From an uncultured Parasphingopyxis sp. (GTDB lineage: Bacteria; Pseudomonadota; Alphaproteobacteria; Sphingomonadales; Sphingomonadaceae), in contig CAMYKP010000006.1 in the NCBI GenBank assembly GCA_947259005.1, positions 248,001-312,000 on the forward strand: a stretch of 64,000 bases of DNA, given 5' to 3'. The notes beneath the pieces were generated by a model. It saw only the letters and a list, made by a program, of their open reading frames with translations. It was not told where the DNA came from and ran no database searches. Both the position numbers and the translations under genes were made by a program. Shown here one piece after another: positions 1 through 64,000 of the stretch. Position 1 is the stretch's first letter; every line of letters begins with the position of its first letter.

Positions 1-857
1 CTGCGGGCATCCCGTCGGTTATGGCCGCAATCGAAGCAGGCAATACGGTCGGCCTGGCCAACAAGGAATCGCTCGTTTCGGCGGGATCGTTGATGCTCGA
101 AGCTGCCCGCAATCGCGGCGTAACCATTCTGCCTGTCGATTCCGAGCATAATGCGATCTTCCAGTGCTTCGATCATGAACGACCGGCCGGAATTTCCAGC
201 ATCATCCTGACTGCTTCAGGTGGCCCGTTTCGGGATTGGTCGCGCGAAGACATGCGCAGCGTGACGCCGGAACGGGCTGTGCAACATCCCAACTGGTCGA
301 TGGGCGCGAAAATATCTATCGATTCGGCTACCCTGATGAACAAAGGGCTGGAGCTGATCGAAGCGCGCTATTTGTTCGATCTGCCGCCCGACGACTGCCG
401 GATCATCGTCCACCCGCAATCGGTCATTCACTCGCTTGTCGAATATCGCGACGGGTCGGTGCTTGCGCAGCTTGGAGCGCCTGACATGCGTGTTCCGATT
501 GCCCATGTCCTCGCCTGGCCCGACCGCATGGACACCCCGTGCGAGCGCCTGAACCTCGCCGACATTGCACGGCTGGATTTTGAAGAACCGGATGCCAGTC
601 GCTTCCCGGCCCTGAAGCTGGCGCGGTCGGCCATGGAGGCAGGCGGTGCTCGTCCGGCAATCCTGAACGCTGCAAATGAAGAGGCCGTGGCCGCATTTCT
701 CGGGAAACGTATAGGCTTTCTCGATATCGCAGCGATTGTCGCGGGCGTGCTGGACAGCTATGCGCCAAACGCGCCCACATGCCTTGACGATGTCTTTGCT
801 ATCGACAAGGCGGCACGTATCAAGGCTCAGGAGCAAATGGACAGCTACGCCGCATGA
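1..857 (+). CDS. dxr: 1-deoxy-D-xylulose 5-phosphate reductoisomerase, C-terminal part
   Basis: The gene enters from the left edge; about 284 codons are visible and the reading frame is open from base 3. DXR converts DXP to MEP, the committed step of the non-mevalonate isoprenoid pathway in the cytosol. Visible family motifs are ANKESLV, the DSEHNAIFQ substrate/metal region, the flexible-loop segment [10 protein letters not shown] and [12 protein letters not shown]. The N-terminal NADPH-binding fold lies outside the window. Its TGA overlaps the rseP start in an ATGA, so the two are probably co-translated. The pathway enzymes IspD and IspF are also in this window, as a fusion near 39.6-40.7 kb. 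Confidence 0.95.
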
Positions 858-1987
858 TTGAAAGCCCGGGAATTCTCTACTCCATAGGTGCATTTCTGCT
901 CGTTATCGGGCCGCTCGTCTTCGTCCATGAAATGGGCCACTATCTGGTTGCGCGCTGGTTCGGCACGAAGGTCGAAAAATTCTCGATCGGCTTTGGCCGG
1001 GAAATACTGGGCTGGACCGACAAGCGCGGGACCCGCTGGAAGATCGGCTGGATGCCCCTGGGCGGCTACGTGCAGTTTGCCGGTGATCTCAACGCAGCGA
1101 GCCAGCCAGACCCGAAATTGAATGACGTGCCCGATGAAGAACGCGCCGCGCTTTTCCAGTTCAAGCCTGTCGGTCAGCGCTTCCTGATCATTCTTGCCGG
1201 GCCAATGATAAACTTCCTGTTCGCAATCATCCTCTTCATGGGCATTTTCGCATCTTATGGGCAAGCGCAGAACGCGCCCGTCGTGTCCGCAATCGAGGAA
1301 GGCTCGGTCGCCGATCAGGCGGGTTTTGAGCTTGGGGACGAGATTCGCGCTATTGACGGGCGCGCCGTCGATCGTTTCGACGAGCTTGCAGATTATGTAA
1401 GGCTACGCCCGGACCAGCAAATGCGGTTCGACATCCTGCGCGAAGGCAGGGATGTTTCGATTACCGCCGTGACCGCAGACATTACCATAGCCGACCGGTT
1501 CGGAAACGAAGCGCGGATTGGCCGGCTTGGCATTCGCTCCGATGTGCTGGAAATGGAGACGCTGGGCGTAACTGAACTTCCCGGTGCCGCGATGAAGCAG
1601 ACGCTTTCCAGCCTTGAGATGATAACGGTGGGCCTTGGGCAAATCATCACCGGTCGGCGCTCGATCGAAGAGCTGGGCGGACCGCTCAGGATCGCGCAAT
1701 TTTCCGGACAAACGGCAAGCCTTGGCCTTTATGCCTTTTTATTCTTCATGGCGGCGATCTCGATTAATCTGGGATTCATCAACCTGTTGCCAATCCCTAT
1801 GCTCGACGGGGGTCACCTGGTGTTCTATGCGGCCGAGGCTGTCCGCAGGAGACCGATTAAGCCAGAGGCACAAGAATGGGCTTTTCGAATGGGTCTTGCC
1901 GTCTTGCTGAGTTTCATGTTGATGGTGACTGTCATAGATCTGGGCTCATTCGGTCTCTGGGAGCGATTGAGCGGGTTGATCAGCTGA
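854..1987 (+). CDS. rseP: RseP-type site-2 zinc metalloprotease
   Basis: This 377-residue inner-membrane protease cuts anti-sigma factors and leftover signal peptides within the membrane. The zinc motif HEMGH lies near residue 27 in the first membrane segment, a PDZ domain spans roughly residues 125-200, and the second active-site motif MLDGGH lies near residue 317 in a late membrane helix. The start overlaps the dxr stop (ATGA). The dxr-rseP-bamA order is conserved in many proteobacteria and ties the gene to envelope biogenesis. There is a short gap of about 40 bases before bamA. Confidence 0.95.
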
Positions 1988-2026
1988 CTTCTATAAGGCA
2001 GGGCGGGATCTTCCTGCCGATATAAA

Positions 2027-4756
2027 ATGATAAGGGCGGTTTGCGTGCATCTGAGTAACCGAAGAATTTCAAAGCGAGCGCGGCTTTCCGGGCTGATGTT
2101 GGGCACGATGTTGAGCGGGCTGGCTTTGCCTGCCTATGCGCAGTCCGATTCCCAGGCCCCATTGGCAGAATTCAATGCCGATGCCGCACCGGCTGTCACG
2201 GATAATGCCCTTCCGGAGGGACAGGTAATCCGTGCGGTCCTGGTTGAAGGATCGCAGCGCATAGAGCCGGATACCGTCCGCTCCTATGTCCAGCTCCAAC
2301 CCGGCGCCACCTATACCCGAGAAATGCTCGACGAAGCATTGCGTGACCTTTTCCAGACCGAACTGTTTGCCGATGTCGAAATTCGCGACAATGAAGGCGA
2401 GTTGACGATCGTCGTCCAGGAAAACCCGGTTATCAACCGGATCCTGCTTGAAGGAAATCGCCGCCTGGACGATGAAGACATTCGGGGCGAAATTCGCCTG
2501 GCCCCGCGCCAGATATTCACCCGGTCGCGTGCACGCGCCGATGTTGCACGTATTATCGAGCTGTATCGCCGTCGTGGCCGCTTCGCAGCGTCGATCGAAC
2601 CGCAGATGGTCCAGCTGGATCAGAACCGCGTCGATATTGTCTTTGAAATCAGCGAAGGACCGCGTTCGCGCGTCCAGCAGATCAACGTCATTGGCAACGA
2701 TGTTTATTCGGACAGCGCCCTGCGCTCCGAAATGGCGACGAAGCAATCGCGCTTCTTCCGATTTTTCTCGTCAAGCGACACATTTGATCCCGACCGCCTC
2801 GCATTTGACCAGCAGCGCCTGCGGCAGTTCTATCTGACCGAGGGTTATGCCGATTTCCGCGTGATATCGGCTGTGGCCGAACTGACGCCGGATCGCAGGG
2901 ACTTCATCATCACCTATGTGGTGGAAGAGGGCGAACGTTATCGGTTTGGTGAGCTCGAACTCGACAGCGATCTTCGCGATTTCAGCTCTGAGCAGTTTTC
3001 CAGCTTCATCCCCATGCAAACGGGTGACTGGTACAACGCACAGCAGATCGAAGACACGATCGACCGGCTCAACGAAACGGCCGGCTTGCTGGGCTATGCA
3101 TTTGCCGAGGCCCGCCCCGAATTCAATATCAACCGCGAAGACCGGACGATGTCCGTCCGCTTCCGGATCGAGCAGACACCGCGCGTCTATGTCGAGCGCA
3201 TCGACATCAACGGCAACACGCTAACCCGGGACAAGGTCATCCGGCGCGAGTTCCGTTTGCAGGAAGGCGATGCCTTCAACAGTTTCCTTGTTCGCAGGTC
3301 GCAGGCCCGCATCCGGTCTCTTGGCTTTTTCCAGGAAAGTCTTGAAATTGAGCAATCGCCCGGTTCGGCACCTGATCGCATCGTCCTGACAGCCAATGTC
3401 GAAGAGAACGCGACCGGTGAACTCCAAGTTTCGGCCGGTTTCTCGAGCTTGGAACGCTTCATCCTCAATTTCTCGGTTCGCCAGCGGAACTTCCTCGGCA
3501 AGGGTCAGGAACTGCGCGCCGGCATCAATTATTCGAGTTACTCAAACTCGATCGAACTTGGATTTACCGAACCGTATCTGTTTGATCGCAATATCGCCGT
3601 TGGCGTCGATCTGTTCCGGCGGGATTTCGACTCTTTCAACTTCATCGGAAACAACCGGAACACGACATACCAGCAAGTCAGCACAGGTTTCCAGATTCGG
3701 TCCGGTGTGCCGTTGACTGAATATTGGACGCTGGCCCTACGCTACGGTCTTAGCAATGAAGACATCACGCTCGATCAGAATACCTTTTTCCTGAACGGCG
3801 AGTGTAGTCCGCTTCTGGCAGGGCGTTTCCTCTGCGATACAATCGGAAACCGGGTGATTTCGAGCATCGGCTATTCGCTGGTGTACAACAATCTCGACAA
3901 TAATATCCGGCCGTCAAGCGGACGTCGCCTGATCGTGAGCCAGGATTTTGCCGGGCTCTTTGGTGATGTTCGGTATCTGCGTACGCGGGTGGATGCGGAT
4001 CAATATTTCAACATCGGTTCGGGTTTCATCTTCGGGATCAGCGCCGAAGCCGGGTATATTCACTCGTTTGAAAATCGCGGCGGTGCCGGGATTGACGATG
4101 TCCGTCTGACGGATCGCTTCTTCCTCGGCGAACCGCAGATTCGCGGTTTCGACATTCGCGGCGTCGGGCCCCGCGTTCAGCGCTTCTCCTACAGCCCTGG
4201 CACCAACGACCTGATTACCGATCCGCAGTTCGTGACAGATGATGCCATTGGCGGCCGCGCTTATTATCTCGGGCGCGCAGAGCTGGAAATTCCATTGGGT
4301 TCCGGTGCGCGTGAGCTTGGTTTCCGGCCTTCGATCTTCATCGATGCCGGCGCGGTGTTCGGGGTTACCAACCCCACATTGCAGACTTTCCCCTGCCTGG
4401 ATGCCAACGGCAACGAGGTGGGCCAAACGCCGTGTACCGGAGATTCCATCCCGGGACCGATCGTAACCCGCCTGCTTGATGCCAACGGAACCCCGCTGTT
4501 TATCGACAATGTTTCCGGTGTACTTACTACCGATGCCACGACCGGCGGTGATCCCAATACCGAAGCAAACCGCTCGATCGCACCGTTTCTGGAACGCTTT
4601 GTTGGCGATTCTCCGTCACCTCGTGTTACAATTGGTGCTGGCGTATCGTGGAACTCGCCATTTGGGCCGTTCCGCATCGACCTCGCCTACGCCCTTCTCC
4701 AGGAAGAAGGCGACGAGGACAAAATCTTCTCATTCAACATAGGAACACAATTCTGA
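2027..4756 (+). CDS. bamA: Outer membrane protein assembly factor BamA
   Basis: This 909-residue Omp85 protein folds and inserts beta-barrel proteins into the outer membrane. A basic stretch and hydrophobic signal peptide end near residue 39 (AYAQ). Repeated POTRA domains follow to about residue 440, then a barrel that ends in a C-terminal Phe (NIGTQF). The loop-6 motif appears as IRGFDIRGVG. The barrel contains Asn/Asp/Gly-rich loops. The chosen ATG gives a long n-region, and a later start is possible. The stop overlaps the skp start as TGATG, which suggests coupled expression of the barrel machine and its chaperone. Confidence 0.95.
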   Translation: MIRAVCVHLSNRRISKRARLSGLMLGTMLSGLALPAYAQSDSQAPLAEFNADAAPAVTDNALPEGQVIRAVLVEGSQRIEPDTVRSYVQLQPGATYTREMLDEALRDLFQTELFADVEIRDNEGELTIVVQENPVINRILLEGNRRLDDEDIRGEIRLAPRQIFTRSRARADVARIIELYRRRGRFAASIEPQMVQLDQNRVDIVFEISEGPRSRVQQINVIGNDVYSDSALRSEMATKQSRFFRFFSSSDTFDPDRLAFDQQRLRQFYLTEGYADFRVISAVAELTPDRRDFIITYVVEEGERYRFGELELDSDLRDFSSEQFSSFIPMQTGDWYNAQQIEDTIDRLNETAGLLGYAFAEARPEFNINREDRTMSVRFRIEQTPRVYVERIDINGNTLTRDKVIRREFRLQEGDAFNSFLVRRSQARIRSLGFFQESLEIEQSPGSAPDRIVLTANVEENATGELQVSAGFSSLERFILNFSVRQRNFLGKGQELRAGINYSSYSNSIELGFTEPYLFDRNIAVGVDLFRRDFDSFNFIGNNRNTTYQQVSTGFQIRSGVPLTEYWTLALRYGLSNEDITLDQNTFFLNGECSPLLAGRFLCDTIGNRVISSIGYSLVYNNLDNNIRPSSGRRLIVSQDFAGLFGDVRYLRTRVDADQYFNIGSGFIFGISAEAGYIHSFENRGGAGIDDVRLTDRFFLGEPQIRGFDIRGVGPRVQRFSYSPGTNDLITDPQFVTDDAIGGRAYYLGRAELEIPLGSGARELGFRPSIFIDAGAVFGVTNPTLQTFPCLDANGNEVGQTPCTGDSIPGPIVTRLLDANGTPLFIDNVSGVLTTDATTGGDPNTEANRSIAPFLERFVGDSPSPRVTIGAGVSWNSPFGPFRIDLAYALLQEEGDEDKIFSFNIGTQF

Positions 4757-5403
4757 TGTTTTCAAAAACCAAAACTCTCTTCGCGGGACTTCTCCTCGCG
4801 CTTCCGATGGTAGCAGCCACCCCGGCCCATGCGCAGGCGCGCGGCGTTGGCGTTGTTAGCGTAGACGGCGCTATTCAGGCCACGACAGCCTATCAGACGG
4901 CTGGTGCACAGGTTCAGTCGACCTATGCAGCGCAAATCGCACAGGCTCAGGCCCGTGCGACTGCCCTCGAAGCTGAATTGCTACCGTTGCAGCAGGCAGC
5001 CCAGGCAGCGCAATCCGCTCCCGGTGCCACGCAGGAAAGTGCGGGCCCGGCTATTCAGGCCTTCACGACCCGGCAACAGGCTGCACAGCAGGAACTGGCC
5101 ACAATCCGTCGTCCGATCATTCTGGCCACACAATATGTACGTGAACAGATCGGCGTTCATTTCAACGCCGCGCTGACGGCTGCAATGACAGCGACCAATG
5201 TCGATCTCGTGCTCGAACCGGAAGCCATTGCATCGATGGCGCCCAACTCAGCGGCCAACATTACGCCTGCCGTAACTGCACAGCTCAACACTCGCGTGCC
5301 GAGCGTACAGGCCATTCCGCCCGCTGGCTGGACCCCGGGTGACACCCTGCGTGCCGCACAGGCCGCTGCACAGCCCGCAACGAGCCAGCCTGAAGGCCGG
5401 TGA
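4756..5403 (+). CDS. skp: OmpH/Skp-family periplasmic chaperone
   Basis: This 215-residue protein has a clear signal peptide (cleavage near residue 28, PAHAQA) followed by the OmpH-type start [11 protein letters not shown] and a long Ala/Gln-rich helical region typical of Skp tentacles. Skp carries unfolded outer-membrane proteins across the periplasm to BamA, the product of the gene directly upstream, whose stop codon it overlaps by one base. The C-terminal tail is rich in Ala, Gln and Pro. It is more divergent than enterobacterial Skp, so the family call is firmer than the symbol. Confidence 0.85.
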
Positions 5404-5882
5404 GCGAATCAGAATTGACGGAAAAGGCCGCTATCGGTCCGCTTGATATCAAGCGGGTGATGGCGGCCATTCCGCACCGCTATCCATTCCTTCTAGTAGA
5501 CCGGGTCGAATCGATCGTCCCGGGAGAATCGATTTCGGCCATCAAGGCCGTTTCGATGAACGAGGAGTTTTTCCAGGGTCATTTCCCCGGTCGCCCGATC
5601 ATGCCGGGCGTGCTCATCATCGAAGCCCTTGCCCAGGCCGCCGCAATCATGGCCGTCGAAGAGCTCAACCTTCTGGAAAGCGGCAAGCTCGTCTATTTCA
5701 TGGCGATTGACGGGGCCAAGTTCCGGGCACCGGTCGAGCCGGGATGTCTGCTGAACCTCAAGGTGGAATATGCCAAAAAGCGCTTTCCCGTCTGCAAGTT
5801 CAGCGGCAAGGCATTTGTCGAAGACAAACTTGTCGCGGAAGTCGAATTCACCGCGATGATCGCGGACCCGCCCGAAGACTGA
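5400..5882 (+). CDS. fabZ: 3-hydroxyacyl-ACP dehydratase FabZ
   Basis: This 160-residue hot-dog-fold enzyme removes water from 3-hydroxyacyl-ACP in fatty acid elongation. The motifs [10 protein letters not shown] and [13 protein letters not shown] (catalytic His) and the helix IEALAQAA with the catalytic Glu are all present. It starts at GTG within the skp stop (GTGA), so it is coupled to skp. In many proteobacteria lpxD lies between skp and fabZ and lpxA follows. Neither is found here. Confidence 0.95.
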
Positions 5883-5890
5883 GTTTGTAC

Positions 5891-6598
5891 CTAGGCCCTG
5901 ACCCAGCGATCACTCTTGCGGGTTACACCAAAAACTTCCGCAATGATTGATGCAGGCAGCGCTTCCAATGGGCTCCCGTCTGAAACAATCCGCCCATTGT
6001 CGATGACTATAACTCGGTCGCCATGCTGCCGGGCCAGGTCGAGATCGTGAATCGACAGTATTACCGCAGCCCCTTTGTCGGCTTCCGCGCGAAGCCGGGT
6101 CAATATGGCGAGCTGCCATTTGGGATCGAGATTGGCGATAGGTTCGTCGAGCAGCAAAGCAGCGGATTGCGAGACCAGGGCGCGGGCGATCATCACCCGG
6201 GATCTTTCTCCCGTCGAAAGATGATCGAGACGCCGATCGGCCAATGCTTCCGCTTCCAGCGATACCAGAACTTCATCTATGCGATCGGGTTGCGATTGAG
6301 CCGGCAATCCCAACGCGATGAAATCTCGCGCCAATAGGGGCCAGCGTACGTCACGCGACGCCCCGACAAAGGCCAGATGCCGGATTCTTTGGACGGGTGA
6401 TAGAGTCTGGGTATCATGGCCATCGACCATGATCTTGCCACTGCTGCCAGGAAGGCCGGCGAGCGCATGCAGCAGGCTGGTTTTTCCAGCACCATTGGGT
6501 CCGACCAGCATCGTCACGCTGCCCGCATCGAACGCCAGGTCACTGGGCGCAAGCCGTTCCGGAATTTCGGTGGCCATTGCAGTAAGGCGAACCGTCAT
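5891..6598 (-). CDS. btuD: ABC transporter ATPase of cobalamin uptake system
   Basis: This 235-residue ABC ATPase powers the BtuCD importer. It has Walker A GPNGAGKTS, a slightly unusual signature LSTGERSR in place of LSGGQ, Walker B ALLLDEP, and the switch His in LSIHDLDLA. The ATG overlaps the btuC stop (ATGA), which fixes the start. It is the last gene of a minus-strand btuF-btuC-btuD operon and ends only a few bases from the convergent fabZ. B12 is inferred as the substrate from the riboswitch upstream, because FecE/BtuD ATPases cannot be told apart by sequence alone. Confidence 0.85.
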   Translation of the reverse strand: MTVRLTAMATEIPERLAPSDLAFDAGSVTMLVGPNGAGKTSLLHALAGLPGSSGKIMVDGHDTQTLSPVQRIRHLAFVGASRDVRWPLLARDFIALGLPAQSQPDRIDEVLVSLEAEALADRRLDHLSTGERSRVMIARALVSQSAALLLDEPIANLDPKWQLAILTRLRAEADKGAAVILSIHDLDLARQHGDRVIVIDNGRIVSDGSPLEALPASIIAEVFGVTRKSDRWVRA

Positions 6599-7563
6599 GG
6601 CCGTGCACTCCAACGCATGCGCGCCACCAGCGACAAAAAGAAGGGAGCGCCGAGTATCGCTGTCAGCACACCGATGGGAAGGGTCCTGTCCGGCGGCGCG
6701 AACCGGACGGCGATATCGGCGGAGAGGAGAAGGATCGCTCCGATCAGCGCGGAAGGCAGGATAGCGCGCCCCGGATGCCCTCCGGTTAGCCTGCGTGCCA
6801 ACACCGGTCCGACTAAGCCAATAAAGCCAACGGCGCCGCAGACCGAGACTGCTGCACCGACTCCGATCGCCGTAGCCGCGATGATGTTTCGACGCATTGC
6901 ACCGATATTATAGCCCATGGCTTCGGCAACGTCCTCGCCGAGCGCCAAACGATCGAGAGCGGGCGCGCATTTTGCAAGATAGATCAACGCTGCAAGCGCA
7001 GGGAGCGCAGCAAAGGCAAGCTGCGCAAGGCTTCGATCGACGAGTGAACCCATCAGCCAGTCATAGGCGTCGTAAAAGGCGAAAGGAGAGGGAGCGAGGG
7101 CCAAAGCAAGCGCCGTTCCCGCCCCGGTAATTGCGCTGATCGCAATGCCGGCAAGCAATAGCGTGGCAGTTTCCGCGCGGGGGCCAGCAAGCATCAGCAA
7201 CAGTGCGAGGGCAATTCCTGCGCCTGCAACGCCGCCTATCGCGATTCCGAATGGACTGGCGAAACCGATAAGATAGGCCATCACAACCGCGCCAAGAGCT
7301 GCACCGCCGGTCGCGCCGGTAATGTCGGGAGAGGCAAGCGGATTTGCGAACAGTGCCTGGATTGCGGCGCCGCTGGCCCCAAGGATTGCGCCATAGACCA
7401 GCGCCAGCAAGGCACGCGGCAAGCGCAGTTCACCTATGACAATCCAGGCGAGACCAGGATCATTTTCGATTAGGTCCGGCAGCGACTGCAGCGGAATGAC
7501 TATCGAAGCAGCAACCAGAAGCAGCACGATCAGACCAAAACCAATATATAGCGACCTGCTCAT
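6595..7563 (-). CDS. btuC: BtuC/FecCD-type ABC transporter permease
   Basis: This 322-residue integral membrane protein has about ten hydrophobic segments. Family features include the region GELRLPRALLALVYGA and the coupling segment VGFIGLVGPVLARRL near the C-terminus. It forms the inner-membrane channel for cobalamin. Its start ATG overlaps the btuF stop and its stop overlaps the btuD start, both as ATGA, so the three proteins are almost surely made from one message. A longer frame runs upstream into btuF, but the overlap start fits the family N-terminus. Confidence 0.88.
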   Translation of the reverse strand: MSRSLYIGFGLIVLLLVAASIVIPLQSLPDLIENDPGLAWIVIGELRLPRALLALVYGAILGASGAAIQALFANPLASPDITGATGGAALGAVVMAYLIGFASPFGIAIGGVAGAGIALALLLMLAGPRAETATLLLAGIAISAITGAGTALALALAPSPFAFYDAYDWLMGSLVDRSLAQLAFAALPALAALIYLAKCAPALDRLALGEDVAEAMGYNIGAMRRNIIAATAIGVGAAVSVCGAVGFIGLVGPVLARRLTGGHPGRAILPSALIGAILLLSADIAVRFAPPDRTLPIGVLTAILGAPFFLSLVARMRWSARP

Positions 7564-8375
7564 TGCGATATTGCTCCGCGCAGTCGCAAAATTTCGGGTA
7601 GCAGGGACAGTCCCGAGCAGGTCCAGCGGCGACCATCGGTCGAAATAAGCCGGGTTTGCGGTGCGCGTTCCAGAAAGCGATAGCCGGGCCAGAATTGCCC
7701 GCGCGATGCCTGTTCTTGCCGATAGTCGCTGCGTATCACATTTGCCGGCGGATCGATCAGCATCTGTTCTGCAGTAACGCGCCCTCCCTGATTGTCCGGA
7801 ATCGCAATACCCGCAAGAGAGAGCCATTGGGCATCGAGGCTGCCTGAAGCCACGCTAAGGCCCCCGTCGCTCAGAAACACCGCTTCGGTGGGTGTTGCCG
7901 GGCTGGTCTCTTCCAGGCGTCGCAAAACGGCAATATAGCGGTGCGCGCGTTCTTCGCGGCCGAGTGCTGCAGCAACCCGTCTTATCGTTGTTTCAACATC
8001 ACCGAGCGTTCGCGGATAGGGAAGGATGATCATCTCCGCACCAATCCGCTCGGCAAGCCGTGCATGATCGCGCGCCAAACCGCCCATTGTAACTATGAGA
8101 TCGGGCCGCATACCGGCGACCGATGCGATACTGCCGTCATTCGCGCGATACCGCCGCGCAGTTCTCCAGAACGCGAATTCATGCCGGTCCTGCGAAAGAT
8201 GGGTAACCGAAGCAATTTGATCGGGGGCTGCCAGCAGCAGGACAAGCTCATCGGTACACATGTTCAGGGAAACGACGCGATGAGGAACGGCCGCAGCCAA
8301 TGGAGGCGCGAATCCCGTTCCAAGCACCGCCATGATACCTACCAGGCGCCGAAACACGCGATTGTGCATCCTCAT
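7560..8375 (-). CDS. btuF: Periplasmic cobalamin-binding protein, BtuF-like
   Basis: This is a 271-residue class III solute-binding protein. A basic n-region (NRVFRRL) and hydrophobic stretch ending near APPLAAA form the signal peptide. The mature part opens with HRVVSLNMCTDELVLLL, the BtuF-like first strand and helix, and has the RPDLIVTMGG segment. It delivers cobalamin to BtuCD. ATGs at 8375 and 8369 are both possible starts, and a further in-frame ATG lies upstream at 8405. A cobalamin riboswitch lies just upstream on the same strand, so expression should fall when B12 is plentiful. No BtuB receptor gene is visible nearby. Confidence 0.82.
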   Translation of the reverse strand: MRMHNRVFRRLVGIMAVLGTGFAPPLAAAVPHRVVSLNMCTDELVLLLAAPDQIASVTHLSQDRHEFAFWRTARRYRANDGSIASVAGMRPDLIVTMGGLARDHARLAERIGAEMIILPYPRTLGDVETTIRRVAAALGREERAHRYIAVLRRLEETSPATPTEAVFLSDGGLSVASGSLDAQWLSLAGIAIPDNQGGRVTAEQMLIDPPANVIRSDYRQEQASRGQFWPGYRFLERAPQTRLISTDGRRWTCSGLSLLPEILRLRGAISQ

Positions 8376-8492
8376 GTAGATCTTCGGCAATATGGCAAAA
8401 ATCACGCACTTCCTCCACGATCAGCATCGTCACGAAGGAAGCACTGCGCTTCCCGTGCTTGCGGCTGATCCCGGCCGGGCACGGACGACACA

Positions 8493-8655
8493 AAGGCAGG
8501 TCTCCTGACTTGCGGCTCTCTTGCCCCGATCCCCGCCTTCCCGAACATCCGTCCAGTGGCCGAAGGGGAGGGGCTTGCCGCTTACAGTTGCGGGCACAGC
8601 GCCGGATTCTTACCGGCTTCCCTTTTCACTGCTCCCAAGGGCGCAGCACCTTTGC
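8493..8655 (-). promoter_or_regulatory. Cobalamin (AdoCbl) riboswitch
   Basis: Read on the minus strand this stretch carries the standard landmarks in order: AAAAGGGAAGCCGGT, then AATCCGGCGCTGTGCCCGCA, then ACTGTAAGCGGCAAGCC, the B12-box core GCCACTGG, and the 3' closing element AGTCAGGAGACCTGCC. It ends about 120 bases before btuF and is oriented to control btuFCD. The ends given are approximate. Confidence 0.95.
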
Positions 8656-8772
8656 ACGAGATCGCGGCTACGCGTCGTCGCAAGCCCTTGTCAAGCGGGA
8701 GCGCAATGGCTAAACGCGCGCCTTCGCTTGAACCGGCTGGTCGGTAACCAGCCCCATGGAAAGCCCGATATA

Positions 8773-9003
8773 ATGAAAACCGATATTCATCCCGATTACC
8801 ACATGATCACCGTCAAGATGACCGACGGAACCGAATTCCAGACTCGGTCAACCTATGGCAAAGAGGGCGACACGCTCAGCCTCGATGTGGATCCGACGTC
8901 GCACCCGGCATGGACCGGCGGTACGCGCAACCTGATCGACACCGGCGGACGGATCGATCGCTTCAACAAGCGTTTCGGCGGACTTACGCTCAAAAAAGAC
9001 TAA
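8773..9003 (+). CDS. rpmE: 50S ribosomal protein L31
   Basis: This 76-residue protein begins [10 protein letters not shown] and contains [12 protein letters not shown] and the conserved segment SHPAWTG, followed by RFNKRFGG near the C-terminus, all typical of L31. The zinc-binding CxxC pairs of the metal-bearing form are absent, so this is the C-minus type. It lies downstream of the riboswitch on the opposite strand. In related genomes rpmE often follows fabZ directly, which suggests that the btu operon separates an ancestral pair. Confidence 0.95.
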
Positions 9004-9040
9004 GCGGTTTCGCTTTTTCGAACAGCGAGGATGACAGTCT

Positions 9041-9063
9041 CCCTTTTCCGAACGTGAAAAGGG
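9041..9063. other. Perfect 8-bp stem-loop between rpmE and the next gene
   Basis: CCCTTTTC at 9041-9048 pairs with GAAAAGGG at 9056-9063 across a 7-base loop. No T-run follows, so it is not a classical rho-independent terminator. It could stabilise the rpmE message 3' end. Confidence 0.45.
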
Positions 9064-9097
9064 AAACACTGGCGTTCGCCATTCACAGGAGAGAAAC

Positions 9098-9328
9098 ATG
9101 GAAAACTGGGATACAGACGACGAGGGAAACCTCAAAGTGCATGTTTTCCGCGGCTATGAATCTGCGACAGCGCCCGGGCATGTCTTGCTGAGAATGCTCT
9201 ATTTCAGTCAGAACTCACACCTCCCGGCAAACACGCCCGAAGGTTTCCAGGTTACCCTCACTCCGGATATGGCGCGGAAATTCGCGGCCGACCTGCTGGA
9301 AAACGCCGACCAGGCTGAGAAGAGCTAA
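9098..9328 (+). CDS. Small conserved-looking protein of unknown function
   Basis: The product is 76 residues, acidic, without signal peptide or membrane segment. GGAGAG a few bases before the ATG is a good ribosome binding site. The C-terminal part (LTPDMARKFAADLLENA) looks like a short amphipathic helix ending a small alpha/beta domain. The overall shape faintly recalls the BssS-like family, but no diagnostic motif supports that name. It ends 20 bases before the left attachment repeat, so it belongs to the host side. Confidence 0.6.
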   Translation: MENWDTDDEGNLKVHVFRGYESATAPGHVLLRMLYFSQNSHLPANTPEGFQVTLTPDMARKFAADLLENADQAEKS

Positions 9329-9347
9329 AACCACACCGAAAAACGAG

Positions 9348-9361
9348 TGGCGGACAGGGTG
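9348..9361. repeat. Left attachment-site repeat (tRNA-Ser 3' end copy)
   Basis: This is an exact 14-base copy of the tRNA-Ser 3' end found at 23248-23261. It also forms the left arm of an inverted repeat: GGCGGACA at 9349-9356 and TGTCCGCC at 9360-9367, with a 3-base spacer. Confidence 0.85.
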
Positions 9362-9468
9362 TCCGCCTAATTCCTGTTCAATCGAAACCTATGTGGTTCG
9401 GTGATGCCAGTCTTTTAAAGGCATTTTGCCGATTCATTATCCACATCCTGTTCAATGCCGTTCAGTTG

Positions 9469-9514
9469 CGTTCCCATAAAACCGGTGTAATATCGGGGAA
9501 CGTTTATGGGAACG
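9469..9514. repeat. Candidate recombination arm sites left of the integrase gene
   Basis: CGTTCCCATAAA at 9469-9480 is a perfect inverted copy of TTTATGGGAACG at 9503-9514. Within it GGGAACG occurs twice in direct orientation (9496-9502 and 9508-9514), 12 bases apart. A related 20-base element lies at the other end of the island (23186-23205). The placement between attachment site and integrase start fits integrase arm-type or excisionase sites; this is inference. Confidence 0.55.
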
Positions 9515-9575
9515 GCTTGCATTTTGGGTAGATTGGCTGACTGAGGCGAGTTCGATTCCGCGTAAGGGAATCATA

Positions 9576-10823
9576 ATGCCTCGCAAACTTAGCAACGCGC
9601 TCACCTCCCTGTCGGTCAAAAATGCCAAACCCGGTCGTCATGCGGACGGCGGCGGACTGCATTTGCTCGTTAAGAAAAGCGGCGCGCGATCTTGGGTTTA
9701 TCGCTTTATGCTCAACGGGCGCTCGCGCGATGTTGGCTTAGGTGCGGCGGCTGGGCTAGATGCCATATCGCTGACCGATGCGCGCGACACTGCGGCGGCG
9801 CTTCGCCTGAAAGTGAAAGCAGGGATCGATCCGCTTGAAGAACGCGACAGGAAGGCCGCTCAGGCGCTTTCAGAGGCTCAGGCAGCCCATGTGGCTGGAA
9901 TAACGTTTGAGGCCGTTGCCAAGGCTTATATCGCTGCCAACGAAGGTAGCTGGCGCAATCCGAAGCATCGCCAGCAATGGCGCAATACACTCGCCACATA
10001 TGTCTTTCCGGTGATCGGCGAAATGCCAGTCGGCGAGATTGGCACGGCAGATGTGCTGACAATCCTGGAGCCGATCTGGCAAGAAAAGCCCGAAACTGCC
10101 AGTCGCATTCGGGGGCGGATCGAAACTGTGCTCGATGCTGCCAAGGCGCGCGGCTACCGTGAAGGCGAGAACCCCGCGCGCTGGCGCGGCCACATCGCAC
10201 AAATCTTGCCTGCCCGCCCACGACTGACACGCGGTCATCACAAAGCCATGCCCTATGAAGCGATTCCCGAATTTTTCGGAAAGTTGCACCAGCGCGAAGC
10301 TGTTGCCGCTTTGGCACTGGAGTTTCTAATTTTGACCGCAATGCGCACGAGCGAAGTGATTGGCGCGCAATGGAGTGAGATCGATCTGGAGAAAGCGCTC
10401 TGGACGATACCAGCCGAACGCATGAAGGCTGCGAAAGAACATCGCGTGCCACTATCGCCGCGCGCGATTGAGATCTTAGAAGGCGTGAAGCCATTTGATT
10501 CCAAGTGGCTTTTTTCTGGCGCGAAGGGCGGCAAACTGTCGGGAATGGCAATGTCCATGTTGCTGCGCCGTATGAAACAAGACTGCACAGTGCATGGGTT
10601 TCGCTCCGGCTTCCGTGATTGGGCAGCCGAATGCACCGGATATGCCCATGAAGTATGCGAAATGGCGTTGGCGCATGTGATTGGCAACAAGGTAGAGGCA
10701 GCTTATCGGCGCGGCGATCTATTTGAAAAGAGGCAGAGGCTCATGACCGATTGGGCTCTCTACTGTACCAATGGCAGCGCGGCTGGGTCTGAAATTTCGC
10801 CAATCCGGGGAGCAGCGGCATAA
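9576..10823 (+). CDS. int: Tyrosine-type site-specific integrase
   Basis: This 415-residue integrase has an N-terminal DUF4102-like arm-binding region (KNAKPGRHADGGGLHLLV), a core-binding SAM-like domain at about 110-200 and a catalytic domain. The catalytic Arg lies in TAMRTSEV, the HxxR motif in HGFRSGFRDW, the second His in ALAHVIG, and the nucleophile Tyr in EAAYRRGDLF. It is predicted to cut and rejoin the 3' end of tRNA-Ser. The gene starts about 215 bases inside the left repeat and is transcribed away from that end. Full length and intact. Confidence 0.95.
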   Translation: MPRKLSNALTSLSVKNAKPGRHADGGGLHLLVKKSGARSWVYRFMLNGRSRDVGLGAAAGLDAISLTDARDTAAALRLKVKAGIDPLEERDRKAAQALSEAQAAHVAGITFEAVAKAYIAANEGSWRNPKHRQQWRNTLATYVFPVIGEMPVGEIGTADVLTILEPIWQEKPETASRIRGRIETVLDAAKARGYREGENPARWRGHIAQILPARPRLTRGHHKAMPYEAIPEFFGKLHQREAVAALALEFLILTAMRTSEVIGAQWSEIDLEKALWTIPAERMKAAKEHRVPLSPRAIEILEGVKPFDSKWLFSGAKGGKLSGMAMSMLLRRMKQDCTVHGFRSGFRDWAAECTGYAHEVCEMALAHVIGNKVEAAYRRGDLFEKRQRLMTDWALYCTNGSAAGSEISPIRGAAA

Positions 10824-10886
10824 AGATAGGCGATTAAAAACTCTGAGATCGCAATATCCTTGATTCGGACAAGGGAGAATATCCAA

Positions 10887-12095
10887 ATGACATTCACTGC
10901 GGATAGTATACGCCCCAATTCGATCTCTTTCCGAACGGCGATCCGCGATTTGTATCAGCGCGTAAAAATTGAGGTATTGGGAAGCGATCCTGCGCCTTGG
11001 TTCGAGGTTGACCCCGCCGAAATTGAGATATGGGCAGAAGGTGATGAGTCTGCTTTTATTGATCGCAAGAAACTACAAGAACGAACCACGCTCGTGATGC
11101 AGCGGGGCATATTGTTGGGTGAAATTCGCGCGCATTTTAGTGATACAAACGAGACCCACGATATTCCGTGCTGGGCATGGGAGAAAGCCGAGCGGAACGA
11201 GCATGTTTGGTTTGAGGGTCGGTTGCCATTGGACGTGTTTCTCCCTGAGGAATGGAGGAGATGGTCTAATCACTCTGTTTTTCTTGATCAGGAGTCATTC
11301 GAAAACTGGATGGATGACCAAGATCTATCCGACGCGGGCACCTTGCCGGAGCTACCCGGTCCGATCGATTTTGCATTAAAGCCTGCATCGGATTCCTTCC
11401 GGCCATTACCAAACATACCGTACGTCGCCCTTTCCGAAGCATTGTCTTGGATTGCTTTCGATTTTGCGCTCGATAAACACGAGTTATATCAGGCTATTTG
11501 CACTCATGCTTTTGAGGAAATTGACCCTCAATCAATTCTGGCTAGTGCGATGGAAGGATTGGCTCAGAAAGGCAGCGATGGCAGCATCGCATTTCGTGGC
11601 AAATATATGCCCGAACCATCCGCCCGCGAGAAAACGGTAAGGACCGAGCCGATCGATCCCGTGAGACTCCATGATTATGCCCAATTTGATATTCTGTATG
11701 ATGCCCTGCGTTACGGGACTGGCTCAACACGCATTGCAGATGGGAACACTGTCGAAGTAATGTTTCAAGAGGGTCTGCTCGACTCCTATCATTCGGTAGT
11801 CGTGTGCCGTGCAGACATTCTCCAATACTTTCCTGCAAACAATGAACCGAGTTGCGAACCGATCCCGACTTCGTCAGCTGAGCGCGCTCCTTCGGTAAAG
11901 GCTGGCAGGTCGCCTGATGATGATCTGATCATAAAAAAAGCCGACGAAATGCATGCTCGCGGAATCACTGGCTATGATATTGCGAAGATGATGAGACACG
12001 AAAAAGGATTTGAGAACGCTGGCAATGTTTGGGTCCGTGAATTGATCAAAGGCAGGTACAAGTCGGGAGGGCGGCCGATAAAGAATGACGCATAA
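10887..12095 (+). CDS. Unknown protein with C-terminal helix-turn-helix-like segment
   Basis: This 402-residue protein is not recognised. The start at 10887 is chosen for the AAGGGAGA site 11 bases upstream; a TTG at 10860 would extend it. It is soluble, acidic and rich in Trp, with no signal peptide. The last ~60 residues (DDLIIKKADEMHARGITGYDIAKMM, quoted in part: ARGITGYDIAKMM) resemble the short helical DNA-binding tails common in element-borne proteins of alphaproteobacteria. It lies between the integrase and the AlpA-like gene, so a role in element maintenance is plausible but unproven. Confidence 0.7.
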   Translation: MTFTADSIRPNSISFRTAIRDLYQRVKIEVLGSDPAPWFEVDPAEIEIWAEGDESAFIDRKKLQERTTLVMQRGILLGEIRAHFSDTNETHDIPCWAWEKAERNEHVWFEGRLPLDVFLPEEWRRWSNHSVFLDQESFENWMDDQDLSDAGTLPELPGPIDFALKPASDSFRPLPNIPYVALSEALSWIAFDFALDKHELYQAICTHAFEEIDPQSILASAMEGLAQKGSDGSIAFRGKYMPEPSAREKTVRTEPIDPVRLHDYAQFDILYDALRYGTGSTRIADGNTVEVMFQEGLLDSYHSVVVCRADILQYFPANNEPSCEPIPTSSAERAPSVKAGRSPDDDLIIKKADEMHARGITGYDIAKMMRHEKGFENAGNVWVRELIKGRYKSGGRPIKNDA

Positions 12096-12188
12096 TAAGT
12101 ACGCATACCGTCCCGCATATGCGCCATTTGCTGCGTAGTTTTTTCTAGAGTTTGGTTGCCTCGGTTCCAACATAACCAAGGAAAACCG

Positions 12189-12377
12189 ATGCAAACCGAT
12201 AAGCCCGATCTACCTAAGATCGCTTACTCCATCAAAGAGGCCTGCCAAGTATCTAGCCTAGGCCGGACCACGATTTTCAACCACATCGCTGCGCAAAGGC
12301 TGAAGGCCGTTCGCGTAGGTGGGCGGACGCTAATCCCGGTGGAAAGCCTTCACGCCCTTGTCACCGGGGAGGTTTGA
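12189..12377 (+). CDS. AlpA/excisionase-like MerR-type DNA-binding protein
   Basis: This 62-residue protein consists of one winged helix-turn-helix unit: YSIKEACQVSSLGRTTIFNH, then RLKAVRVGGRTLIPVESL. This is the layout of AlpA and phage excisionase proteins, which activate integrase genes or direct excision. AAGGAAA precedes the ATG. It begins the coupled cluster that runs to 14614. Confidence 0.82.
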   Translation: MQTDKPDLPKIAYSIKEACQVSSLGRTTIFNHIAAQRLKAVRVGGRTLIPVESLHALVTGEV

Positions 12378-12380
12378 GCC

Positions 12381-12569
12381 ATGCCCCATAGACAAAACCC
12401 GACCACAAAGGGCCGGGTTTCGCGGAATAGCTTGGTAGGCGCTTCCGACGACACTCATACTCTTTCAACGTATCGTACTCAACACCTGATCGAAAGTTTT
12501 GGCATTCGCTCAGAACGCGCAGCAATGCTCGCCACCTTTGCATTCGGAGGAGCGGCCAATGACCAATAG
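12381..12569 (+). CDS. Small unknown protein in the replication-like cluster
   Basis: This 62-residue frame starts 4 bases after the AlpA-like gene and overlaps the next gene by 11 bases. The C-terminal half (HLIESFGIRSERAAMLATFA) looks like a helical unit of real protein. No motif gives a function. The tight spacing supports it as a gene; no stronger evidence is seen. Confidence 0.55.
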   Translation: MPHRQNPTTKGRVSRNSLVGASDDTHTLSTYRTQHLIESFGIRSERAAMLATFAFGGAANDQ

Positions 12570-12879
12570 CTACCCCGAAAATCCCGGTGCGAAGGGACCG
12601 GATGGCACAAGCCAGGAAGCGGCGAAAGCCATTGCGGCTAATGTTTCGCACCTTCGTCGGGCAGCCATGGCGGCGTTGGCGCGACTGGGGGAGGCGACTC
12701 CCTTGGAAGCCGTGGCGATTACTGGCGTGTCCCGAGAATCTCTCCAGCCGCGATTTAGCGAGTTGCGGGCAATGGGACTTGTCGAGCCGACCGGTGCGCG
12801 TCGTCGCAATCCCAGCGGAAAGCGTGCGTCGGTTCTCCGCCTAACCAAGCGCGGGCAAGAGGTGATTGCCAATGATTAG
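12559..12879 (+). CDS. Winged-helix transcriptional regulator-like protein
   Basis: The 106-residue product has an Ala-rich helix, then a MarR-like winged-helix: ATPLEAVAITGVSRESLQPR as the helix-turn-helix and GLVEPTGARRRNPSGKRA as the basic wing, ending LRLTKRGQEVI. It resembles DNA-binding proteins that help replication or control in integrated elements. AGGAGCGG precedes the ATG. It overlaps the next gene by 8 bases. Confidence 0.7.
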   Translation: MTNSYPENPGAKGPDGTSQEAAKAIAANVSHLRRAAMAALARLGEATPLEAVAITGVSRESLQPRFSELRAMGLVEPTGARRRNPSGKRASVLRLTKRGQEVIAND

Positions 12880-13645
12880 GCGGCGCAGCCGAAATAGGGT
12901 GAATGCCACCGGGCGAAATGAAACCAGCCGTTTCGCCCGGCTGGACTATCGCATATTGTGCAGCAACGCATATCGGGCACTCAGCCCCAATGATCGATCG
13001 CTGCTTGTCGAGCTGCTGATGCTCTACAATGGCGAGAATAACGGCAGCCTGTTCCTGAGTGTACGTGATGCTGCTCATCGGATGGGCATTGCGGATCTGT
13101 CTGCTGCAAGCCGGTCATTCGATACGCTCCAAGTCTTGGGGTTCATCCAACTGACTCAGGAAGCCTATTTCCGGGTGAAGGCGTCCAATAGATCGCGGGC
13201 GCGTTGTTGGCGATTAACTTGGCTTGCCGGACCAGGGCGGAAAGCTCCGTCTTGGGATTTTATCAAGCGCGAACCTGAGCCGAAGACGAAAGCGCGGAAA
13301 CGGATGGAGCGGGGTCAAAAGGCGCTCAAGACATTCCGCCGTGCAAGGGACAGCGGAAAATTGCCGGTATTGGATTCCGATACGATGAGCCCTTTTCGAC
13401 GTGAACTAGGCGATGCACCGGTATTGGAATCCGATACGCCAAACCATGAAAATGGCGGCTTACAGCCAAATAGCAGTGTTCCGGATTCCGCCACACACAT
13501 AGCTATACCATGGGGTGCGGGGGCGACGAACTACCTCTTCGGCTGGTGGCAGTCAGACTGGTCGCCATCACTTTCAATCTGGATCGTAGGTGCGCTGATC
13601 AGCGCAAGCAATGCGCACGAGATGCGCGAAAGGAAAGCGGCATGA
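12872..13645 (+). CDS. Replication-initiator-like helix-turn-helix protein
   Basis: This 257-residue protein has a basic N-terminus (RRRSRNRV) and a first domain with a winged-helix look (LSPNDRSLLVELLMLYNG, then RDAAHRMGIADLSAASRSF). The middle is basic and linker-like, with a short repeated phrase: PVLDSDTMSP and PVLESDTPN, about 22 residues apart. The layout recalls phage or plasmid replication proteins with a DNA-binding front half. It is joined by overlaps to the genes on both sides (the stop forms ATGA with 13642). The function is inferred from shape and context only. Confidence 0.65.
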   Translation: MIRRRSRNRVNATGRNETSRFARLDYRILCSNAYRALSPNDRSLLVELLMLYNGENNGSLFLSVRDAAHRMGIADLSAASRSFDTLQVLGFIQLTQEAYFRVKASNRSRARCWRLTWLAGPGRKAPSWDFIKREPEPKTKARKRMERGQKALKTFRRARDSGKLPVLDSDTMSPFRRELGDAPVLESDTPNHENGGLQPNSSVPDSATHIAIPWGAGATNYLFGWWQSDWSPSLSIWIVGALISASNAHEMRERKAA

Positions 13646-14517
13646 CGAAAGCAAAGACTCCACGGCCGAAGCAACAAATCAAAACGAAGGCAAAACCGAA
13701 AGAGCGAATAATTACGATCCCATTTTCCGATACGGAGAGCGAGGAAGAAGCCGCAAATATTCTGGCCAAGGAAATTCCTGAATGGGACAGTTTGGACAAG
13801 CACGAGCGAACCGATCTGACTCGGCTTATCCGCGCCTCTGACAAGAGCGGCACTCCAACAAAGATCAAGTTGGCTCGCAAACCTGATGGCGGTGGCTATA
13901 GCATCGAACCTGCTGGAAAGTGCGATCTACTGGCACTCCTGAAGCTCCAAGAAACCTTTGCATCCAATTCGATCGATCCGGTCAATGCGCGGGCGAGCGA
14001 ACTTCTCAAATATCTTGGCTCCGTCAACGCTGACAATGAGGGGCGATACAATGCGGCGCTTTCTTTTATTGAGAGCATGGCCCCGCAAAATCAGGCCGAA
14101 GCTCTTTTGCTGGTGCAAATGTATGTCACCCATGACGCCGCTATTCGGTCGCTAAGCATGATGGGAAGCGCGGAATGGGTGCCACAGGTCCAAACGTTCG
14201 GAAACCTCGCCACAAAGCTGCTGCGCGCGTCTCAGGCGCAAATGGAAACGCTCGCAAAGCTAAGGCGCGGTGGGGAGCAAACAATTCGGCATGTCCATGT
14301 TGATAATCGCGGTGGCCAGGCGGTCATCGCGGAGAACGTCCAGACAGGGGGGAGGGAAAATGGAAAAATCGACGAACAATCCCAAACAACCAAAGCTGTT
14401 GGCGCAAGCGCCACGTTGCTTAGCCAAGACCCGCAAGGGAACGGAGTGCCAATCCCCAGCCGTGAAGGGGCAACGGCGATGCAGGATGCACGGCGGGACA
14501 AATCCCGGCGCGCCTAG
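13642..14517 (+). CDS. Unknown element-associated protein, coupled to the replication-like gene
   Basis: The 291-residue product has a very basic N-terminus (KAKTPRPKQQIKTKAKPKER), a helical middle with the phrase FGNLATKLLRASQAQMETLA, and then LRRGGEQTIRHVHVDNRGGQ. I recall similar helical-then-GGEQT proteins as unnamed proteins in alphaproteobacterial integrated elements; that is memory, not a search. Its last 158 bases overlap the next gene in another frame. No enzymatic motif is visible. Confidence 0.7.
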   Translation: MTKAKTPRPKQQIKTKAKPKERIITIPFSDTESEEEAANILAKEIPEWDSLDKHERTDLTRLIRASDKSGTPTKIKLARKPDGGGYSIEPAGKCDLLALLKLQETFASNSIDPVNARASELLKYLGSVNADNEGRYNAALSFIESMAPQNQAEALLLVQMYVTHDAAIRSLSMMGSAEWVPQVQTFGNLATKLLRASQAQMETLAKLRRGGEQTIRHVHVDNRGGQAVIAENVQTGGRENGKIDEQSQTTKAVGASATLLSQDPQGNGVPIPSREGATAMQDARRDKSRRA

Positions 14518-14614
14518 GGGCAACCGGAACGCTTGGAAGCATGGTGGGCGATCTGGAAAGGCGATAGCGGCGGCGCGCTATTTGAAAGAAATTGCGCGAT
14601 TGGTGCAGGAATAG
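14360..14614 (+). CDS. HGGxSTG-type small protein
   Basis: The 84-residue protein carries CLAKTRKGTECQSPAVKGQ, then CRMHGGTNPGAPRGNRNAWK, followed by HG. This matches the small family with an HGG...GAP+GNxNAxKHG signature that is frequent in proteobacterial mobile elements and has no settled function. A strong GGGGGGAGGG site precedes the ATG although it lies inside the upstream gene. The two Cys before the HGG could bind a metal. It is the last gene of the coupled cluster; about 280 A/T-rich bases with no supported gene follow. Confidence 0.8.
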   Translation: MEKSTNNPKQPKLLAQAPRCLAKTRKGTECQSPAVKGQRRCRMHGGTNPGAPRGNRNAWKHGGRSGKAIAAARYLKEIARLVQE

Positions 14615-14895
14615 GAATTTTGCGCATTAAACGTTTGAGCGACCAGTTTATTTTCGCACATGATGAATACAGTAATTCGTTGATCATACTGCTTCATCTA
14701 CGTTGCGACCTGTATAAATCCATATTCAGTGCATAAATGGTTGTTTATCATGATGTTTTTGCCAATTGCTTCGGGCGATTTAATCTGCGCTACTCATTTT
14801 ACCACATAGGTAAACTATGATATTACAAATCCAACAACAGACCGAAAGAGGACGGTGAAAGTTATAATTGGAGATTGATTTGTGAGAAGTTGCAG

Positions 14896-15345
14896 ATGAA
14901 GACTTTTTCAGTCGCCTTGTTGTGCATATTTCTGCTTTCCTGCGGTTCCACTGACATTATCCCGGATGATAGTGAAGGTGTTAGTGCAAGCAGCGTGCCG
15001 GAGCCATTACCGGAAACTGACCCACCAACAACACCCACGCCAGAAGGGCCGGTTTGTCCACACGTTGCTTGCGTAGAAGGAACTACCCCAGATCCTGAGA
15101 CTTGCGATTGTGTAGGGCCAGATGACGATCGGCGGTCAACAGAAATTGTTGCTGATCCTGAATCACAGATTTGCGCTATGGTTTGTCCTAGCGACCTGGT
15201 CCTTAATTCCGACGAATGTCGCTGCGAAGTGCCTCAAAGCTCTCGCATCGCGCAACCCCGAATCTGTGCTCTCGCGTGCCCGGAAGGATATGATCCCAAT
15301 CGCTGGTGCACATGTCTGTCTGTCCTCAGTGTAGAGGAGGAATAG
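14896..15345 (+). CDS. Cys-rich lipoprotein with three Cys-motif repeats
   Basis: This 149-residue protein has a lipoprotein signal (MKTFSVALLCIFLLSC, lipobox LLSC), a Pro/Thr/Glu linker and three similar units: CPHVACVEGTTPDPETCDC, CAMVCPSDLVLNSDECRC and CALACPEGYDPNRWCTC. Each has four Cys in the pattern C-x3/4-C-x9/10-C-x-C, which in an oxidising compartment would give two disulfides per unit. The unit recalls small disulfide-knotted or protease-inhibitor-like repeats, but no family is certain. GAGAAG precedes the ATG. The frame extends upstream to a TTG at 14875, which would spoil the signal peptide. Confidence 0.75.
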   Translation: MKTFSVALLCIFLLSCGSTDIIPDDSEGVSASSVPEPLPETDPPTTPTPEGPVCPHVACVEGTTPDPETCDCVGPDDDRRSTEIVADPESQICAMVCPSDLVLNSDECRCEVPQSSRIAQPRICALACPEGYDPNRWCTCLSVLSVEEE

Positions 15346-15481
15346 AGTCGATTTTTTGGAGATACCGCAAAAGATCCCGATTATTTCTTGGAACGTCTCC
15401 GGCTGCTATTCGACACAGCTTCTTGTTCCGTAACTTCTTCCGTTCGATTCAGCTTTGAGCCGGAATCCAGCTAGATCTCAA

Positions 15482-15763
15482 TCAATTCGGGTCGGGTGTT
15501 CGCGGTATGCGAGGAGGTGGTGGTGAAGGCGGTTCTGGAGCCGGAGCGTTAGCCGTTCTTGGTATGCTGCGTATGACGGTTATGATAGCTGCGCGCACCA
15601 ATGTAGGGTTATCTTCTACGCCCTCTGGTGTTGTAATAGATACTATGTATTCACTACCATCGCTATCGGCTAAATCATGCTCATCTTCCCAAACATCAAA
15701 GAGATTAGTTTGGCACGTGACGAGTCCGTTTTCTTCCCTAAGCTCGATCTTAATATCGCTCAT
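15482..15763 (-). CDS. Small acidic unknown protein with Pro-rich tail
   Basis: The 93-residue product has an acidic N-terminal half and a C-terminus of Pro-rich repeats (PAPEPPSPPPPRIP). A strong GGGGGGGGAG site lies before the minus-strand ATG, which favours this strand over the opposite-strand frame over the same bases. No motif is recognised. Confidence 0.6.
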   Translation of the reverse strand: MSDIKIELREENGLVTCQTNLFDVWEDEHDLADSDGSEYIVSITTPEGVEDNPTLVRAAIITVIRSIPRTANAPAPEPPSPPPPRIPRTPDPN

Positions 15764-15902
15764 TCTCCCCCCCCTTTATCAACTATAGTCTACCATAACA
15801 AAAAACATGAAACTGAACAATGTTCTCAAAATAGACTTACAATTGTTGAGTTGACTAACGGATGCAGACCAACCCCATAAAATCATTTGGAAACGTCTCA
15901 AT

Positions 15903-16061
15903 TTGGCATGGAAACAATTAGTTGGCCCCACATACGCAGTGAAGCTGGTTTCTATTGATACTAATTGTGCGACTGACCGACGCGCAATCGAGACTCTTGA
16001 TTCACTAGCCGCTGCGGGATTAGTCGTATTAAAGATGTGGGGATCGAGCGGTGGCAGATGA
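15903..16061 (+). CDS. Possible small ORF coupled to the next gene
   Basis: This frame is open from 15855 and ends with a TGA that overlaps the GTG start at 16051 by 11 bases. It has only TTG (15903) or a later GTG as start. The 52-codon translation (VGPTYAVKLVSIDTNCATD and on) reads like protein. It could be a translational coupler or the C-terminal stub of a lost gene. Confidence 0.35.
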   Translation: MAWKQLVGPTYAVKLVSIDTNCATDRRAIETLDSLAAAGLVVLKMWGSSGGR

Positions 16062-16563
16062 TTCAACGGGTTGTGGTTGGCTTATTATCGGAGCGATCGG
16101 GCTCTACGTTTTCTACGGTGGGTCGCAGAGCTCAAATGAAGACGAGCGATATATCGCAGATACACTGGGTATCTCCCAAGAACGAGCGGCAGAGCTACTC
16201 GATGCTTATGGTGACCCCGATGACGCCATCGACGAATATCGCGACATGTATCGGGGGCCACGATACGGAAGCTCAACCGTTTATTATCATGGCGGACGTG
16301 AGCGGGAGCCATTTGACGAATATGCAGCGCGCGACGCAGCCGAACGAGAACTAGAAGCTGAAGGATACGACTACAGCTATGGTTGCACGATAGACTGCTC
16401 TGGCCACGAGGCGGGATGGCGGTGGCGCGCGGAGAATGGATATTCGACTCCCGGCAACAGCAATTCATTTGATGAGGGCGGGCGAGCTTTTGATGAAGCT
16501 TTAGAGGACCGCGTTGCTGATATGCGGCATAGTTATGAATTAGGCGAGAACGTAGAATATTAG
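16051..16563 (+). CDS. Unknown protein with CSGHEAGW motif and N-terminal membrane segment
   Basis: The 170-residue product starts at GTG and has a short hydrophobic segment near residues 9-23 (GWLIIGAIGLYVFYG), then an acidic helical part and a distinctive motif YGCTIDCSGHEAGWRW followed by SFDEGGRAFDEAL. The two Cys and His could bind a metal. I recall CSGHEAG-type modules in small phage and element proteins, but no function is known to me. The single membrane segment suggests an inner-membrane anchor. Confidence 0.65.
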   Translation: MADDSTGCGWLIIGAIGLYVFYGGSQSSNEDERYIADTLGISQERAAELLDAYGDPDDAIDEYRDMYRGPRYGSSTVYYHGGREREPFDEYAARDAAERELEAEGYDYSYGCTIDCSGHEAGWRWRAENGYSTPGNSNSFDEGGRAFDEALEDRVADMRHSYELGENVEY

Positions 16564-16609
16564 ATTACATAGCCATAGCAAGTTCGCCTTTGGAATGAAT
16601 GAGGCAAAT

Positions 16610-16972
16610 ATGATGCAAATATTTCGAATGCTGATTGGTTTGATGGCATTAGCCGGGATGGGCTCTCCAGTGCAGGCACAGTCCGATTTTGATATGCTTT
16701 TTGGGAATGATGCCTTGACGACATGCACAGCAGACGAAAATTTTGCACAAGATATATGCCTCGGTTGGGTTTACGGATTCCGAGACGCAATGTTGTTTTC
16801 CGCAGCCAATGGAGGTCCATGTCATTATGAAGTGCCGGATCGCGTGACGCTTGGGCAGATGGTCGACGTTTTAGTCCGAGCTTTGAGATCTCATCCAGCA
16901 GACCGCCATAACCCTACCGCAGTTCTCGCCAGCCGAGCGTTTTCAGAAGCTTGGCCGTGCCAAACGGAGTAG
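16610..16972 (+). CDS. Rap1a/Tai-like exported protein (copy 1)
   Basis: This 120-residue protein has a signal peptide (cleavage after GSPVQAQ) and four mature Cys: TTCTADE, ICLGWVYGFRDA, GPCHYEVPDRVT and EAWPCQ. The spacing of the Cys, the C-x-G-x-x-x-G-x-x-D helix, the P-x-x-V-T step and the final WPC fit the Rap1a/Tai-type periplasmic family, known as immunity proteins against type VI amidase effectors. ATGAGG before 16610 supports that start over 16595. No secretion system or effector is nearby, so it would act as an orphan protector. A second family member lies 150 bases away, convergent. Confidence 0.7.
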   Translation: MMQIFRMLIGLMALAGMGSPVQAQSDFDMLFGNDALTTCTADENFAQDICLGWVYGFRDAMLFSAANGGPCHYEVPDRVTLGQMVDVLVRALRSHPADRHNPTAVLASRAFSEAWPCQTE

Positions 16973-16984
16973 ATTCTGCAATTC

Positions 16985-17080
16985 GCAAACATTCCAGTCC
17001 ATCGCGCGTCGCCATTCGAGCGCAATGCCACTCGGCACCTTGCTGCACCCAATATCGCCATGCACTGGCGACCCGCACTT
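16985..17080 (-). pseudogene. Truncated copy of the thermonuclease-like gene 3' part
   Basis: Read on the minus strand it encodes CGSPVHGDIGCSKVPSGIAL followed by EWRRAMDWNVC, aligning with CVSPMHGDIGCRMVADGYAL plus EWRRYGNAC at the end of the intact gene at 17571-17975. DNA identity is strongest over GCATGGCGATATTGGGTGCA (the fragment has GTGCATGGCG). The upstream part of the gene is missing and frames shift, so this is a remnant. With the intact gene it brackets Rap1a-like copy 2. Confidence 0.75.
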
Positions 17081-17121
17081 AACGACCGACCACATCTCAT
17101 CGTATTGAACTGCACGATGGC

Positions 17122-17508
17122 CTAGCCATAAGTTGAGCAAGGAAAGGACTGCTTCAAGACGTACGCTACTGCGCTACTACCGGAGAAGTGACGAAGCTGA
17201 GGTTGATCCTGCCAGAATTGGACCAACAGGTCTCTTAGTTGGCGGGTTGTTGTTCCGTGGGGTAAGCAAAATTCTCTTGTGACGCCGCGTGTGTCGTAAT
17301 CAAGAATCAAGGCATCGTGAGCACCGACAATATACCCTTGGCATACTGCAACAGCTGCTGCCTCATTACTGATACACATTGGATATAGGTCATTGCCGTT
17401 GTGGAATGTTCCGCTCCCCTGGATCACTTCCAAATTGGACTGGGCATGCCCACTAAAGGGCAGGGCGAGAGCTAACAGGATCAAAATTCGCTTGCAGTGA
17501 ATTGCCAT
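17122..17508 (-). CDS. Rap1a/Tai-like exported protein (copy 2)
   Basis: This 128-residue protein has a signal peptide ending LPFSGHAQS and Cys at PMCISNE, VCQGYIVGAHDAL, EFCLPHGTTT and SFPCSTYG, the same four-Cys plan as copy 1 with a CxGYxxGxxD helix. GGAGAG six bases before 17508 sets the start. It is convergent with copy 1 and likely follows the nuclease gene at 17975-17571 as an operon. The two copies differ greatly, which suggests different cognate effectors or old divergence. Confidence 0.68.
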   Translation of the reverse strand: MAIHCKRILILLALALPFSGHAQSNLEVIQGSGTFHNGNDLYPMCISNEAAAVAVCQGYIVGAHDALILDYDTRGVTREFCLPHGTTTRQLRDLLVQFWQDQPQLRHFSGSSAVAYVLKQSFPCSTYG

Positions 17509-17570
17509 TAGTCTCTCCATCATCCCACGCCCACGATTTTACTTCGATAGCAAATAAATGCGAACTATCG

Positions 17571-17975
17571 CTAACACGCATTGCCATAGCGCCGCCATTC
17601 CAGCGCGTAGCCATCAGCCACCATCCTGCACCCAATATCGCCATGCATTGGCGACACGCATCTAGCCGCTGTCCTGTTGCCTCCAGCCGAACCGAAGGAC
17701 GTGCATTGGAGGGGAGGGCCGTCAACGGTTATATGCCCATAGCGCAATGTACCGACCGGCTGGCCTAACAGGCTCACAAGATGGTTCCTGGAGTCCGTTG
17801 CAGAGGCATCGGGGCATGGATGGCCCGTGCGGCATGTTCCGTCCATCTCACGCGTTGCAATGGCCTGTAATCGAATGCGAGGCCCTTCTGCGCACCAAAT
17901 CGGCCCGTCGCCATCCCAAACGGCTATGGGAGTGCATGTGAAGGCTAGGCCGGCGGCGACAGTTGCAGTTAGCAT
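17571..17975 (-). CDS. Thermonuclease-family (SNase-like) exported protein
   Basis: The 134-residue product starts with a hydrophobic stretch (MLTATVAAGLAF) followed by CTPIAVWDGDGPIWCAEGPR, IRLQAIATREMDG, GHPCPDAS and C-terminal GGNRTAARCVSPMHGDIGC. The WDGDGP...RIRL segment is the SNase OB-fold metal loop. Usual SNase catalytic residues are Asp, Asp, Arg, Glu, Arg; Asp and Arg in VWDGDGP/RIRLQAIA and Glu in REMDG are visible. The C-terminal Cys pattern fits an alphaproteobacterial subfamily of periplasmic SNase-like proteins. An upstream in-frame ATG at 18062 would hide the signal peptide. Confidence 0.72.
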   Translation of the reverse strand: MLTATVAAGLAFTCTPIAVWDGDGPIWCAEGPRIRLQAIATREMDGTCRTGHPCPDASATDSRNHLVSLLGQPVGTLRYGHITVDGPPLQCTSFGSAGGNRTAARCVSPMHGDIGCRMVADGYALEWRRYGNAC

Positions 17976-18040
17976 TTGGAAAGCATGGCAGCGGAAGTTA
18001 GCTTGGTCTATACTTTCGCCGTGAACATGGAGGCATGGAT

Positions 18041-18262
18041 ATGGCCAGAAAGCACGACACATTCAATTGGGCCAAGCTCAAGCGTGTTGCTGATAGTATG
18101 ACAGACCAGCAAATCTCGGACGCCTTACAATTGGCCGAAAACGCGACTAGGCGAATTAACGCTGACAAACTGCAGAATAAGACCAATGATTGGCTAGCAG
18201 ACAACGCACCTGACATTTCTCCGATTAGGTCCTTGCCAAGCCAGTCCATCTACAAATCATAG
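18041..18262 (+). CDS. Small unknown basic helical protein
   Basis: The 73-residue product (MARKHDTFNWAKLKRVADSM at the start) is soluble and helical. GGAGG lies 7 bases before the ATG at 18041, which decides between it and the ATG at 18035. It is followed after 11 bases by another small gene on the same strand. No family is recognised. Confidence 0.55.
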   Translation: MARKHDTFNWAKLKRVADSMTDQQISDALQLAENATRRINADKLQNKTNDWLADNAPDISPIRSLPSQSIYKS

Positions 18263-18273
18263 GAGTAGAGCGC

Positions 18274-18450
18274 ATGATCGATTTGGAGATGGAATCCGTT
18301 AAAGACGCACTGGAGCGCAATCGCGTAATCACGGAGCAAACGCTGACATTGCTGTCCCGCCACATCGCCGGGGAAGACGTGCGAACCGATCTGCAAACAG
18401 CAATCGCTGAAATGGAGATAACTGGCGAGTGGTTTCAGCGCCCAAATTAA
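18274..18450 (+). CDS. 58-residue unknown protein
   Basis: This frame encodes a helical acidic protein starting MIDLEMESVKDALERN and ending GEWFQRPN. AGGAG lies 8 bases before the ATG. It follows the 18041 gene closely, so the two look like an operon. Its last 4 bases overlap the 3' end of the convergent small membrane gene at 18447-18563. Confidence 0.55.
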   Translation: MIDLEMESVKDALERNRVITEQTLTLLSRHIAGEDVRTDLQTAIAEMEITGEWFQRPN

Positions 18451-18563
18451 AACAACCACACTGCTAGGCTGATTGCCGCAACCAATACCACTAGCCCGAC
18501 CATCTCGATGGCCATCCCGCGTCCAGCTTCCGGCTGGTCATCATCTCGTGGCCACAGCTTCAT
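18447..18563 (-). CDS. 38-residue single-span membrane protein coupled to SRAP gene
   Basis: The product starts MKLWPRDDDQPEAGRG and continues with one hydrophobic span (MVGLVVLVAAISLAVWLF) to the C-terminus. Its ATG overlaps the stop of the SRAP gene in an ATGA, so it is likely made by coupled translation. A charged N-terminus and a C-terminal span point to a tail-anchored inner-membrane peptide. No known partner role. Confidence 0.6.
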   Translation of the reverse strand: MKLWPRDDDQPEAGRGMAIEMVGLVVLVAAISLAVWLF

Positions 18564-19141
18564 TCGCGTTCAACTATCTGCATTGCTTCATCAGGATAGG
18601 GTCGAACCAAACCAGCGGCCTTTTCCCAATCGCCAGCTAACCAGCAATCGTACCCATCGGCTGGCAATATCACGGGCATGGCCTTTGGGTGAACAGCACC
18701 AACAATCTCGTTAGGTTCCGTTGTCAGGAACGCCATTCGCGGCCCGTCATCGGTTGTGCGCCAGATCCCCGCAAAGGCAAATGGCTGTTCGTCATTCATT
18801 GCAAACCAGACTTTGCGCTTTGAGCCTTTCTCGCCTTCCCATTCACAAAAGGCTGTTGCTGGCACGAGACAGCGTTGCTCAGGTTTCGCCAGCGTGTTTT
18901 TCCAGAAGTTGCTTTCGAGATTGCGCACATTCGTTATCGGGCGCTTCACTTTTCCGAAGCCGGGCATCCCCCAGATTTGCGTTTCGAGTTTCAGGTTATC
19001 GCCATCGCGCCGCAAGATTGGCGCTTCGCGGTCTGGATATATTGCGTCGTACGCAGGCATGTTGGAGCGGTCGCCTTCAAAGCTTCCGAACAGGTTGCGC
19101 ATCTCATCCACGGTCGATTGCACGCGATACAGATTACACAT
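18560..19141 (-). CDS. SRAP (YedK/HMCES) family DNA-protein crosslink protein
   Basis: This 193-residue SOS-response-associated peptidase family protein begins MCNLYRV, giving Cys2, which self-exposes at the N-terminus and crosslinks to abasic sites in single-stranded DNA. Other signature residues are the Asn region NVRNLES, the Glu in FCEWEG and the His in VHPKAMPVIL. The length is normal. Such genes are often carried on mobile elements, where they may shield single-stranded intermediates. It sits at the head of a two-gene unit with a tiny membrane protein. Confidence 0.92.
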   Translation of the reverse strand: MCNLYRVQSTVDEMRNLFGSFEGDRSNMPAYDAIYPDREAPILRRDGDNLKLETQIWGMPGFGKVKRPITNVRNLESNFWKNTLAKPEQRCLVPATAFCEWEGEKGSKRKVWFAMNDEQPFAFAGIWRTTDDGPRMAFLTTEPNEIVGAVHPKAMPVILPADGYDCWLAGDWEKAAGLVRPYPDEAMQIVERE

Positions 19142-19177
19142 CTAGCGCCCTCCAATGTTCCTGCTACGTTCTCGGCA

Positions 19178-19474
19178 ATGAGCAACAACAAGCGATTCGA
19201 CACGCTAAATGATTTTATCCGCCATGGCGTCAATATTCATTGCAAATGCCGTTGCGGGCATAGGGGTGTACTTTGTCGTCACAAGACGCTTCGATGGTTC
19301 GCCGTTCACAATTGGCGAAAAGGATTCCGGGACATTGGATTGCATTTCCGCTGTTCTCGCTGCGGTAGAAGATGGCCCAAGATTGGCTGTACTGACGAAC
19401 GCCCCATGGGTCCGGACTGGGGGCCTCGCGATGAACGGGATTGGAAAATGGTTTCGCGGCGGCTGCGTGGTTAG
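19178..19474 (+). CDS. Small zinc-ribbon-like protein
   Basis: The 98-residue product has CKCRCGHRGVLC and CSRCGRRWPKIGC, a pair of Cys clusters about 40 residues apart that would suit one or two zinc sites. It ends with a basic RDERDWKMVSRRLRG. It is divergent from the SRAP gene with only 36 bases between the starts. I recall similar proteins next to SRAP genes in alphaproteobacteria, so a link to DNA handling is possible, but this is inference. Confidence 0.65.
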   Translation: MSNNKRFDTLNDFIRHGVNIHCKCRCGHRGVLCRHKTLRWFAVHNWRKGFRDIGLHFRCSRCGRRWPKIGCTDERPMGPDWGPRDERDWKMVSRRLRG

Positions 19475-19557
19475 ATTGTTGAGTGTCAGCAAACGCGCTG
19501 ACTCGACGGATTGCAGCTGAACCGATAGTCACAAACCAGATAACGCACTGGGGGAAA

Positions 19558-20043
19558 ATGATGAAATACGGAATTATGGCCGCGAGCATTCTTTTGTTTG
19601 CAAGTCCCGCTACAAGCGCAACCACGCTTTGGCAGAATATCGACTATGGAATGACCGCAGAACAAGTCAGAGAACTGTATCCCAATGCCCAATTTCGGGA
19701 TGATGAAATTATTATCCGTGATTTTCAAGTTTCAGATGAATGCGAAGCAAATGTAGATATTCGGCTTCCCGAAGGAACCGTTGAGAGCGTACGGTTGCGT
19801 GGTGGTGGTTCTATCGGGCGGCGATGCGCAGACACGATCCAAGCTGCATTAGGATCGCGATATGGACAGCCAGCTACTGAGTCTCGCGAACGCGGGATGG
19901 GCATATTCCGCCGTGCGAGCCAGTTGATCACCTGGAACAGGGACGGTGTTACGTTGCGTTTCAAGCGGTTTTTGGACGGCGGATTGGCGCATCGGTCTTG
20001 GGAATTGGAGTATACGACATTCCAAGAGGACATCGCCATTTAA
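19558..20043 (+). CDS. Exported protein of unknown function
   Basis: The 161-residue product has a signal peptide ending near PATSA. The mature part contains LWQNIDYGMTAEQVRELYPN, which resembles the short periplasmic repeats that start with G-M-T/S-x-x-x-V (SmpA-like outline), and two Cys. GGGGGAAAA lies before the ATG (19558 or 19561). No function is assigned. Confidence 0.6.
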   Translation: MMKYGIMAASILLFASPATSATTLWQNIDYGMTAEQVRELYPNAQFRDDEIIIRDFQVSDECEANVDIRLPEGTVESVRLRGGGSIGRRCADTIQAALGSRYGQPATESRERGMGIFRRASQLITWNRDGVTLRFKRFLDGGLAHRSWELEYTTFQEDIAI

Positions 20044-20135
20044 TCTCGAAACGAAAGAGAAGCATTGCGGTAAGCGATATTCAATAAGCAACTTAGCCGC
20101 TCTTGCATCAATTTTCCTGCTTGAAAGAGCCACAA

Positions 20136-20666
20136 ATGGCTGAATTGGCACCACCTACTAAGCGAAAAATATTTAACCTAGTCGGCGAGTCATACAAGAC
20201 GAGAAGAGGTCTGGAGCGACAGACCGTTCTATTGGCTGCCGAACCGGGAGACCCGCTCATTCTTATCCGAGAACCGGACAATGAATTTGATCCAAACGCC
20301 GTATTGGCGGTTCTGGGTGAACACGACATTGGCTTTTTATCGAAAGAAGATGCTGCAGTAATTAGCCCGGCGCTCGATGCAGGGGTACTTCATACGGCGC
20401 AGATCCATGAACTGACGGGGGGAGTTGGCCAAGCGAGAAATTATGGCGCACGTATTAGCATCGCATGGCTTAGTCAAAAATTGCCTTCCCCCAAAATGCG
20501 AGACGAACGCCAAGAGCTCGCTCGCGAACAGAAAGCAATCGCGCTGGAGAAGTCTCGCGATTCCCAAGGGCGATTCAAGAAAGACTCCAACACCGGATGC
20601 GGTATCGTTTTCCTGTTGCTTCTGGTTTCTGTAATTAGCTTCAGAGGAGCGCAATATTTCATATAG
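20136..20666 (+). CDS. HIRAN-domain protein with C-terminal membrane anchor
   Basis: This 176-residue protein contains a HIRAN domain at about residues 10-105: FNLVGESYK, LLAAEPGDPLILIREPDNEF, DPNAVLAVLGEHDIGFLS. HIRAN domains bind DNA 3' ends or sit in SWI2/SNF2 and other repair proteins. After a charged linker (LAREQKAIALEKSRDSQ) a single hydrophobic span near the end (CGIVFLLLLVSVISF) would anchor it in the inner membrane. A membrane-tied HIRAN domain standing alone is unusual. Confidence 0.8.
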   Translation: MAELAPPTKRKIFNLVGESYKTRRGLERQTVLLAAEPGDPLILIREPDNEFDPNAVLAVLGEHDIGFLSKEDAAVISPALDAGVLHTAQIHELTGGVGQARNYGARISIAWLSQKLPSPKMRDERQELAREQKAIALEKSRDSQGRFKKDSNTGCGIVFLLLLVSVISFRGAQYFI

Positions 20667-20727
20667 TGCGGAGGAGAAACATGTTCTGGCTTTAGTTTTT
20701 TGCTAGACTGCAGACTGGAAAAAGACG

Positions 20728-21195
20728 TTGAAAAAATATCTTGTCATGTTCGTTTTCGTGGTTGGGATAGCCAATTCAAATTGTGTCTATGCGATCCAAA
20801 GGAATCAAAATCCGGAACTTGCTCGATACGTTGGACTTTATCCATGGGATCGCGTTGACGGTATAAGCTTCTCAGATCATCCAATTGTCCGCAGGGCTGT
20901 ATCGAACGCTTCGCCCAATGAAAATGTCTCGAACGTGATTTTGACAGGCGGAACTGCAGGCGAAATTGTCGTTAACGGGTCGATGGTACTTTCATGGGCG
21001 TGCGAGCCTCACAACTGTGGCAACCACAACTGGACCCTGTTGTTCGGAAGGCAAACGCCAGCCCATATCGTTTGCTACAAACCCAACGGACAAATAGCGA
21101 GATGGTTTCGCCGACATCGAGAAATTGCGCAAAGTACATCCTGCCCATTTGAGGCTTCTGATGTCCCGCAGGCTGTGCTGCAGCAGCTTTACTAA
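20728..21195 (+). CDS. Ivy-like exported protein (candidate lysozyme inhibitor)
   Basis: The 155-residue product starts at TTG with GGAAAAAG upstream and has a signal peptide (MKKYLVMFVFVVGIANSNCVYA). The mature part contains LARYVGLYPWDRVDG and WACEPHNCGNHNWTLLFG. The CEPHNCG loop is close to the CKPHDC loop that Ivy proteins push into the active site of C-type lysozyme. The length and periplasmic location also fit. Function is inferred from the loop; the rest of the fold was not tested. Confidence 0.6.
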   Translation: MKKYLVMFVFVVGIANSNCVYAIQRNQNPELARYVGLYPWDRVDGISFSDHPIVRRAVSNASPNENVSNVILTGGTAGEIVVNGSMVLSWACEPHNCGNHNWTLLFGRQTPAHIVCYKPNGQIARWFRRHREIAQSTSCPFEASDVPQAVLQQLY

Positions 21196-21338
21196 TTCGC
21201 ACACTTCATCATTGAGATTTGCAGGCACTTGCTCAACGGATCAAACGCAACACACTTTGATGATCGCAATTCGGCGATTGGGAAAATACAAACAAATTTG
21301 TGTGCAACGGATTATACGCAACATGCTAAGAAGGACCG

Positions 21339-21836
21339 ATGACCTCCCTGCTGATTTTTGCTGCAATAGGCAGTTTGTCGGTTGCTTCCCCTCCGCAATA
21401 TCCATTCGAGTGCCATTTCGAGGGGCTGCTAACGGAGCCGGAACCAATTTCGCTTCCCGTCGCTCGTTATGTCGAGGAAAGGCGAGGTTCCTATCGGAAT
21501 TGGACATTTGAGCCTGCCGGCGTGGTGGTATTCGGGCGACCTGCGATAGCTCTCAATCATTCTATTTCGTCGGATGAGCAATCCGGAGATCTGGAGTATT
21601 ACTATTCTGCTGTAATTGAATCGTCTCGATTCGACGACATTCGATACGAATTTGAGCAGTTACATTCCGCCTACCGTTGCCGTCTCTTCGCAAGTGGAAC
21701 CGAGTTTGTGTGTATTTCCTCCGTCGCTGGGGAGCCCACATTCAACGTCGCTGTTGCTAATCGGCACAACAATCCGGATGGATTGACCAATGGCGTAGCG
21801 GTGACGTGTAGGCTTTTCCTGCAGCCACGAATGTAA
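21339..21836 (+). CDS. Exported protein of unknown function
   Basis: The 165-residue product has a short signal peptide (MTSLLIFAAIGSLSVASP) and a mature part with Cys in FECHFEG, AYRCRLF, EFVCISS and VTCRLF, suggesting two disulfides. AAGGAC precedes the ATG. The beta-rich look (alternating hydrophobics) fits a small periplasmic domain. No family is recognised. Confidence 0.55.
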   Translation: MTSLLIFAAIGSLSVASPPQYPFECHFEGLLTEPEPISLPVARYVEERRGSYRNWTFEPAGVVVFGRPAIALNHSISSDEQSGDLEYYYSAVIESSRFDDIRYEFEQLHSAYRCRLFASGTEFVCISSVAGEPTFNVAVANRHNNPDGLTNGVAVTCRLFLQPRM

Positions 21837-21871
21837 CAGCTGAGAAGCATGCCGGGTGACTATTTGCAGTT

Positions 21872-22318
21872 CTAGTAAACGGAAAGCTTGCGTGCACGTT
21901 TAGCGAGGGCTTCGTACCGACTCCCTCGGACAGCGCCAAAATGCTTACACCAGGCGCCAAGGAATGCCGCTTCTTCGCTTTTCCGCTTCGCCTTCCCAAG
22001 AATGACTGCAATGCGCCAGGCATAGTATGGAGCCGGAATCTCACCCTTGTGAAACCAGTTAACTAAGCTCTGGTTGACGATGCCGATCTGTCGGCCAAGG
22101 TCATTGTCGATGGACTTCAGCTCAGCACGAAAGTCGGCTTCCGGCTGGTTTAGGATCGCTAGTCCACCCATAGCTTGGCCATAGGTTTGTCCTTCAAGCA
22201 TTATTGGAAGTGCGAGATTGAAGGCGGTCCGGTGCAGTTCGTTGGCTTGCTCTATTGGCAGGACCGGGGTTTTGTTTAGATGCAGAATCAACTCGCCAAG
22301 TTCGCTAGTGCATTCCAT
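21872..22318 (-). CDS. Unknown protein downstream of NYN nuclease, possible partner
   Basis: The 148-residue product is helical, with a candidate helix-turn-helix: LGRQIGIVNQSLVNWFHKGE, followed by IPAPYYAWRIAVILGKAKRK. It lies 69 bases downstream of the NYN gene on the same strand, so they may share a message. A DNA-binding or antitoxin-like partner role is possible but rests only on the layout. Confidence 0.5.
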   Translation of the reverse strand: MECTSELGELILHLNKTPVLPIEQANELHRTAFNLALPIMLEGQTYGQAMGGLAILNQPEADFRAELKSIDNDLGRQIGIVNQSLVNWFHKGEIPAPYYAWRIAVILGKAKRKSEEAAFLGAWCKHFGAVRGSRYEALAKRARKLSVY

Positions 22319-22387
22319 GCCTTACTCCCGTACTCGCCCTCTCGCTTGTCTAACCGCTCAATTCTGTCCAGCAAACAAAGAAGAAGA

Positions 22388-23008
22388 CTACGCTTTGTCG
22401 CGATAAATCGCAGGCATAGTGGCTACCTTTTGTTCGTTTACGAAAACTGTTCGCGGCAACATGCAAGTTAAGAGCCGTTGTGGCTTCAATTCCAATCGAT
22501 CGGGAATGAGGTCACCAAGTTCTCGGGCTTCACTTTTCCGTTTGGGCGGATATGCCAGTGTTAGCGATATATGGTCCATTTTGCGAAGCGCTCGAACAGC
22601 CGGGATTTGGTCGCTATCTGCCGTCACGAGAATCATTCTTTGCTTTTCACCGGATGAGGCATCACTTAGCATTTGAACCGCTATACCAACATCGGTCTGT
22701 TTCTCTTCGCGGAAAGAGCAGTATCGCTCATGCCTTGCACACCATTTTTTTGGTTTTGCGAACTCTCCTAGATGGACCTTAACGCCGTATGCCTCCTGCG
22801 CCGCAAGAAAATTTTGGTGTCGCTTCTGCTTTTTAGTCTCAAATTTCCATACGGCTGTAAAAAGATGAATGGCCACCAACTCTTCACCATCGCGGATTAG
22901 CGACTTAAACAGCGTATTGTAATTGAGCCACTTTAGGCGCGGATCCCCAACATTTTCTAAGGCATGATAGACATTGAAGCCATCCACATAGGCGCGTACT
23001 TTCGTCAT
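22388..23008 (-). CDS. NYN (PIN-like) domain RNase-type protein
   Basis: This 206-residue protein has the NYN/DUF88 plan: YVDGFNVYHAL (first Asp and Asn), EKQTDVGIAVQMLSDA (middle Asp), LVTADSDQIPAVRAL (last Asp pair), which together form the metal-binding acid cluster of PIN-like RNases. A Cys/His pair in WCARHERYCSF may bind zinc. It is the last gene before the tRNA-Ser end of the island. The full catalytic set is present, so it should be active. The target RNA is unknown. Confidence 0.88.
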   Translation of the reverse strand: MTKVRAYVDGFNVYHALENVGDPRLKWLNYNTLFKSLIRDGEELVAIHLFTAVWKFETKKQKRHQNFLAAQEAYGVKVHLGEFAKPKKWCARHERYCSFREEKQTDVGIAVQMLSDASSGEKQRMILVTADSDQIPAVRALRKMDHISLTLAYPPKRKSEARELGDLIPDRLELKPQRLLTCMLPRTVFVNEQKVATMPAIYRDKA

Positions 23009-23080
23009 TCACGTTGACTTAACCCAAGTGGTTTTATATACAATGGTCATCCACCCGGTGCGTTTCGACAATCCGGAAAA

Positions 23081-23117
23081 GAGGGCTAAACCTAAGGGTT
23101 GGCCCTCTTATTTTTTG
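23081..23117. terminator. Stem-loop with flanking T/A runs
   Basis: GAGGGC at 23081-23086 pairs with GCCCTC at 23102-23107, with an inner AACC/GGTT pairing, followed by TTATTTTTTG on the plus strand and preceded by AAAA, so it could stop transcription in both directions. It lies between the NYN start and the tRNA-Ser. Confidence 0.65.
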
Positions 23118-23185
23118 CCCTTCAACTGTTGCTTTAAGATTGTAGCGTTTCAACGATTGCGACCACCCCAAGCGACCAGGTTATT

Positions 23186-23205
23186 GGGGAGCGTTATTGG
23201 GAACG
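23186..23205 (+). repeat. Right-end copy of the island arm-site repeat
   Basis: GGGGAGCGTTATTGGGAACG matches 17 of 20 bases of GGGGAACGTTTATGGGAACG at 9495-9514 in the same orientation. It lies 43 bases inside the right attachment repeat. Confidence 0.6.
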
Positions 23206-23247
23206 TCTCGGGTATATTAAAAAATAATCAATAAAAGCAATGACAAT

Positions 23248-23337
<90 letters not shown>

Positions 23338-23446
23338 GCATCGCTAGCGCGCTTATCCTGCAAACGCCCTTATGTGCAACCCATAGGACGAAATGACGTT
23401 CCCTTGATCCCGTCGCTATGGCAGGAGGGCAGGGAAAGGGGAGCAA

Positions 23447-24478
23447 ATGCGTTACCTCACCAAATACATGACACTGATTGCCGCCATCTTCGGAATTGGA
23501 ATCGCGAATCCAGCGCTCGCACAGACCGATGCCGGCTTTGCCGCCTATATGCAGCAGCTGCGCGCTGAGGCGATTGCCGAGGGCGTGAGCCCCGCCACGC
23601 TGGACCAGGTTATCCCGACGCTGAGCTATAATCCGCGAGTCATTGCCCTGGATCGCAATCAACCCGGCGGAAGTTTCGATTCTCCGATCCCGCCCTTCGC
23701 GCCCTATCAGGCACGGCACGTCAACCAGACTCGGATCAACGGCGGGAGGGCCACATATCAGCGCGTTCGCACGCAGCTTACAGACATTGAACGGCGGACC
23801 GGCGTTCCGGGAAAGATCGCAATCGCCATTTATGGTCATGAAACGGGCTATGGCCGGATCACGGGCGATTTCGACCTTCCGCGTTCGCTGGCAACGCTCG
23901 CCTATGAGGGCCGCCGCCGTCAGCTGTTCGCAGGCGAATTCATTGCCGCAATGAAGATGATCGACCGAGGTGTGCCGCGGGACCGGCTGCAGGGCAGCTG
24001 GGCCGGCGCCTTTGGTTATCCGCAATTCCTGCCCAGCGTCTATCTGCGTCTCGCAATCGATGGAGACGGAGACGGACGGGCCGAGATCTGGCGCAGCGAG
24101 GCGGACGCCCTGGCATCAATCGGCAACTATTTGCACAATTCCGGCTGGCGTGCCGGCGAACCATGGGGCGTCGCCGTGAACGTACCTTCATCGCTCGATC
24201 GCAACTCGATCGCCAACCGCACTACGCCAACCCGCTGTCCGCGCGTCTTCGAGCGCCACAGTCGCTGGCTCACAATGGCCGAATGGCGGGAGCTCGGAAT
24301 CCGGACACGCACCGGAACATGGCCGGATGATCGCGTCATGGCGACGCTGCTCGAGCCGGACGGCCCGGGCAACACGGCCTATCTTCTCACCAACAATTAT
24401 CGCGTGATCCTCGACTATAACTGCTCGAATTTCTATGCATTGTCCGTGGGGTTATTGGCTGATGAAGTTGTTCGATAA
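23447..24478 (+). CDS. Lytic murein transglycosylase, MltB family
   Basis: This 343-residue enzyme cleaves peptidoglycan glycan strands to 1,6-anhydro ends. A signal peptide ends at NPALAQ. The catalytic Glu lies in IYGHETGYG, and the family core includes GSWAGAFGYPQFLPSVYL and DGDGDGRAEIW. It overlaps the rlpA start by 17 bases. Although no lipobox is visible, which separates it from E. coli MltB, the domain fit is good. It starts the cell-wall block to the right of tRNA-Ser. Confidence 0.9.
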   Translation: MRYLTKYMTLIAAIFGIGIANPALAQTDAGFAAYMQQLRAEAIAEGVSPATLDQVIPTLSYNPRVIALDRNQPGGSFDSPIPPFAPYQARHVNQTRINGGRATYQRVRTQLTDIERRTGVPGKIAIAIYGHETGYGRITGDFDLPRSLATLAYEGRRRQLFAGEFIAAMKMIDRGVPRDRLQGSWAGAFGYPQFLPSVYLRLAIDGDGDGRAEIWRSEADALASIGNYLHNSGWRAGEPWGVAVNVPSSLDRNSIANRTTPTRCPRVFERHSRWLTMAEWRELGIRTRTGTWPDDRVMATLLEPDGPGNTAYLLTNNYRVILDYNCSNFYALSVGLLADEVVR

Positions 24479-25427
24479 GACGAAAACATGGATCGCCGGG
24501 CTTGCGCTTGCTGCGCTAGCGGGCTGTGGCGGCGGCGGCGAACTGCCGCCAGCATCTGCTGGCGGACAGGGGCCTGTATACGGTACAACCGTCTCCGACT
24601 TCCCGGTTCTGGTCGGCGAACCCTATACGATCAATGGCAGGACCTACACGCCCTCCGATCCTTCGCATTATGACGAAGTCGGTCTGGCATCCTATTATGG
24701 CGACGAACTATCCGGCCGGCCAACAGCCAACGGTGAACGGTTCCAGCCCTCGGGCATCAGCGCCGCGCATCGGACATTGCCGTTACCCTCTTATGTCGAG
24801 GTCACGGCCCTGCAGACGGGCCGAACGATTCTGGTTCGCATCAATGATCGGGGGCCTTTCTCCGATGACCGGATAATCGACCTTTCCATCGGTGCAGCGC
24901 GGCAACTTGGCATCGTCGAACAAGGAACGGCAGCCGTTCGTGTACGCCGCGTGCAGCCGATAGACAGCGATCGTGCACGATTGCGCGCGGGACAGCCCGC
25001 CGAACCAAGGCTCCAGACCTCTCCGCAACTACTCGCCGCCCTGCGTGCGCAGTTCGAGCGCGGCGGCGGTGTTATTCCGCCCGCGACCCCGTCGCCCGAT
25101 GCGCCTGCGCCTTCGGGCCGTGCCGGAGTCGACTGGCAGGTTGAAAATGAACCGCAGGCGGCAACACCTCCGCCAGCGCCGCGCTCAGCCCCGACAGCGA
25201 CCGGCAGCTATTATGTCCAGCTCGGCGCATTTTCCAATGCTGCCAATGCCCAGCGATTAGCCAGTCGCGCGCAAAATCTGGGTACGGTTCGTGTCGTTTC
25301 TGCAGGCAATATCCGCCGCGTGCGGCTTGGGCCATATCCCAGCCAGGCTGCGGCAAATCAGGCTCAGTCACGCGCCCGTGCAGCGGGTTTTGGTGATGCA
25401 CGCGTTCTTCGGGATACCGGGCGCTAG
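24462..25427 (+). CDS. rlpA: Septal ring lytic transglycosylase RlpA with SPOR domain
   Basis: The 321-residue lipoprotein has the lipobox LAGC near residue 20, a double-psi barrel RlpA domain at about 65-165 (GLASYYGDELSGRPTANGER, RILVRINDRGPF in the form TILVRINDRGPF, DLSIGAARQLG) and a Pro/Ala linker, then a C-terminal SPOR domain (YYVQLGAFSNAANAQRLA). SPOR binds denuded glycans at the division septum. The start is inside the upstream transglycosylase gene, so the two glycan-cleaving enzymes are coupled. Confidence 0.92.
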   Translation: MKLFDKTKTWIAGLALAALAGCGGGGELPPASAGGQGPVYGTTVSDFPVLVGEPYTINGRTYTPSDPSHYDEVGLASYYGDELSGRPTANGERFQPSGISAAHRTLPLPSYVEVTALQTGRTILVRINDRGPFSDDRIIDLSIGAARQLGIVEQGTAAVRVRRVQPIDSDRARLRAGQPAEPRLQTSPQLLAALRAQFERGGGVIPPATPSPDAPAPSGRAGVDWQVENEPQAATPPPAPRSAPTATGSYYVQLGAFSNAANAQRLASRAQNLGTVRVVSAGNIRRVRLGPYPSQAAANQAQSRARAAGFGDARVLRDTGR

Positions 25428-25446
25428 CAGACCAGGAAAGAGAGTT

Positions 25447-26619
25447 ATGAAAAAGGCAGCTGTTCTTCTTGCATTGGCTGCGGGAGCCTTGGTGGTTCCC
25501 GGATATGCCGAACGCCCCCGCTATGATGGCGATGTGCCGATCGCCTATATGGTGGACATGAGTTCGGGCGCAGTCTTGTTTGCGCGCGACGCCAATCGGC
25601 GGATCCCGCCGGCATCGATGGCGAAGATGATGACCGCCCATGTCGCCTTTGACCTGCTGCAGGACGGCACCATCACGCTTGATCAGGAATGCACGGTGCG
25701 CCCGGAAACATGGCGGCAATGGCATGGGCCGGAAGCAGGATCGACGATGTTCCTGTCCCCCGGCGAACGCGTCAGCATCGAAAACCTTCTCTATGGCGTC
25801 GTGACGGTATCGGGCAATGACGCCAGCGTAGTGCTGGCGGAATGCATATCCGGCACCGAATCCGCCTTTACCGCGCTGATGAACCGGAAAGCCGAGGAGC
25901 TCGGCCTTGAAAACAGCCATTTCGGCAACAGCAACGGCTGGCCGGATGAAGGCCGCACCTATGTTACGGCGCGGGACCTGGCGCGGCTCGCAATATCGAC
26001 AATCCAGGACTATCCTGAATATTACAGCCAGTTTTATGGTCGCCGGGAATTCACATGGGGTGAAACCATGGGCGGCGATCCTATAACCCAAGCCAATCGC
26101 AACCCTCTGATGGGCAATGTTGATGGCGCAGACGGCCTCAAAACCGGCCATACGCAGGAAGCGGGCTTCGGCTTCACCGGATCGGCCGTGCAGAACGGAC
26201 GGCGCATCGTAATGGTGCTGGCCGGTCTCAATTCATACAACCAGCGGATCGAGCAATCGACGCGGTTCATGGAATGGGGCTTCAATGCCTGGCAATCCCG
26301 CCAGCTCGTGACCAGCGGAAGCCGCGTTGGCGCCGCGCGTGTCCAGGGCGGCGATGCCAGCGAAGTGGGCCTTGTCGCACCGCGCAATCTGGCGATGACG
26401 GTTCCGGCTGGTCTCGCTTCGGAACGAGAGGTCAGGATCGTGTATCAAGGACCGGTTCGGGCACCGATAGCCGAGGGCCAGCATATTGCGGACCTCGTAG
26501 TTCGGACGCCGGACATGCCAGACCAGCGCCTGCCGCTGGTCGCGGAAACGGCGGTTGGCGAACGGGGCTTTTTCGGACGGATCTGGGCAGGCCTGAAATC
26601 CCTGATCGGCCTCGGATAA
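25447..26619 (+). CDS. dacC: D-alanyl-D-alanine carboxypeptidase (PBP5/6-like)
   Basis: This 390-residue penicillin-binding protein trims the terminal D-Ala of the stem peptide in the periplasm. After a signal peptide (ending GYAE) come the active-site motifs SMAK, SGND and KTGHT, then the C-terminal PBP5 beta domain and an amphipathic anchor (GFFGRIWAGLKSLIG). AGAGTT precedes the ATG. It lies between rlpA and tmk, and the wall-enzyme order suggests co-expression. dacC versus dacF naming is uncertain. Confidence 0.9.
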   Translation: MKKAAVLLALAAGALVVPGYAERPRYDGDVPIAYMVDMSSGAVLFARDANRRIPPASMAKMMTAHVAFDLLQDGTITLDQECTVRPETWRQWHGPEAGSTMFLSPGERVSIENLLYGVVTVSGNDASVVLAECISGTESAFTALMNRKAEELGLENSHFGNSNGWPDEGRTYVTARDLARLAISTIQDYPEYYSQFYGRREFTWGETMGGDPITQANRNPLMGNVDGADGLKTGHTQEAGFGFTGSAVQNGRRIVMVLAGLNSYNQRIEQSTRFMEWGFNAWQSRQLVTSGSRVGAARVQGGDASEVGLVAPRNLAMTVPAGLASEREVRIVYQGPVRAPIAEGQHIADLVVRTPDMPDQRLPLVAETAVGERGFFGRIWAGLKSLIGLG

Positions 26620-26626
26620 GGGCCCG

Positions 26627-27250
26627 GTGCAGGGGAAATTCATAACCCTTGAGGGCGGCGAGGGTGCCGGCAAATCGACACAGGCGCGTCTATTGACGTC
26701 ATGGCTTCACGATCGCGGCCTGAACGTTGTCGAAACGCGTGAGCCCGGCGGAACTCCGGGCGCTGACGCAATCCGCGAGCTACTGCTCGGCGGCAATGTT
26801 CCGCTGACGGCGACCGCAGAAGCCCATCTGTTCGCTGCGGCCCGCGCCGATCATGTGGAAACGCTGATCCGGCCGGCACTTGCGGCGGGGAGATGGGTTG
26901 TCTGCGATCGTTTCATCGATTCAACGCTCGCCTATCAGGGTGCTGCCGGGAAACTGGGCGTCGATGTGGTGCGGACGATCAACGAAACCGCGATCGGCGA
27001 CACGATGCCCGATCTCACCATTTTGCTGCGAACCGATGTTGATACGGGCACGAGGCGCGCCCTTGCACGCGATGGCGACGAAACCGACCGTTTCAGCATG
27101 CGGGACGTAGAGTTCCACAAAATGGTCGCCAAAGCTTTTGACAGCTTCGCAGCGGATGATCCTGACCGTTTCGCGGTAGTCGACGCCGAACAGGGCATCG
27201 AGACGGTGGCCAAGGCTATCCGCACGGCCGTGGAGACGCGCCTGTCATGA
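26627..27250 (+). CDS. tmk: Thymidylate kinase
   Basis: This 207-residue enzyme phosphorylates dTMP to dTDP. It starts at GTG, giving the P-loop GGEGAGKST within the first 20 residues, then TREPGGTPGADAIRE, the DR(F/Y) motif in CDRFIDSTLAYQG and the Arg-rich LID. The stop overlaps holB (ATGA), the common tmk-holB pairing. Confidence 0.95.
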   Translation: MQGKFITLEGGEGAGKSTQARLLTSWLHDRGLNVVETREPGGTPGADAIRELLLGGNVPLTATAEAHLFAAARADHVETLIRPALAAGRWVVCDRFIDSTLAYQGAAGKLGVDVVRTINETAIGDTMPDLTILLRTDVDTGTRRALARDGDETDRFSMRDVEFHKMVAKAFDSFAADDPDRFAVVDAEQGIETVAKAIRTAVETRLS

Positions 27251-28230
27251 AGCTTTTCGGTCAGGATATGGCAATCCGCGCTTTCAAGACCGCGCTGGAC
27301 AGCGGGAAACTGCACCATGCATGGCTGCTGGGCGGGCCTCGCGGCGTCGGCAAGGCAATGTTCGCCGATATGGCTGCGCAGCGCGTGCTGGCCCAGGCTG
27401 CCCGGCCCCAAGGTTTGGGGGAGGGTCTGGACGTCCCGGAAACCCATCCCACAGCACATCTGATCCAGGCAGGGAGCCATCCCGACCTGCGCCGCCTCTC
27501 ACGGCTTCCCAGGGACCGAAAGCCCGATGAGCTCGCGCGGAACATCTCGGTCGACCAGATCCGGGGGATTCAGTCTCTCTTTGCGACCACGCCCTCGATG
27601 TCTGACTGGCGGGCCGTGGTTATCGACGCGATCGACGATCTGGAAAGACCGGCCGCGAACGCCTTGCTCAAAAACCTTGAAGAACCGCCGGCGAAATGCG
27701 TGTTCCTGCTGGTCTGCCACAGCCCGGGCAGGATACTGCCTACGATACGGTCGCGGTGCAGAATGCTCAGATTTTCAAGGCTTTCCGATGACGCCATGAC
27801 GTCAGCCATTGCCCAGGCCTCACCTGAACTCGACGCGGATGAACGCGCCGCACTGGTGCGCATCGGCAATGGTGCTCCGGGTCAGGCCCTGCAATATGCG
27901 GGGCTCGATATCGCTGATCTGGATGCGGCAATCGGCGCGCTGATTGCCCGGGGGGACAAGGGAAATTCGGCGCGCGCAGCGCTGGCTCAGAGCCTCGCGC
28001 TCAAAAAGGCGCAGCCGCGCTATGAGGCGTTTCTGGAGCGCGCACCCGCGGCGATTGCGGCCCATGCGCGCAATTTGAGCGGAAAACCGCTCGAAACTGC
28101 GATTTCGGCATGGGAAGAAGCCCGTTCGCTGGCTGGCGGTGCACAAAGACTGTCCCTAGACCCGCAATCCACGGTTTTCGCGCTTGCCGGACTGCTCGCT
28201 TCGCTGCATGAGCCTCGGCATGATGCCTGA
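27247..28230 (+). CDS. holB: DNA polymerase III delta-prime subunit
   Basis: This 327-residue clamp-loader subunit has an AAA+-type front half with GGPRGVGKAMFA as the degenerate Walker A and a sensor-like LKNLEEPPAKCVFLLVCHSP. The SRC arginine-finger motif sits in TIRSRCRML. It lacks a clear zinc-knuckle Cys set, as is usual in alphaproteobacteria. It overlaps tmk upstream and metG downstream, so all three form one transcription unit. Confidence 0.93.
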   Translation: MKLFGQDMAIRAFKTALDSGKLHHAWLLGGPRGVGKAMFADMAAQRVLAQAARPQGLGEGLDVPETHPTAHLIQAGSHPDLRRLSRLPRDRKPDELARNISVDQIRGIQSLFATTPSMSDWRAVVIDAIDDLERPAANALLKNLEEPPAKCVFLLVCHSPGRILPTIRSRCRMLRFSRLSDDAMTSAIAQASPELDADERAALVRIGNGAPGQALQYAGLDIADLDAAIGALIARGDKGNSARAALAQSLALKKAQPRYEAFLERAPAAIAAHARNLSGKPLETAISAWEEARSLAGGAQRLSLDPQSTVFALAGLLASLHEPRHDA

Positions 28231-29785
28231 TTCCAAGCCATTCTATATCACCACCGCGATCAGCTATCCCAATGGCCGGCCGCATATCGGCCATGCCTAT
28301 GAAGCGGTCGCAACCGATGCCATTGCGCGCTTCTACCGGCTAGCCGGGCGCGATGTGCGCTTCCAGACCGGGGTCGACGAGCATGGCCTGAAAATGGTCA
28401 AGACGGCGCGTGAACGGGATATAGCGGTTAGCGATTTCGCCAATGAAATGACCCAATATTTCATAGATATGTGCGATACTCTTGATATTGATTATGATCG
28501 CTTTGTGCGCACGACCGAAGAGGCGAACCACCGCGCGGCGCAGGAAATCTGGAAGCGGATGGAAGCCAGGGGCGACCTATATCTCGATCGCTATGAGGGT
28601 TGGTACTCGGTCCGCGACGAAGCCTATTATGACGAGAAGGAGCTGATCGACGGGGAAGGGGAGACAAAACTCTCTCCCCAGGGCACTCCGGTCGAATGGA
28701 CAGTTGAGGAAAGCTGGTTTTTCAAACTCTCAAACTATCAGGACAAGCTGTTAGAATTGTACGAAAAACACCCGGAATTTCTGAAACCGGACAGCCGCCG
28801 TAACGAGATCGCCCGGTTTGTCGAAGGCGGGCTGCGCGACCTTAGTATTTCGCGCACCAGCTTCGACTGGGGGGTCAAGGTTCCGGGTCATGACGACCAT
28901 GTCATGTATGTCTGGCTCGACGCGCTGACCAATTATCTGACCGGGCTCGATTTTCCGGACGAGGAGGGGCTTTACGCCCGCTATTGGGGCGAAGGCGCCG
29001 ACAGCGTCCATATTATCGGCAAGGATATTGTTCGCTTTCACGCGGTTTACTGGCCGGCATTTCTGATGAGCGCAGACTTGCCGCTGCCTTCGCGGGTCTT
29101 TGGGCATGGCTTCCTGCTCAATCGAGGCCAGAAGGAATCCAAATCGCTGGGCAATGTGACAGATCCGATGGCGCTTGCCGGAACCTTCGGCGTCGATTCC
29201 GTCCGCTATTTCCTGTTGCGCGAGATCAGTTTCGGCAGCGATGGCAGCTATTCCGCCGAAGCGATCGTCAATCGCTGCAATGCCGACCTTGCCAATGATC
29301 TCGGCAATCTGGCGCAGCGCACGCTGTCCATGATAGCCAAGAATTTCGACGGGAAAGTGCCCGAGCCCGGCGAACCGACTGAAGCAGATGCTGCGCTAAT
29401 GGCCGTTTTCGAGGCTATTCCGCAGCAGGCCCATGACGCCATGGAGGATTTCGCAATCCATCAGGCGCTGGAAGCCATCTGGAAAGGCGCTGGCGAGGCC
29501 AATCTCTATATATCCGAAGAACAGCCATGGACCGTGCGTAAGACCGATCCGGATCGCGCCGGAACGATTCTCTATCGCTGCGCCGAGGCCGTTCGCCAGA
29601 TGGCTATCCTCGCGCGCTGGGCTATCCCTGCATCGGCAGACGCACTTTTGGATCAGCTCGGCCAATCCGATGATGCTCGCGATTTTGCGGCTCTGGGAAC
29701 GCCGCTTGAGCCAGGAATGGCTTTGCCAGCCCCACAGGGCGTGTTTCCGCGTTTGGAATTGCCTGAAGAGCAGGGTGACAGCTAG
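28223..29785 (+). CDS. metG: Methionyl-tRNA synthetase
   Basis: The 520-residue class I synthetase has the HIGH motif as PHIGHAYEA and the KMSKS motif as KESKSLGN. The zinc-knuckle Cys are absent from the connective domain (SVRDEAYYDEKEL region) and there is no C-terminal tRNA-binding EMAP domain, so this is the short, zinc-free form. The start overlaps the holB stop; ATG at 28220 or 28223 are both possible. Confidence 0.95.
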   Translation: MPDSKPFYITTAISYPNGRPHIGHAYEAVATDAIARFYRLAGRDVRFQTGVDEHGLKMVKTARERDIAVSDFANEMTQYFIDMCDTLDIDYDRFVRTTEEANHRAAQEIWKRMEARGDLYLDRYEGWYSVRDEAYYDEKELIDGEGETKLSPQGTPVEWTVEESWFFKLSNYQDKLLELYEKHPEFLKPDSRRNEIARFVEGGLRDLSISRTSFDWGVKVPGHDDHVMYVWLDALTNYLTGLDFPDEEGLYARYWGEGADSVHIIGKDIVRFHAVYWPAFLMSADLPLPSRVFGHGFLLNRGQKESKSLGNVTDPMALAGTFGVDSVRYFLLREISFGSDGSYSAEAIVNRCNADLANDLGNLAQRTLSMIAKNFDGKVPEPGEPTEADAALMAVFEAIPQQAHDAMEDFAIHQALEAIWKGAGEANLYISEEQPWTVRKTDPDRAGTILYRCAEAVRQMAILARWAIPASADALLDQLGQSDDARDFAALGTPLEPGMALPAPQGVFPRLELPEEQGDS

Positions 29786-29809
29786 GCTTGCAGTCCCTAT
29801 CTGGGCGCC

Positions 29810-30586
29810 ATGTTTGTCGATAGTCATTGCCATCTCAACTATGAAGGCCTGATCGAACGCCAGAGCGAGGTGATCGAAGCCGCCCGCGCGCGCGGTGTTT
29901 CGACCATGCTCAACATCTCGACCCGCGAACGCGAATGGGATGCGATTATCGCCACTGCGGAAAGCGCGCCCGATATCTGGGCCACGGTTGGCATTCATCC
30001 GCATGAAGCCGATGCCCATCCGGATATTGACACGGCAAAGCTGGTGGCAAAAGCCGATCATCCCCGTGTGGTTGCAATCGGGGAAACGGGGCTCGACTAT
30101 TATTATGAGCATTCCGACCGCGAGCGGCAGAAAACCATCTTTCGCGCGCATATCGCCGCATGCCGGGAAACCGGACTGCCCCTAATCGTCCACACCCGCG
30201 ATGCCGAAGAGGATACCGCAGAAATCCTGGCCGATGAAATGGGGAAGGGTGCCTATAAAGGCGTCATCCACTGCTTCACCGCAAGCCAGGGATTTGCCGA
30301 TATCGCGCTCGATCTGGGGTTCTACATTTCGATTTCCGGCATTGTTACCTTCAAAAATGCCAAGGATCTGCAGGCGACTGCAGCGGGCCTCCCGAAAGAC
30401 CGGCTGTTGATCGAAACAGACTCCCCGTTCCTCGCTCCGGTCCCCAATCGCGGAAAACCCTGCGAACCGGCCTTTGTGGTCGATACAGCGACTTTCCTGG
30501 CTGATTTGCGCGGGGAGACGGTTGAGGAACTGGCTGCTTGCACGACGCGCAATTTTCACACCCTGTTCGACAAGGCAGCCCCGTGA
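29810..30586 (+). CDS. tatD: TatD-family metal-dependent DNase
   Basis: The 258-residue TIM-barrel hydrolase has DSHCHLNYEG (first metal site), GIHPHEAD, AIGETGLDYYY, LPLIVHTRDA (His) and LLIETDSPFLAP (Asp). TatD proteins act as 3'-5' exonucleases or DNases in repair. The stop overlaps the next start in a GTGA. Its place after metG is conserved across proteobacteria. Confidence 0.95.
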   Translation: MFVDSHCHLNYEGLIERQSEVIEAARARGVSTMLNISTREREWDAIIATAESAPDIWATVGIHPHEADAHPDIDTAKLVAKADHPRVVAIGETGLDYYYEHSDRERQKTIFRAHIAACRETGLPLIVHTRDAEEDTAEILADEMGKGAYKGVIHCFTASQGFADIALDLGFYISISGIVTFKNAKDLQATAAGLPKDRLLIETDSPFLAPVPNRGKPCEPAFVVDTATFLADLRGETVEELAACTTRNFHTLFDKAAP

Positions 30587-31350
30587 AGCTTCGAATTCTG
30601 GGCTGCGGCACGTCATCGGGTGTTCCGCGTATCGGCAATGACTGGGGCTCATGCGACCCGAAAAATCCCAAAAACCGGCGGATGCGCGCCTCGATCATGA
30701 TCTCGTCAGACGCAACGAATATCCTTGTCGATACCGGTCCGGATATCCGCCAGCAATTGCTCAACGCGAATGTGAAGAAGATCGACCACGTCATCTGGAC
30801 GCATGAACATGCCGATCATTGCCACGGAATCGATGATCTTCGTCAGCTGTATTTCGCGCTCGGTGGCCCTATTCCGTGCCTCGCACGGCCGCGAACATTG
30901 CGCGAATTGCAACAACGGTTCGATTTCGCATTCAAGGGTGTGGGTCCCTATCCATCCTATGCGCAGGGCATGACACTCACGGACCGGGTAATGCTGAGCG
31001 GTATTACCGTCAGCGCGGCGGACATGCCGCACGGCACGATCAGTTCTGCGGCTTTGCGTTTCGAGCATGGTGGCAAGAGCATCGCCTACACGACCGATTT
31101 CACGGCCCTGCCAGCCATGGCGATGAAATGCGTCGAGGGCGTCGATGTCTGGGTGGTCGATGCATTGCGGCGTCGTGAACATCCCACGCATCCGCATCTG
31201 GCCCAGACTTTGGAATGGATTGCCAAAGCCAGGCCGAAGCGCGCTATACTGACCCATATGGATCATAGCATGGATTATCAGACGCTCTGCGACGAGCTGC
31301 CGCCCAATGTCGAGCCGGCCTATGACGGGCTGGAAGTCGATCTGGGATGA
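30583..31350 (+). CDS. Metallo-beta-lactamase-fold hydrolase, PhnP-like
   Basis: This 255-residue MBL-fold protein starts at GTG and has LGCGTSSGVPRIG at the N-terminus, the metal motif THEHADHCHGIDD (HxHxDH) and later DVWVVDALR and LTHMDHSMDY. It resembles PhnP and the conserved MBL proteins that follow tatD. The substrate is unknown, probably a phosphodiester. It is coupled on both sides (GTGA, ATGA). Confidence 0.9.
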   Translation: MKLRILGCGTSSGVPRIGNDWGSCDPKNPKNRRMRASIMISSDATNILVDTGPDIRQQLLNANVKKIDHVIWTHEHADHCHGIDDLRQLYFALGGPIPCLARPRTLRELQQRFDFAFKGVGPYPSYAQGMTLTDRVMLSGITVSAADMPHGTISSAALRFEHGGKSIAYTTDFTALPAMAMKCVEGVDVWVVDALRRREHPTHPHLAQTLEWIAKARPKRAILTHMDHSMDYQTLCDELPPNVEPAYDGLEVDLG

Positions 31351-31940
31351 CCGAGGGGCAGGGCGTCAATCTCGTCTGGGCGGTTGTCATGCTGGCTATC
31401 GTCGGCAGCGCGCTCCTCAGCCGCCGGATCCCGATGGCCCAGGCAGCCAAAATGGCGCTGGCCTGGGTCGCAATCTTTGCGATCGGGCTTACAGTCTATG
31501 CTTTTCGTAACGATATCAAAGCTTTCGGACAGAGAATCTGGTACGAAATCAGCCCACCAGAGACGGTGGCACAGGGCGCAGCCCTGCGCATTCGCAAATC
31601 GCCGGACGGGCATTTCTGGGTCGATGTCAGCATCAACGGCAATGAAGAACGGTTTCTGATCGATAGCGGCGCGACGGTGACCGCATTGTCGGTCGGTGCG
31701 GCACAGCGGTCCGATGTTGAACCCGGTTACGGATATCCGATGATCCTGAACACCGCCAATGGAGCGATTTCCGCCGATCGCGCGGAAGCCCGCACACTTA
31801 TCGTCGGGACAATTCGCCGCGAGAACATGCCTGTTGTCATTGCCGAGGAGTTTGGCGGAACCAATGTGCTGGGAATGAACTTCCTTTCGTCATTGTCGAG
31901 CTGGAGCGTGGAAGGCGAATGGCTGGTTCTCGAGCCTTAG
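31347..31940 (+). CDS. Membrane-anchored retropepsin-like aspartic protease (TIGR02281-like)
   Basis: The 197-residue protein has two N-terminal hydrophobic segments (to about residue 50) and a retropepsin-like domain with the active-site motif FLIDSGATVTALS and NVLGMNFLSSL. It is presumably a dimeric protease in the periplasm, held to the inner membrane. It overlaps the MBL gene by 4 bases (ATGA) and ends this operon. Confidence 0.88.
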   Translation: MTEGQGVNLVWAVVMLAIVGSALLSRRIPMAQAAKMALAWVAIFAIGLTVYAFRNDIKAFGQRIWYEISPPETVAQGAALRIRKSPDGHFWVDVSINGNEERFLIDSGATVTALSVGAAQRSDVEPGYGYPMILNTANGAISADRAEARTLIVGTIRRENMPVVIAEEFGGTNVLGMNFLSSLSSWSVEGEWLVLEP

Positions 31941-31991
31941 AACATGTCGGAGGCCTCAAGGCCGAATAGCCCATGCGATTTAACATAATGT

Positions 31992-32009
31992 ATATTATCG
32001 GGATAATAT
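31992..32009. promoter_or_regulatory. Perfect palindrome over the mazG start
   Basis: ATATTATC at 31992-31999 and GATAATAT at 32002-32009 flank a GG spacer. It touches the first ATG of mazG and could be an operator or an AT-rich promoter element. No known factor is assigned. Confidence 0.4.
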
Positions 32010-32799
32010 GTCCATGGATGTAACAAGCCCCTCACGGCCTGGAGACGACCTTGGCGAACGGATTTCACGACTGGCAACAATCATGGAACGCCTCCGGGAT
32101 CCTGACACGGGCTGTCCATGGGATGTCGACCAGGACTTTGCTTCGATCGCGCCGTACACGATCGAAGAAGCCTATGAAGTCGCCGATGCGATCGAGCGCA
32201 ACGAGATGGACGCGCTCAAGGACGAGCTTGGAGATCTTCAACTCCAGGTCGTCTTTCATGCGCGCATGGCCGAGGAATTGGGCTATTTCAGCCTGTCAGA
32301 CGTTCTGGACGGAATTTCCGACAAAATGATCAGGCGTCATCCGCATGTATTCGAGCCGGATGCTGAAGCTGGACCTGGCTGGGAAGCCATCAAGGCTGCG
32401 GAAAGAGCGGAAAAGGGCGGTAGCAGCGCTCTGGACGGCGTAGCCACTGCCCTACCCGCCCTGCTCCGCGCTGAAAAACTGCAGAAACGCGCGGCGCGCA
32501 CCGGTTTCGACTGGCCGGACGCAGAAGGCCCGAAAGCCAAAATCCACGAAGAAATCGGCGAAGTTGAAAATGCGAAGAATGAGTTGGAAAGTATTGAGGA
32601 AATTGGAGATTTGCTGTTCGCCGTGGTGAACTGGGCCCGTCATCTCAAAATCGATCCCGAAGCCGCGCTTCGTGCTGCCAATACCAAATTCGAGCGCCGT
32701 TTCCGGTCCATGGAGGATCGAGCCGGGGCCGAGTTTCCCTCCCTCTCGCTTGATTCGATGGAAGAGCTTTGGGGTGCCGCCAAGAAAGACGAGTCTTAG
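32008..32799 (+). CDS. mazG: Nucleoside triphosphate pyrophosphohydrolase MazG
   Basis: The 263-residue enzyme has two MazG helical domains. The first holds DTGCPWDVDQDFASI, YEVADAIER and the ExxE12-28ExxD metal motif in KDELGDLQLQVVFHARMA; the second repeats it in IHEEIGEVENA and EEIGDLLFAVVNWARHL. It hydrolyses non-canonical NTPs or ppGpp-type molecules. ATGs at 32008 and 32014 are alternative starts. The last 4 bases overlap the convergent hflX. Confidence 0.93.
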   Translation: MSMDVTSPSRPGDDLGERISRLATIMERLRDPDTGCPWDVDQDFASIAPYTIEEAYEVADAIERNEMDALKDELGDLQLQVVFHARMAEELGYFSLSDVLDGISDKMIRRHPHVFEPDAEAGPGWEAIKAAERAEKGGSSALDGVATALPALLRAEKLQKRAARTGFDWPDAEGPKAKIHEEIGEVENAKNELESIEEIGDLLFAVVNWARHLKIDPEAALRAANTKFERRFRSMEDRAGAEFPSLSLDSMEELWGAAKKDES

Positions 32800-34106
32800 G
32801 CGAGGCTCCGACGGTCCTGGAAACGATCCCAATCGATGGCGGACAGTTTTACGGAAACATGCATCATATCGCCTTCAACATCCTGACTTAAAACGCTTCC
32901 ATTCTGATGGAGCCAGGCCAGATTCTCGCCATCGGAAAGCTCGAGCTGCACATCATGGACGATGCTTCCGCGATCAAGCTGCTCGGCAATCAGCAACCGG
33001 AGCTCTTCTATCCCCTCCCCGGTCAGCGCCGATACAGCCACGACATCGTCTCGCCGGTCAGCCGCGTTGCACAATTGTTCGCGCGCGGCCTCGTCCAGAG
33101 CATCGATCTTGTTCCAGGCCTCGATGAGCGGGGCGCTCCCCTCCCCGTCGCGTGCGCCGATTTCCTTGAGCACGACCTCAACATCAGCACATTGTGCATC
33201 GCTGTCGCTGTGCGAGATATCGCGAACATGGACGATCAGGTCAGCCGCATTCACTTCTTCCAAGGTCGCCCGGAAAGCTGCAACAAGCTGGGTCGGCAGA
33301 TCCGAAACAAATCCGACAGTGTCGGACAGGATCGCCTTGTCGAGCCCGGGCAGCGTTATCTCCCGCATCGTCGGATCCAGCGTGGCGAACAGCAAATCTG
33401 CCGCCATGACGTCACCGCCCGTCATCTTATTGAAAAGAGTAGATTTTCCGGCATTGGTATAGCCAACAAGCGCGATAACCGGCCAGGGTGCCTTTTGTCG
33501 GCGCGCACGGTGCAGGCTGCGCGTACGCCGCACCTGTTCGAGTTCCTTGCGCAATTTCGCCATCCGGTCGCGGATCATCCGCCTGTCGGCCTCGATCTGC
33601 GTTTCACCCGGACCGCCGAGGAATCCGAAACCGCCCCGCTGCCGCTCCAGATGGGTCCAGCTTCGCACGAGCCGCCCTGCCTGATAGTCGAGATGCGCCA
33701 GTTCGACCTGCAATCGCCCTTCTGCGGTTGCCGCGCGTTCACCGAAAATCTCCAGGATCAGGCCGGTGCGGTCGATCACCTTGACCTTGAGTTCAGTTTC
33801 AAGGTTCTTTTGCTGAACAGGGGTCAATGCTGCATCGATAATCGCGAGATCGGCCTCAATGAGCCGGGTCTCGGTCGCCAGTTGATCGACCTGCCCTTTT
33901 CCGAACAGTGTTGCCGGCCGGATCTGGCGCATTTTCACCGCGCGTTTTTCGACGACGTCGATCCCGATAGCCTCGGCAAGTCCCGCCGCTTCTTCAAGCC
34001 GTGCGTCGCTGTCGCGGCTCTCATCGCGCCCAAAGTCGGGAAAAACTATGAGCGCGCGATCGCCGCGCGTAAAACCGTCAGTCTCGTCGCGATCGAAAAC
34101 GCTCAA
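32796..34106 (-). CDS. hflX: Ribosome-associated GTPase HflX
   Basis: This 436-residue GTPase splits stalled ribosomes. The N-terminal HflX domain includes the Gly-rich [20 protein letters not shown]1 is [10 protein letters not shown]3 is DTVGFVSDL and G4 is WNKID. The start overlaps the hfq stop by 4 bases, the standard hfq-hflX pairing. Full length. Confidence 0.95.
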
Positions 34107-34588
34107 GGCTGGGCGTCGGGATCTGCGCTGCCAAGATCGATGGCATTTGCCGGCTGAATCGTCGAAATGGCATGCTTATAGACAAGCTGGGACTGGCCAT
34201 CGCGGTTCAGCATCAGGCAGAACAGGTCGAATGCGGCAACTTCACCCTGCAGCATCACGCCATTGACGAGAAACATCGTCACCGGATCGCGTTCACGCTT
34301 GACGGCATTGAGGAAGATTTCCTGCAGCAGTTTCCCGCGCTTGTCCTCGGCAAATGCCGCTTCGATTTCCTCCATATCCATAGGCCCGCCGGGCATGATG
34401 GTGGAGATTGCATGCTTGTAAACCAGCTGTGACTGGCCGTCGCGGCGCAGCAGCACCGAGAAATTATCGAACCAGGTAATCACGCCCTGCAATTTCACGC
34501 CTTTGACGAGGAACATCGTCACGGGCGTCTTGCTTTTGCGCAATGTGTTGAGAAACAAATCCTGAAGTATATTGACCTTTTCAGCCAT
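34103..34588 (-). CDS. hfq: RNA chaperone Hfq with two tandem Sm domains
   Basis: The 161-residue chain holds two complete Hfq domains. The first spans residues ~5-67 ([50 protein letters not shown]) and the second ~86-150 ([50 protein letters not shown]). Typical Hfq is about 80-100 residues with one domain. Each domain keeps the proximal-face Gln/Phe region and the YKH core. Three chains could build the usual six-domain ring. It lies between ntrX and hflX as expected. Confidence 0.95.
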
Positions 34589-34707
34589 CTTGCGGCCTCC
34601 GGTTCTTGGCGGGTCGTGGCCCGCTGGGCATCGTTATTCGACGTCTGTTCGACAAGGCGGCGACCCGCCTCATCGTCAAATGTAGGTTGGAAGGCGCGCT
34701 ACTTCAA

Positions 34708-36086
<1,379 letters not shown>

Positions 36087-36087
<1 letters not shown>

Positions 36088-38354
36088 CAGTGTGCCTCCC
36101 CATCGTTACGCGTTAACTGGAACAGGCGATCGCTTTCCTCAGGACCGCCCGGTGCCATATCCTTGAGCGGGGCGAGTGCTTCGACATCAAGGGTGACGCG
36201 AACCCGGGTCCCGCCCCCTGCCCTGTCGGAAAATGCAATCGTCCCGAAATGTTCTTCGACAATCTTTTTGACGATCGCGAGACCAAGACCCGTGCCGCTC
36301 TCTCGGGTTGTCATATAGGGCTCGGTCAACCGCTCGCGTTCTGCAGGCAGGCCGACGCCATTATCCTCGACATCGACGACAATCCGGCCATTTTTTTGTG
36401 CAACAGAGAGCTTTACGATACCGCCCTCTTCGCCTTCGCCATGTTTTTGTTCGACCGCTTCAACCGCGTTTTTCACGACATTGGTCAATGCCTGTCCCAA
36501 TTGACGGCGATCACAAACGAGCGGCGGCAAGTCTGCTTCCGCGTCCTGCGAAAAGGCGATTTCGGGATGCGCCACCTCATGCAGGAAGATGGCCTGCCGG
36601 CAAATGTCGACGATCGATTCTTCGCGGAAAACGGGCTTTGGCATCCGCGCGAAGGACGAGAACTCGTCTACCATCCGGCGCAGGTCGCCGACCTGGCGGA
36701 CGATCGTGCCCGTGAGCTTGGAAAAGACACCGCTGTCCGGGTCTGCCGCCGCTCCGAAACGGCGCTGCAACCGTTCCGCAGCCAGCTGGATTGGCGTCAG
36801 CGGGTTCTTGATTTCATGCGCGATCCGTCTTGCAACGTCCGACCATGCTGCACGGCGCTGATCCAGCAGTTGCTGGGTTATATCGTCGAATGTCAGCACA
36901 TGGCCGCCCTGATCGGCGACCAGTGTAACAGCAAGCGTCCGCGGCTCTCCGCCACTGGTCATCTGGATCTCCCGCGTATTCGGGCCGCCGTCGATCAGCC
37001 TGTCCAGTTCGGGTGCGATATCATGCAGACACTGGCCCATCACCGCCTGCTGATCCGCCTCCATCAGTTCGGCCGCTGAACGGTTGATCAAGCGGACCCG
37101 GCGATCGCTGTCGACGGACACAACACCGGCGGTGACGCTGGACAGCACCGCCTCTGTAAACGCCCGGCGGCTGTCAAGTTGGTCATTCGCGAGTACGAGC
37201 GCGCCCGTCTGTTCTTCCAGACGGCTGGTCATGCCGTTGAAGGCGCTTGCCAGGGTGCCGATTTCATCGCGGGCATCAGGCACGGGGACGCGCGTCGAGA
37301 GATCGCCATCCGCAATTTTGCGGGCCGCATCGACCAAAGCTCCGACGGGGCGCACGAGCCGGTCCGCGACAGTCAGTGCGATCCAGATTGCTGCTGCAAC
37401 GATCAGTAACGAAATCACCAGAAGCGCGGCATTGAAACGCAATTGCATAGCCTTGCCGCGATCGATCAGCTCGTCATAGTCATTAAGGATCGCCTGTGCG
37501 CGCTCGGTCTGCCGTTGCATTTGGGGATCGGATGCACGCGAGGCATAAATGAGATAGGGCGAACCCTCCCCGAAGCGGGCAAGTGCTTCAAACCGGTCGC
37601 CCGCATCGTTGACCGCAGACTGATGTTGATCATCCAGCGTCGCCAATAGCGAAGCCGTCAGGCGCGTTTCCAGCGAACTGTCGTCTGGATTGACGAGCGC
37701 CACGGTGCGCACTTCGCCATTCTCGCCCACCGTGAAAATGGCCGCATCGGAAAGTTCGCGCGCATAGACCTGAAAGGCGAAATTCTCAACGAATTCTGCC
37801 GTTTCAAAAGCCGAACCCTCGACAAGCGGCGCGAGATCGGCCGCCATGGTGCGGGTTTCCGCCTCCACTTCTTCCAAGCTCTCCAAATAGAAATCCTGGG
37901 CGAGACTGCCCGCATTTTCGAGCGTGTCCCGCGCCCGCTCAGAGAACCAGAATTCGACACCATATTGGAACAATAGCGACGCAAAGATGACGACCAGCAG
38001 TGTTGGCACAGCCGCGATACCCGAAAAGAGCGCCACCAGGCGGACATGCAACCGCCCCCTGCCCCCAATCGGCGAGAGCGCAGCGCGCCGCTGCGCTATC
38101 CGCCGCGCGACCAGCACCATCAGGAACATCGCGGGCACCAGCAATGACACAAGCAAAAGCGCGGTCAGAAAGGGCGTCAGGAAGAGATCGTCCGAGCCCT
38201 GCCGGGTGAGGATGAAATAGCTGAGCGCAACCATCGCCAGGAAGGTGCCGAGGGTAATCAGTTCGATCGAGGGCATGAACCAGCTTTTGCGGCGCAAGCC
38301 GTCAAAACCGCCCTCGTCGTCGTTCAATTCGCCTGAAACAGCTTTGGTTGCCAT
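36087..38354 (-). CDS. ntrY: Nitrogen regulation sensor histidine kinase NtrY
   Basis: The 755-residue membrane kinase has N-terminal hydrophobic segments, a periplasmic-type sensor region, HAMP (around RLVRPVGALVDAARKIADGD), PAS and a HisKA with phospho-His in RRIAHEIKNPLTPIQ. The ATPase domain has the N box (LTNVVKNAVEAV) and G1 DNGVGLP. It pairs with NtrX, whose start it overlaps by one base. An upstream ATG at 38393 is a possible longer start. ntrB and ntrC, often present between dusB and ntrY, are absent here. Confidence 0.92.
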
Positions 38355-38477
38355 AGTTGCACGGCTAACACAGTCGCGTTGCATAGAAAACACAGTTTTC
38401 CCTAGCTTCAGACGCCTAATGGCGCTGCCACCGGGCAGTCTGTCGCAAAACCGCGAAATCGAATGATAAATCTCGGA

Positions 38478-39476
38478 TCAGGCTGCAGCTTGCGAGATGG
38501 TGGGGCCGAAGAAATCGGCTAGCATCTGGAGAACTTGCTCCGGATCGTTTTCCTGATTGGCCCGGTTCCGAAATTCGGCCGAACCCGGAAGGCCTTTGGT
38601 GTACCAGCCAATATGCTTGCGTGCGACTTTGACCCCGACATCCGTACCATAAAGATCCAGCATATCCCGGTAATGACCGGCGATTACCCGATACTGTTCA
38701 TCGAGAGACGGGTCGGCGCTGCGTTCGCCCGTTGTGAACCAGCGCATCATCTGGCTCAGAAGCCATGGCTTGCCATAGGCACCGCGCCCCACCATCACAC
38801 CGTCCGCGCCCGACAGGCGCAGCGCTTCTTCCGCATCTTCGATCGAACAAATGTCGCCATTGACGATCACCGGGACCGAAACGGCCTGTTTCACGTTGGA
38901 AACGAATGCCCAATCGGCATGGCCCCGATACATCTGGCACCGGGTGCGGCCGTGGACCGTTATCAGCTGCGCACCCAGATCCTCGGCGATATGGGCAAGT
39001 TCGGCGGCATTGCGGCTGGAATCATCCCAGCCCGTCCGCATCTTCACTGTCACAGGGACTTTGACGGCCTTCACCGTTGCCTCGATCAGGGATGCGGCGA
39101 GCGGTAGATCGCGCATCAGCGCCGAGCCTGCATCGCCGTTGACCACCTTCTTCACCGGGCATCCCATATTGATGTCGATGATCGCAGCTCCACGATCTTC
39201 ATTCAGACGCGCGGCATCGGCCATCACCTCCGGCTCGCAGCCAGCCAGCTGCATGGACACAGGTTCTTCGATCAGATCCCAGGACGCCTTTTGCAGCGAC
39301 TGGCGCGTTTCGCGGATCATCGCATGGCTCGCGATCATCTCGGTAACATTGAGGCCGGAGCCGTAGCGACGCACGAGCCGGCGAAACGGCCGGTCGGTCA
39401 CGCCCGTCATCGGCGCCAATATGACCGGCGTTTCAATGGTCAGGGGACCAACAGGGATTGGGGCAAGTTGCGTCAT
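38478..39476 (-). CDS. dusB: tRNA-dihydrouridine synthase DusB
   Basis: The 332-residue flavoenzyme reduces uridine to dihydrouridine in tRNA. It has the FMN barrel start [34 protein letters not shown] with the catalytic Cys, and [15 protein letters not shown]. Length is normal. Its divergent neighbour is ispDF; dusB, ntrY and ntrX run in the same direction and are commonly linked. Confidence 0.94.
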
Positions 39477-39578
39477 CGGGCCTTTGCGTTATGCTTTTCG
39501 TCAGGTTTTTGATATCTGGCGCGCATCTAGGGATAAAGGCGTTGGCGGGCAAGCCGGAGCTCGGCTAAGGCGATACCG

Positions 39579-40721
39579 ATGCCTGACCAATCCCGCATAA
39601 CCGCACTGATCGTAGCCGCCGGAACAGGCGAGCGTGCAGGCGGCGACCACCCTAAGCAATATCGAACTATCCGCGGCAAGACGCTTGTCGCCCATGCCAT
39701 CGACGCCTTTGCGGACCATCCAGGGGTCGGCAAAATTCGGGTCGTCATCGGCAAGGGGCAGGACGCGGCCTATCTGGAGGCGATTGCGGGGCGCAATATA
39801 GAGCCTCCGGTCACTGGCGGAGCCACCCGCCAGGAATCCGTGCGCAAGGGTCTGGAAGAAATCGCGGCATCGGGCGGCACGGATATTGTGTTGATCCACG
39901 ATGCCGCCCGCCCCTTCACACCCCCGGATGTGATCGACCGCCTGATCGATGCACTCGGGTCTACAAGCAGCGCGGTCCCGGCCCTTCCGGTGGTCGACAG
40001 CCTTGCGCGGACAGACGGCTCAACGGTCGACCGCTCCGAGTTCGTCACGGTCCAGACGCCGCAGGCTTTCCGGTTCGAAGCCATCCTCGCCGCCCATCGC
40101 GCCTGGACCGGGGAGCAGCCGGCAACGGATGATGCCGCCATCGCGCGCGCGGCAGGCCATACGGTCGAACTGGTCAAAGGCGATCCCGCGCTCAAGAAAA
40201 TTACCTTTGCAGAGGATTTTGCGATGCCCTCCCCCACCGTCACGCGCACGGGTCTTGGCTATGACGTTCATGCCTTTGCTGCGGGCGACCATGTCTGGCT
40301 GTGCGGTGTGCAAATACCGCATGAACGTACCTTGGCAGGCCATTCGGACGCGGATGTCGGGTTGCATGCATTAACCGATGCTATTCTCGGCGCGCTGGGC
40401 GAAGGCGATATTGGCGATCATTTCCCGCCGAGCGACCCGCAATGGAAAGGCGCAGCCTCGCATCGCTTCCTGACCCATGCCAGAGATCTTGCTACCGCGC
40501 GAAATGCCACAATCCACCATGTGGATGTAACCCTGATCTGCGAGACCCCGAAAATCGGGTCGCACCGTGCGGCCATGCGTGCACGGATCGCCGAAATTCT
40601 TGCGATTCCGGAAAAATCTGTCAGCGTGAAGGCGACCACGACCGAGAAGCTCGGCTTTACCGGGCGCAGCGAAGGAATCGCCGCGCAGGCCATCGCTACT
40701 CTCGGCACATTGGAGGAATGA
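39579..40721 (+). CDS. ispDF: Bifunctional IspD/IspF enzyme of the MEP pathway
   Basis: The 380-residue fusion joins two steps of isoprenoid synthesis. The N-terminal half is MEP cytidylyltransferase (IVAAGTGERAGGDHPKQYR, IHDAARPF); the C-terminal half from about residue 222 is MEcPP synthase (GLGYDVHAF, GHSDADVGLHALTDAILGAL, IGDHFPPSD). Fusion is typical for alphaproteobacteria. Dxr of the same pathway is at the left edge. Confidence 0.95.
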   Translation: MPDQSRITALIVAAGTGERAGGDHPKQYRTIRGKTLVAHAIDAFADHPGVGKIRVVIGKGQDAAYLEAIAGRNIEPPVTGGATRQESVRKGLEEIAASGGTDIVLIHDAARPFTPPDVIDRLIDALGSTSSAVPALPVVDSLARTDGSTVDRSEFVTVQTPQAFRFEAILAAHRAWTGEQPATDDAAIARAAGHTVELVKGDPALKKITFAEDFAMPSPTVTRTGLGYDVHAFAAGDHVWLCGVQIPHERTLAGHSDADVGLHALTDAILGALGEGDIGDHFPPSDPQWKGAASHRFLTHARDLATARNATIHHVDVTLICETPKIGSHRAAMRARIAEILAIPEKSVSVKATTTEKLGFTGRSEGIAAQAIATLGTLEE

Positions 40722-40722
40722 T

Positions 40723-41259
40723 ATGCGGTTGAAAAAACTTGCTGCCGGTGCCGCGTTGCTCGCGTTGTCCACTCAGGCCGCAGCCCAGCAAGCCTGCTTG
40801 ACCAATGCCGAAGCTGAAACGGTGGTCCAGGCCATGCTGCCTAGCGTCATCTCGAATGTCAGCGAGCAGTGCGGGGCCTTCCTGCCCGCCAATGCCAATC
40901 TCATAGCGCGCAGCGAGTTGCTCGGCGAACGTTACACCCCTGCTGCCGATGCTGCACGCGCGCAGGCAGCTGGCATAGCCCTGCGCATGCTGGACGATGA
41001 AGATGCCGGCAAGGCGCTCGATACCGAGTCGGGCGGAGAGCTTGTGTTGGGTATTTTCGAAATGGGAATCGCTGTGGCGCTGGCTGAGGCGATGGACACT
41101 TCAAGCTGCTCAATCGCGGACCGGATCTTCACCGTGCTTGAACCCCTCCCCGCAACAAATTTTTCGAGTTTACTGGTTCTGCTGATCGAGTTGGGCGGTC
41201 CGAATGATGACGATGGGAGTCCCCGGCCATTCTCGATCTGCGAAACCGCCCAGGGATGA
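40723..41259 (+). CDS. Exported protein of unknown function
   Basis: The 178-residue product starts one base after the ispDF stop and has a signal peptide (MRLKKLAAGAALLALSTQAA, then AQQ). The mature part contains five or six Cys (QACLTN, EQCGAFLP, SSCSIADR, SICETAQ) and helical stretches. No family is recognised. It ends in an ATGA with pncC. Spacing suggests it is read with ispDF and pncC. Confidence 0.7.
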   Translation: MRLKKLAAGAALLALSTQAAAQQACLTNAEAETVVQAMLPSVISNVSEQCGAFLPANANLIARSELLGERYTPAADAARAQAAGIALRMLDDEDAGKALDTESGGELVLGIFEMGIAVALAEAMDTSSCSIADRIFTVLEPLPATNFSSLLVLLIELGGPNDDDGSPRPFSICETAQG

Positions 41260-41795
41260 CAATGACCGAGATGGAAACGCTTCTGCCAGCGGAGTTGGTA
41301 GCGAAAGCACGCGAAGTAATCGATGCCAATCGCAAGGCCGGGCGCCGCATCGTCATTGCGGAGAGCTGTACCGGTGGACTGGTGGGTGCGGCACTGACCG
41401 AAATTCCCGGATCTTCCGATGTGTTTGAAGCCAGTTTCGTAACCTATGCGGACGAAGCCAAGATGGGCATATTGGGCGTTCATGACGGCATCATCGAAAC
41501 ATTCGGCGCCGTGTCACCCGCTGTTGCCTGGGCCATGGCGCTGGGCGCGCTCAAGCACTGCGAGGCCGATATCGCGGTCTCGATCACCGGAATCGCCGGA
41601 CCCGGCGGTGGCTCGGAATTGAAACCTGTCGGCACGGTCGTTTTTGCGCGCGCCGAACGCGGCGTCGACCCCGATGAAGTTGACGCGGATCAGAAGCTGT
41701 TTTCCAATCGGGGCCGCGCGGGCATCCGCCTTCAGGCCGCGCTATGGGCGCTCGAACTGCTATTGCCGGAAGCGCCACTCTCACCCGCGCCATAA
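41256..41795 (+). CDS. pncC: CinA-C family nicotinamide-nucleotide amidase
   Basis: The 179-residue enzyme deamidates NMN for pyridine nucleotide salvage. Motifs are AESCTGGLVGAALTEIPGSS, YADEAKMGILGV and ITGIAGPGGGS. It is a single CinA C-terminal domain, without the N-terminal molybdopterin-like part. The 3' end overlaps the convergent gene at 41732 by 64 bases. Confidence 0.92.
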   Translation: MTMTEMETLLPAELVAKAREVIDANRKAGRRIVIAESCTGGLVGAALTEIPGSSDVFEASFVTYADEAKMGILGVHDGIIETFGAVSPAVAWAMALGALKHCEADIAVSITGIAGPGGGSELKPVGTVVFARAERGVDPDEVDADQKLFSNRGRAGIRLQAALWALELLLPEAPLSPAP

Positions 41796-42217
41796 AGCGC
41801 ATCTGCCCGCGCTTCGAAACTGTCGGTCATTTTCTTCAGCGCACGATCGAACACCTGTCCAGCCAGGCTTTCAAAGACCCGGCTGCGAAAGGCGAAGTCG
41901 ACGGAAAAATCGATTTCGCAACCACCGTCCGCAATCGCCCGGAAATGCCATTCATTGTGCAGGTATCTGAGCGGCCCATCGAGATAGTCGACCGCGATCC
42001 GGTTGGCGCGATCCTTGTTGACCTTCGAAGTGAACGTCTCGCGCAGGGATTTGAAGCCGACCACGAGATCCGCGACCATTTCCGTCTCGTCATTTGCGCG
42101 AATGCGCGTGGCGATCACCCAGGGCAGAAATTCGGAATAGCGCCCGACATCCGCCACAAGGTCGAACATCTGTTCGGCTGTATAGGGAACGCGTCTGGTT
42201 TCACTGTGGCGCGGCAT
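41732..42217 (-). CDS. COQ10/START-domain ubiquinone-binding protein
   Basis: The 161-residue product is a polyketide-cyclase/SRPBCC-type domain (MPRHSETRRVPYTAEQMFDL, VGRYSEFLPWVIATRI, PLRYLHNEWHF). Such proteins are annotated RatA-like or COQ10 and are thought to bind coenzyme Q. The last ~20 residues (GAGESGASGNSSSSAHSAA) are low-complexity and lie in the region that overlaps pncC. It is directly downstream of lipA by 11 bases, a common pairing. Confidence 0.85.
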   Translation of the reverse strand: MPRHSETRRVPYTAEQMFDLVADVGRYSEFLPWVIATRIRANDETEMVADLVVGFKSLRETFTSKVNKDRANRIAVDYLDGPLRYLHNEWHFRAIADGGCEIDFSVDFAFRSRVFESLAGQVFDRALKKMTDSFEARADALYGAGESGASGNSSSSAHSAA

Positions 42218-42228
42218 GGATACCGGCG

Positions 42229-43149
42229 CTAGGCCTTTGCCAGCTGCGCTTCGCGGGCCGCGCGCAGTTTCTCGAAATCATCACCGGCATGATAGCTGGA
42301 CCGGGTTAGCGGGCTCGAGGCGACCAGCAAAAAGCCCTTGGCCCGGGCGATGGCGGCATAGGAATCGAAGGCCTGCGGACTGACGAAATCGATGACCTTG
42401 GTGTGCTTGGGCGTTGGCTGGAGATATTGACCCATCGTCAGGAAATCGACACCGGCCGAGCGCATGTCATCCATTATCTGGTGCACTTCCATCCGTTCCT
42501 CACCCAGCCCCAGCATGACACCGGACTTGGTGAAAATCGACGGATCGTGGCGCTTCACCTGTTCGAGCAGCCGGAGTGAGGCATAATAGCGCGCGCCCGG
42601 CCGAATCGTCGGATACAGGCGCGGCACCGTTTCCAGATTGTGATTGTAGACATCGGGACGGGCAGCAACGATTGCTTCAACCGCCGCCTCGGACTTGTTA
42701 CGGAAATCCGGCGTCAAAATCTCGATCGTCGTTTTTGGCGTCGTCCGGCGCAGGGCCTCGATCACCTTCACGAACTGGCTCGCGCCGCCATCGGGCAAAT
42801 CGTCGCGGTCGACCGAGGTCACGACGATATGCTGTAGCCCCAAAGCGGCGGCTGCGTCCGCAGTATGCTGCGGCTCCTTCGCGTCGACCATCGCCGGCAT
42901 TCCGGTCTTCACATTACAAAAGGCGCAGGCCCGCGTGCACACATCGCCGAGAATCATCACTGTCGCGTGTTTTTTGGACCAGCATTCACCGATATTCGGA
43001 CAGGCAGCCTCTTCGCAAACCGTGTTGAGATTGAGCTCACGCATCAGCTTGCGCGTCTCGTTAAAGGTCTCGCCCATCGGCGCTTTTACGCGGATCCAGT
43101 CCGGCTTGCGACGACGTTCGGGTTTGGCGGCTGGTAGCGGCTCGGTCAT
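42229..43149 (-). CDS. lipA: Lipoyl synthase LipA
   Basis: This 306-residue radical SAM enzyme inserts two sulfurs in octanoyl-protein to make lipoate. The auxiliary cluster motif is [12 protein letters not shown] and the radical SAM motif is CTRACAFC. The C-terminal Ser is in [15 protein letters not shown] before 43149 supports this ATG over 43170. Confidence 0.95.
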
Positions 43150-43214
43150 GCGCTCCAGATAGCGATGCACAAGCGGGCTTGCTACCCCCTTCGCGCTCTG
43201 CCAGTCACCTGATC

Positions 43215-43850
43215 ATGACACTTTTTGCAGATCTCGTCCGAGGCTATCGCCGCTTTCGTCAAAATGGCTGGACCGTACAACGCGAACGCTGGGCCGAACT
43301 GTCGCAGGGCCAGAGCCCCAAGGTTATGGTCATCGCCTGTTCGGACAGCCGCGTGGACCCAGCGCAGATTTTCGACGTTTCGCCGGGTGAAATTTTCGTC
43401 GTGCGCAATGTTGCCGCGCTTGTCCCGCCCTATGAGACGGGCGGCGGACATCACGGAGTTTCGGCGGCCCTCGAATTTGCCGTTACCCAGCTTGAAGTCG
43501 AGGAAGTCGTGGTAATGGGCCATGGCCTGTGCGGCGGTTGCCAGGCGGCGCTGGACGCCAGTTTCGCTGGTACGGAACCGGGTCGAGGCGGCTTTATCGC
43601 GGACTGGATCGGCCTGCTCGACGAAGCGCGCGAAACCGTGCTTCACAACCATGGCGCCTCCGGCGAAGAGGCGCTCCACGCGATGGAGCATGAAGCGGTG
43701 AAAACCAGCCTCGCCAATTTGCGCAGCTTCCCCTTTGTCGCCGAACGCGAAGCCGACAAGCGGCTGGCCCTGCATGGCTCATGGTTCGCAATCAGCAGCG
43801 GAAAACTGCATCTCCTCGATGAGGAAAAGGGCGAATTCCAGCCCGCCTGA
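43215..43850 (+). CDS. Beta-class carbonic anhydrase
   Basis: The 211-residue enzyme interconverts CO2 and bicarbonate. The zinc ligands are Cys and Asp in ACSDSRVDP and His and Cys in GHGLCGGC. The typical N-terminal helices precede. It is divergent from lipA with about 65 bases between the starts, the shared promoter region. Confidence 0.93.
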   Translation: MTLFADLVRGYRRFRQNGWTVQRERWAELSQGQSPKVMVIACSDSRVDPAQIFDVSPGEIFVVRNVAALVPPYETGGGHHGVSAALEFAVTQLEVEEVVVMGHGLCGGCQAALDASFAGTEPGRGGFIADWIGLLDEARETVLHNHGASGEEALHAMEHEAVKTSLANLRSFPFVAEREADKRLALHGSWFAISSGKLHLLDEEKGEFQPA

Positions 43851-43920
43851 ACCTGCCCTTCAGACGCTAATTCGGTTCATCCACACGCAACAGGTTAGCA
43901 GCGGTGCTCACAGCTGCTAG

Positions 43921-45432
43921 ATGACCGAAATGCAAACCGGACAGCTCATCTCCCTCGCCCTGTATTTCATACTCATGCTGGGTATCGGATTTTATGCCTG
44001 GAAGAAATCGACTGACAGCAGCGAGGGATATCTGCTTGGCGGCCGCCAGCTCCCTCCTGCCGTAGCAGCGCTTTCCGCCGGGGCCAGCGACATGTCGGGC
44101 TGGCTTCTGCTCGGTTTGCCGGGCGCGCTCTATGCCACCGGGCTTGTTGAAGCATGGATCGGAATCGGCCTGTTTGTCGGTGCTTTGGTCAATTGGATCG
44201 TCGTCGCGCCGCGATTGCGCGAACAGACCGAGAAGCTTGGCAATGCGCTGACCATTCCCGAATTTCTGGCCAATCGCTTCCCCAATCAGGCACTGACATT
44301 GCGGGTTGTGAGTGCGATCATCATCGTCGTCTTCTTCGCCGTCTACACCGCAGCCGGACTCGTCGGGGGCGGCAAATTGTTCGAGACCAGCTTTGCCGGG
44401 TTCGTCGGCGATATCGGGATGAGCGACTATATGACGGGTATCTGGCTGACGGCCGGTGTCGTCCTCGCTTACACCATGATCGGCGGTTTCCTGGCAGTCA
44501 GCCTGACAGATTTTGTGCAGGGCTGTATCATGGTCGTCGCACTGGTGCTCATGCCCATCGTGGTGTTGAGCAGCGATGGCGGGATTGGTGCCGCCGCAGA
44601 AGCGGTCCGCAGCGTTGACCCGCTATTTCTCGATATCACCAAGGGCTTGACCCTTGTCGGCTTCCTGTCAGCCGTAACCTGGGGCCTCGGCTATTTCGGC
44701 CAACCCCATATCATCGTGCGCTTCATGGCGGTGCGCAGCGTTGCCGAGGTGTCCAAGGCGCGCAATATCGGCATGACATGGATGGGCGTGTCGCTGCTCG
44801 GCGCGATTGGCGTCGGTATTGCCGGGCGCGCCTATGTCGAACAGCAGGGCATGGTGATCGACGATCCGGAAACGATCTTCATCGTTCTTGCCCAGCTGCT
44901 GTTCCACCCGCTGATCACCGGCTTCCTGCTTGCCGCGCTGCTTGCTGCGATCATGTCGACGATCAGTTCGCAGCTGCTCGTTTCCTCCAGTTCGCTGACC
45001 GAGGATTTCTACCGCCTCTTCCTGCGCCGCAATGCCAGCGAGCGCGAGGCGGTAAATGTCGGGCGGCTCTCGGTGTTGCTGGTATCGCTGGTCGCCATCT
45101 GGATCGCCAGCGATCCGGAGAGCGAAGTGCTCGGGCTCGTATCCAACGCCTGGGCCGGATTTGGCGCAGCATTCGGCCCGCTGATCCTGCTTTCGCTGAC
45201 ATGGAACCGGATGAACGGTGCCGGCGCGGTAGCCGGGCTGGTTACCGGCGCAGCGGTCGTAATCGGGTGGATAGCGATGGGCTGGAACTCTGACTTTATG
45301 GGCGGTCCGGGCATTTACGAGATCATCCCCGGCTTCCTCGCTGCGCTTATGGCAATCATAGCGGTCAGCCTGATGACCAAGCCACGGGACAATCCGGCTC
45401 TCGAATCCACGCCTAACAACCCGACCGCCTGA
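43921..45432 (+). CDS. putP: Sodium/proline symporter
   Basis: The 503-residue transporter is an SSS-family protein with about 13 hydrophobic segments. Marks include EGYLLGGRQLPPAVAALSAG, ASDMSGWLLLGLPGA (the sodium/proline site region), TWGLGYFGQPHI and STISSQLLVSSS. The 3' end is followed after 16 bases by the NYN gene. Substrate by family only. Confidence 0.92.
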   Translation: MTEMQTGQLISLALYFILMLGIGFYAWKKSTDSSEGYLLGGRQLPPAVAALSAGASDMSGWLLLGLPGALYATGLVEAWIGIGLFVGALVNWIVVAPRLREQTEKLGNALTIPEFLANRFPNQALTLRVVSAIIIVVFFAVYTAAGLVGGGKLFETSFAGFVGDIGMSDYMTGIWLTAGVVLAYTMIGGFLAVSLTDFVQGCIMVVALVLMPIVVLSSDGGIGAAAEAVRSVDPLFLDITKGLTLVGFLSAVTWGLGYFGQPHIIVRFMAVRSVAEVSKARNIGMTWMGVSLLGAIGVGIAGRAYVEQQGMVIDDPETIFIVLAQLLFHPLITGFLLAALLAAIMSTISSQLLVSSSSLTEDFYRLFLRRNASEREAVNVGRLSVLLVSLVAIWIASDPESEVLGLVSNAWAGFGAAFGPLILLSLTWNRMNGAGAVAGLVTGAAVVIGWIAMGWNSDFMGGPGIYEIIPGFLAALMAIIAVSLMTKPRDNPALESTPNNPTA

Positions 45433-45448
45433 CCAAGGATCACCGCCA

Positions 45449-46165
45449 ATGCCCAACGATCACAGCCGTCACAGCCCCAATATCGCGCTCCTGATCGACG
45501 CCGACAATGCCTCGCACCAGGGTATCGATCCGGTGCTGACCGTCCTTGCCGAGCTCGGAACGGTCAACATTCGCCGCGCCTATGGCAACTGGCGCAAACA
45601 GGGCCTCAAAAGCTGGGTCGACAAACTGCACCGCTACGGCATCGAGCCGCAGCAGCAGTTCGATCTGACCAAAGGCAAGAACGCCACCGATATGAAGATG
45701 ACGATCGACGCGATGGACCTCCTTTATTCGGAACGCGTCGACGGGTTCGGGATCATGTCGTCCGACAGTGATTTCATGCCGATGGCGATGCGCATCCGGC
45801 AGGACGGGCTTCCGGTATATGGCTTTGGCAGCAACAAGACGCCCGACGCCTTCAAACAGGCCTGCAGCCGCTTCATCGATGTCGATGCGCTGATCAAGGC
45901 GGAGAAAGGGGCTGGAGCGAGCGGCGGCAAAAGCGAGGTGGACGAAGAAATCGTCGCCCTGCTTATCGATGCCTATGACGCCGCGAAACGCGATGAAAAC
46001 GGCTTTGCAGCACTAAGCGCCGTCGGCCAGCGCGCGGGCAACCGTTCCAGCTTCGACGTCCGCAACTACGGCTATGCGCGGCTCAGCGATTTGATCGAAA
46101 CGATTCCGAATTTTCAAACGGAGAAGCGCGCCAATGGGCAGGTTTGGGTGAAGCGGCTGCGGTAG
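45449..46165 (+). CDS. NYN-domain RNase with OST-HTH/LOTUS domain
   Basis: The 238-residue protein has a NYN domain with LLIDADNASHQ, KNATDMKMTIDAMDLLYS and MSSDSDFMPMAMRI, the usual acid cluster. From about residue 150 the C-terminal OST-HTH/LOTUS-type part (EEIVALLIDAYDAAKRDENG and YGYARLSDLIETIPNFQ) probably binds RNA. The NYN-LOTUS pairing occurs in bacteria with proposed roles in RNA turnover. It is 16 bases after putP. A separate NYN protein without LOTUS is found in the island at 22.4-23.0 kb. Confidence 0.9.
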   Translation: MPNDHSRHSPNIALLIDADNASHQGIDPVLTVLAELGTVNIRRAYGNWRKQGLKSWVDKLHRYGIEPQQQFDLTKGKNATDMKMTIDAMDLLYSERVDGFGIMSSDSDFMPMAMRIRQDGLPVYGFGSNKTPDAFKQACSRFIDVDALIKAEKGAGASGGKSEVDEEIVALLIDAYDAAKRDENGFAALSAVGQRAGNRSSFDVRNYGYARLSDLIETIPNFQTEKRANGQVWVKRLR

Positions 46166-46315
46166 CCCGCAAGATTGTTGCTATAAGTTTACAAAGTGAA
46201 CGCACAAACGGTGTTTTGTCGGGTTAAACTCCTTGGCCAATTTCGAGGTCTGCCGCACTATGGCATCAACGGGCACCTGTAGGACAGCAAATAGGATTGC
46301 CCGCGACCACAAGCC

Positions 46316-46343
46316 GTCATGCCGGACTTGATCCGGCATCCAG
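46316..46343 (+). repeat. REP-like palindrome, left copy
   Basis: This 28-base element contains ATGCCGGA-CTTGA-TCCGGCAT, an imperfect hairpin, between GTC and CCAG. It is the exact reverse complement of 46766-46793. It lies 18 bases before the GIY-YIG start at 46362. Confidence 0.85.
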
Positions 46344-46361
46344 AGCGGTTAGGCACAAGGC

Positions 46362-46691
46362 ATGTCAAAAGAACCCGCAGTCTATATTATGGCAAGCGGC
46401 CGCAACCGCACGGACTATACCGGCGTTACGTCCGATCTACCCAAACGCATCCACGAACATCGCTCAGGCACATATCCCGGTTTTTCAAAACGCTACGGCC
46501 TGAACCGCCTCGTATGGTTTGAAATGCACGATACCATGGAAACCGCCATCGCCCGCGAAAAGCAGATAAAGAACTGGAAGCGCGTGTGGAAACTGGAGCT
46601 GATTGAAAAGAACAATCCGCACTGGCACGACCTCGCTGAGAGCTTTGGCTTCGCGCCCCTACCCCAAACACCATCGTCACCCCGGGATTGA
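46362..46691 (+). CDS. GIY-YIG-domain nuclease
   Basis: The 109-residue protein is a single GIY-YIG catalytic domain: VYIMASGRNRTDYTGVTSDL as the paired strands (YIM...YTG in place of GIY-YIG), then the helix with Arg in LPKRIHEHRSG, a YGLNRLVWFE strand and catalytic Glu in METAIAREKQIKNWKR. It matches the short UPF0213/YhbQ-like group. The C-terminal residues and stop codon are encoded within a degenerate REP-like palindrome. Flanking inverted 28-bp repeats suggest that this gene and its repeats form a unit. Confidence 0.93.
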   Translation: MSKEPAVYIMASGRNRTDYTGVTSDLPKRIHEHRSGTYPGFSKRYGLNRLVWFEMHDTMETAIAREKQIKNWKRVWKLELIEKNNPHWHDLAESFGFAPLPQTPSSPRD

Positions 46692-46711
46692 TCCCTTTCC
46701 CGAATACTGTC

Positions 46712-46740
46712 GTCACTCCGGACTTGATCTGGAGTCCAGG
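46712..46740 (+). repeat. REP-like palindrome, middle variant copy
   Basis: This copy has ACTCCGGA-CTTGA-TCTGGAGT, in the same orientation as the left copy. Compared with the left one, two outer stem positions have changed on both arms together (AT-G to AC-T with C-AT to A-GT), keeping most pairing. An even more degenerate copy covers about 46673-46702 (GTCACCCCGGGATTGATCCC). Confidence 0.75.
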
Positions 46741-46765
46741 GCATCAGGCGATAACGCATTTGGCC

Positions 46766-46793
46766 CTGGATGCCGGATCAAGTCCGGCATGAC
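46766..46793 (-). repeat. REP-like palindrome, right inverted copy
   Basis: This is the perfect 28-base reverse complement of 46316-46343. It lies 13 bases before the end of the ettA gene. With the left copy it encloses the GIY-YIG gene. Confidence 0.85.
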
Positions 46794-46805
46794 GAAGTCG
46801 GGTAA

Positions 46806-48485
46806 CTACCGCGTCAGCTTCTTATAGCTCATCCGGTGCGGCCTGTCCGCCTCGTCGCCAAGCCGCCGCCGCTTGTCTTCCTCATAGCTCTCGAAATTGC
46901 CTTCGAACCATTCGACATGGCTGTCGCCTTCAAAGGCCAGGATATGCGTGGCGAGCCTATCGAGGAAGAAGCGGTCATGGGAGATGACCACGGCGCAGCC
47001 AGCGAAGCTTTCCAGAGCTTCTTCAAGTGCGCGCAGGGTTTCGACGTCGAGATCGTTGGTCGGCTCATCGAGCAGCAGCACATTGCCGCCCTCTTTGAGC
47101 ATCTTGGCCATATGAACCCGGTTGCGTTCACCGCCCGATAGCTGGCCGACCTTTTTCTGCTGGTCGGTGCCCTTAAAGTTGAAGGCGCCGACATAGGCGC
47201 GCGTCTGCACCTCATGCTTGCCGAAAGTGAAGATATCGAGCCCGTCGGAAATTTCTTCCCAGACATTATGATTGGGATCGAGCGCATCGCGGCTCTGATC
47301 GACATAACCGAGCTTGACCGTCTCGCCGATCTGGATCGAGCCTTCATCCGGTTCTTCCTGACCGGTAATGAGCTTGAACAGGGTCGTCTTGCCGGCGCCG
47401 TTCGGACCGATCACGCCGACGATACCACCGGGGGGCAGGCTGAACGTCAAGTCTTCGAAGAGCAGCTTGTCGCCATAGGCCTTGGTGAGGCCATTTGCTT
47501 CGATAACCTTGCCGCCAAGCCGTTCGGGCGTCTGGATGAGGATCTGCGCCTTGCCGGGCGTGCGGTTTTCCTGCGCTTCGACCAGTTCGTCGAACGCCTT
47601 GATACGCGCCTTGGACTTGGTCTGGCGGGCCTTGGGGCTCTGCCGGATCCATTGCAGCTCGTCCTGGATCGCCTTTTGCTTGCCGGCCTCGGTGCGTTCT
47701 TCCTGTTCGAGACGCTTGGCCTTTTTCTCCAGATATCCGGAATAATTGGCCTCATAAGTGTAATAGCGGCCGCGATCGAGTTCGAGCACCCAGTTCACGA
47801 CATTGTCGAGGAAATAGCGGTCATGGGTCACGAGAATGACGTTGCCGGTATAATCGACCAGATGCTTTTCGAGCCACGCAACGCTTTCGGCATCCAGATG
47901 GTTCGTCGGCTCATCGAGCAGCAGGATTTCCGGCTTTTCGAGCAGCAGGCGGCACAGCGCCACACGGCGCTTCTCACCGCCTGAGAGGCTTTCAACACCG
48001 CTATCGCCCGGAGGGCAGCGCAGAGCGTCCATCGCAATCTCAAGCTGGTTGTCGAGCGTCCAGCCATCAACGGCGTCAATTTTTTCCTGAAGATCGCCCA
48101 TTTCTTCCATCAGCGCATCGAAATCTGCGTCTTCGGGCGGATCGGCCATCAGGCCTGAAATCTCGTTGAAACGGTCCACCAGGTCGGCAACGGGGCGCAC
48201 CCCGTCCATCACATTTTCCTTGACCGTCTTGTCCGGATCGAGCTCCGGCTCCTGTGCGAGATAGCCGACGCGGATCCCCTCGCCCGGCCATGCCTCGCCT
48301 GTAAAATCCGTATCGATCCCGGCCATGATCTTCATAAGCGTCGATTTGCCCGACCCATTGGGCCCAACGATACCGATCTTCGCATCCTGGTAGAATTGCA
48401 AATGAATCTGATCGAGCACCGGCTTGCGGGCACCGGGGAAGGTTTTGGTCATGCCCTTCATGACGAAGGAATATTGCGCGGCCAT
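46806..48485 (-). CDS. ettA: Energy-dependent translational throttle protein EttA (ABC-F)
   Basis: This 559-residue soluble ABC-F protein binds the ribosomal E site and gates translation by ATP/ADP ratio. It has two ABC units: Walker A GPNGSGKST and GPNGAGKTT, signatures LSGGEKRRV and LSGGERNRV, Walker B LLLDEPTNHLDAE and LLLDEPTNDLDVE. The start is set at the ATG giving MAAQYSFVMKGMTKTFPG; an in-frame ATG at 48557 would add an unlikely tail. Confidence 0.95.
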   Translation of the reverse strand: MAAQYSFVMKGMTKTFPGARKPVLDQIHLQFYQDAKIGIVGPNGSGKSTLMKIMAGIDTDFTGEAWPGEGIRVGYLAQEPELDPDKTVKENVMDGVRPVADLVDRFNEISGLMADPPEDADFDALMEEMGDLQEKIDAVDGWTLDNQLEIAMDALRCPPGDSGVESLSGGEKRRVALCRLLLEKPEILLLDEPTNHLDAESVAWLEKHLVDYTGNVILVTHDRYFLDNVVNWVLELDRGRYYTYEANYSGYLEKKAKRLEQEERTEAGKQKAIQDELQWIRQSPKARQTKSKARIKAFDELVEAQENRTPGKAQILIQTPERLGGKVIEANGLTKAYGDKLLFEDLTFSLPPGGIVGVIGPNGAGKTTLFKLITGQEEPDEGSIQIGETVKLGYVDQSRDALDPNHNVWEEISDGLDIFTFGKHEVQTRAYVGAFNFKGTDQQKKVGQLSGGERNRVHMAKMLKEGGNVLLLDEPTNDLDVETLRALEEALESFAGCAVVISHDRFFLDRLATHILAFEGDSHVEWFEGNFESYEEDKRRRLGDEADRPHRMSYKKLTR

Positions 48486-48585
48486 TGGTCGTTTACGCTC
48501 CGAATTTGGATAGTGGGAATCTGCCCGCGATGTAGGGACGATGGGTCGAATTGGCAAACACGTAAGCGCCCGTTAAGCGGAGCGG

Positions 48586-50028
48586 ATGAAAAAACTGATC
48601 CTCCCCGCGCTTTGCGCCATCGTCGCCCTGCCCTCAATCGCCTCGGCCCAGTCCAAACAAATGGGCATCCTGTCGCGCATGAACAACAATGCAACCGGCG
48701 GCGAACAGGCCGGCGATACCGCAATTGCCGCCATGCGGGACGCGGCTCTGGAGGGCGACACGCTGGCCTATTCCATCACAGAGGGACTGACGACCGAAAT
48801 CGGGCCGCGCCTTGCCGGAACTGAAGCCGAAGCCCGCGCCCGTGCCTGGGCGGTCGAGCGCTTGACCAGCCTCGGTTTTTCCAATGTCGGGATTGAGACA
48901 TATCAGATGCCGACATGGGTGCGCGGCGTGGAAACGGCCGAAATCGTGGCTCCATACCCCCAATCCATGCATGTAACCGCGCTTGGCCGCAGTGCGTCCA
49001 CGGGCGATGCAGGGATTCAAGCCGAGATCGCCGCCTTCGCAAGCGTCGCAGACTTGCGCGCCGCTCCGATCGGGAGTCTCACCGGAAAGATCGTCTATGT
49101 CAGCCATAATATGGAGCGCACGCAGGACGGCTCAGGCTATGGCTTCGCGGGGCCTGCACGCTGGAATGCCGCATCGCTTGCATCGGAACGCGGTGCGGCA
49201 GGGATTGTGATTCGCTCCGTTGGCACAGACAATCATCGCAATCCGCACACCGGCGGCACGAACTGGGCCGAGGGCGTTTCCCCGATTCCCGCCGGAGCCC
49301 TGTCCAATCCCGATGCCGACAATCTGGAGCGCATGGTCGCCCTCGGCCGCCCCGTAACCATGCACCTGACCCTGACACCGCAATGGCTGGGCGACCAGGA
49401 ATCCGGCAATGTCATCGCCGATATTCCCGGCAGCGATCCGGATTTGCCAATGGTGATCGCCGCCTGTCATCTTGATAGCTGGGATCTTGCAACGGGCGCG
49501 TTCGACGATGCTGCGGGCTGCGGGATCATCACGGCAGCCGCGCACCGTATCCTGGAAAGCGGCGCGCAGCCCCGTCGCACAATCCGGCTGTTATGGGCCG
49601 GCGCGGAAGAAGTCGGGCTTTTCGGAGCCCGCGCCTATGCCGAACGTCATCCGGCGGAAGAGCATGCAGTCGCCGCCGAATCCGATTTCGGGGCAGACCG
49701 TATATGGCGCGTGGAATTCAACCTGCCGGATAGCGCAGCGGGCGATGCGGATCGTATCACCCGCCTCCTTGCACCGCTCGGAATTCCGCGCAGTTCGATA
49801 CCCGCAACCGGCGGCGCGGATACTAGCCCGTTGGTGGCTGGCGGGGTCTGGGCAATAGATTTGCAGCAGGACGGCACGCGCTATTTCGACTTGCACCACA
49901 CGCCCGACGACACCTTCGACAAGGTCGATCCAGCCCAGATGCGGCAAAATGTTGCTGCCTGGACGGTAATGTTGTCGGTGATGTCGAACAGCGAGGCAGA
50001 TCTCGGAATCCCGCAAATGGCCGAATAA
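48586..50028 (+). CDS. M28-family metallopeptidase (exported, with PA-like domain)
   Basis: The 480-residue product has a signal peptide (ending SIASAQ), a lid/PA-like region around residues 120-260 and an M28 peptidase domain with the zinc ligands in ACHLDSWDLA, FDDAAGCGI, AGAEEVGLFGA, SDFGAD and LHHTPDDTFDKVD. It probably acts as an aminopeptidase or dipeptidase in the periplasm. It is divergent from ettA. Confidence 0.92.
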   Translation: MKKLILPALCAIVALPSIASAQSKQMGILSRMNNNATGGEQAGDTAIAAMRDAALEGDTLAYSITEGLTTEIGPRLAGTEAEARARAWAVERLTSLGFSNVGIETYQMPTWVRGVETAEIVAPYPQSMHVTALGRSASTGDAGIQAEIAAFASVADLRAAPIGSLTGKIVYVSHNMERTQDGSGYGFAGPARWNAASLASERGAAGIVIRSVGTDNHRNPHTGGTNWAEGVSPIPAGALSNPDADNLERMVALGRPVTMHLTLTPQWLGDQESGNVIADIPGSDPDLPMVIAACHLDSWDLATGAFDDAAGCGIITAAAHRILESGAQPRRTIRLLWAGAEEVGLFGARAYAERHPAEEHAVAAESDFGADRIWRVEFNLPDSAAGDADRITRLLAPLGIPRSSIPATGGADTSPLVAGGVWAIDLQQDGTRYFDLHHTPDDTFDKVDPAQMRQNVAAWTVMLSVMSNSEADLGIPQMAE

Positions 50029-50183
50029 TCGGCGGAATTCTCTGCTGCAACGCACCATCAGCTTCGGTTCATTTCGGTACGCGTGCACATTTACGAGTTG
50101 ACCTTCCGTGAATGGACGCTATGTCGACGCGCTGGGATTGGCGCAGAGCCAGGCCCTGGTTTAATGCTATGGGAGCACATACA

Positions 50184-50426
50184 ATGAAGAAACTTAGCTT
50201 TGCGCTTGCGTCTGTCAGCCTTTTCGCGCTGGCCGCATGCGGCGAAACCGCAACTGAAACCGCCGACGAAGGCGCTGAAGCCGTTGAAGCAACGGAAGAA
50301 GTAGCTGAAGACGTAATGGCTGAAGGCGAAGAAGCCATGGCCGAAGGCGAAGAAGCCATGGCTGAAGGCGAAGAAGCCGTAGCTGAAGGCGAAGAAGCTG
50401 TTGAAGCTGCTGAAGACGCTATGTAA
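50184..50426 (+). CDS. Small lipoprotein with Ala/Glu heptad repeats
   Basis: The 80-residue product has the lipobox LAAC near residue 19 (MKKLSFALASVSLFALAACG) and then a strongly acidic Ala/Glu helix of seven-residue units (MAEGEEA repeated three times, then VAEGEEA). It resembles Lpp-like or entericidin-type small lipoproteins in size, but the sequence is far more acidic. A terminator follows at 50466. A clear GGGAGCA site precedes the ATG. Confidence 0.8.
   Translation: MKKLSFALASVSLFALAACGETATETADEGAEAVEATEEVAEDVMAEGEEAMAEGEEAMAEGEEAVAEGEEAVEAAEDAM
50316..50399 (+). repeat. Four 21-bp tandem repeats in the lipoprotein gene
   Basis: Units start at 50316, 50337, 50358 and 50379. The first three differ only at a T/C in the fourth codon position (GCT/GCC), and the fourth has GTAGCT at its start. 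They code for seven-residue units in phase. Confidence 0.9.
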
Positions 50427-50465
50427 TTTCGCGGTTGGCCTTCGGGCTAACCAATGAAATATGAA

Positions 50466-50499
50466 AGGGCGCTTCCCCATGGGGAGCGCCCTTTTTTTT
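50466..50499 (+). terminator. Rho-independent terminator of the lipoprotein gene
   Basis: GGGCGCTTCCCC pairs with GGGGAGCGCCC across an AT loop (one bulge), followed by eight T. It lies 40 bases after the stop codon. Confidence 0.92.
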
Positions 50500-50515
50500 G
50501 TCCAGATATGACTAT

Positions 50516-50629
50516 TTAATCTTCAAATCGGTCCGCAATGTCGGTTCGCACCCATTCAAGGGCACGGTCACGGTTGGCGCGATAGTCATCGGACTGAATA
50601 TCCGGCTGGAGCGCGCCCTTCTCTATCAT
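50516..50629 (-). CDS. Possible 37-residue protein or C-terminal remnant
   Basis: The minus-strand frame from ATG 50629 codes for MIEKGALQPDIQSDDYRANR and ends RFED. The frame stays open upstream for another ~17 codons (IDERPEFPRPVPW) but with no start, so this looks like the tail of a larger gene whose front was lost. Confidence is low. Between 50630 and 50895 no gene is seen. Confidence 0.35.
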   Translation of the reverse strand: MIEKGALQPDIQSDDYRANRDRALEWVRTDIADRFED

Positions 50630-50895
50630 CCAAGGAACCGGTCGGGGAAACTCAGGTCGCTCGTCGATCCCGGGCCAACGTTAATCATATCTAAGCGGTA
50701 AGCTGCAATATCGGGAACTTCGGAATTACGAGAGTAGTCGATTTGGCGTTTTTCTCCGGGCGTTTTTCGGGGGGGGCGTTTGAATATTGTGACGTGGCTT
50801 TCGCCCGTTGCCGCTGGATTCGTACCGTCACGCGCTACTGACGCATATCCGGGCTATGGCGCTCTCGATATCCCATTCTCCGCACAGAACCATGA

Positions 50896-51159
50896 CAACA
50901 AGATTTCATTGAAGCGTTCAAGCGCGAGGCCCTTGCCCAGCTGGAGCAATGCCATGGCGCGCAGGGAGACCCCGATGAAGCCGCTATCGCCGAGCTGAAA
51001 CGGATCATGCACAAACTGTCCGGTTCGGCCGCGATGTTCGGCGACGCCGATCTCGGCGACCGCGCAAGAGCGCTCGAAGAGGCCATTGAAGGCTTCGAGA
51101 CCAGCAAATCCCGCACCGACCTCCATTCCGCGATGAACAATATGCGAAACGCCGCGTGA
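50896..51159 (+). pseudogene. HPt-domain protein frame lacking a normal start
   Basis: The 87-codon open frame encodes DFIEAFKREALAQLEQ, then IMHKLSGSAAMFGDADLGDR and ends [15 protein letters not shown]. The HKLSGSA...LG..A..LE pattern is that of a histidine phosphotransfer (HPt) domain, phospho-His in MHKLSG. The frame opens just after a TGA at 50893 and has no ATG, GTG or TTG before residue ~38. ATG at 50892 is out of frame by one base, so a single-base shift would restore a start. It could instead use the ATT at 50908. Confidence 0.6.
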
Positions 51160-51208
51160 CCGCTCGCTGCGACCGCAAGTCCGGGATATTCGACGATTTA
51201 GGGTAAGT

Positions 51209-51285
<77 letters not shown>

Positions 51286-51335
51286 ACCGGAAGAGCGCCC
51301 TTAGGCCGTGTGAGACATAAGAGCAATCAAAGAAT

Positions 51336-51410
51336 TGGTGGGCCCGGAGGGACTCGAACCCCCAACCAAGCCGTTATGAGCGGCCGGCTCTACCATTGAG
51401 CTACAGGCCC
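51336..51410 (-). tRNA. tRNA with CAT anticodon (tRNA-Ile2 or elongator Met)
   Basis: Minus-strand GGGCCTGTAGCTCAATGG opens it and CGGGCCC-A-CCA closes it. The anticodon loop is CTCATAA. The GCTCATAACGGCTTGG region resembles the Ile2 type that is modified to lysidine, but Met elongator cannot be excluded from sequence alone. Confidence 0.85.
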
Positions 51411-51485
51411 CACCTATTCAGCGGCATCGCCCTGCCAAAGGCTATCGTCCAAGGCAAGCCGCTAATCATGCCCAAATCGATCAGA

Positions 51486-52583
51486 TCAGCTCCCGGATCG
51501 TGCCCGGTCCGCAGCTTCGACAATGCCGGCTGCGCGAATGGCGGTTACACCGTGACGCGCGAACAGTTCGAAAACGCCATCCCACCAGGCATAAAATGCC
51601 CTGAGGTCTTCGGCATCGCGAACATAAGGCGTGTGACCCGGCACGACAGAGGGCGAGTGATAGGACAGGCCGATAACCGGCATGCCATCGTCAATCAGTC
51701 GCCTGATCGCCTCGAGGGCGATATCGAGCGGATAATCCTCGGGCGTCAGCGAAACGCGTTGCAACAGACGCGTTCGCGCCAGCAATGAACGCCACTTCGG
51801 TATAGTTTTTCCGAGTGAGAATAGCGGCATCCCGTATTTCCGCAGCGGACCGATAAATGTCGATGTCAGGGGAAGCTCAAGCAGGGATCGGCCCGGCCCC
51901 GCCCAGAAAGGATCGGTATGGAACTTCGAAAAATCGGGCCCACCCTCCCCTGAATAGTCAAAGAGCGCACGCGCCGAGCTATCGAGCCGATACCCGGCCG
52001 ATTCAAGCAGCCCCGCACTGTGCGGGCCAATGCCATAGCGTCCGGCACGGTACAGCGTCGGACGCTGGCCGACGCGTTCCTCGATACGGGTAGTCAACCG
52101 CTCCAGCTTGGCGCGCTGAAGCTCCAGCGGAAGATTGCCGGTAAAGCTCGTATAGCCGTCGTCCGGCTCCTCCTGAAACGGCGGATTGACCCAGGGATGC
52201 AGCTGCGTCCCGATCTCGCACCCATCCTGTTCGTGCATCTCGCGGATAATGGCTGCGCTGCGGTCATTATCGACGATCGGATAATCGACCATATAGGCCG
52301 GAAGCGCCCCGGCCTCGCGAAAGAAGCGCTGGGCCTCTGGAAGGCCTTCCATCGCCGTGACGGAGACATTGTCCCGGCTGAGCGGCTGCTCCCAGTCGAA
52401 CTCCTCTTCGGTGTCGACGAAAATAACGAAATGCTGGCCGAAATCAGCGGGAAACGATGCATGTGCACGACTGTCCGCCGGCTGGTCTATCCGGCCAACG
52501 CGCCGCTCGTCCCCGTCATAGGCTGCGGCCCCATCATCGCCTTCATGATTATCTGCCCCGTTCACCCGGCAAGGCGCTAGCAT
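51486..52583 (-). CDS. Polysaccharide deacetylase-like protein
   Basis: The ~365-residue protein has an NodB-type TIM-barrel look: VIFVDTEEEFDWE (acidic metal site), GCEIGTQLHPWVNPP (His site), YRAGRYGIG and VIGLSYHSPSVVPGHTPYV. It is of the WalW-like or archaeal-type deacetylase group with unknown substrate. The start is uncertain: ATG at 52583 or GTG at 52565, either within the 3' end of the kinase gene. No ribosome site is strong. Confidence 0.78.
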   Translation of the reverse strand: MLAPCRVNGADNHEGDDGAAAYDGDERRVGRIDQPADSRAHASFPADFGQHFVIFVDTEEEFDWEQPLSRDNVSVTAMEGLPEAQRFFREAGALPAYMVDYPIVDNDRSAAIIREMHEQDGCEIGTQLHPWVNPPFQEEPDDGYTSFTGNLPLELQRAKLERLTTRIEERVGQRPTLYRAGRYGIGPHSAGLLESAGYRLDSSARALFDYSGEGGPDFSKFHTDPFWAGPGRSLLELPLTSTFIGPLRKYGMPLFSLGKTIPKWRSLLARTRLLQRVSLTPEDYPLDIALEAIRRLIDDGMPVIGLSYHSPSVVPGHTPYVRDAEDLRAFYAWWDGVFELFARHGVTAIRAAGIVEAADRARSGS

Positions 52584-54243
52584 CTTTTGCGGGCAATCGC
52601 AGAACAAATTTTTCCGGCTCGATATCGAGTTCGCCATTAACCTCTTGCGCGATATTCCGGACGAGCCTCAGCGCAAAGCCAAGTCCAAGCGCAGGCGCGT
52701 CAGGCCAATCACCATCGGGCGAATAGCCGGGGTCAAGAAGAGCCGCCTCTGTTTGGCCCAGCAACAGGGCCGGGCGCTCGAACGTGATGGCTACGGCCCC
52801 GCGCTGTCCTTCCGCCTTGCAGCCAACCACAATGGTTTCGTCAGCGGCAGCAAGCCCGACCGTTGAAGACAAGAGTCGTTCGACCATGCGCTCCACCGCA
52901 ATCGGGTCTGCTGTCAGTGTCGGCAAATCCTGCTCAATGCGGAATGCAAGGGTAACGCCCCGCGATTTCGCCTGCTCGGCGTACACATCGTGCAGGCGCT
53001 GCAGAATCTCGACAATCTCGACCGTTTCGCTTTCGAAACTCAGGCGATCGGTTTCGGCGCGTGCAGCGGTGTCGATATCATCGATCGATTGCAGCAGGCG
53101 CGCGGCCTCCCCCGCAATGGCCGTGGCCCGTTCCCGATACAGCGTGGACACCGGCCCCAGCAGCTGCCCTTCGATCATCTCCGAAAATCCGACAATCGCA
53201 TTGAGCGGCGTCCGCAGTTCGTGAATCAACTGGCGAAGCGAATCCGGTTCCAGGCTGGAGCCGAACAGGCCCTCGGGCGAACTTGTGCCCGCCTGTGCGT
53301 CCTCATCCCGGCGCGGCCGGCGCGCCATGCCGCGATAGCCGGCGAAACGTCCGTCTTCATCTCCGAAGAACGGCACGGCGGAAATGCGCCAAGCGCCCGA
53401 TGCCGGCCCCTCGCCCGCTACTATCAGACGCGCATCGCGAAACGGCGCGCGCTGGCGAAAGGCCCCGGCTGCGTGACCATCGACACCGAAATCGAGCGCA
53501 TCAGCGCTGAAAGCGATCGTCTGGCCGATCAGCGGCCCCCGCGGAGCGCCCTCGACCCACCTGATCACGCCGTCGGGACCCGCCTCGAATCGAAATTCGG
53601 TAACAGGCCGCACATCGACAGGGGGTGCCATGCCGGTATCCCGCGCCGTGCGAAAAGCCTCGATCCGCTCGACAAGCGTCCGGATCTGCTCGAAATTCCC
53701 GGGCTCGTCGTTCTGCTCGGGCAAGTCGCGAAGCACATCGGCCGAGCCAAGCTCGAGGATATCTGCCACTCTCTCTTCGGGTTCGGGTGCCTGATCTTCA
53801 AGGATCATATCAGCGGAGCCAAACTGGGCCAGAGCATCACGCACTTCCGGATCGAGATCGGTGCGATGCCGCAACAGCGCCCGGGAACTCGCCCGCATTT
53901 GCGGCAAAAGATCGAGCCAATCTTCCGTATCCAGATAAGACCCCAACAAAACGGGTCGTGCAATTTCGGGCACGTCTTCGGCAAAATGTGCGCAAAGCCA
54001 ACCCGGAATCCTGCGTCCCACCAGAGATTGGGCTGCTTGGGCGCGAACCGGAGCCGGCACATCGCGCTGCCATTCGTCGAGCAGGGCAAAGGCATGAATA
54101 TGGTTCGGATCGAGCGCGACGTCCTCACGCTGGGCAAATACGTCCACAAGCTGCCGCCAGGCCGATATGCGAGCATCAACCGTGTCGCGCGGCTGCGCCA
54201 TCACCGTTGCCAACATATCGTCAAACCGCATGAACAACCCCAT
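52549..54243 (-). CDS. Atypical sensor histidine kinase
   Basis: The 564-residue protein has a helical HEAT-like N-terminal part, a PAS-like middle (residues ~215-330) and a HisKA dimerisation domain with phospho-His in LRQLIHELRTPLNAIVGFSE. The ATPase part lacks a normal N box and has DPGYSPDGDWPDAPALGLGF rather than a DxGxG motif, so ATP binding may be weak or changed. It is soluble. The stop lies within the start region of the deacetylase gene. Confidence 0.85.
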   Translation of the reverse strand: MGLFMRFDDMLATVMAQPRDTVDARISAWRQLVDVFAQREDVALDPNHIHAFALLDEWQRDVPAPVRAQAAQSLVGRRIPGWLCAHFAEDVPEIARPVLLGSYLDTEDWLDLLPQMRASSRALLRHRTDLDPEVRDALAQFGSADMILEDQAPEPEERVADILELGSADVLRDLPEQNDEPGNFEQIRTLVERIEAFRTARDTGMAPPVDVRPVTEFRFEAGPDGVIRWVEGAPRGPLIGQTIAFSADALDFGVDGHAAGAFRQRAPFRDARLIVAGEGPASGAWRISAVPFFGDEDGRFAGYRGMARRPRRDEDAQAGTSSPEGLFGSSLEPDSLRQLIHELRTPLNAIVGFSEMIEGQLLGPVSTLYRERATAIAGEAARLLQSIDDIDTAARAETDRLSFESETVEIVEILQRLHDVYAEQAKSRGVTLAFRIEQDLPTLTADPIAVERMVERLLSSTVGLAAADETIVVGCKAEGQRGAVAITFERPALLLGQTEAALLDPGYSPDGDWPDAPALGLGFALRLVRNIAQEVNGELDIEPEKFVLRLPAKDASALPGERGR

Positions 54244-54397
54244 TTCGGGCGCCCACTGCCATCGTGGGGACCGTCAACTCAGATAGCTTTTGCGAATGGT
54301 TAACGAAAGCTGCCTTTTCGACCCGTGCAATACTGGGACAATTGCTTTTCCGAGACACATAATTATAATAGAGAAGTGTTTTGTGAAGGATTAGACT

Positions 54398-54883
54398 ATG
54401 AAGTCCGCCTCGGCCGCGCTTGATGATATTGATCGTTTGATACTGGCGACGCTTCAGGATCAGGGCCGTATCACCAATGTCGAACTTGCCCGCCTTGCCG
54501 GGCTCACTGCGCCACCCTGTTTGCGACGCGTTCGCGCGCTTGAAGATAGCGGTGCGATCGAAAGCTATCACGCCAAGCTTGATCCGCGAACGCTGGGATA
54601 TGGAATTACCGTATTCGCGATGGTCAGCCTCAAGAGCCAGGCAGAAGAGGATCTGCGGGCCTTCGAAGATCATGTCGCCTCACTTCCGCTTGTGCGGGAA
54701 TGCCATATGCTGAACGGGGAGATCGATTTCATCCTCAAGATCGTGGCGCGCGACCTCCAGCATTTCCAAGGCTTTCTCACCTCCGGCCTCACAACGATCC
54801 CGAATGTCGAAAGCGTAAAGACCTCGCTGACGATTCGCACGGCCAAATCGCTACCCGGCGTGCCGGTCGATATCGATACCTAG
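54398..54883 (+). CDS. Lrp/AsnC-family transcriptional regulator
   Basis: The 161-residue protein has an N-terminal helix-turn-helix (ILATLQDQGRITNVELARLA, then PPCLRRVRALEDSGAI) and a RAM ligand-binding domain (PLVRECHMLNGEIDFILKIV). Divergent from the kinase gene with about 150 bases between, which hold the promoters. The ligand is unknown. Confidence 0.92.
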   Translation: MKSASAALDDIDRLILATLQDQGRITNVELARLAGLTAPPCLRRVRALEDSGAIESYHAKLDPRTLGYGITVFAMVSLKSQAEEDLRAFEDHVASLPLVRECHMLNGEIDFILKIVARDLQHFQGFLTSGLTTIPNVESVKTSLTIRTAKSLPGVPVDIDT

Positions 54884-54917
54884 CTGTCCGCCTGACGAAC
54901 GAACCCGCCAACAGGCT

Positions 54918-56183
54918 TTACCCGCCTGCTGTCGATTCCGGGGCAACCGCTGCTGGAGCAGAACGCGGAAGATCGGCATATATCCTCCACAATCGGGCGA
55001 TTGATGCCCGCGGTCCAACGACTTGATCGAGCGCTGTTCGAGCACCAGCGTAATCGCCTGTCCGGGCCAATGCCATTCCCAACCGGATATTGGCGAGTTC
55101 GGTGTCGACCGAACCTTTCTCGATCGCCGTGCGGTAGAGCGGTATTGCAGCGGCATATTCGCCAAGCGACATATAACCGTCCGCCGCTGACATGGCATTA
55201 GCGCCAGTTGCGGCACCCGCGGCAGCCTGTGCTCGTCCGGGAAGAGCGCTTCGCAGGCTTTGAGCCGCTGCAGTCGTTCCGCGGTCCAGCGTCGCAATTT
55301 CCGAATTTCCGCCGTCAAGCATGCTGTTGGCGCGTCCGGCACGCACGATGCGTTCGATTTCAGCTGGCAGCTGCCGGCCATTGGCCACGCGCGCATAGTC
55401 GCGATAGTCGAACTCGCCGGTCAATGCGCCAACAGCATCCTGCAAACGCCACAAATCGAGCGCAGCCTCGGGATCAGCCGCATAGGCTGTGCGATGCTGG
55501 ATCAGCACGTCGCGCCAATTGCGCTGCGTGGGATGTTCGGCGACCATCGCCTGGCCATAAGCGCCGATCCGGCCGACATCGTTCAGTCCCTGGGCCATGC
55601 TGATAGCCCGGCGATACCAGTCGACCGGAGTCGTCAGCCCGGCGGTGCGGTGAATTTCAAAGGCCCGTTCAACCAGCGTCAGCGCGTTCGCATGATCCCC
55701 GGTTTCATCGACCAGGCTCGCCATCGCAACGTATATGCGCGGATTGCTGGTGCCGGCATTGATCGCGGCCTGCAAATCGGCACGGGCGGCGTCGCCATTT
55801 TGCGCGTGATAGGAAATGCGAGCGCGGTGATAATAGAGGTCGGCACGCTGCGCCGCGGCGAGTAGCGGACTGGCAAGCAATGCGTTGATCGCCGTTACCT
55901 GGGCAGCTGTGTTGAATGTCCGGTTCGCCACATCGAGCTGCATGGTTGCCAGAACGTAGCGATCGCCATCTGTCCGGGCCGCAGTAGCAGCCTGGTTGAG
56001 AAAATTCGTGGCGGCAGGGAAATTGCTCTGCGCGATTGCGGCCTGCGCCTGTTCGGCGGCCTCCCTAACTTCACGGGAAAGCGAATATTCAAGTTCGGTG
56101 TCCTGTGCGGCGATTGGCGCACCGATCGGTATTGCTGCTGCGATTACGCCCGCAATTGCCAGCCCGGTCAGTTTGTTCAGCAT
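54918..56183 (-). CDS. Exported TPR-repeat protein, copy B
   Basis: The 421-residue product has a signal peptide (MLNKLTGLAIAGVIAAAIPI, cleavage near APIAAQD) and many 34-residue-type helical pairs (for example YYHRARISYHAQNGDAARAD, ALVERAFEIHR). The C-terminal part has GDYAGARTALDQV and ends near LPRSAPAAVAPES. GAGG before 56183 sets the start over 56195. It lies directly downstream of a paralogue. Confidence 0.8.
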   Translation of the reverse strand: MLNKLTGLAIAGVIAAAIPIGAPIAAQDTELEYSLSREVREAAEQAQAAIAQSNFPAATNFLNQAATAARTDGDRYVLATMQLDVANRTFNTAAQVTAINALLASPLLAAAQRADLYYHRARISYHAQNGDAARADLQAAINAGTSNPRIYVAMASLVDETGDHANALTLVERAFEIHRTAGLTTPVDWYRRAISMAQGLNDVGRIGAYGQAMVAEHPTQRNWRDVLIQHRTAYAADPEAALDLWRLQDAVGALTGEFDYRDYARVANGRQLPAEIERIVRAGRANSMLDGGNSEIATLDRGTTAAAQSLRSALPGRAQAAAGAATGANAMSAADGYMSLGEYAAAIPLYRTAIEKGSVDTELANIRLGMALARTGDYAGARTALDQVVGPRASIARLWRIYADLPRSAPAAVAPESTAGG

Positions 56184-56288
56184 CCCCGTCCTCAATCCTT
56201 TTCGATGGTCATATTGCGCATAAAGAAATGGGGGCGACGATACTATGTCGCCGCCCCCAAAATTCTTCCGCTTGTCCTGCGCTCCGGT

Positions 56289-57611
56289 CTATTCGGCGCT
56301 TGCAGGCTCGGCAGCGGCAGGAGCGGCACTCGCGCCGGCCTGTTCGTCCAGCCATTGCAGCCAGAAAGCCGCATGAGGCGCGCGATCGCCTGTCACCGCT
56401 TCGAATGCGGCGCGAGCCTGGTCGGTCTGGCCAGCGGCATAATATGTCGCACCCCTGCGCAGGTTCACGACACCGGCATCAACGCCGCCCTTGTCCAGAG
56501 CGAGCTGATACAGCTCCAGCGCCTTGGCTGTTTCGCCATAAGACGCATAAGCATCCGCCGTATTCAGAGCTACCCGGCCATTGGCCGAACTGCGTGCAGC
56601 GGCTTCGGATTCTGCGAGTCCGGCTCGATCGCCTGCAATGTTCGCGGCAATCTCCGAAGCAATCTCCTCATTGGCCGGAATTGCGCCACCTGCGACACTG
56701 CCCTGATAAATCGTCTGCGCTTCACGCGGCAGACCGCGCTGTGCTGCAAGCCGGACATATTCGTTGATGCTGTTCACATCGAGACCGTTGGTTGCACGCA
56801 TCAGGCGAAGCAAGTCGAGATTGGGCTGGTCTTCGAGCCGACCGGCAGTCTGATAAACGCGAAGAACTTCATTCCAGTTCTGGGCGGTCGGGTGCGAGCG
56901 CAAGAATGCCACGCCGAATTCCACAACCCTCGGAACATCGTTGGTTTGATAGGCTGCCCGGAACGGCACTGCGTGCCAGCTCGACGGAATTTCCACACCG
57001 GCATCGGTCAACGACTGAAAAGCCCTTGCAGCGGTAGCATAGCCGGCATCATGATCATTGGCGCTGAATTGCGCATCGGCAAGCCGGATCAGTGCGTCGC
57101 CATTGCTTGGATCGTAACGCAGCACGTTTTGAAACGCGGTTGCTGCCCGGGCATCCTCACCCCTGCTGCTTGCAGCATTGGCGAGGGCCAGCCAGAAGCT
57201 GGCGCGGCTTGCCATAGGCACACGATTACTCGCGAGCGACAGTTCCAGCGCCCGAACCTGCACCGCCTGGATGCTTTCGGCCGAACCGCCCTGCGCCTGG
57301 ATCCTGGCGGCATTCTGCAACATCACCTGGCCAATGATGAAACGATCATCCTCGTTCTGGATCAACGGCACTGCCGCCTCAAGCTGCGCCTGGATGGCAG
57401 CCGTGTCGGCCGGGCCGGCTTCGGATGCATCTGCTTCCAGAGCGGTCTGAGCGGCAACAACGGCCGCGCGCACTCCATCGGAAAGCTCTCCAGCGTCAAA
57501 TTCTTCGGCAACCTCTGCTTCCTGCATGGCGGCGGCTGGTGCCATTGCAACTACAGTCGTACCGCCAAAAACCAAAGCGGCAGCGAGGCTCATCGTGGAA
57601 ACCCGTTTCAT
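56289..57611 (-). CDS. Exported TPR-repeat protein, copy A
   Basis: The 440-residue product has a signal peptide (MKRVSTMSLAAALVFGGTTV, cleavage near APAAAMQ) and TPR-type repeats like those of copy B (AFQNVLRYDPSNGDALIRLA, ALELYQLALDKGGVDAG, YAAGQTDQARAAFEAVTGDR). It ends with an Ala/Pro-rich tail. GGAGAA precedes the ATG. The two likely arose by duplication and share about the same domain order. A scaffold or assembly role in the periplasm is plausible. Confidence 0.82.
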   Translation of the reverse strand: MKRVSTMSLAAALVFGGTTVVAMAPAAAMQEAEVAEEFDAGELSDGVRAAVVAAQTALEADASEAGPADTAAIQAQLEAAVPLIQNEDDRFIIGQVMLQNAARIQAQGGSAESIQAVQVRALELSLASNRVPMASRASFWLALANAASSRGEDARAATAFQNVLRYDPSNGDALIRLADAQFSANDHDAGYATAARAFQSLTDAGVEIPSSWHAVPFRAAYQTNDVPRVVEFGVAFLRSHPTAQNWNEVLRVYQTAGRLEDQPNLDLLRLMRATNGLDVNSINEYVRLAAQRGLPREAQTIYQGSVAGGAIPANEEIASEIAANIAGDRAGLAESEAAARSSANGRVALNTADAYASYGETAKALELYQLALDKGGVDAGVVNLRRGATYYAAGQTDQARAAFEAVTGDRAPHAAFWLQWLDEQAGASAAPAAAEPASAE

Positions 57612-57810
57612 TTACATTCTTCTCCTAAAATATCGCGTGCAACGTGCATCAAAAGCTGTTCGCCCCCTGCTACTAACGGATGGGGCAGAGAACAAGTTGC
57701 GATCTATGCGCAATTATATGGACGATCACCTCTGAACCCTGCTTGAACCGCTTGTTTCTTGCAAGAAATGGGCTTTTGACGCGCTCGGACGAAGCGGCTA
57801 ACCGGTCCGC

Positions 57811-58569
57811 ATGCTCATACTGATATCTCCCGCAAAATCGCTCGATTTCGAGAGCGAACCTGGTTCGTACGATTCGACGGCTCCCCGTTTTCCGGACGAA
57901 ACCCGGCGGCTTGTGTCGGCCGCTTCAAATCTTTCGAAGAAGAAACTGCAACAGATCATGCCTGTTTCGGACAAGCTGATCGAGCTCAATCATGGTCGGT
58001 ATCGGGAATTCTGGGACCAGCCGGAACGTGCGGCAATCTATGCCTTCTCAGGCGATGTTTACACCGGCTTCGAAGCGAAGACCCTCGATGATGAAGCAAT
58101 CCGCTTTGCGCAGGACCATCTGCGTATCCTGTCAGGTCTTTACGGCCTCCTGCGTCCGCTCGACGCGATTCGGCCCTACCGTCTCGAAATGGGAACGAAA
58201 TGGGCGCCGCGATACAAGAAGCTCACCGATTTCTGGGGCGACAAGATTGCCGCTACCGTGGCGGCCGATCTTGAGACCGACGGGTCAGGCACCATCATCA
58301 ACCTTGCAAGCCAGGAATATTGGGCAGCCGTGAACGGCGCGAAAGCCCTCAAAGACAGGCGCGTCATCACCATCGATTTCCGCGAAGAAGGTCCTAAGGG
58401 CTTACGGTTCAACAGTTTCGAGGCCAAACGGGCGCGCGGCATGATGGCTCGCTATATCTGCGAGCATGCGCTCACCGATCCTGAAGCCATCAAGGCCTTC
58501 GACAGCGATGGCTATCACTTCGTGCCAGACGGCTCGGACGAAAATGTCTGGCGCTTCGTCCGCAGCTAG
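57811..58569 (+). CDS. yaaA: Peroxide stress protein YaaA
   Basis: The 252-residue DUF328/UPF0246 protein starts MLILISPAKSLDFE and has QRAAIYAFSGDVYTGF (as ERAAIYAFSGDVYTGFEAKT), ILSGLYGLLRPLDAIRPYRL and VITIDFREEGPKG. YaaA limits free iron and DNA damage under hydrogen peroxide. The length is normal. It is divergent from TPR copy A; the gap of ~200 bases holds both promoters. Confidence 0.93.
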   Translation: MLILISPAKSLDFESEPGSYDSTAPRFPDETRRLVSAASNLSKKKLQQIMPVSDKLIELNHGRYREFWDQPERAAIYAFSGDVYTGFEAKTLDDEAIRFAQDHLRILSGLYGLLRPLDAIRPYRLEMGTKWAPRYKKLTDFWGDKIAATVAADLETDGSGTIINLASQEYWAAVNGAKALKDRRVITIDFREEGPKGLRFNSFEAKRARGMMARYICEHALTDPEAIKAFDSDGYHFVPDGSDENVWRFVRS

Positions 58570-58717
58570 CGCTTCCGGTTGAACGGCCTGTATTTCCACC
58601 CGAATTCGAGACCGCGAAGCCGCATGATCATCTGTGGATAAATCGGGCTTTCCGCTCGCTACTTTCCTGCGGTTTTGCTAGGGTTTTCACGATTATTACA
58701 TATTGGAAAGTAACGCT

Positions 58718-61430
<2,713 letters not shown>

Positions 61431-61441
<11 letters not shown>

Positions 61442-62285
61442 GGTGACCCCTTCGGGCCAAGCCTGCGGCGCTACCGTCACCGGTATCGACCTTTCGCAGC
61501 CGCTTTCCGACGAAACCGTTTCCGAAATCCGCGCGGCCTGGCTCAAGCACCATGTCCTGTCGTTTCCGGACCAGTCCCTTACCGATGACGATCTTGAGCG
61601 CTTCACATTGCATTTCGGTCCGTTCGGTGAGGATCCGTTTATCGCCCCGCTGCCGGACCGCGAACATATCATCGCGGTGAAACGCGAAGCGAACGAAACC
61701 GCCCCGCTCTTCGCCGAGAACTGGCACACCGACTGGAGCTTTCAGGAGCATCCGCCCGCCGGGACCTGCCTCTATGGCATCACCATCCCACCGATGGGCG
61801 GCGATACGCTCTATGCGAACCAACATGCCGCGCTCGACGCGATGCCCGCGGAGCTACGCGCCAAGATCGAAGGCTTGCAAGCCATTCATTCGGCGAAGAA
61901 CGCCTATGCGCCCGATGGCAGCTATGGCGATGCCGACAAGGCCAAGGGCCGCTCCATGGACATCCGCCCCTCCAGCGAGGCCGAAGCGACCCAGCTTCAC
62001 CCGATCATCCGCAATCACCCGGAAACCGGACGCGAAGGGTTGTTCAGCTGCATCGGCTATATCGCAGGTATTGACGGGATGGCGCAGGAAGAGGCCCTGC
62101 CCCTGCTCATGGAACTCTACCAATGGCAGACGCGCGACGAATTCATCTATCGCCACAAATGGGAACCCGGCATGCTCGCCATGTGGGACAACCGCTCGGT
62201 TCTGCACCGTGCGACCGGCGGCTATGAGGGGCATGACCGACTCCTCCACAGGACCACGATCGGGGCGTATCGCCAAGCCCGGTAA
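61431..62285 (+). CDS. TauD/TfdA-family 2-oxoglutarate dioxygenase
   Basis: The 284-residue enzyme has the iron-binding HxD in NWHTDWSF, the distal His in HRATGGYEGHDRLLHRTTI (His and Arg) and typical TauD start (ACGATVTGIDLSQPLSDE). It starts at GTG within the gyrA stop region (11 bases overlap). The substrate may be a sulfonate or other acid; no sulfur-uptake gene is near. Confidence 0.9.
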
Positions 62286-62330
62286 TCGGACGCTATCCTT
62301 GCCCCAACACTAATTGAACGGGCGGGTTTC

Positions 62331-63137
62331 ATGCGCAACATGTTGGCAATTCGGAAAGTCATTGATGCCAAAAGCCTGCTCGTCAGCGGACTGGCTGTTG
62401 CCTCGACATGGGCCTGTCTGCGCTACGGGATCACGGCAAACTTCCCGCTCACCCTGATCGCAACGGCCATCGTCTTTCCGATCGTGTTCGCCATCGGCCA
62501 TGCCTTCAAGCGTCGCGAAAATGCGCTCGACGATTACGGGATCATCAAGGCCCATGGCCGGGCCATATATTTTGCCGCACGCGACTGGCTGCCCGAACGA
62601 GACGAGGCACGGCTGCGCAGGATCGAAGCCATTCTCGGCCATCTGCTCAAAGGATGCCGCGATATGTTCAAAAGTCCGTTGAGCGAAATGCCCGTGCATG
62701 AGCGGCGCATCTATGTGGCATTTTCAGAACTGTCTGATTTCGTGAAGCAGATGCGGGGCGAAGGGCTGGCATCGGGGGAATGTTCGCGGTGCAACCAGTA
62801 TATCAGCAAGATGATCGTCTCGTTCGAACAGATCAAGCATATCTACCAGTATCGCACGCCGCGCACGCTGAACGCGTTCAGCGACTTTTTCATCGTCGTC
62901 CTGCCCGTGCTCTATGGCCCCTATTTCGCGCATGAGGCAGAAGAATATTCAATGGCACTGGTTTACGTAATGCCGGTCCTGTTCTCGATCATCCTGGTCG
63001 GTCTTTCGAACATCCAGGAACATCTGGAGGACCCCTTCGATCAAGTCGGGGAAGACGATGTGGCGATCAACGCCGAGAAGTTCGTTGCGCTGCTTGCCTG
63101 CGAGACGGATGAATGCGCGGAGGAAGTGACAACCTAG
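62331..63137 (+). CDS. Membrane protein, possibly bestrophin-like
   Basis: The 268-residue product has hydrophobic segments near residues 19-40 and 45-60, a soluble part with a Cys pair (GECSRCNQY), and two more segments near 185-235 (FSDFFIVVLPVLYGPYF, VMPVLFSIILVGLSNIQE). The motif HLEDPFDQVGEDDVAIN recalls the conserved acidic segment of bestrophin-like channels, but the fold was not checked. Its last 4 bases overlap the convergent next gene. Confidence 0.6.
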   Translation: MRNMLAIRKVIDAKSLLVSGLAVASTWACLRYGITANFPLTLIATAIVFPIVFAIGHAFKRRENALDDYGIIKAHGRAIYFAARDWLPERDEARLRRIEAILGHLLKGCRDMFKSPLSEMPVHERRIYVAFSELSDFVKQMRGEGLASGECSRCNQYISKMIVSFEQIKHIYQYRTPRTLNAFSDFFIVVLPVLYGPYFAHEAEEYSMALVYVMPVLFSIILVGLSNIQEHLEDPFDQVGEDDVAINAEKFVALLACETDECAEEVTT

Positions 63138-63808
63138 TCCTTCGGGTCAGCCGCCAGTGTCTGCACGACGCCCATCGCAATCATCGCCTGCCCGGTAAAA
63201 TAGAATGGCCATATCAGCAGATCCGGCAGGATGGAGCTTGCAAGCGGCCCCATGCGCGCAAAGATGAACAGGTCGGAGATCACGAAGAACATGGCGCCGA
63301 GGCCAACGGTGAAGCGGGAAAAGCGGCTGGTCCAGGCCAGCGCCGCCATCAGGGCCAACGGAGCAGCGTAAAGGGCGATGCCGGCTGCGCTGCTGCGATC
63401 GGCCGGAAAGGACCAGGACAGCCATATCACGACAGGCACCAGCAAAATCGCCAGCAATTTCTGGCTGAAACTGGTCTGTAACCGGCGGTTTCGGAAATAG
63501 AGGGTGATGGCGATCACGTGCCCGGCCATGAAGGCCATTCCGCCCTCGACCGTACCGATCGCCTCCAGCACTACATCGCCGGTAGCGCCCAGCGCCATCA
63601 CCAGCGCGAGCAGCGCGCCATCAAGCGACCGGGCCTGCATCGCCGCCCATACTGCCAGCAGCCCCACGCCCGCGCCTTTCCAGACGGTCAGCAGTACGGA
63701 AGGCTCCATGTAACGCCCTGCGATATAATAGCTGATGCCCGCCAGCAGCGCTGCAATCAGGGCCAGAGAGGCAAGGCCGCCGGCTTTTGTTGATGATTCT
63801 TCGGTCAT
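63134..63808 (-). CDS. YhhN-family (lysoplasmalogenase-like) membrane protein
   Basis: The 224-residue protein has about eight membrane spans and the YhhN motifs [35 protein letters not shown] and [13 protein letters not shown]. Homologues hydrolyse plasmalogen lysolipids. The family fold is clear; the substrate in this organism is not known. Confidence 0.85.
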
Positions 63809-63908
63809 GCTGTCCTACAGGCCCCCTGATGTGCGTTTGCCTTGTACCAACCGGACAGGGCAAGGCAACGCACCGAGGATAATACCGCAAGTTTTGAGAC
63901 ATGGAAAA

Positions 63909-64000
63909 ATGAGCGACCAGCAAATTCACATTATCGGCGGCGGCCTGGCCGGGTCCGAAGCCGCATGGCAACTTGCTGAGCAGGGTGTGAAGGTGCGCTT
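63909..64000 (+). CDS. trmFO: tRNA (uracil-54) methyltransferase TrmFO, N-terminal part
   Basis: The first ~30 codons are visible before the right edge: [20 protein letters not shown] then [24 protein letters not shown] is the FAD-binding Rossmann loop of TrmFO, the folate-dependent enzyme that makes T54 in tRNA. Rest is outside the window. Confidence 0.85.

Follow-up and report, generated by a model that had tools for sequence, protein, structure and literature searches.

A small GIY-YIG nuclease gene flanked by inverted CGTC-type REP palindromes: a recurrent unit in Pseudomonadota and a probable enzyme partner for these repeats

Results

The locus and its palindromes

The window, by which we mean the whole stretch of 64,000 nucleotides analysed here from an uncultured Parasphingopyxis sp., carries a small GIY-YIG nuclease gene between two genes that served as synteny markers (Table 1); putP lies in the window as well. 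The intact palindromes around the nuclease gene fit the format of CGTC REPs, with an unpaired CGTC-type tag, an 8-bp stem, a 5-nt loop and an unpaired CCA tail. The palindrome on the 5' side, which starts 46 bp ahead of the nuclease start codon, is made up of a GTC tag, the 8-bp stem ATGCCGGA, the 5-nt loop CTTGA and the CCA tail. An earlier note on this DNA had described two 28-base elements as exact inverted copies, and reading of the sequence bears this out, since the two outer palindromes are exact reverse complements at 28 of 28 bases, with an extended pair of 32 nt at 97%. The variant palindrome that the note placed at 46712-46740 is present at 46711-46739, and the degenerate palindrome that it saw across the nuclease stop codon is indeed found there. 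The REP corresponding to this decayed copy is intact in two related genomes, G006 and G009, where it supplies the frame with its stop codon. A doublet equal in span to the one in the window occurs on contig C13 (locus L004) and at the orthologous locus in G009.

Table 1. Positions of the genes and palindromes at the nuclease locus of the window.
Feature	Position	Strand	Basis
NYN / OST-HTH gene, left neighbour, synteny marker	45449..46165	+	
CGTC-type REP palindrome, 5' side of nuclease gene	46316..46343	+	direct reading; geometry as in relatives
GIY-YIG nuclease gene, 109 aa, one domain	46362..46691	+	Pfam PF01541, E 1.9e-14
Decayed CGTC REP CGTCACCCCGGGATTGATCCC, spanning the nuclease stop codon (46689-46691)	46675..46695	+	direct reading
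Variant CGTC REP, first half of 82-bp doublet, one stem mismatch	46711..46739	+	
CGTC REP, inverted exact copy of 46316-46343, second half of 82-bp doublet	46766..46793	-	
ettA, right neighbour, synteny marker	46806..48557	-	

The nuclease protein

Alignment of six sequences, the window protein and five homologues, reveals that Y8, Y19, G21, R29, H33 and E66 are invariant, and they correspond to residues that are catalytic in the GIY-YIG superfamily. AlphaFold2, run with the same number of sequences (six), predicts a GIY-YIG-like model (mean pLDDT 83.5 and pTM 0.74 for the best of five, 61-69 for the mean pLDDT of the other four). Among solved structures, UPF0213 proteins, Slx1 and UvrC domains come closest, with 1zg2 as the best (phmmer E 2e-4); the fold search gave no match at E 0.001 or better, with 1zg2 at the top (Foldseek E 1.6e-3). 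The window protein is like the UPF0213 proteins 1zg2 and 1ywl, which we take to be YhbQ-like, in superfamily and in size, and differs from them in sequence, with 28% and 23% identity in the fold matches. The protein family is under purifying selection, with dN/dS values of 0.02-0.40 for the computable pairs, all of which are more than 62% identical.

A frame in Neisseria gonorrhoeae shows 59.1% identity over 88 aa to the window nuclease, and 16 dRS3-like sites lie within 3.3 kb around it. On pSymB of Sinorhizobium meliloti, CGTC palindromes lie on either side of the homologue, 49 bp ahead of its start and 39 bp past its end. Conjugative spread is not indicated, because the nuclease matches only 33 of 72,556 plasmid records and 32 of the 33 are typed as non-mobilizable; many among the matches listed are very large. 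The 2.17-Mb Neisseria gonorrhoeae record NZ_CP119140.1 (L228), listed as a plasmid, is probably mislabelled because it is chromosome-sized. Two other origins were considered and rejected. A GIY-YIG homing endonuclease does not fit a stand-alone 109-aa gene lying between two genes and holding one Pfam domain, as there is no intron, intein or extra domain, and a phage origin has a single weak phage match to its credit, with no PHROGs family at E 0.001.

Repeat copies in the genome of the window

The assembly to which the window belongs (G000; 2.45 Mb, rated 84% complete) contains further copies of the palindrome, for which the earlier note had suggested a whole-genome search. The 20-base REP core has 5 genome matches at up to 3 mismatches and its reversed control has 0, so the recurrence is not due to chance. 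Looser patterns give 5 CGTC-2 and 2 CGTC-1 matches, that is, about 7 copies, which is few. The genes beside the other copies (L003-L005) offered no useful lead. Besides its one small GIY-YIG gene, this genome gives a second GIY-YIG match, in a 644-aa frame on contig C7 that we take to be uvrC. There is no match to the Y1 transposase family (PF01797) in G000, and the Y1 loci of relatives have no tagged hairpin within 200 bp; RAYT-driven REPs were therefore rejected as an explanation for the genome of the window.

Hairpins cluster around the nuclease genes

We examined 60 genomes, the window's own and 59 relatives, and found a nuclease match at E 1e-5 in 38 of them, at up to seven separate places in one genome (G025). 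From the 109 nuclease matches, 60 regions of up to 20 kb with 64 genes were taken, mostly by rank, leaving out fragments, weak matches and some matches on short contigs. A second set of 64 genes came from the class, phylum and genome_contigs searches (10 loci together with the 53 loci L158-L210), of which L158, L187 and L197 belong to the window's family. A GTCA-tagged hairpin lies within about 200 bp of 48 of the 64 homologues from the order, on both sides in 29, and near 37 of the 64 homologues in the second set, on both sides in 17. By contrast, the eight control tags tested in each set were found near 0-2 and 0-1 of the 64 homologues, respectively, and GTAG-tagged hairpins near 0/64 and 1/64. 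Two detectors found no tagged palindrome at 32 of the 128 homologues, some of which are on short contigs. The clustering of palindromes around short GIY-YIG genes, proposed in advance as a check, is thus confirmed in both sets.

The position and orientation of the hairpins are also recurrent. Over 75 genes, hairpin density is 4.1 per kb within 150 bp of the gene versus 0.04-0.14 per kb beyond 300 bp, an enrichment near nuclease genes of about 30- to 110-fold. Upstream copies (-70 to +20) are mainly on the plus strand (29/33 and 17/21 in the two sets) and downstream copies (-60 to +60) mainly on the minus strand (32/42 and 18/26), with the tags pointing outward from the nuclease gene. A CCA tail is present on 140 of 174 hairpins near homologues, and the tail was not among the search criteria. 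Around Y1 transposase genes, used as a control, a tagged hairpin was found in 3 of 17 loci, none of them within 200 bp. The ettA control gave a tagged hairpin in 5 of 30 loci, three of which are the window locus itself in G000, G006 and G009, leaving 2 of 27; 3 of the 30 loci were cut by contig ends and showed no hairpin anywhere.

These results demonstrate that the nuclease-REP architecture recurs across Pseudomonadota, and the nuclease-REP unit with a RAYT-like layout and a GIY-YIG enzyme that the earlier note had suggested is real and widespread there. At L105 in G057 (about 9042-9950), two nuclease genes 578 bp apart stand in tandem, identical over 98 codons, within a tandem array of CGTC palindromes; this tandem pair is a recent duplication of the nuclease-REP unit.

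Repeat numbers across genomes

Across the 60 genomes, CGTC copy number correlates with the count of nuclease genes (rho 0.61) versus a rho of 0.004 with the count of Y1 transposases, the p-values of these comparisons ignoring relatedness. By both patterns together, copies number 7 in the genome of the window and reach 79 in G007. At least 5 copies are present in 31 of the 38 genomes with the nuclease and in 6 of the 22 without it; the seven nuclease-bearing genomes with fewer than 5 copies were scored by the two patterns, which miss types with a 9-bp stem. No nuclease was detected in G044, which holds 52 CGTC-1 copies, or in G001, a draft of 240 contigs with 49 CGTC copies, and the repeats can therefore persist without the nuclease. 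In these two genomes the enzyme may have been lost, may have diverged or may fall in an assembly gap, or another protein may serve the repeats.

Nuclease clades and palindrome types

Hairpins were found at 86 loci, of which 49 have 5-nt loops, 31 have 4-nt loops and 6 fit neither class; these six and the 42 loci without hairpins were left unscored. None of the 80 classed loci mixes 4-nt and 5-nt loops, and 57 of the 80 hold at least two palindromes. On a protein tree of 128 proteins and 97 columns, which has many weak branches and from which matches shorter than about 60 residues were dropped, loop class requires 15 changes versus a mean of 24.6 (minimum 18) in 300 shuffles. When labels were shuffled within genomes, 15 or fewer changes arose in 4 of 500 shuffles, with eight genomes having both loop classes.

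A further correspondence involves a starred clade of 9 proteins without simple hairpins. All 9 have a longer palindrome, GTCATTGCGAG...GCAATC, and the GTCATTGCGAG type is found at none of the 119 proteins outside this clade, which was chosen with the tree already in view. The wider pattern GTCATTGC...GCAATC matches 12 of the 128 genes, namely the 9 clade members and 3 of the other 119; the three outsiders are L129 (GTCATTGCGAACG) and L115 and L168, which have ordinary CGTC stems (GTCATTGCCGG). The Fisher p for this search is 5e-13 with one outsider counted and 1e-11 with all three. Cores of the TGAACTTGTTTCA type behave in the same manner, as all 14 loci that have them fall within one clade of 15 (support 92, not starred). 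As judged from sequence, nuclease clades and palindrome types match.

In L092 and L109, an apparent 5-nt-loop CGTC stem is nested in the loop of some GTCATTGCGAG palindromes, giving the impression of one palindrome type copied inside another.

States of the unit at orthologous sites

Comparison of orthologous sites reveals the unit in several states. Beside ettA, it is intact in the genome of the window, its G006 copy is frameshifted and its G007 copy lies at a contig edge. Empty sites at this locus, which the earlier note had asked about, do exist: in G001, G002, G005 and G008 the NYN gene and ettA have no unit between them. In G009, only the doublet is left at ettA, and it follows a frame, AEDLGFDPLPASSPRT and then a stop, that resembles the end of the G006 nuclease, AEDLGFDLLPSSSPRA with its stop. 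By eye, AEDLGFDPLPA and AEDLGFDLLPS agree at 9 of 11 positions, in frame into the REP stop, and at the DNA level the scores are 14 and 16 against shuffle means of about 15, so that the shuffles are not exceeded. Because its protein frame resembles the end of the G006 nuclease, G009 most likely lost the nuclease gene by deletion, leaving what appears to be a scar. A count of open frames (123/128 of at least 80 aa) was set aside as generous, since it passes the frameshifted G006 copy.

The spacer between the NYN gene and the nuclease in G006 (L049) also holds a GTCATTGCGAG-type inverted pair and, by eye, an apparent acylphosphatase gene, neither of which was seen in the spacer of the window. In G015, ettA is followed some 430 bp downstream by a nuclease from another clade (L137, about 9183-9455), so that the surroundings of ettA house two nuclease clades in different genera. 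No tagged hairpin was detected next to this nuclease, and the 19-kb region gave neither an NYN nor a putP match.

At a second locus, G008 has a nuclease gene between palindromes and G006 has the gene with a doublet on its 5' side only, while G000 and G002 have clean short spacers and G009 a lone palindrome. The second-locus nucleases of G006 and G008 are sisters on the protein tree. In G001 and G007 (L153 and L154), the spacer that houses the unit in G006 and G008 contains an inverted repeat, TTCGGGCTGAGCCTGTCGAAGCCC...CCTTCGACAAGCTCAGG. At a third locus, a stretch of about 1.1 kb in G005 contains a GTCATTGCGAG-clade nuclease together with two doublets of the GTCATTGCGAG type, where G009 has 8 bases between the flanks that it shares with G005. 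Queries with doublets of about 90-100 bp found matches at many sites in several members of the genus, with as many as 65 in one genome; one of the queries also contains another repeat. Dispersed doublets of this kind are presumably akin to REPINs. Read from the sequences compared, the site histories fit gain, loss or both, and none of them demonstrates transposition.

Discussion

This study shows that small GIY-YIG nuclease genes and CGTC-type palindromes occur together in many genomes, and a nuclease family of this kind has reportedly been described. A 2025 study in Nature Communications is reported to have presented Ssn, a family of site-specific single-strand GIY-YIG nucleases from Neisseria that has thousands of homologues and a repeat named NTS, and the Neisseria Ssn is reported to modulate recombination or uptake of single-stranded DNA. 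We take the Neisseria gonorrhoeae frame matched here to be the published Ssn. The window nuclease resembles this family in being a small stand-alone GIY-YIG protein that keeps the putative catalytic residues, and also in that nuclease and repeat types go together, with the cognate repeat near the gene and elsewhere in the genome. It differs in pairing with a 5-nt-loop CGTC-2 palindrome instead of the 4-nt-loop dRS3 type. By this comparison, the window nuclease most likely belongs to the Ssn family. Since Ssn with its cognate repeats has reportedly been published already, the nuclease-repeat idea is less new than the earlier note supposed. As far as the literature searched goes, the present data add the connection to CGTC REPs, a match of nuclease and palindrome types clade by clade, and loci at which the unit is gained or lost to different degrees. 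No paper holding GIY-YIG together with 'repetitive extragenic palindromic' was found in the literature searched, and among the matches listed no title joins a GIY-YIG nuclease with REPs. One candidate, PMC10928387, was rejected as a paper on GIY-YIG and repeats, as the terms co-occur by accident in the accessible part of it.

The palindromes themselves belong to a described class. In the accessible part of the work by Di Nocera et al. (2013, PMC3733652), CGTC REPs have a CGTC tag, a tail that is mostly CCA and AT first in the stem, with stems of 8 bp in families 1-2 and 9 bp in families 3-4 and loops of 4 nt in family 1 and 5 nt in families 2-4. The window palindromes, with an 8-bp stem starting with AT, a 5-nt loop and CCA, have the CGTC-2 format. 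The same part of that paper reports no dedicated or associated transposase for CGTC REPs, whereas here a GIY-YIG nuclease is associated with them, and the term GIY does not occur in the text of PMC3733652. The arrangement also recalls the REPtron, in which, according to the accessible part of Nunvar et al. (2010, PMC2817692), a RAYT gene is flanked by two inverted REPs. The window gene likewise lies between two inverted REPs, but its enzyme is a GIY-YIG nuclease, not an HUH Y1 transposase, and the tag is CGTC, not GTAG. The doublets are dispersed in the relatives studied here, which would be a likeness to REPINs, the subject of PMC3116915.

How might such a unit work? We hold with good confidence that it is a REP-nuclease pair, in which the nuclease is predicted to target its own flanking hairpin as a site-specific single-strand nuclease. 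The small GIY-YIG protein would recognise its own CGTC-type palindrome as a hairpin in single-stranded DNA, such as may arise on the lagging strand, during recombination or in incoming DNA, and would nick the hairpin at a fixed place. Repair or recombination at the nicked sites would make the repeats change along with the enzyme; it may also duplicate or rearrange REP doublets and, less often, the entire unit. We infer binding, single-strand specificity and nicking from the predicted fold and from the reported Ssn work. The proposal in the earlier note that the enzyme acts on the palindromes finds indirect support in the matching of clades and palindrome types.

Beyond this pairing, one may ask what the unit does. 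A first possibility is that the nuclease is a selfish mobiliser of REPs which, in the way proposed for RAYTs, would spread doublets and the REP-gene-REP unit through cut-and-copy. In keeping with such spread, one genome can hold several nuclease copies at different places, such as the seven in G025, doublets with nearly the same spacing recur at many sites across several genomes, the second locus has the gene in G006 and G008 where G000 and G002 show clean short spacers, and G057 has identical copies in tandem. However, no target duplication or fresh insertion is seen at the compared loci, the absence of the gene at ettA in G009 is apparently a deletion scar, and two genomes are rich in REPs although no nuclease gene was detected in them. 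Since the copies of G006 and G008 pair as sisters on the tree, loss explains the second locus as well as gain does. We consider this role possible, if short of probable.

A second possibility is that the nuclease and its repeats serve the host by modulating recombination or the uptake of single-stranded DNA. In favour of this role, a Neisseria homologue with dRS3-like repeats around it is 59% identical to the window protein, and the nuclease family is under purifying selection. Against it, the gene is patchy (38/60 genomes), its G006 copy is frameshifted and G009 bears what seems to be a scar; such uneven presence, with occasional breakage or loss, would be uncommon for a gene whose function is needed. 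A host-serving role may exist but seems rather unlikely.

The palindromes could also act only as terminators or mRNA stabilisers of the nuclease gene. The 3' hairpins could act in RNA, and many REPs are plausibly transcribed according to the accessible part of the paper by Di Nocera et al. (PMC3733652), but copies also lie upstream of the start codon, the CCA tail is conserved outside the stem (140/174) and the palindrome type tracks the protein clade, which a terminator role does not predict. We regard this explanation as very improbable. That the nuclease happens to adjoin some of the REPs that are common between genes has a chance close to nil. The intergenic location of REPs and the tagged hairpins in 5/30 ettA loci (2/27 without the window locus) would favour such passive neighbourhood, but the enrichment of about 30- to 110-fold, the recurrent geometry, the tag specificity and the matching of clade and type contradict it.

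The pairing of nuclease and hairpin is the reading that we prefer, and it bears on a gap in the biology of REPs. The GTAG half of REPs has a known enzyme partner in the RAYTs, and the CGTC half was stated in 2013 to have none, as far as the accessible part of PMC3733652 goes. The GIY-YIG enzyme is probably the partner of CGTC REPs, a repeat family once thought partnerless. A bolder extension, which we offer tentatively and at less than even confidence, is that CGTC REPs are served throughout Pseudomonadota by clade-matched GIY-YIG single-strand nucleases forming autonomous units, in which nicking of hairpins would drive the dispersal of doublets, as a non-HUH counterpart of the RAYT/REPIN system. 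The 4-nt loop, the 5-nt loop and the GTCATTGCGAG type make a specificity table available for in vitro work, and the loci with and without the unit allow asking whether the enzyme spreads, keeps or removes the repeats. REPs are widespread small bacterial repeats, and the clade-by-clade match gives a concrete candidate enzyme for the CGTC REPs among them.
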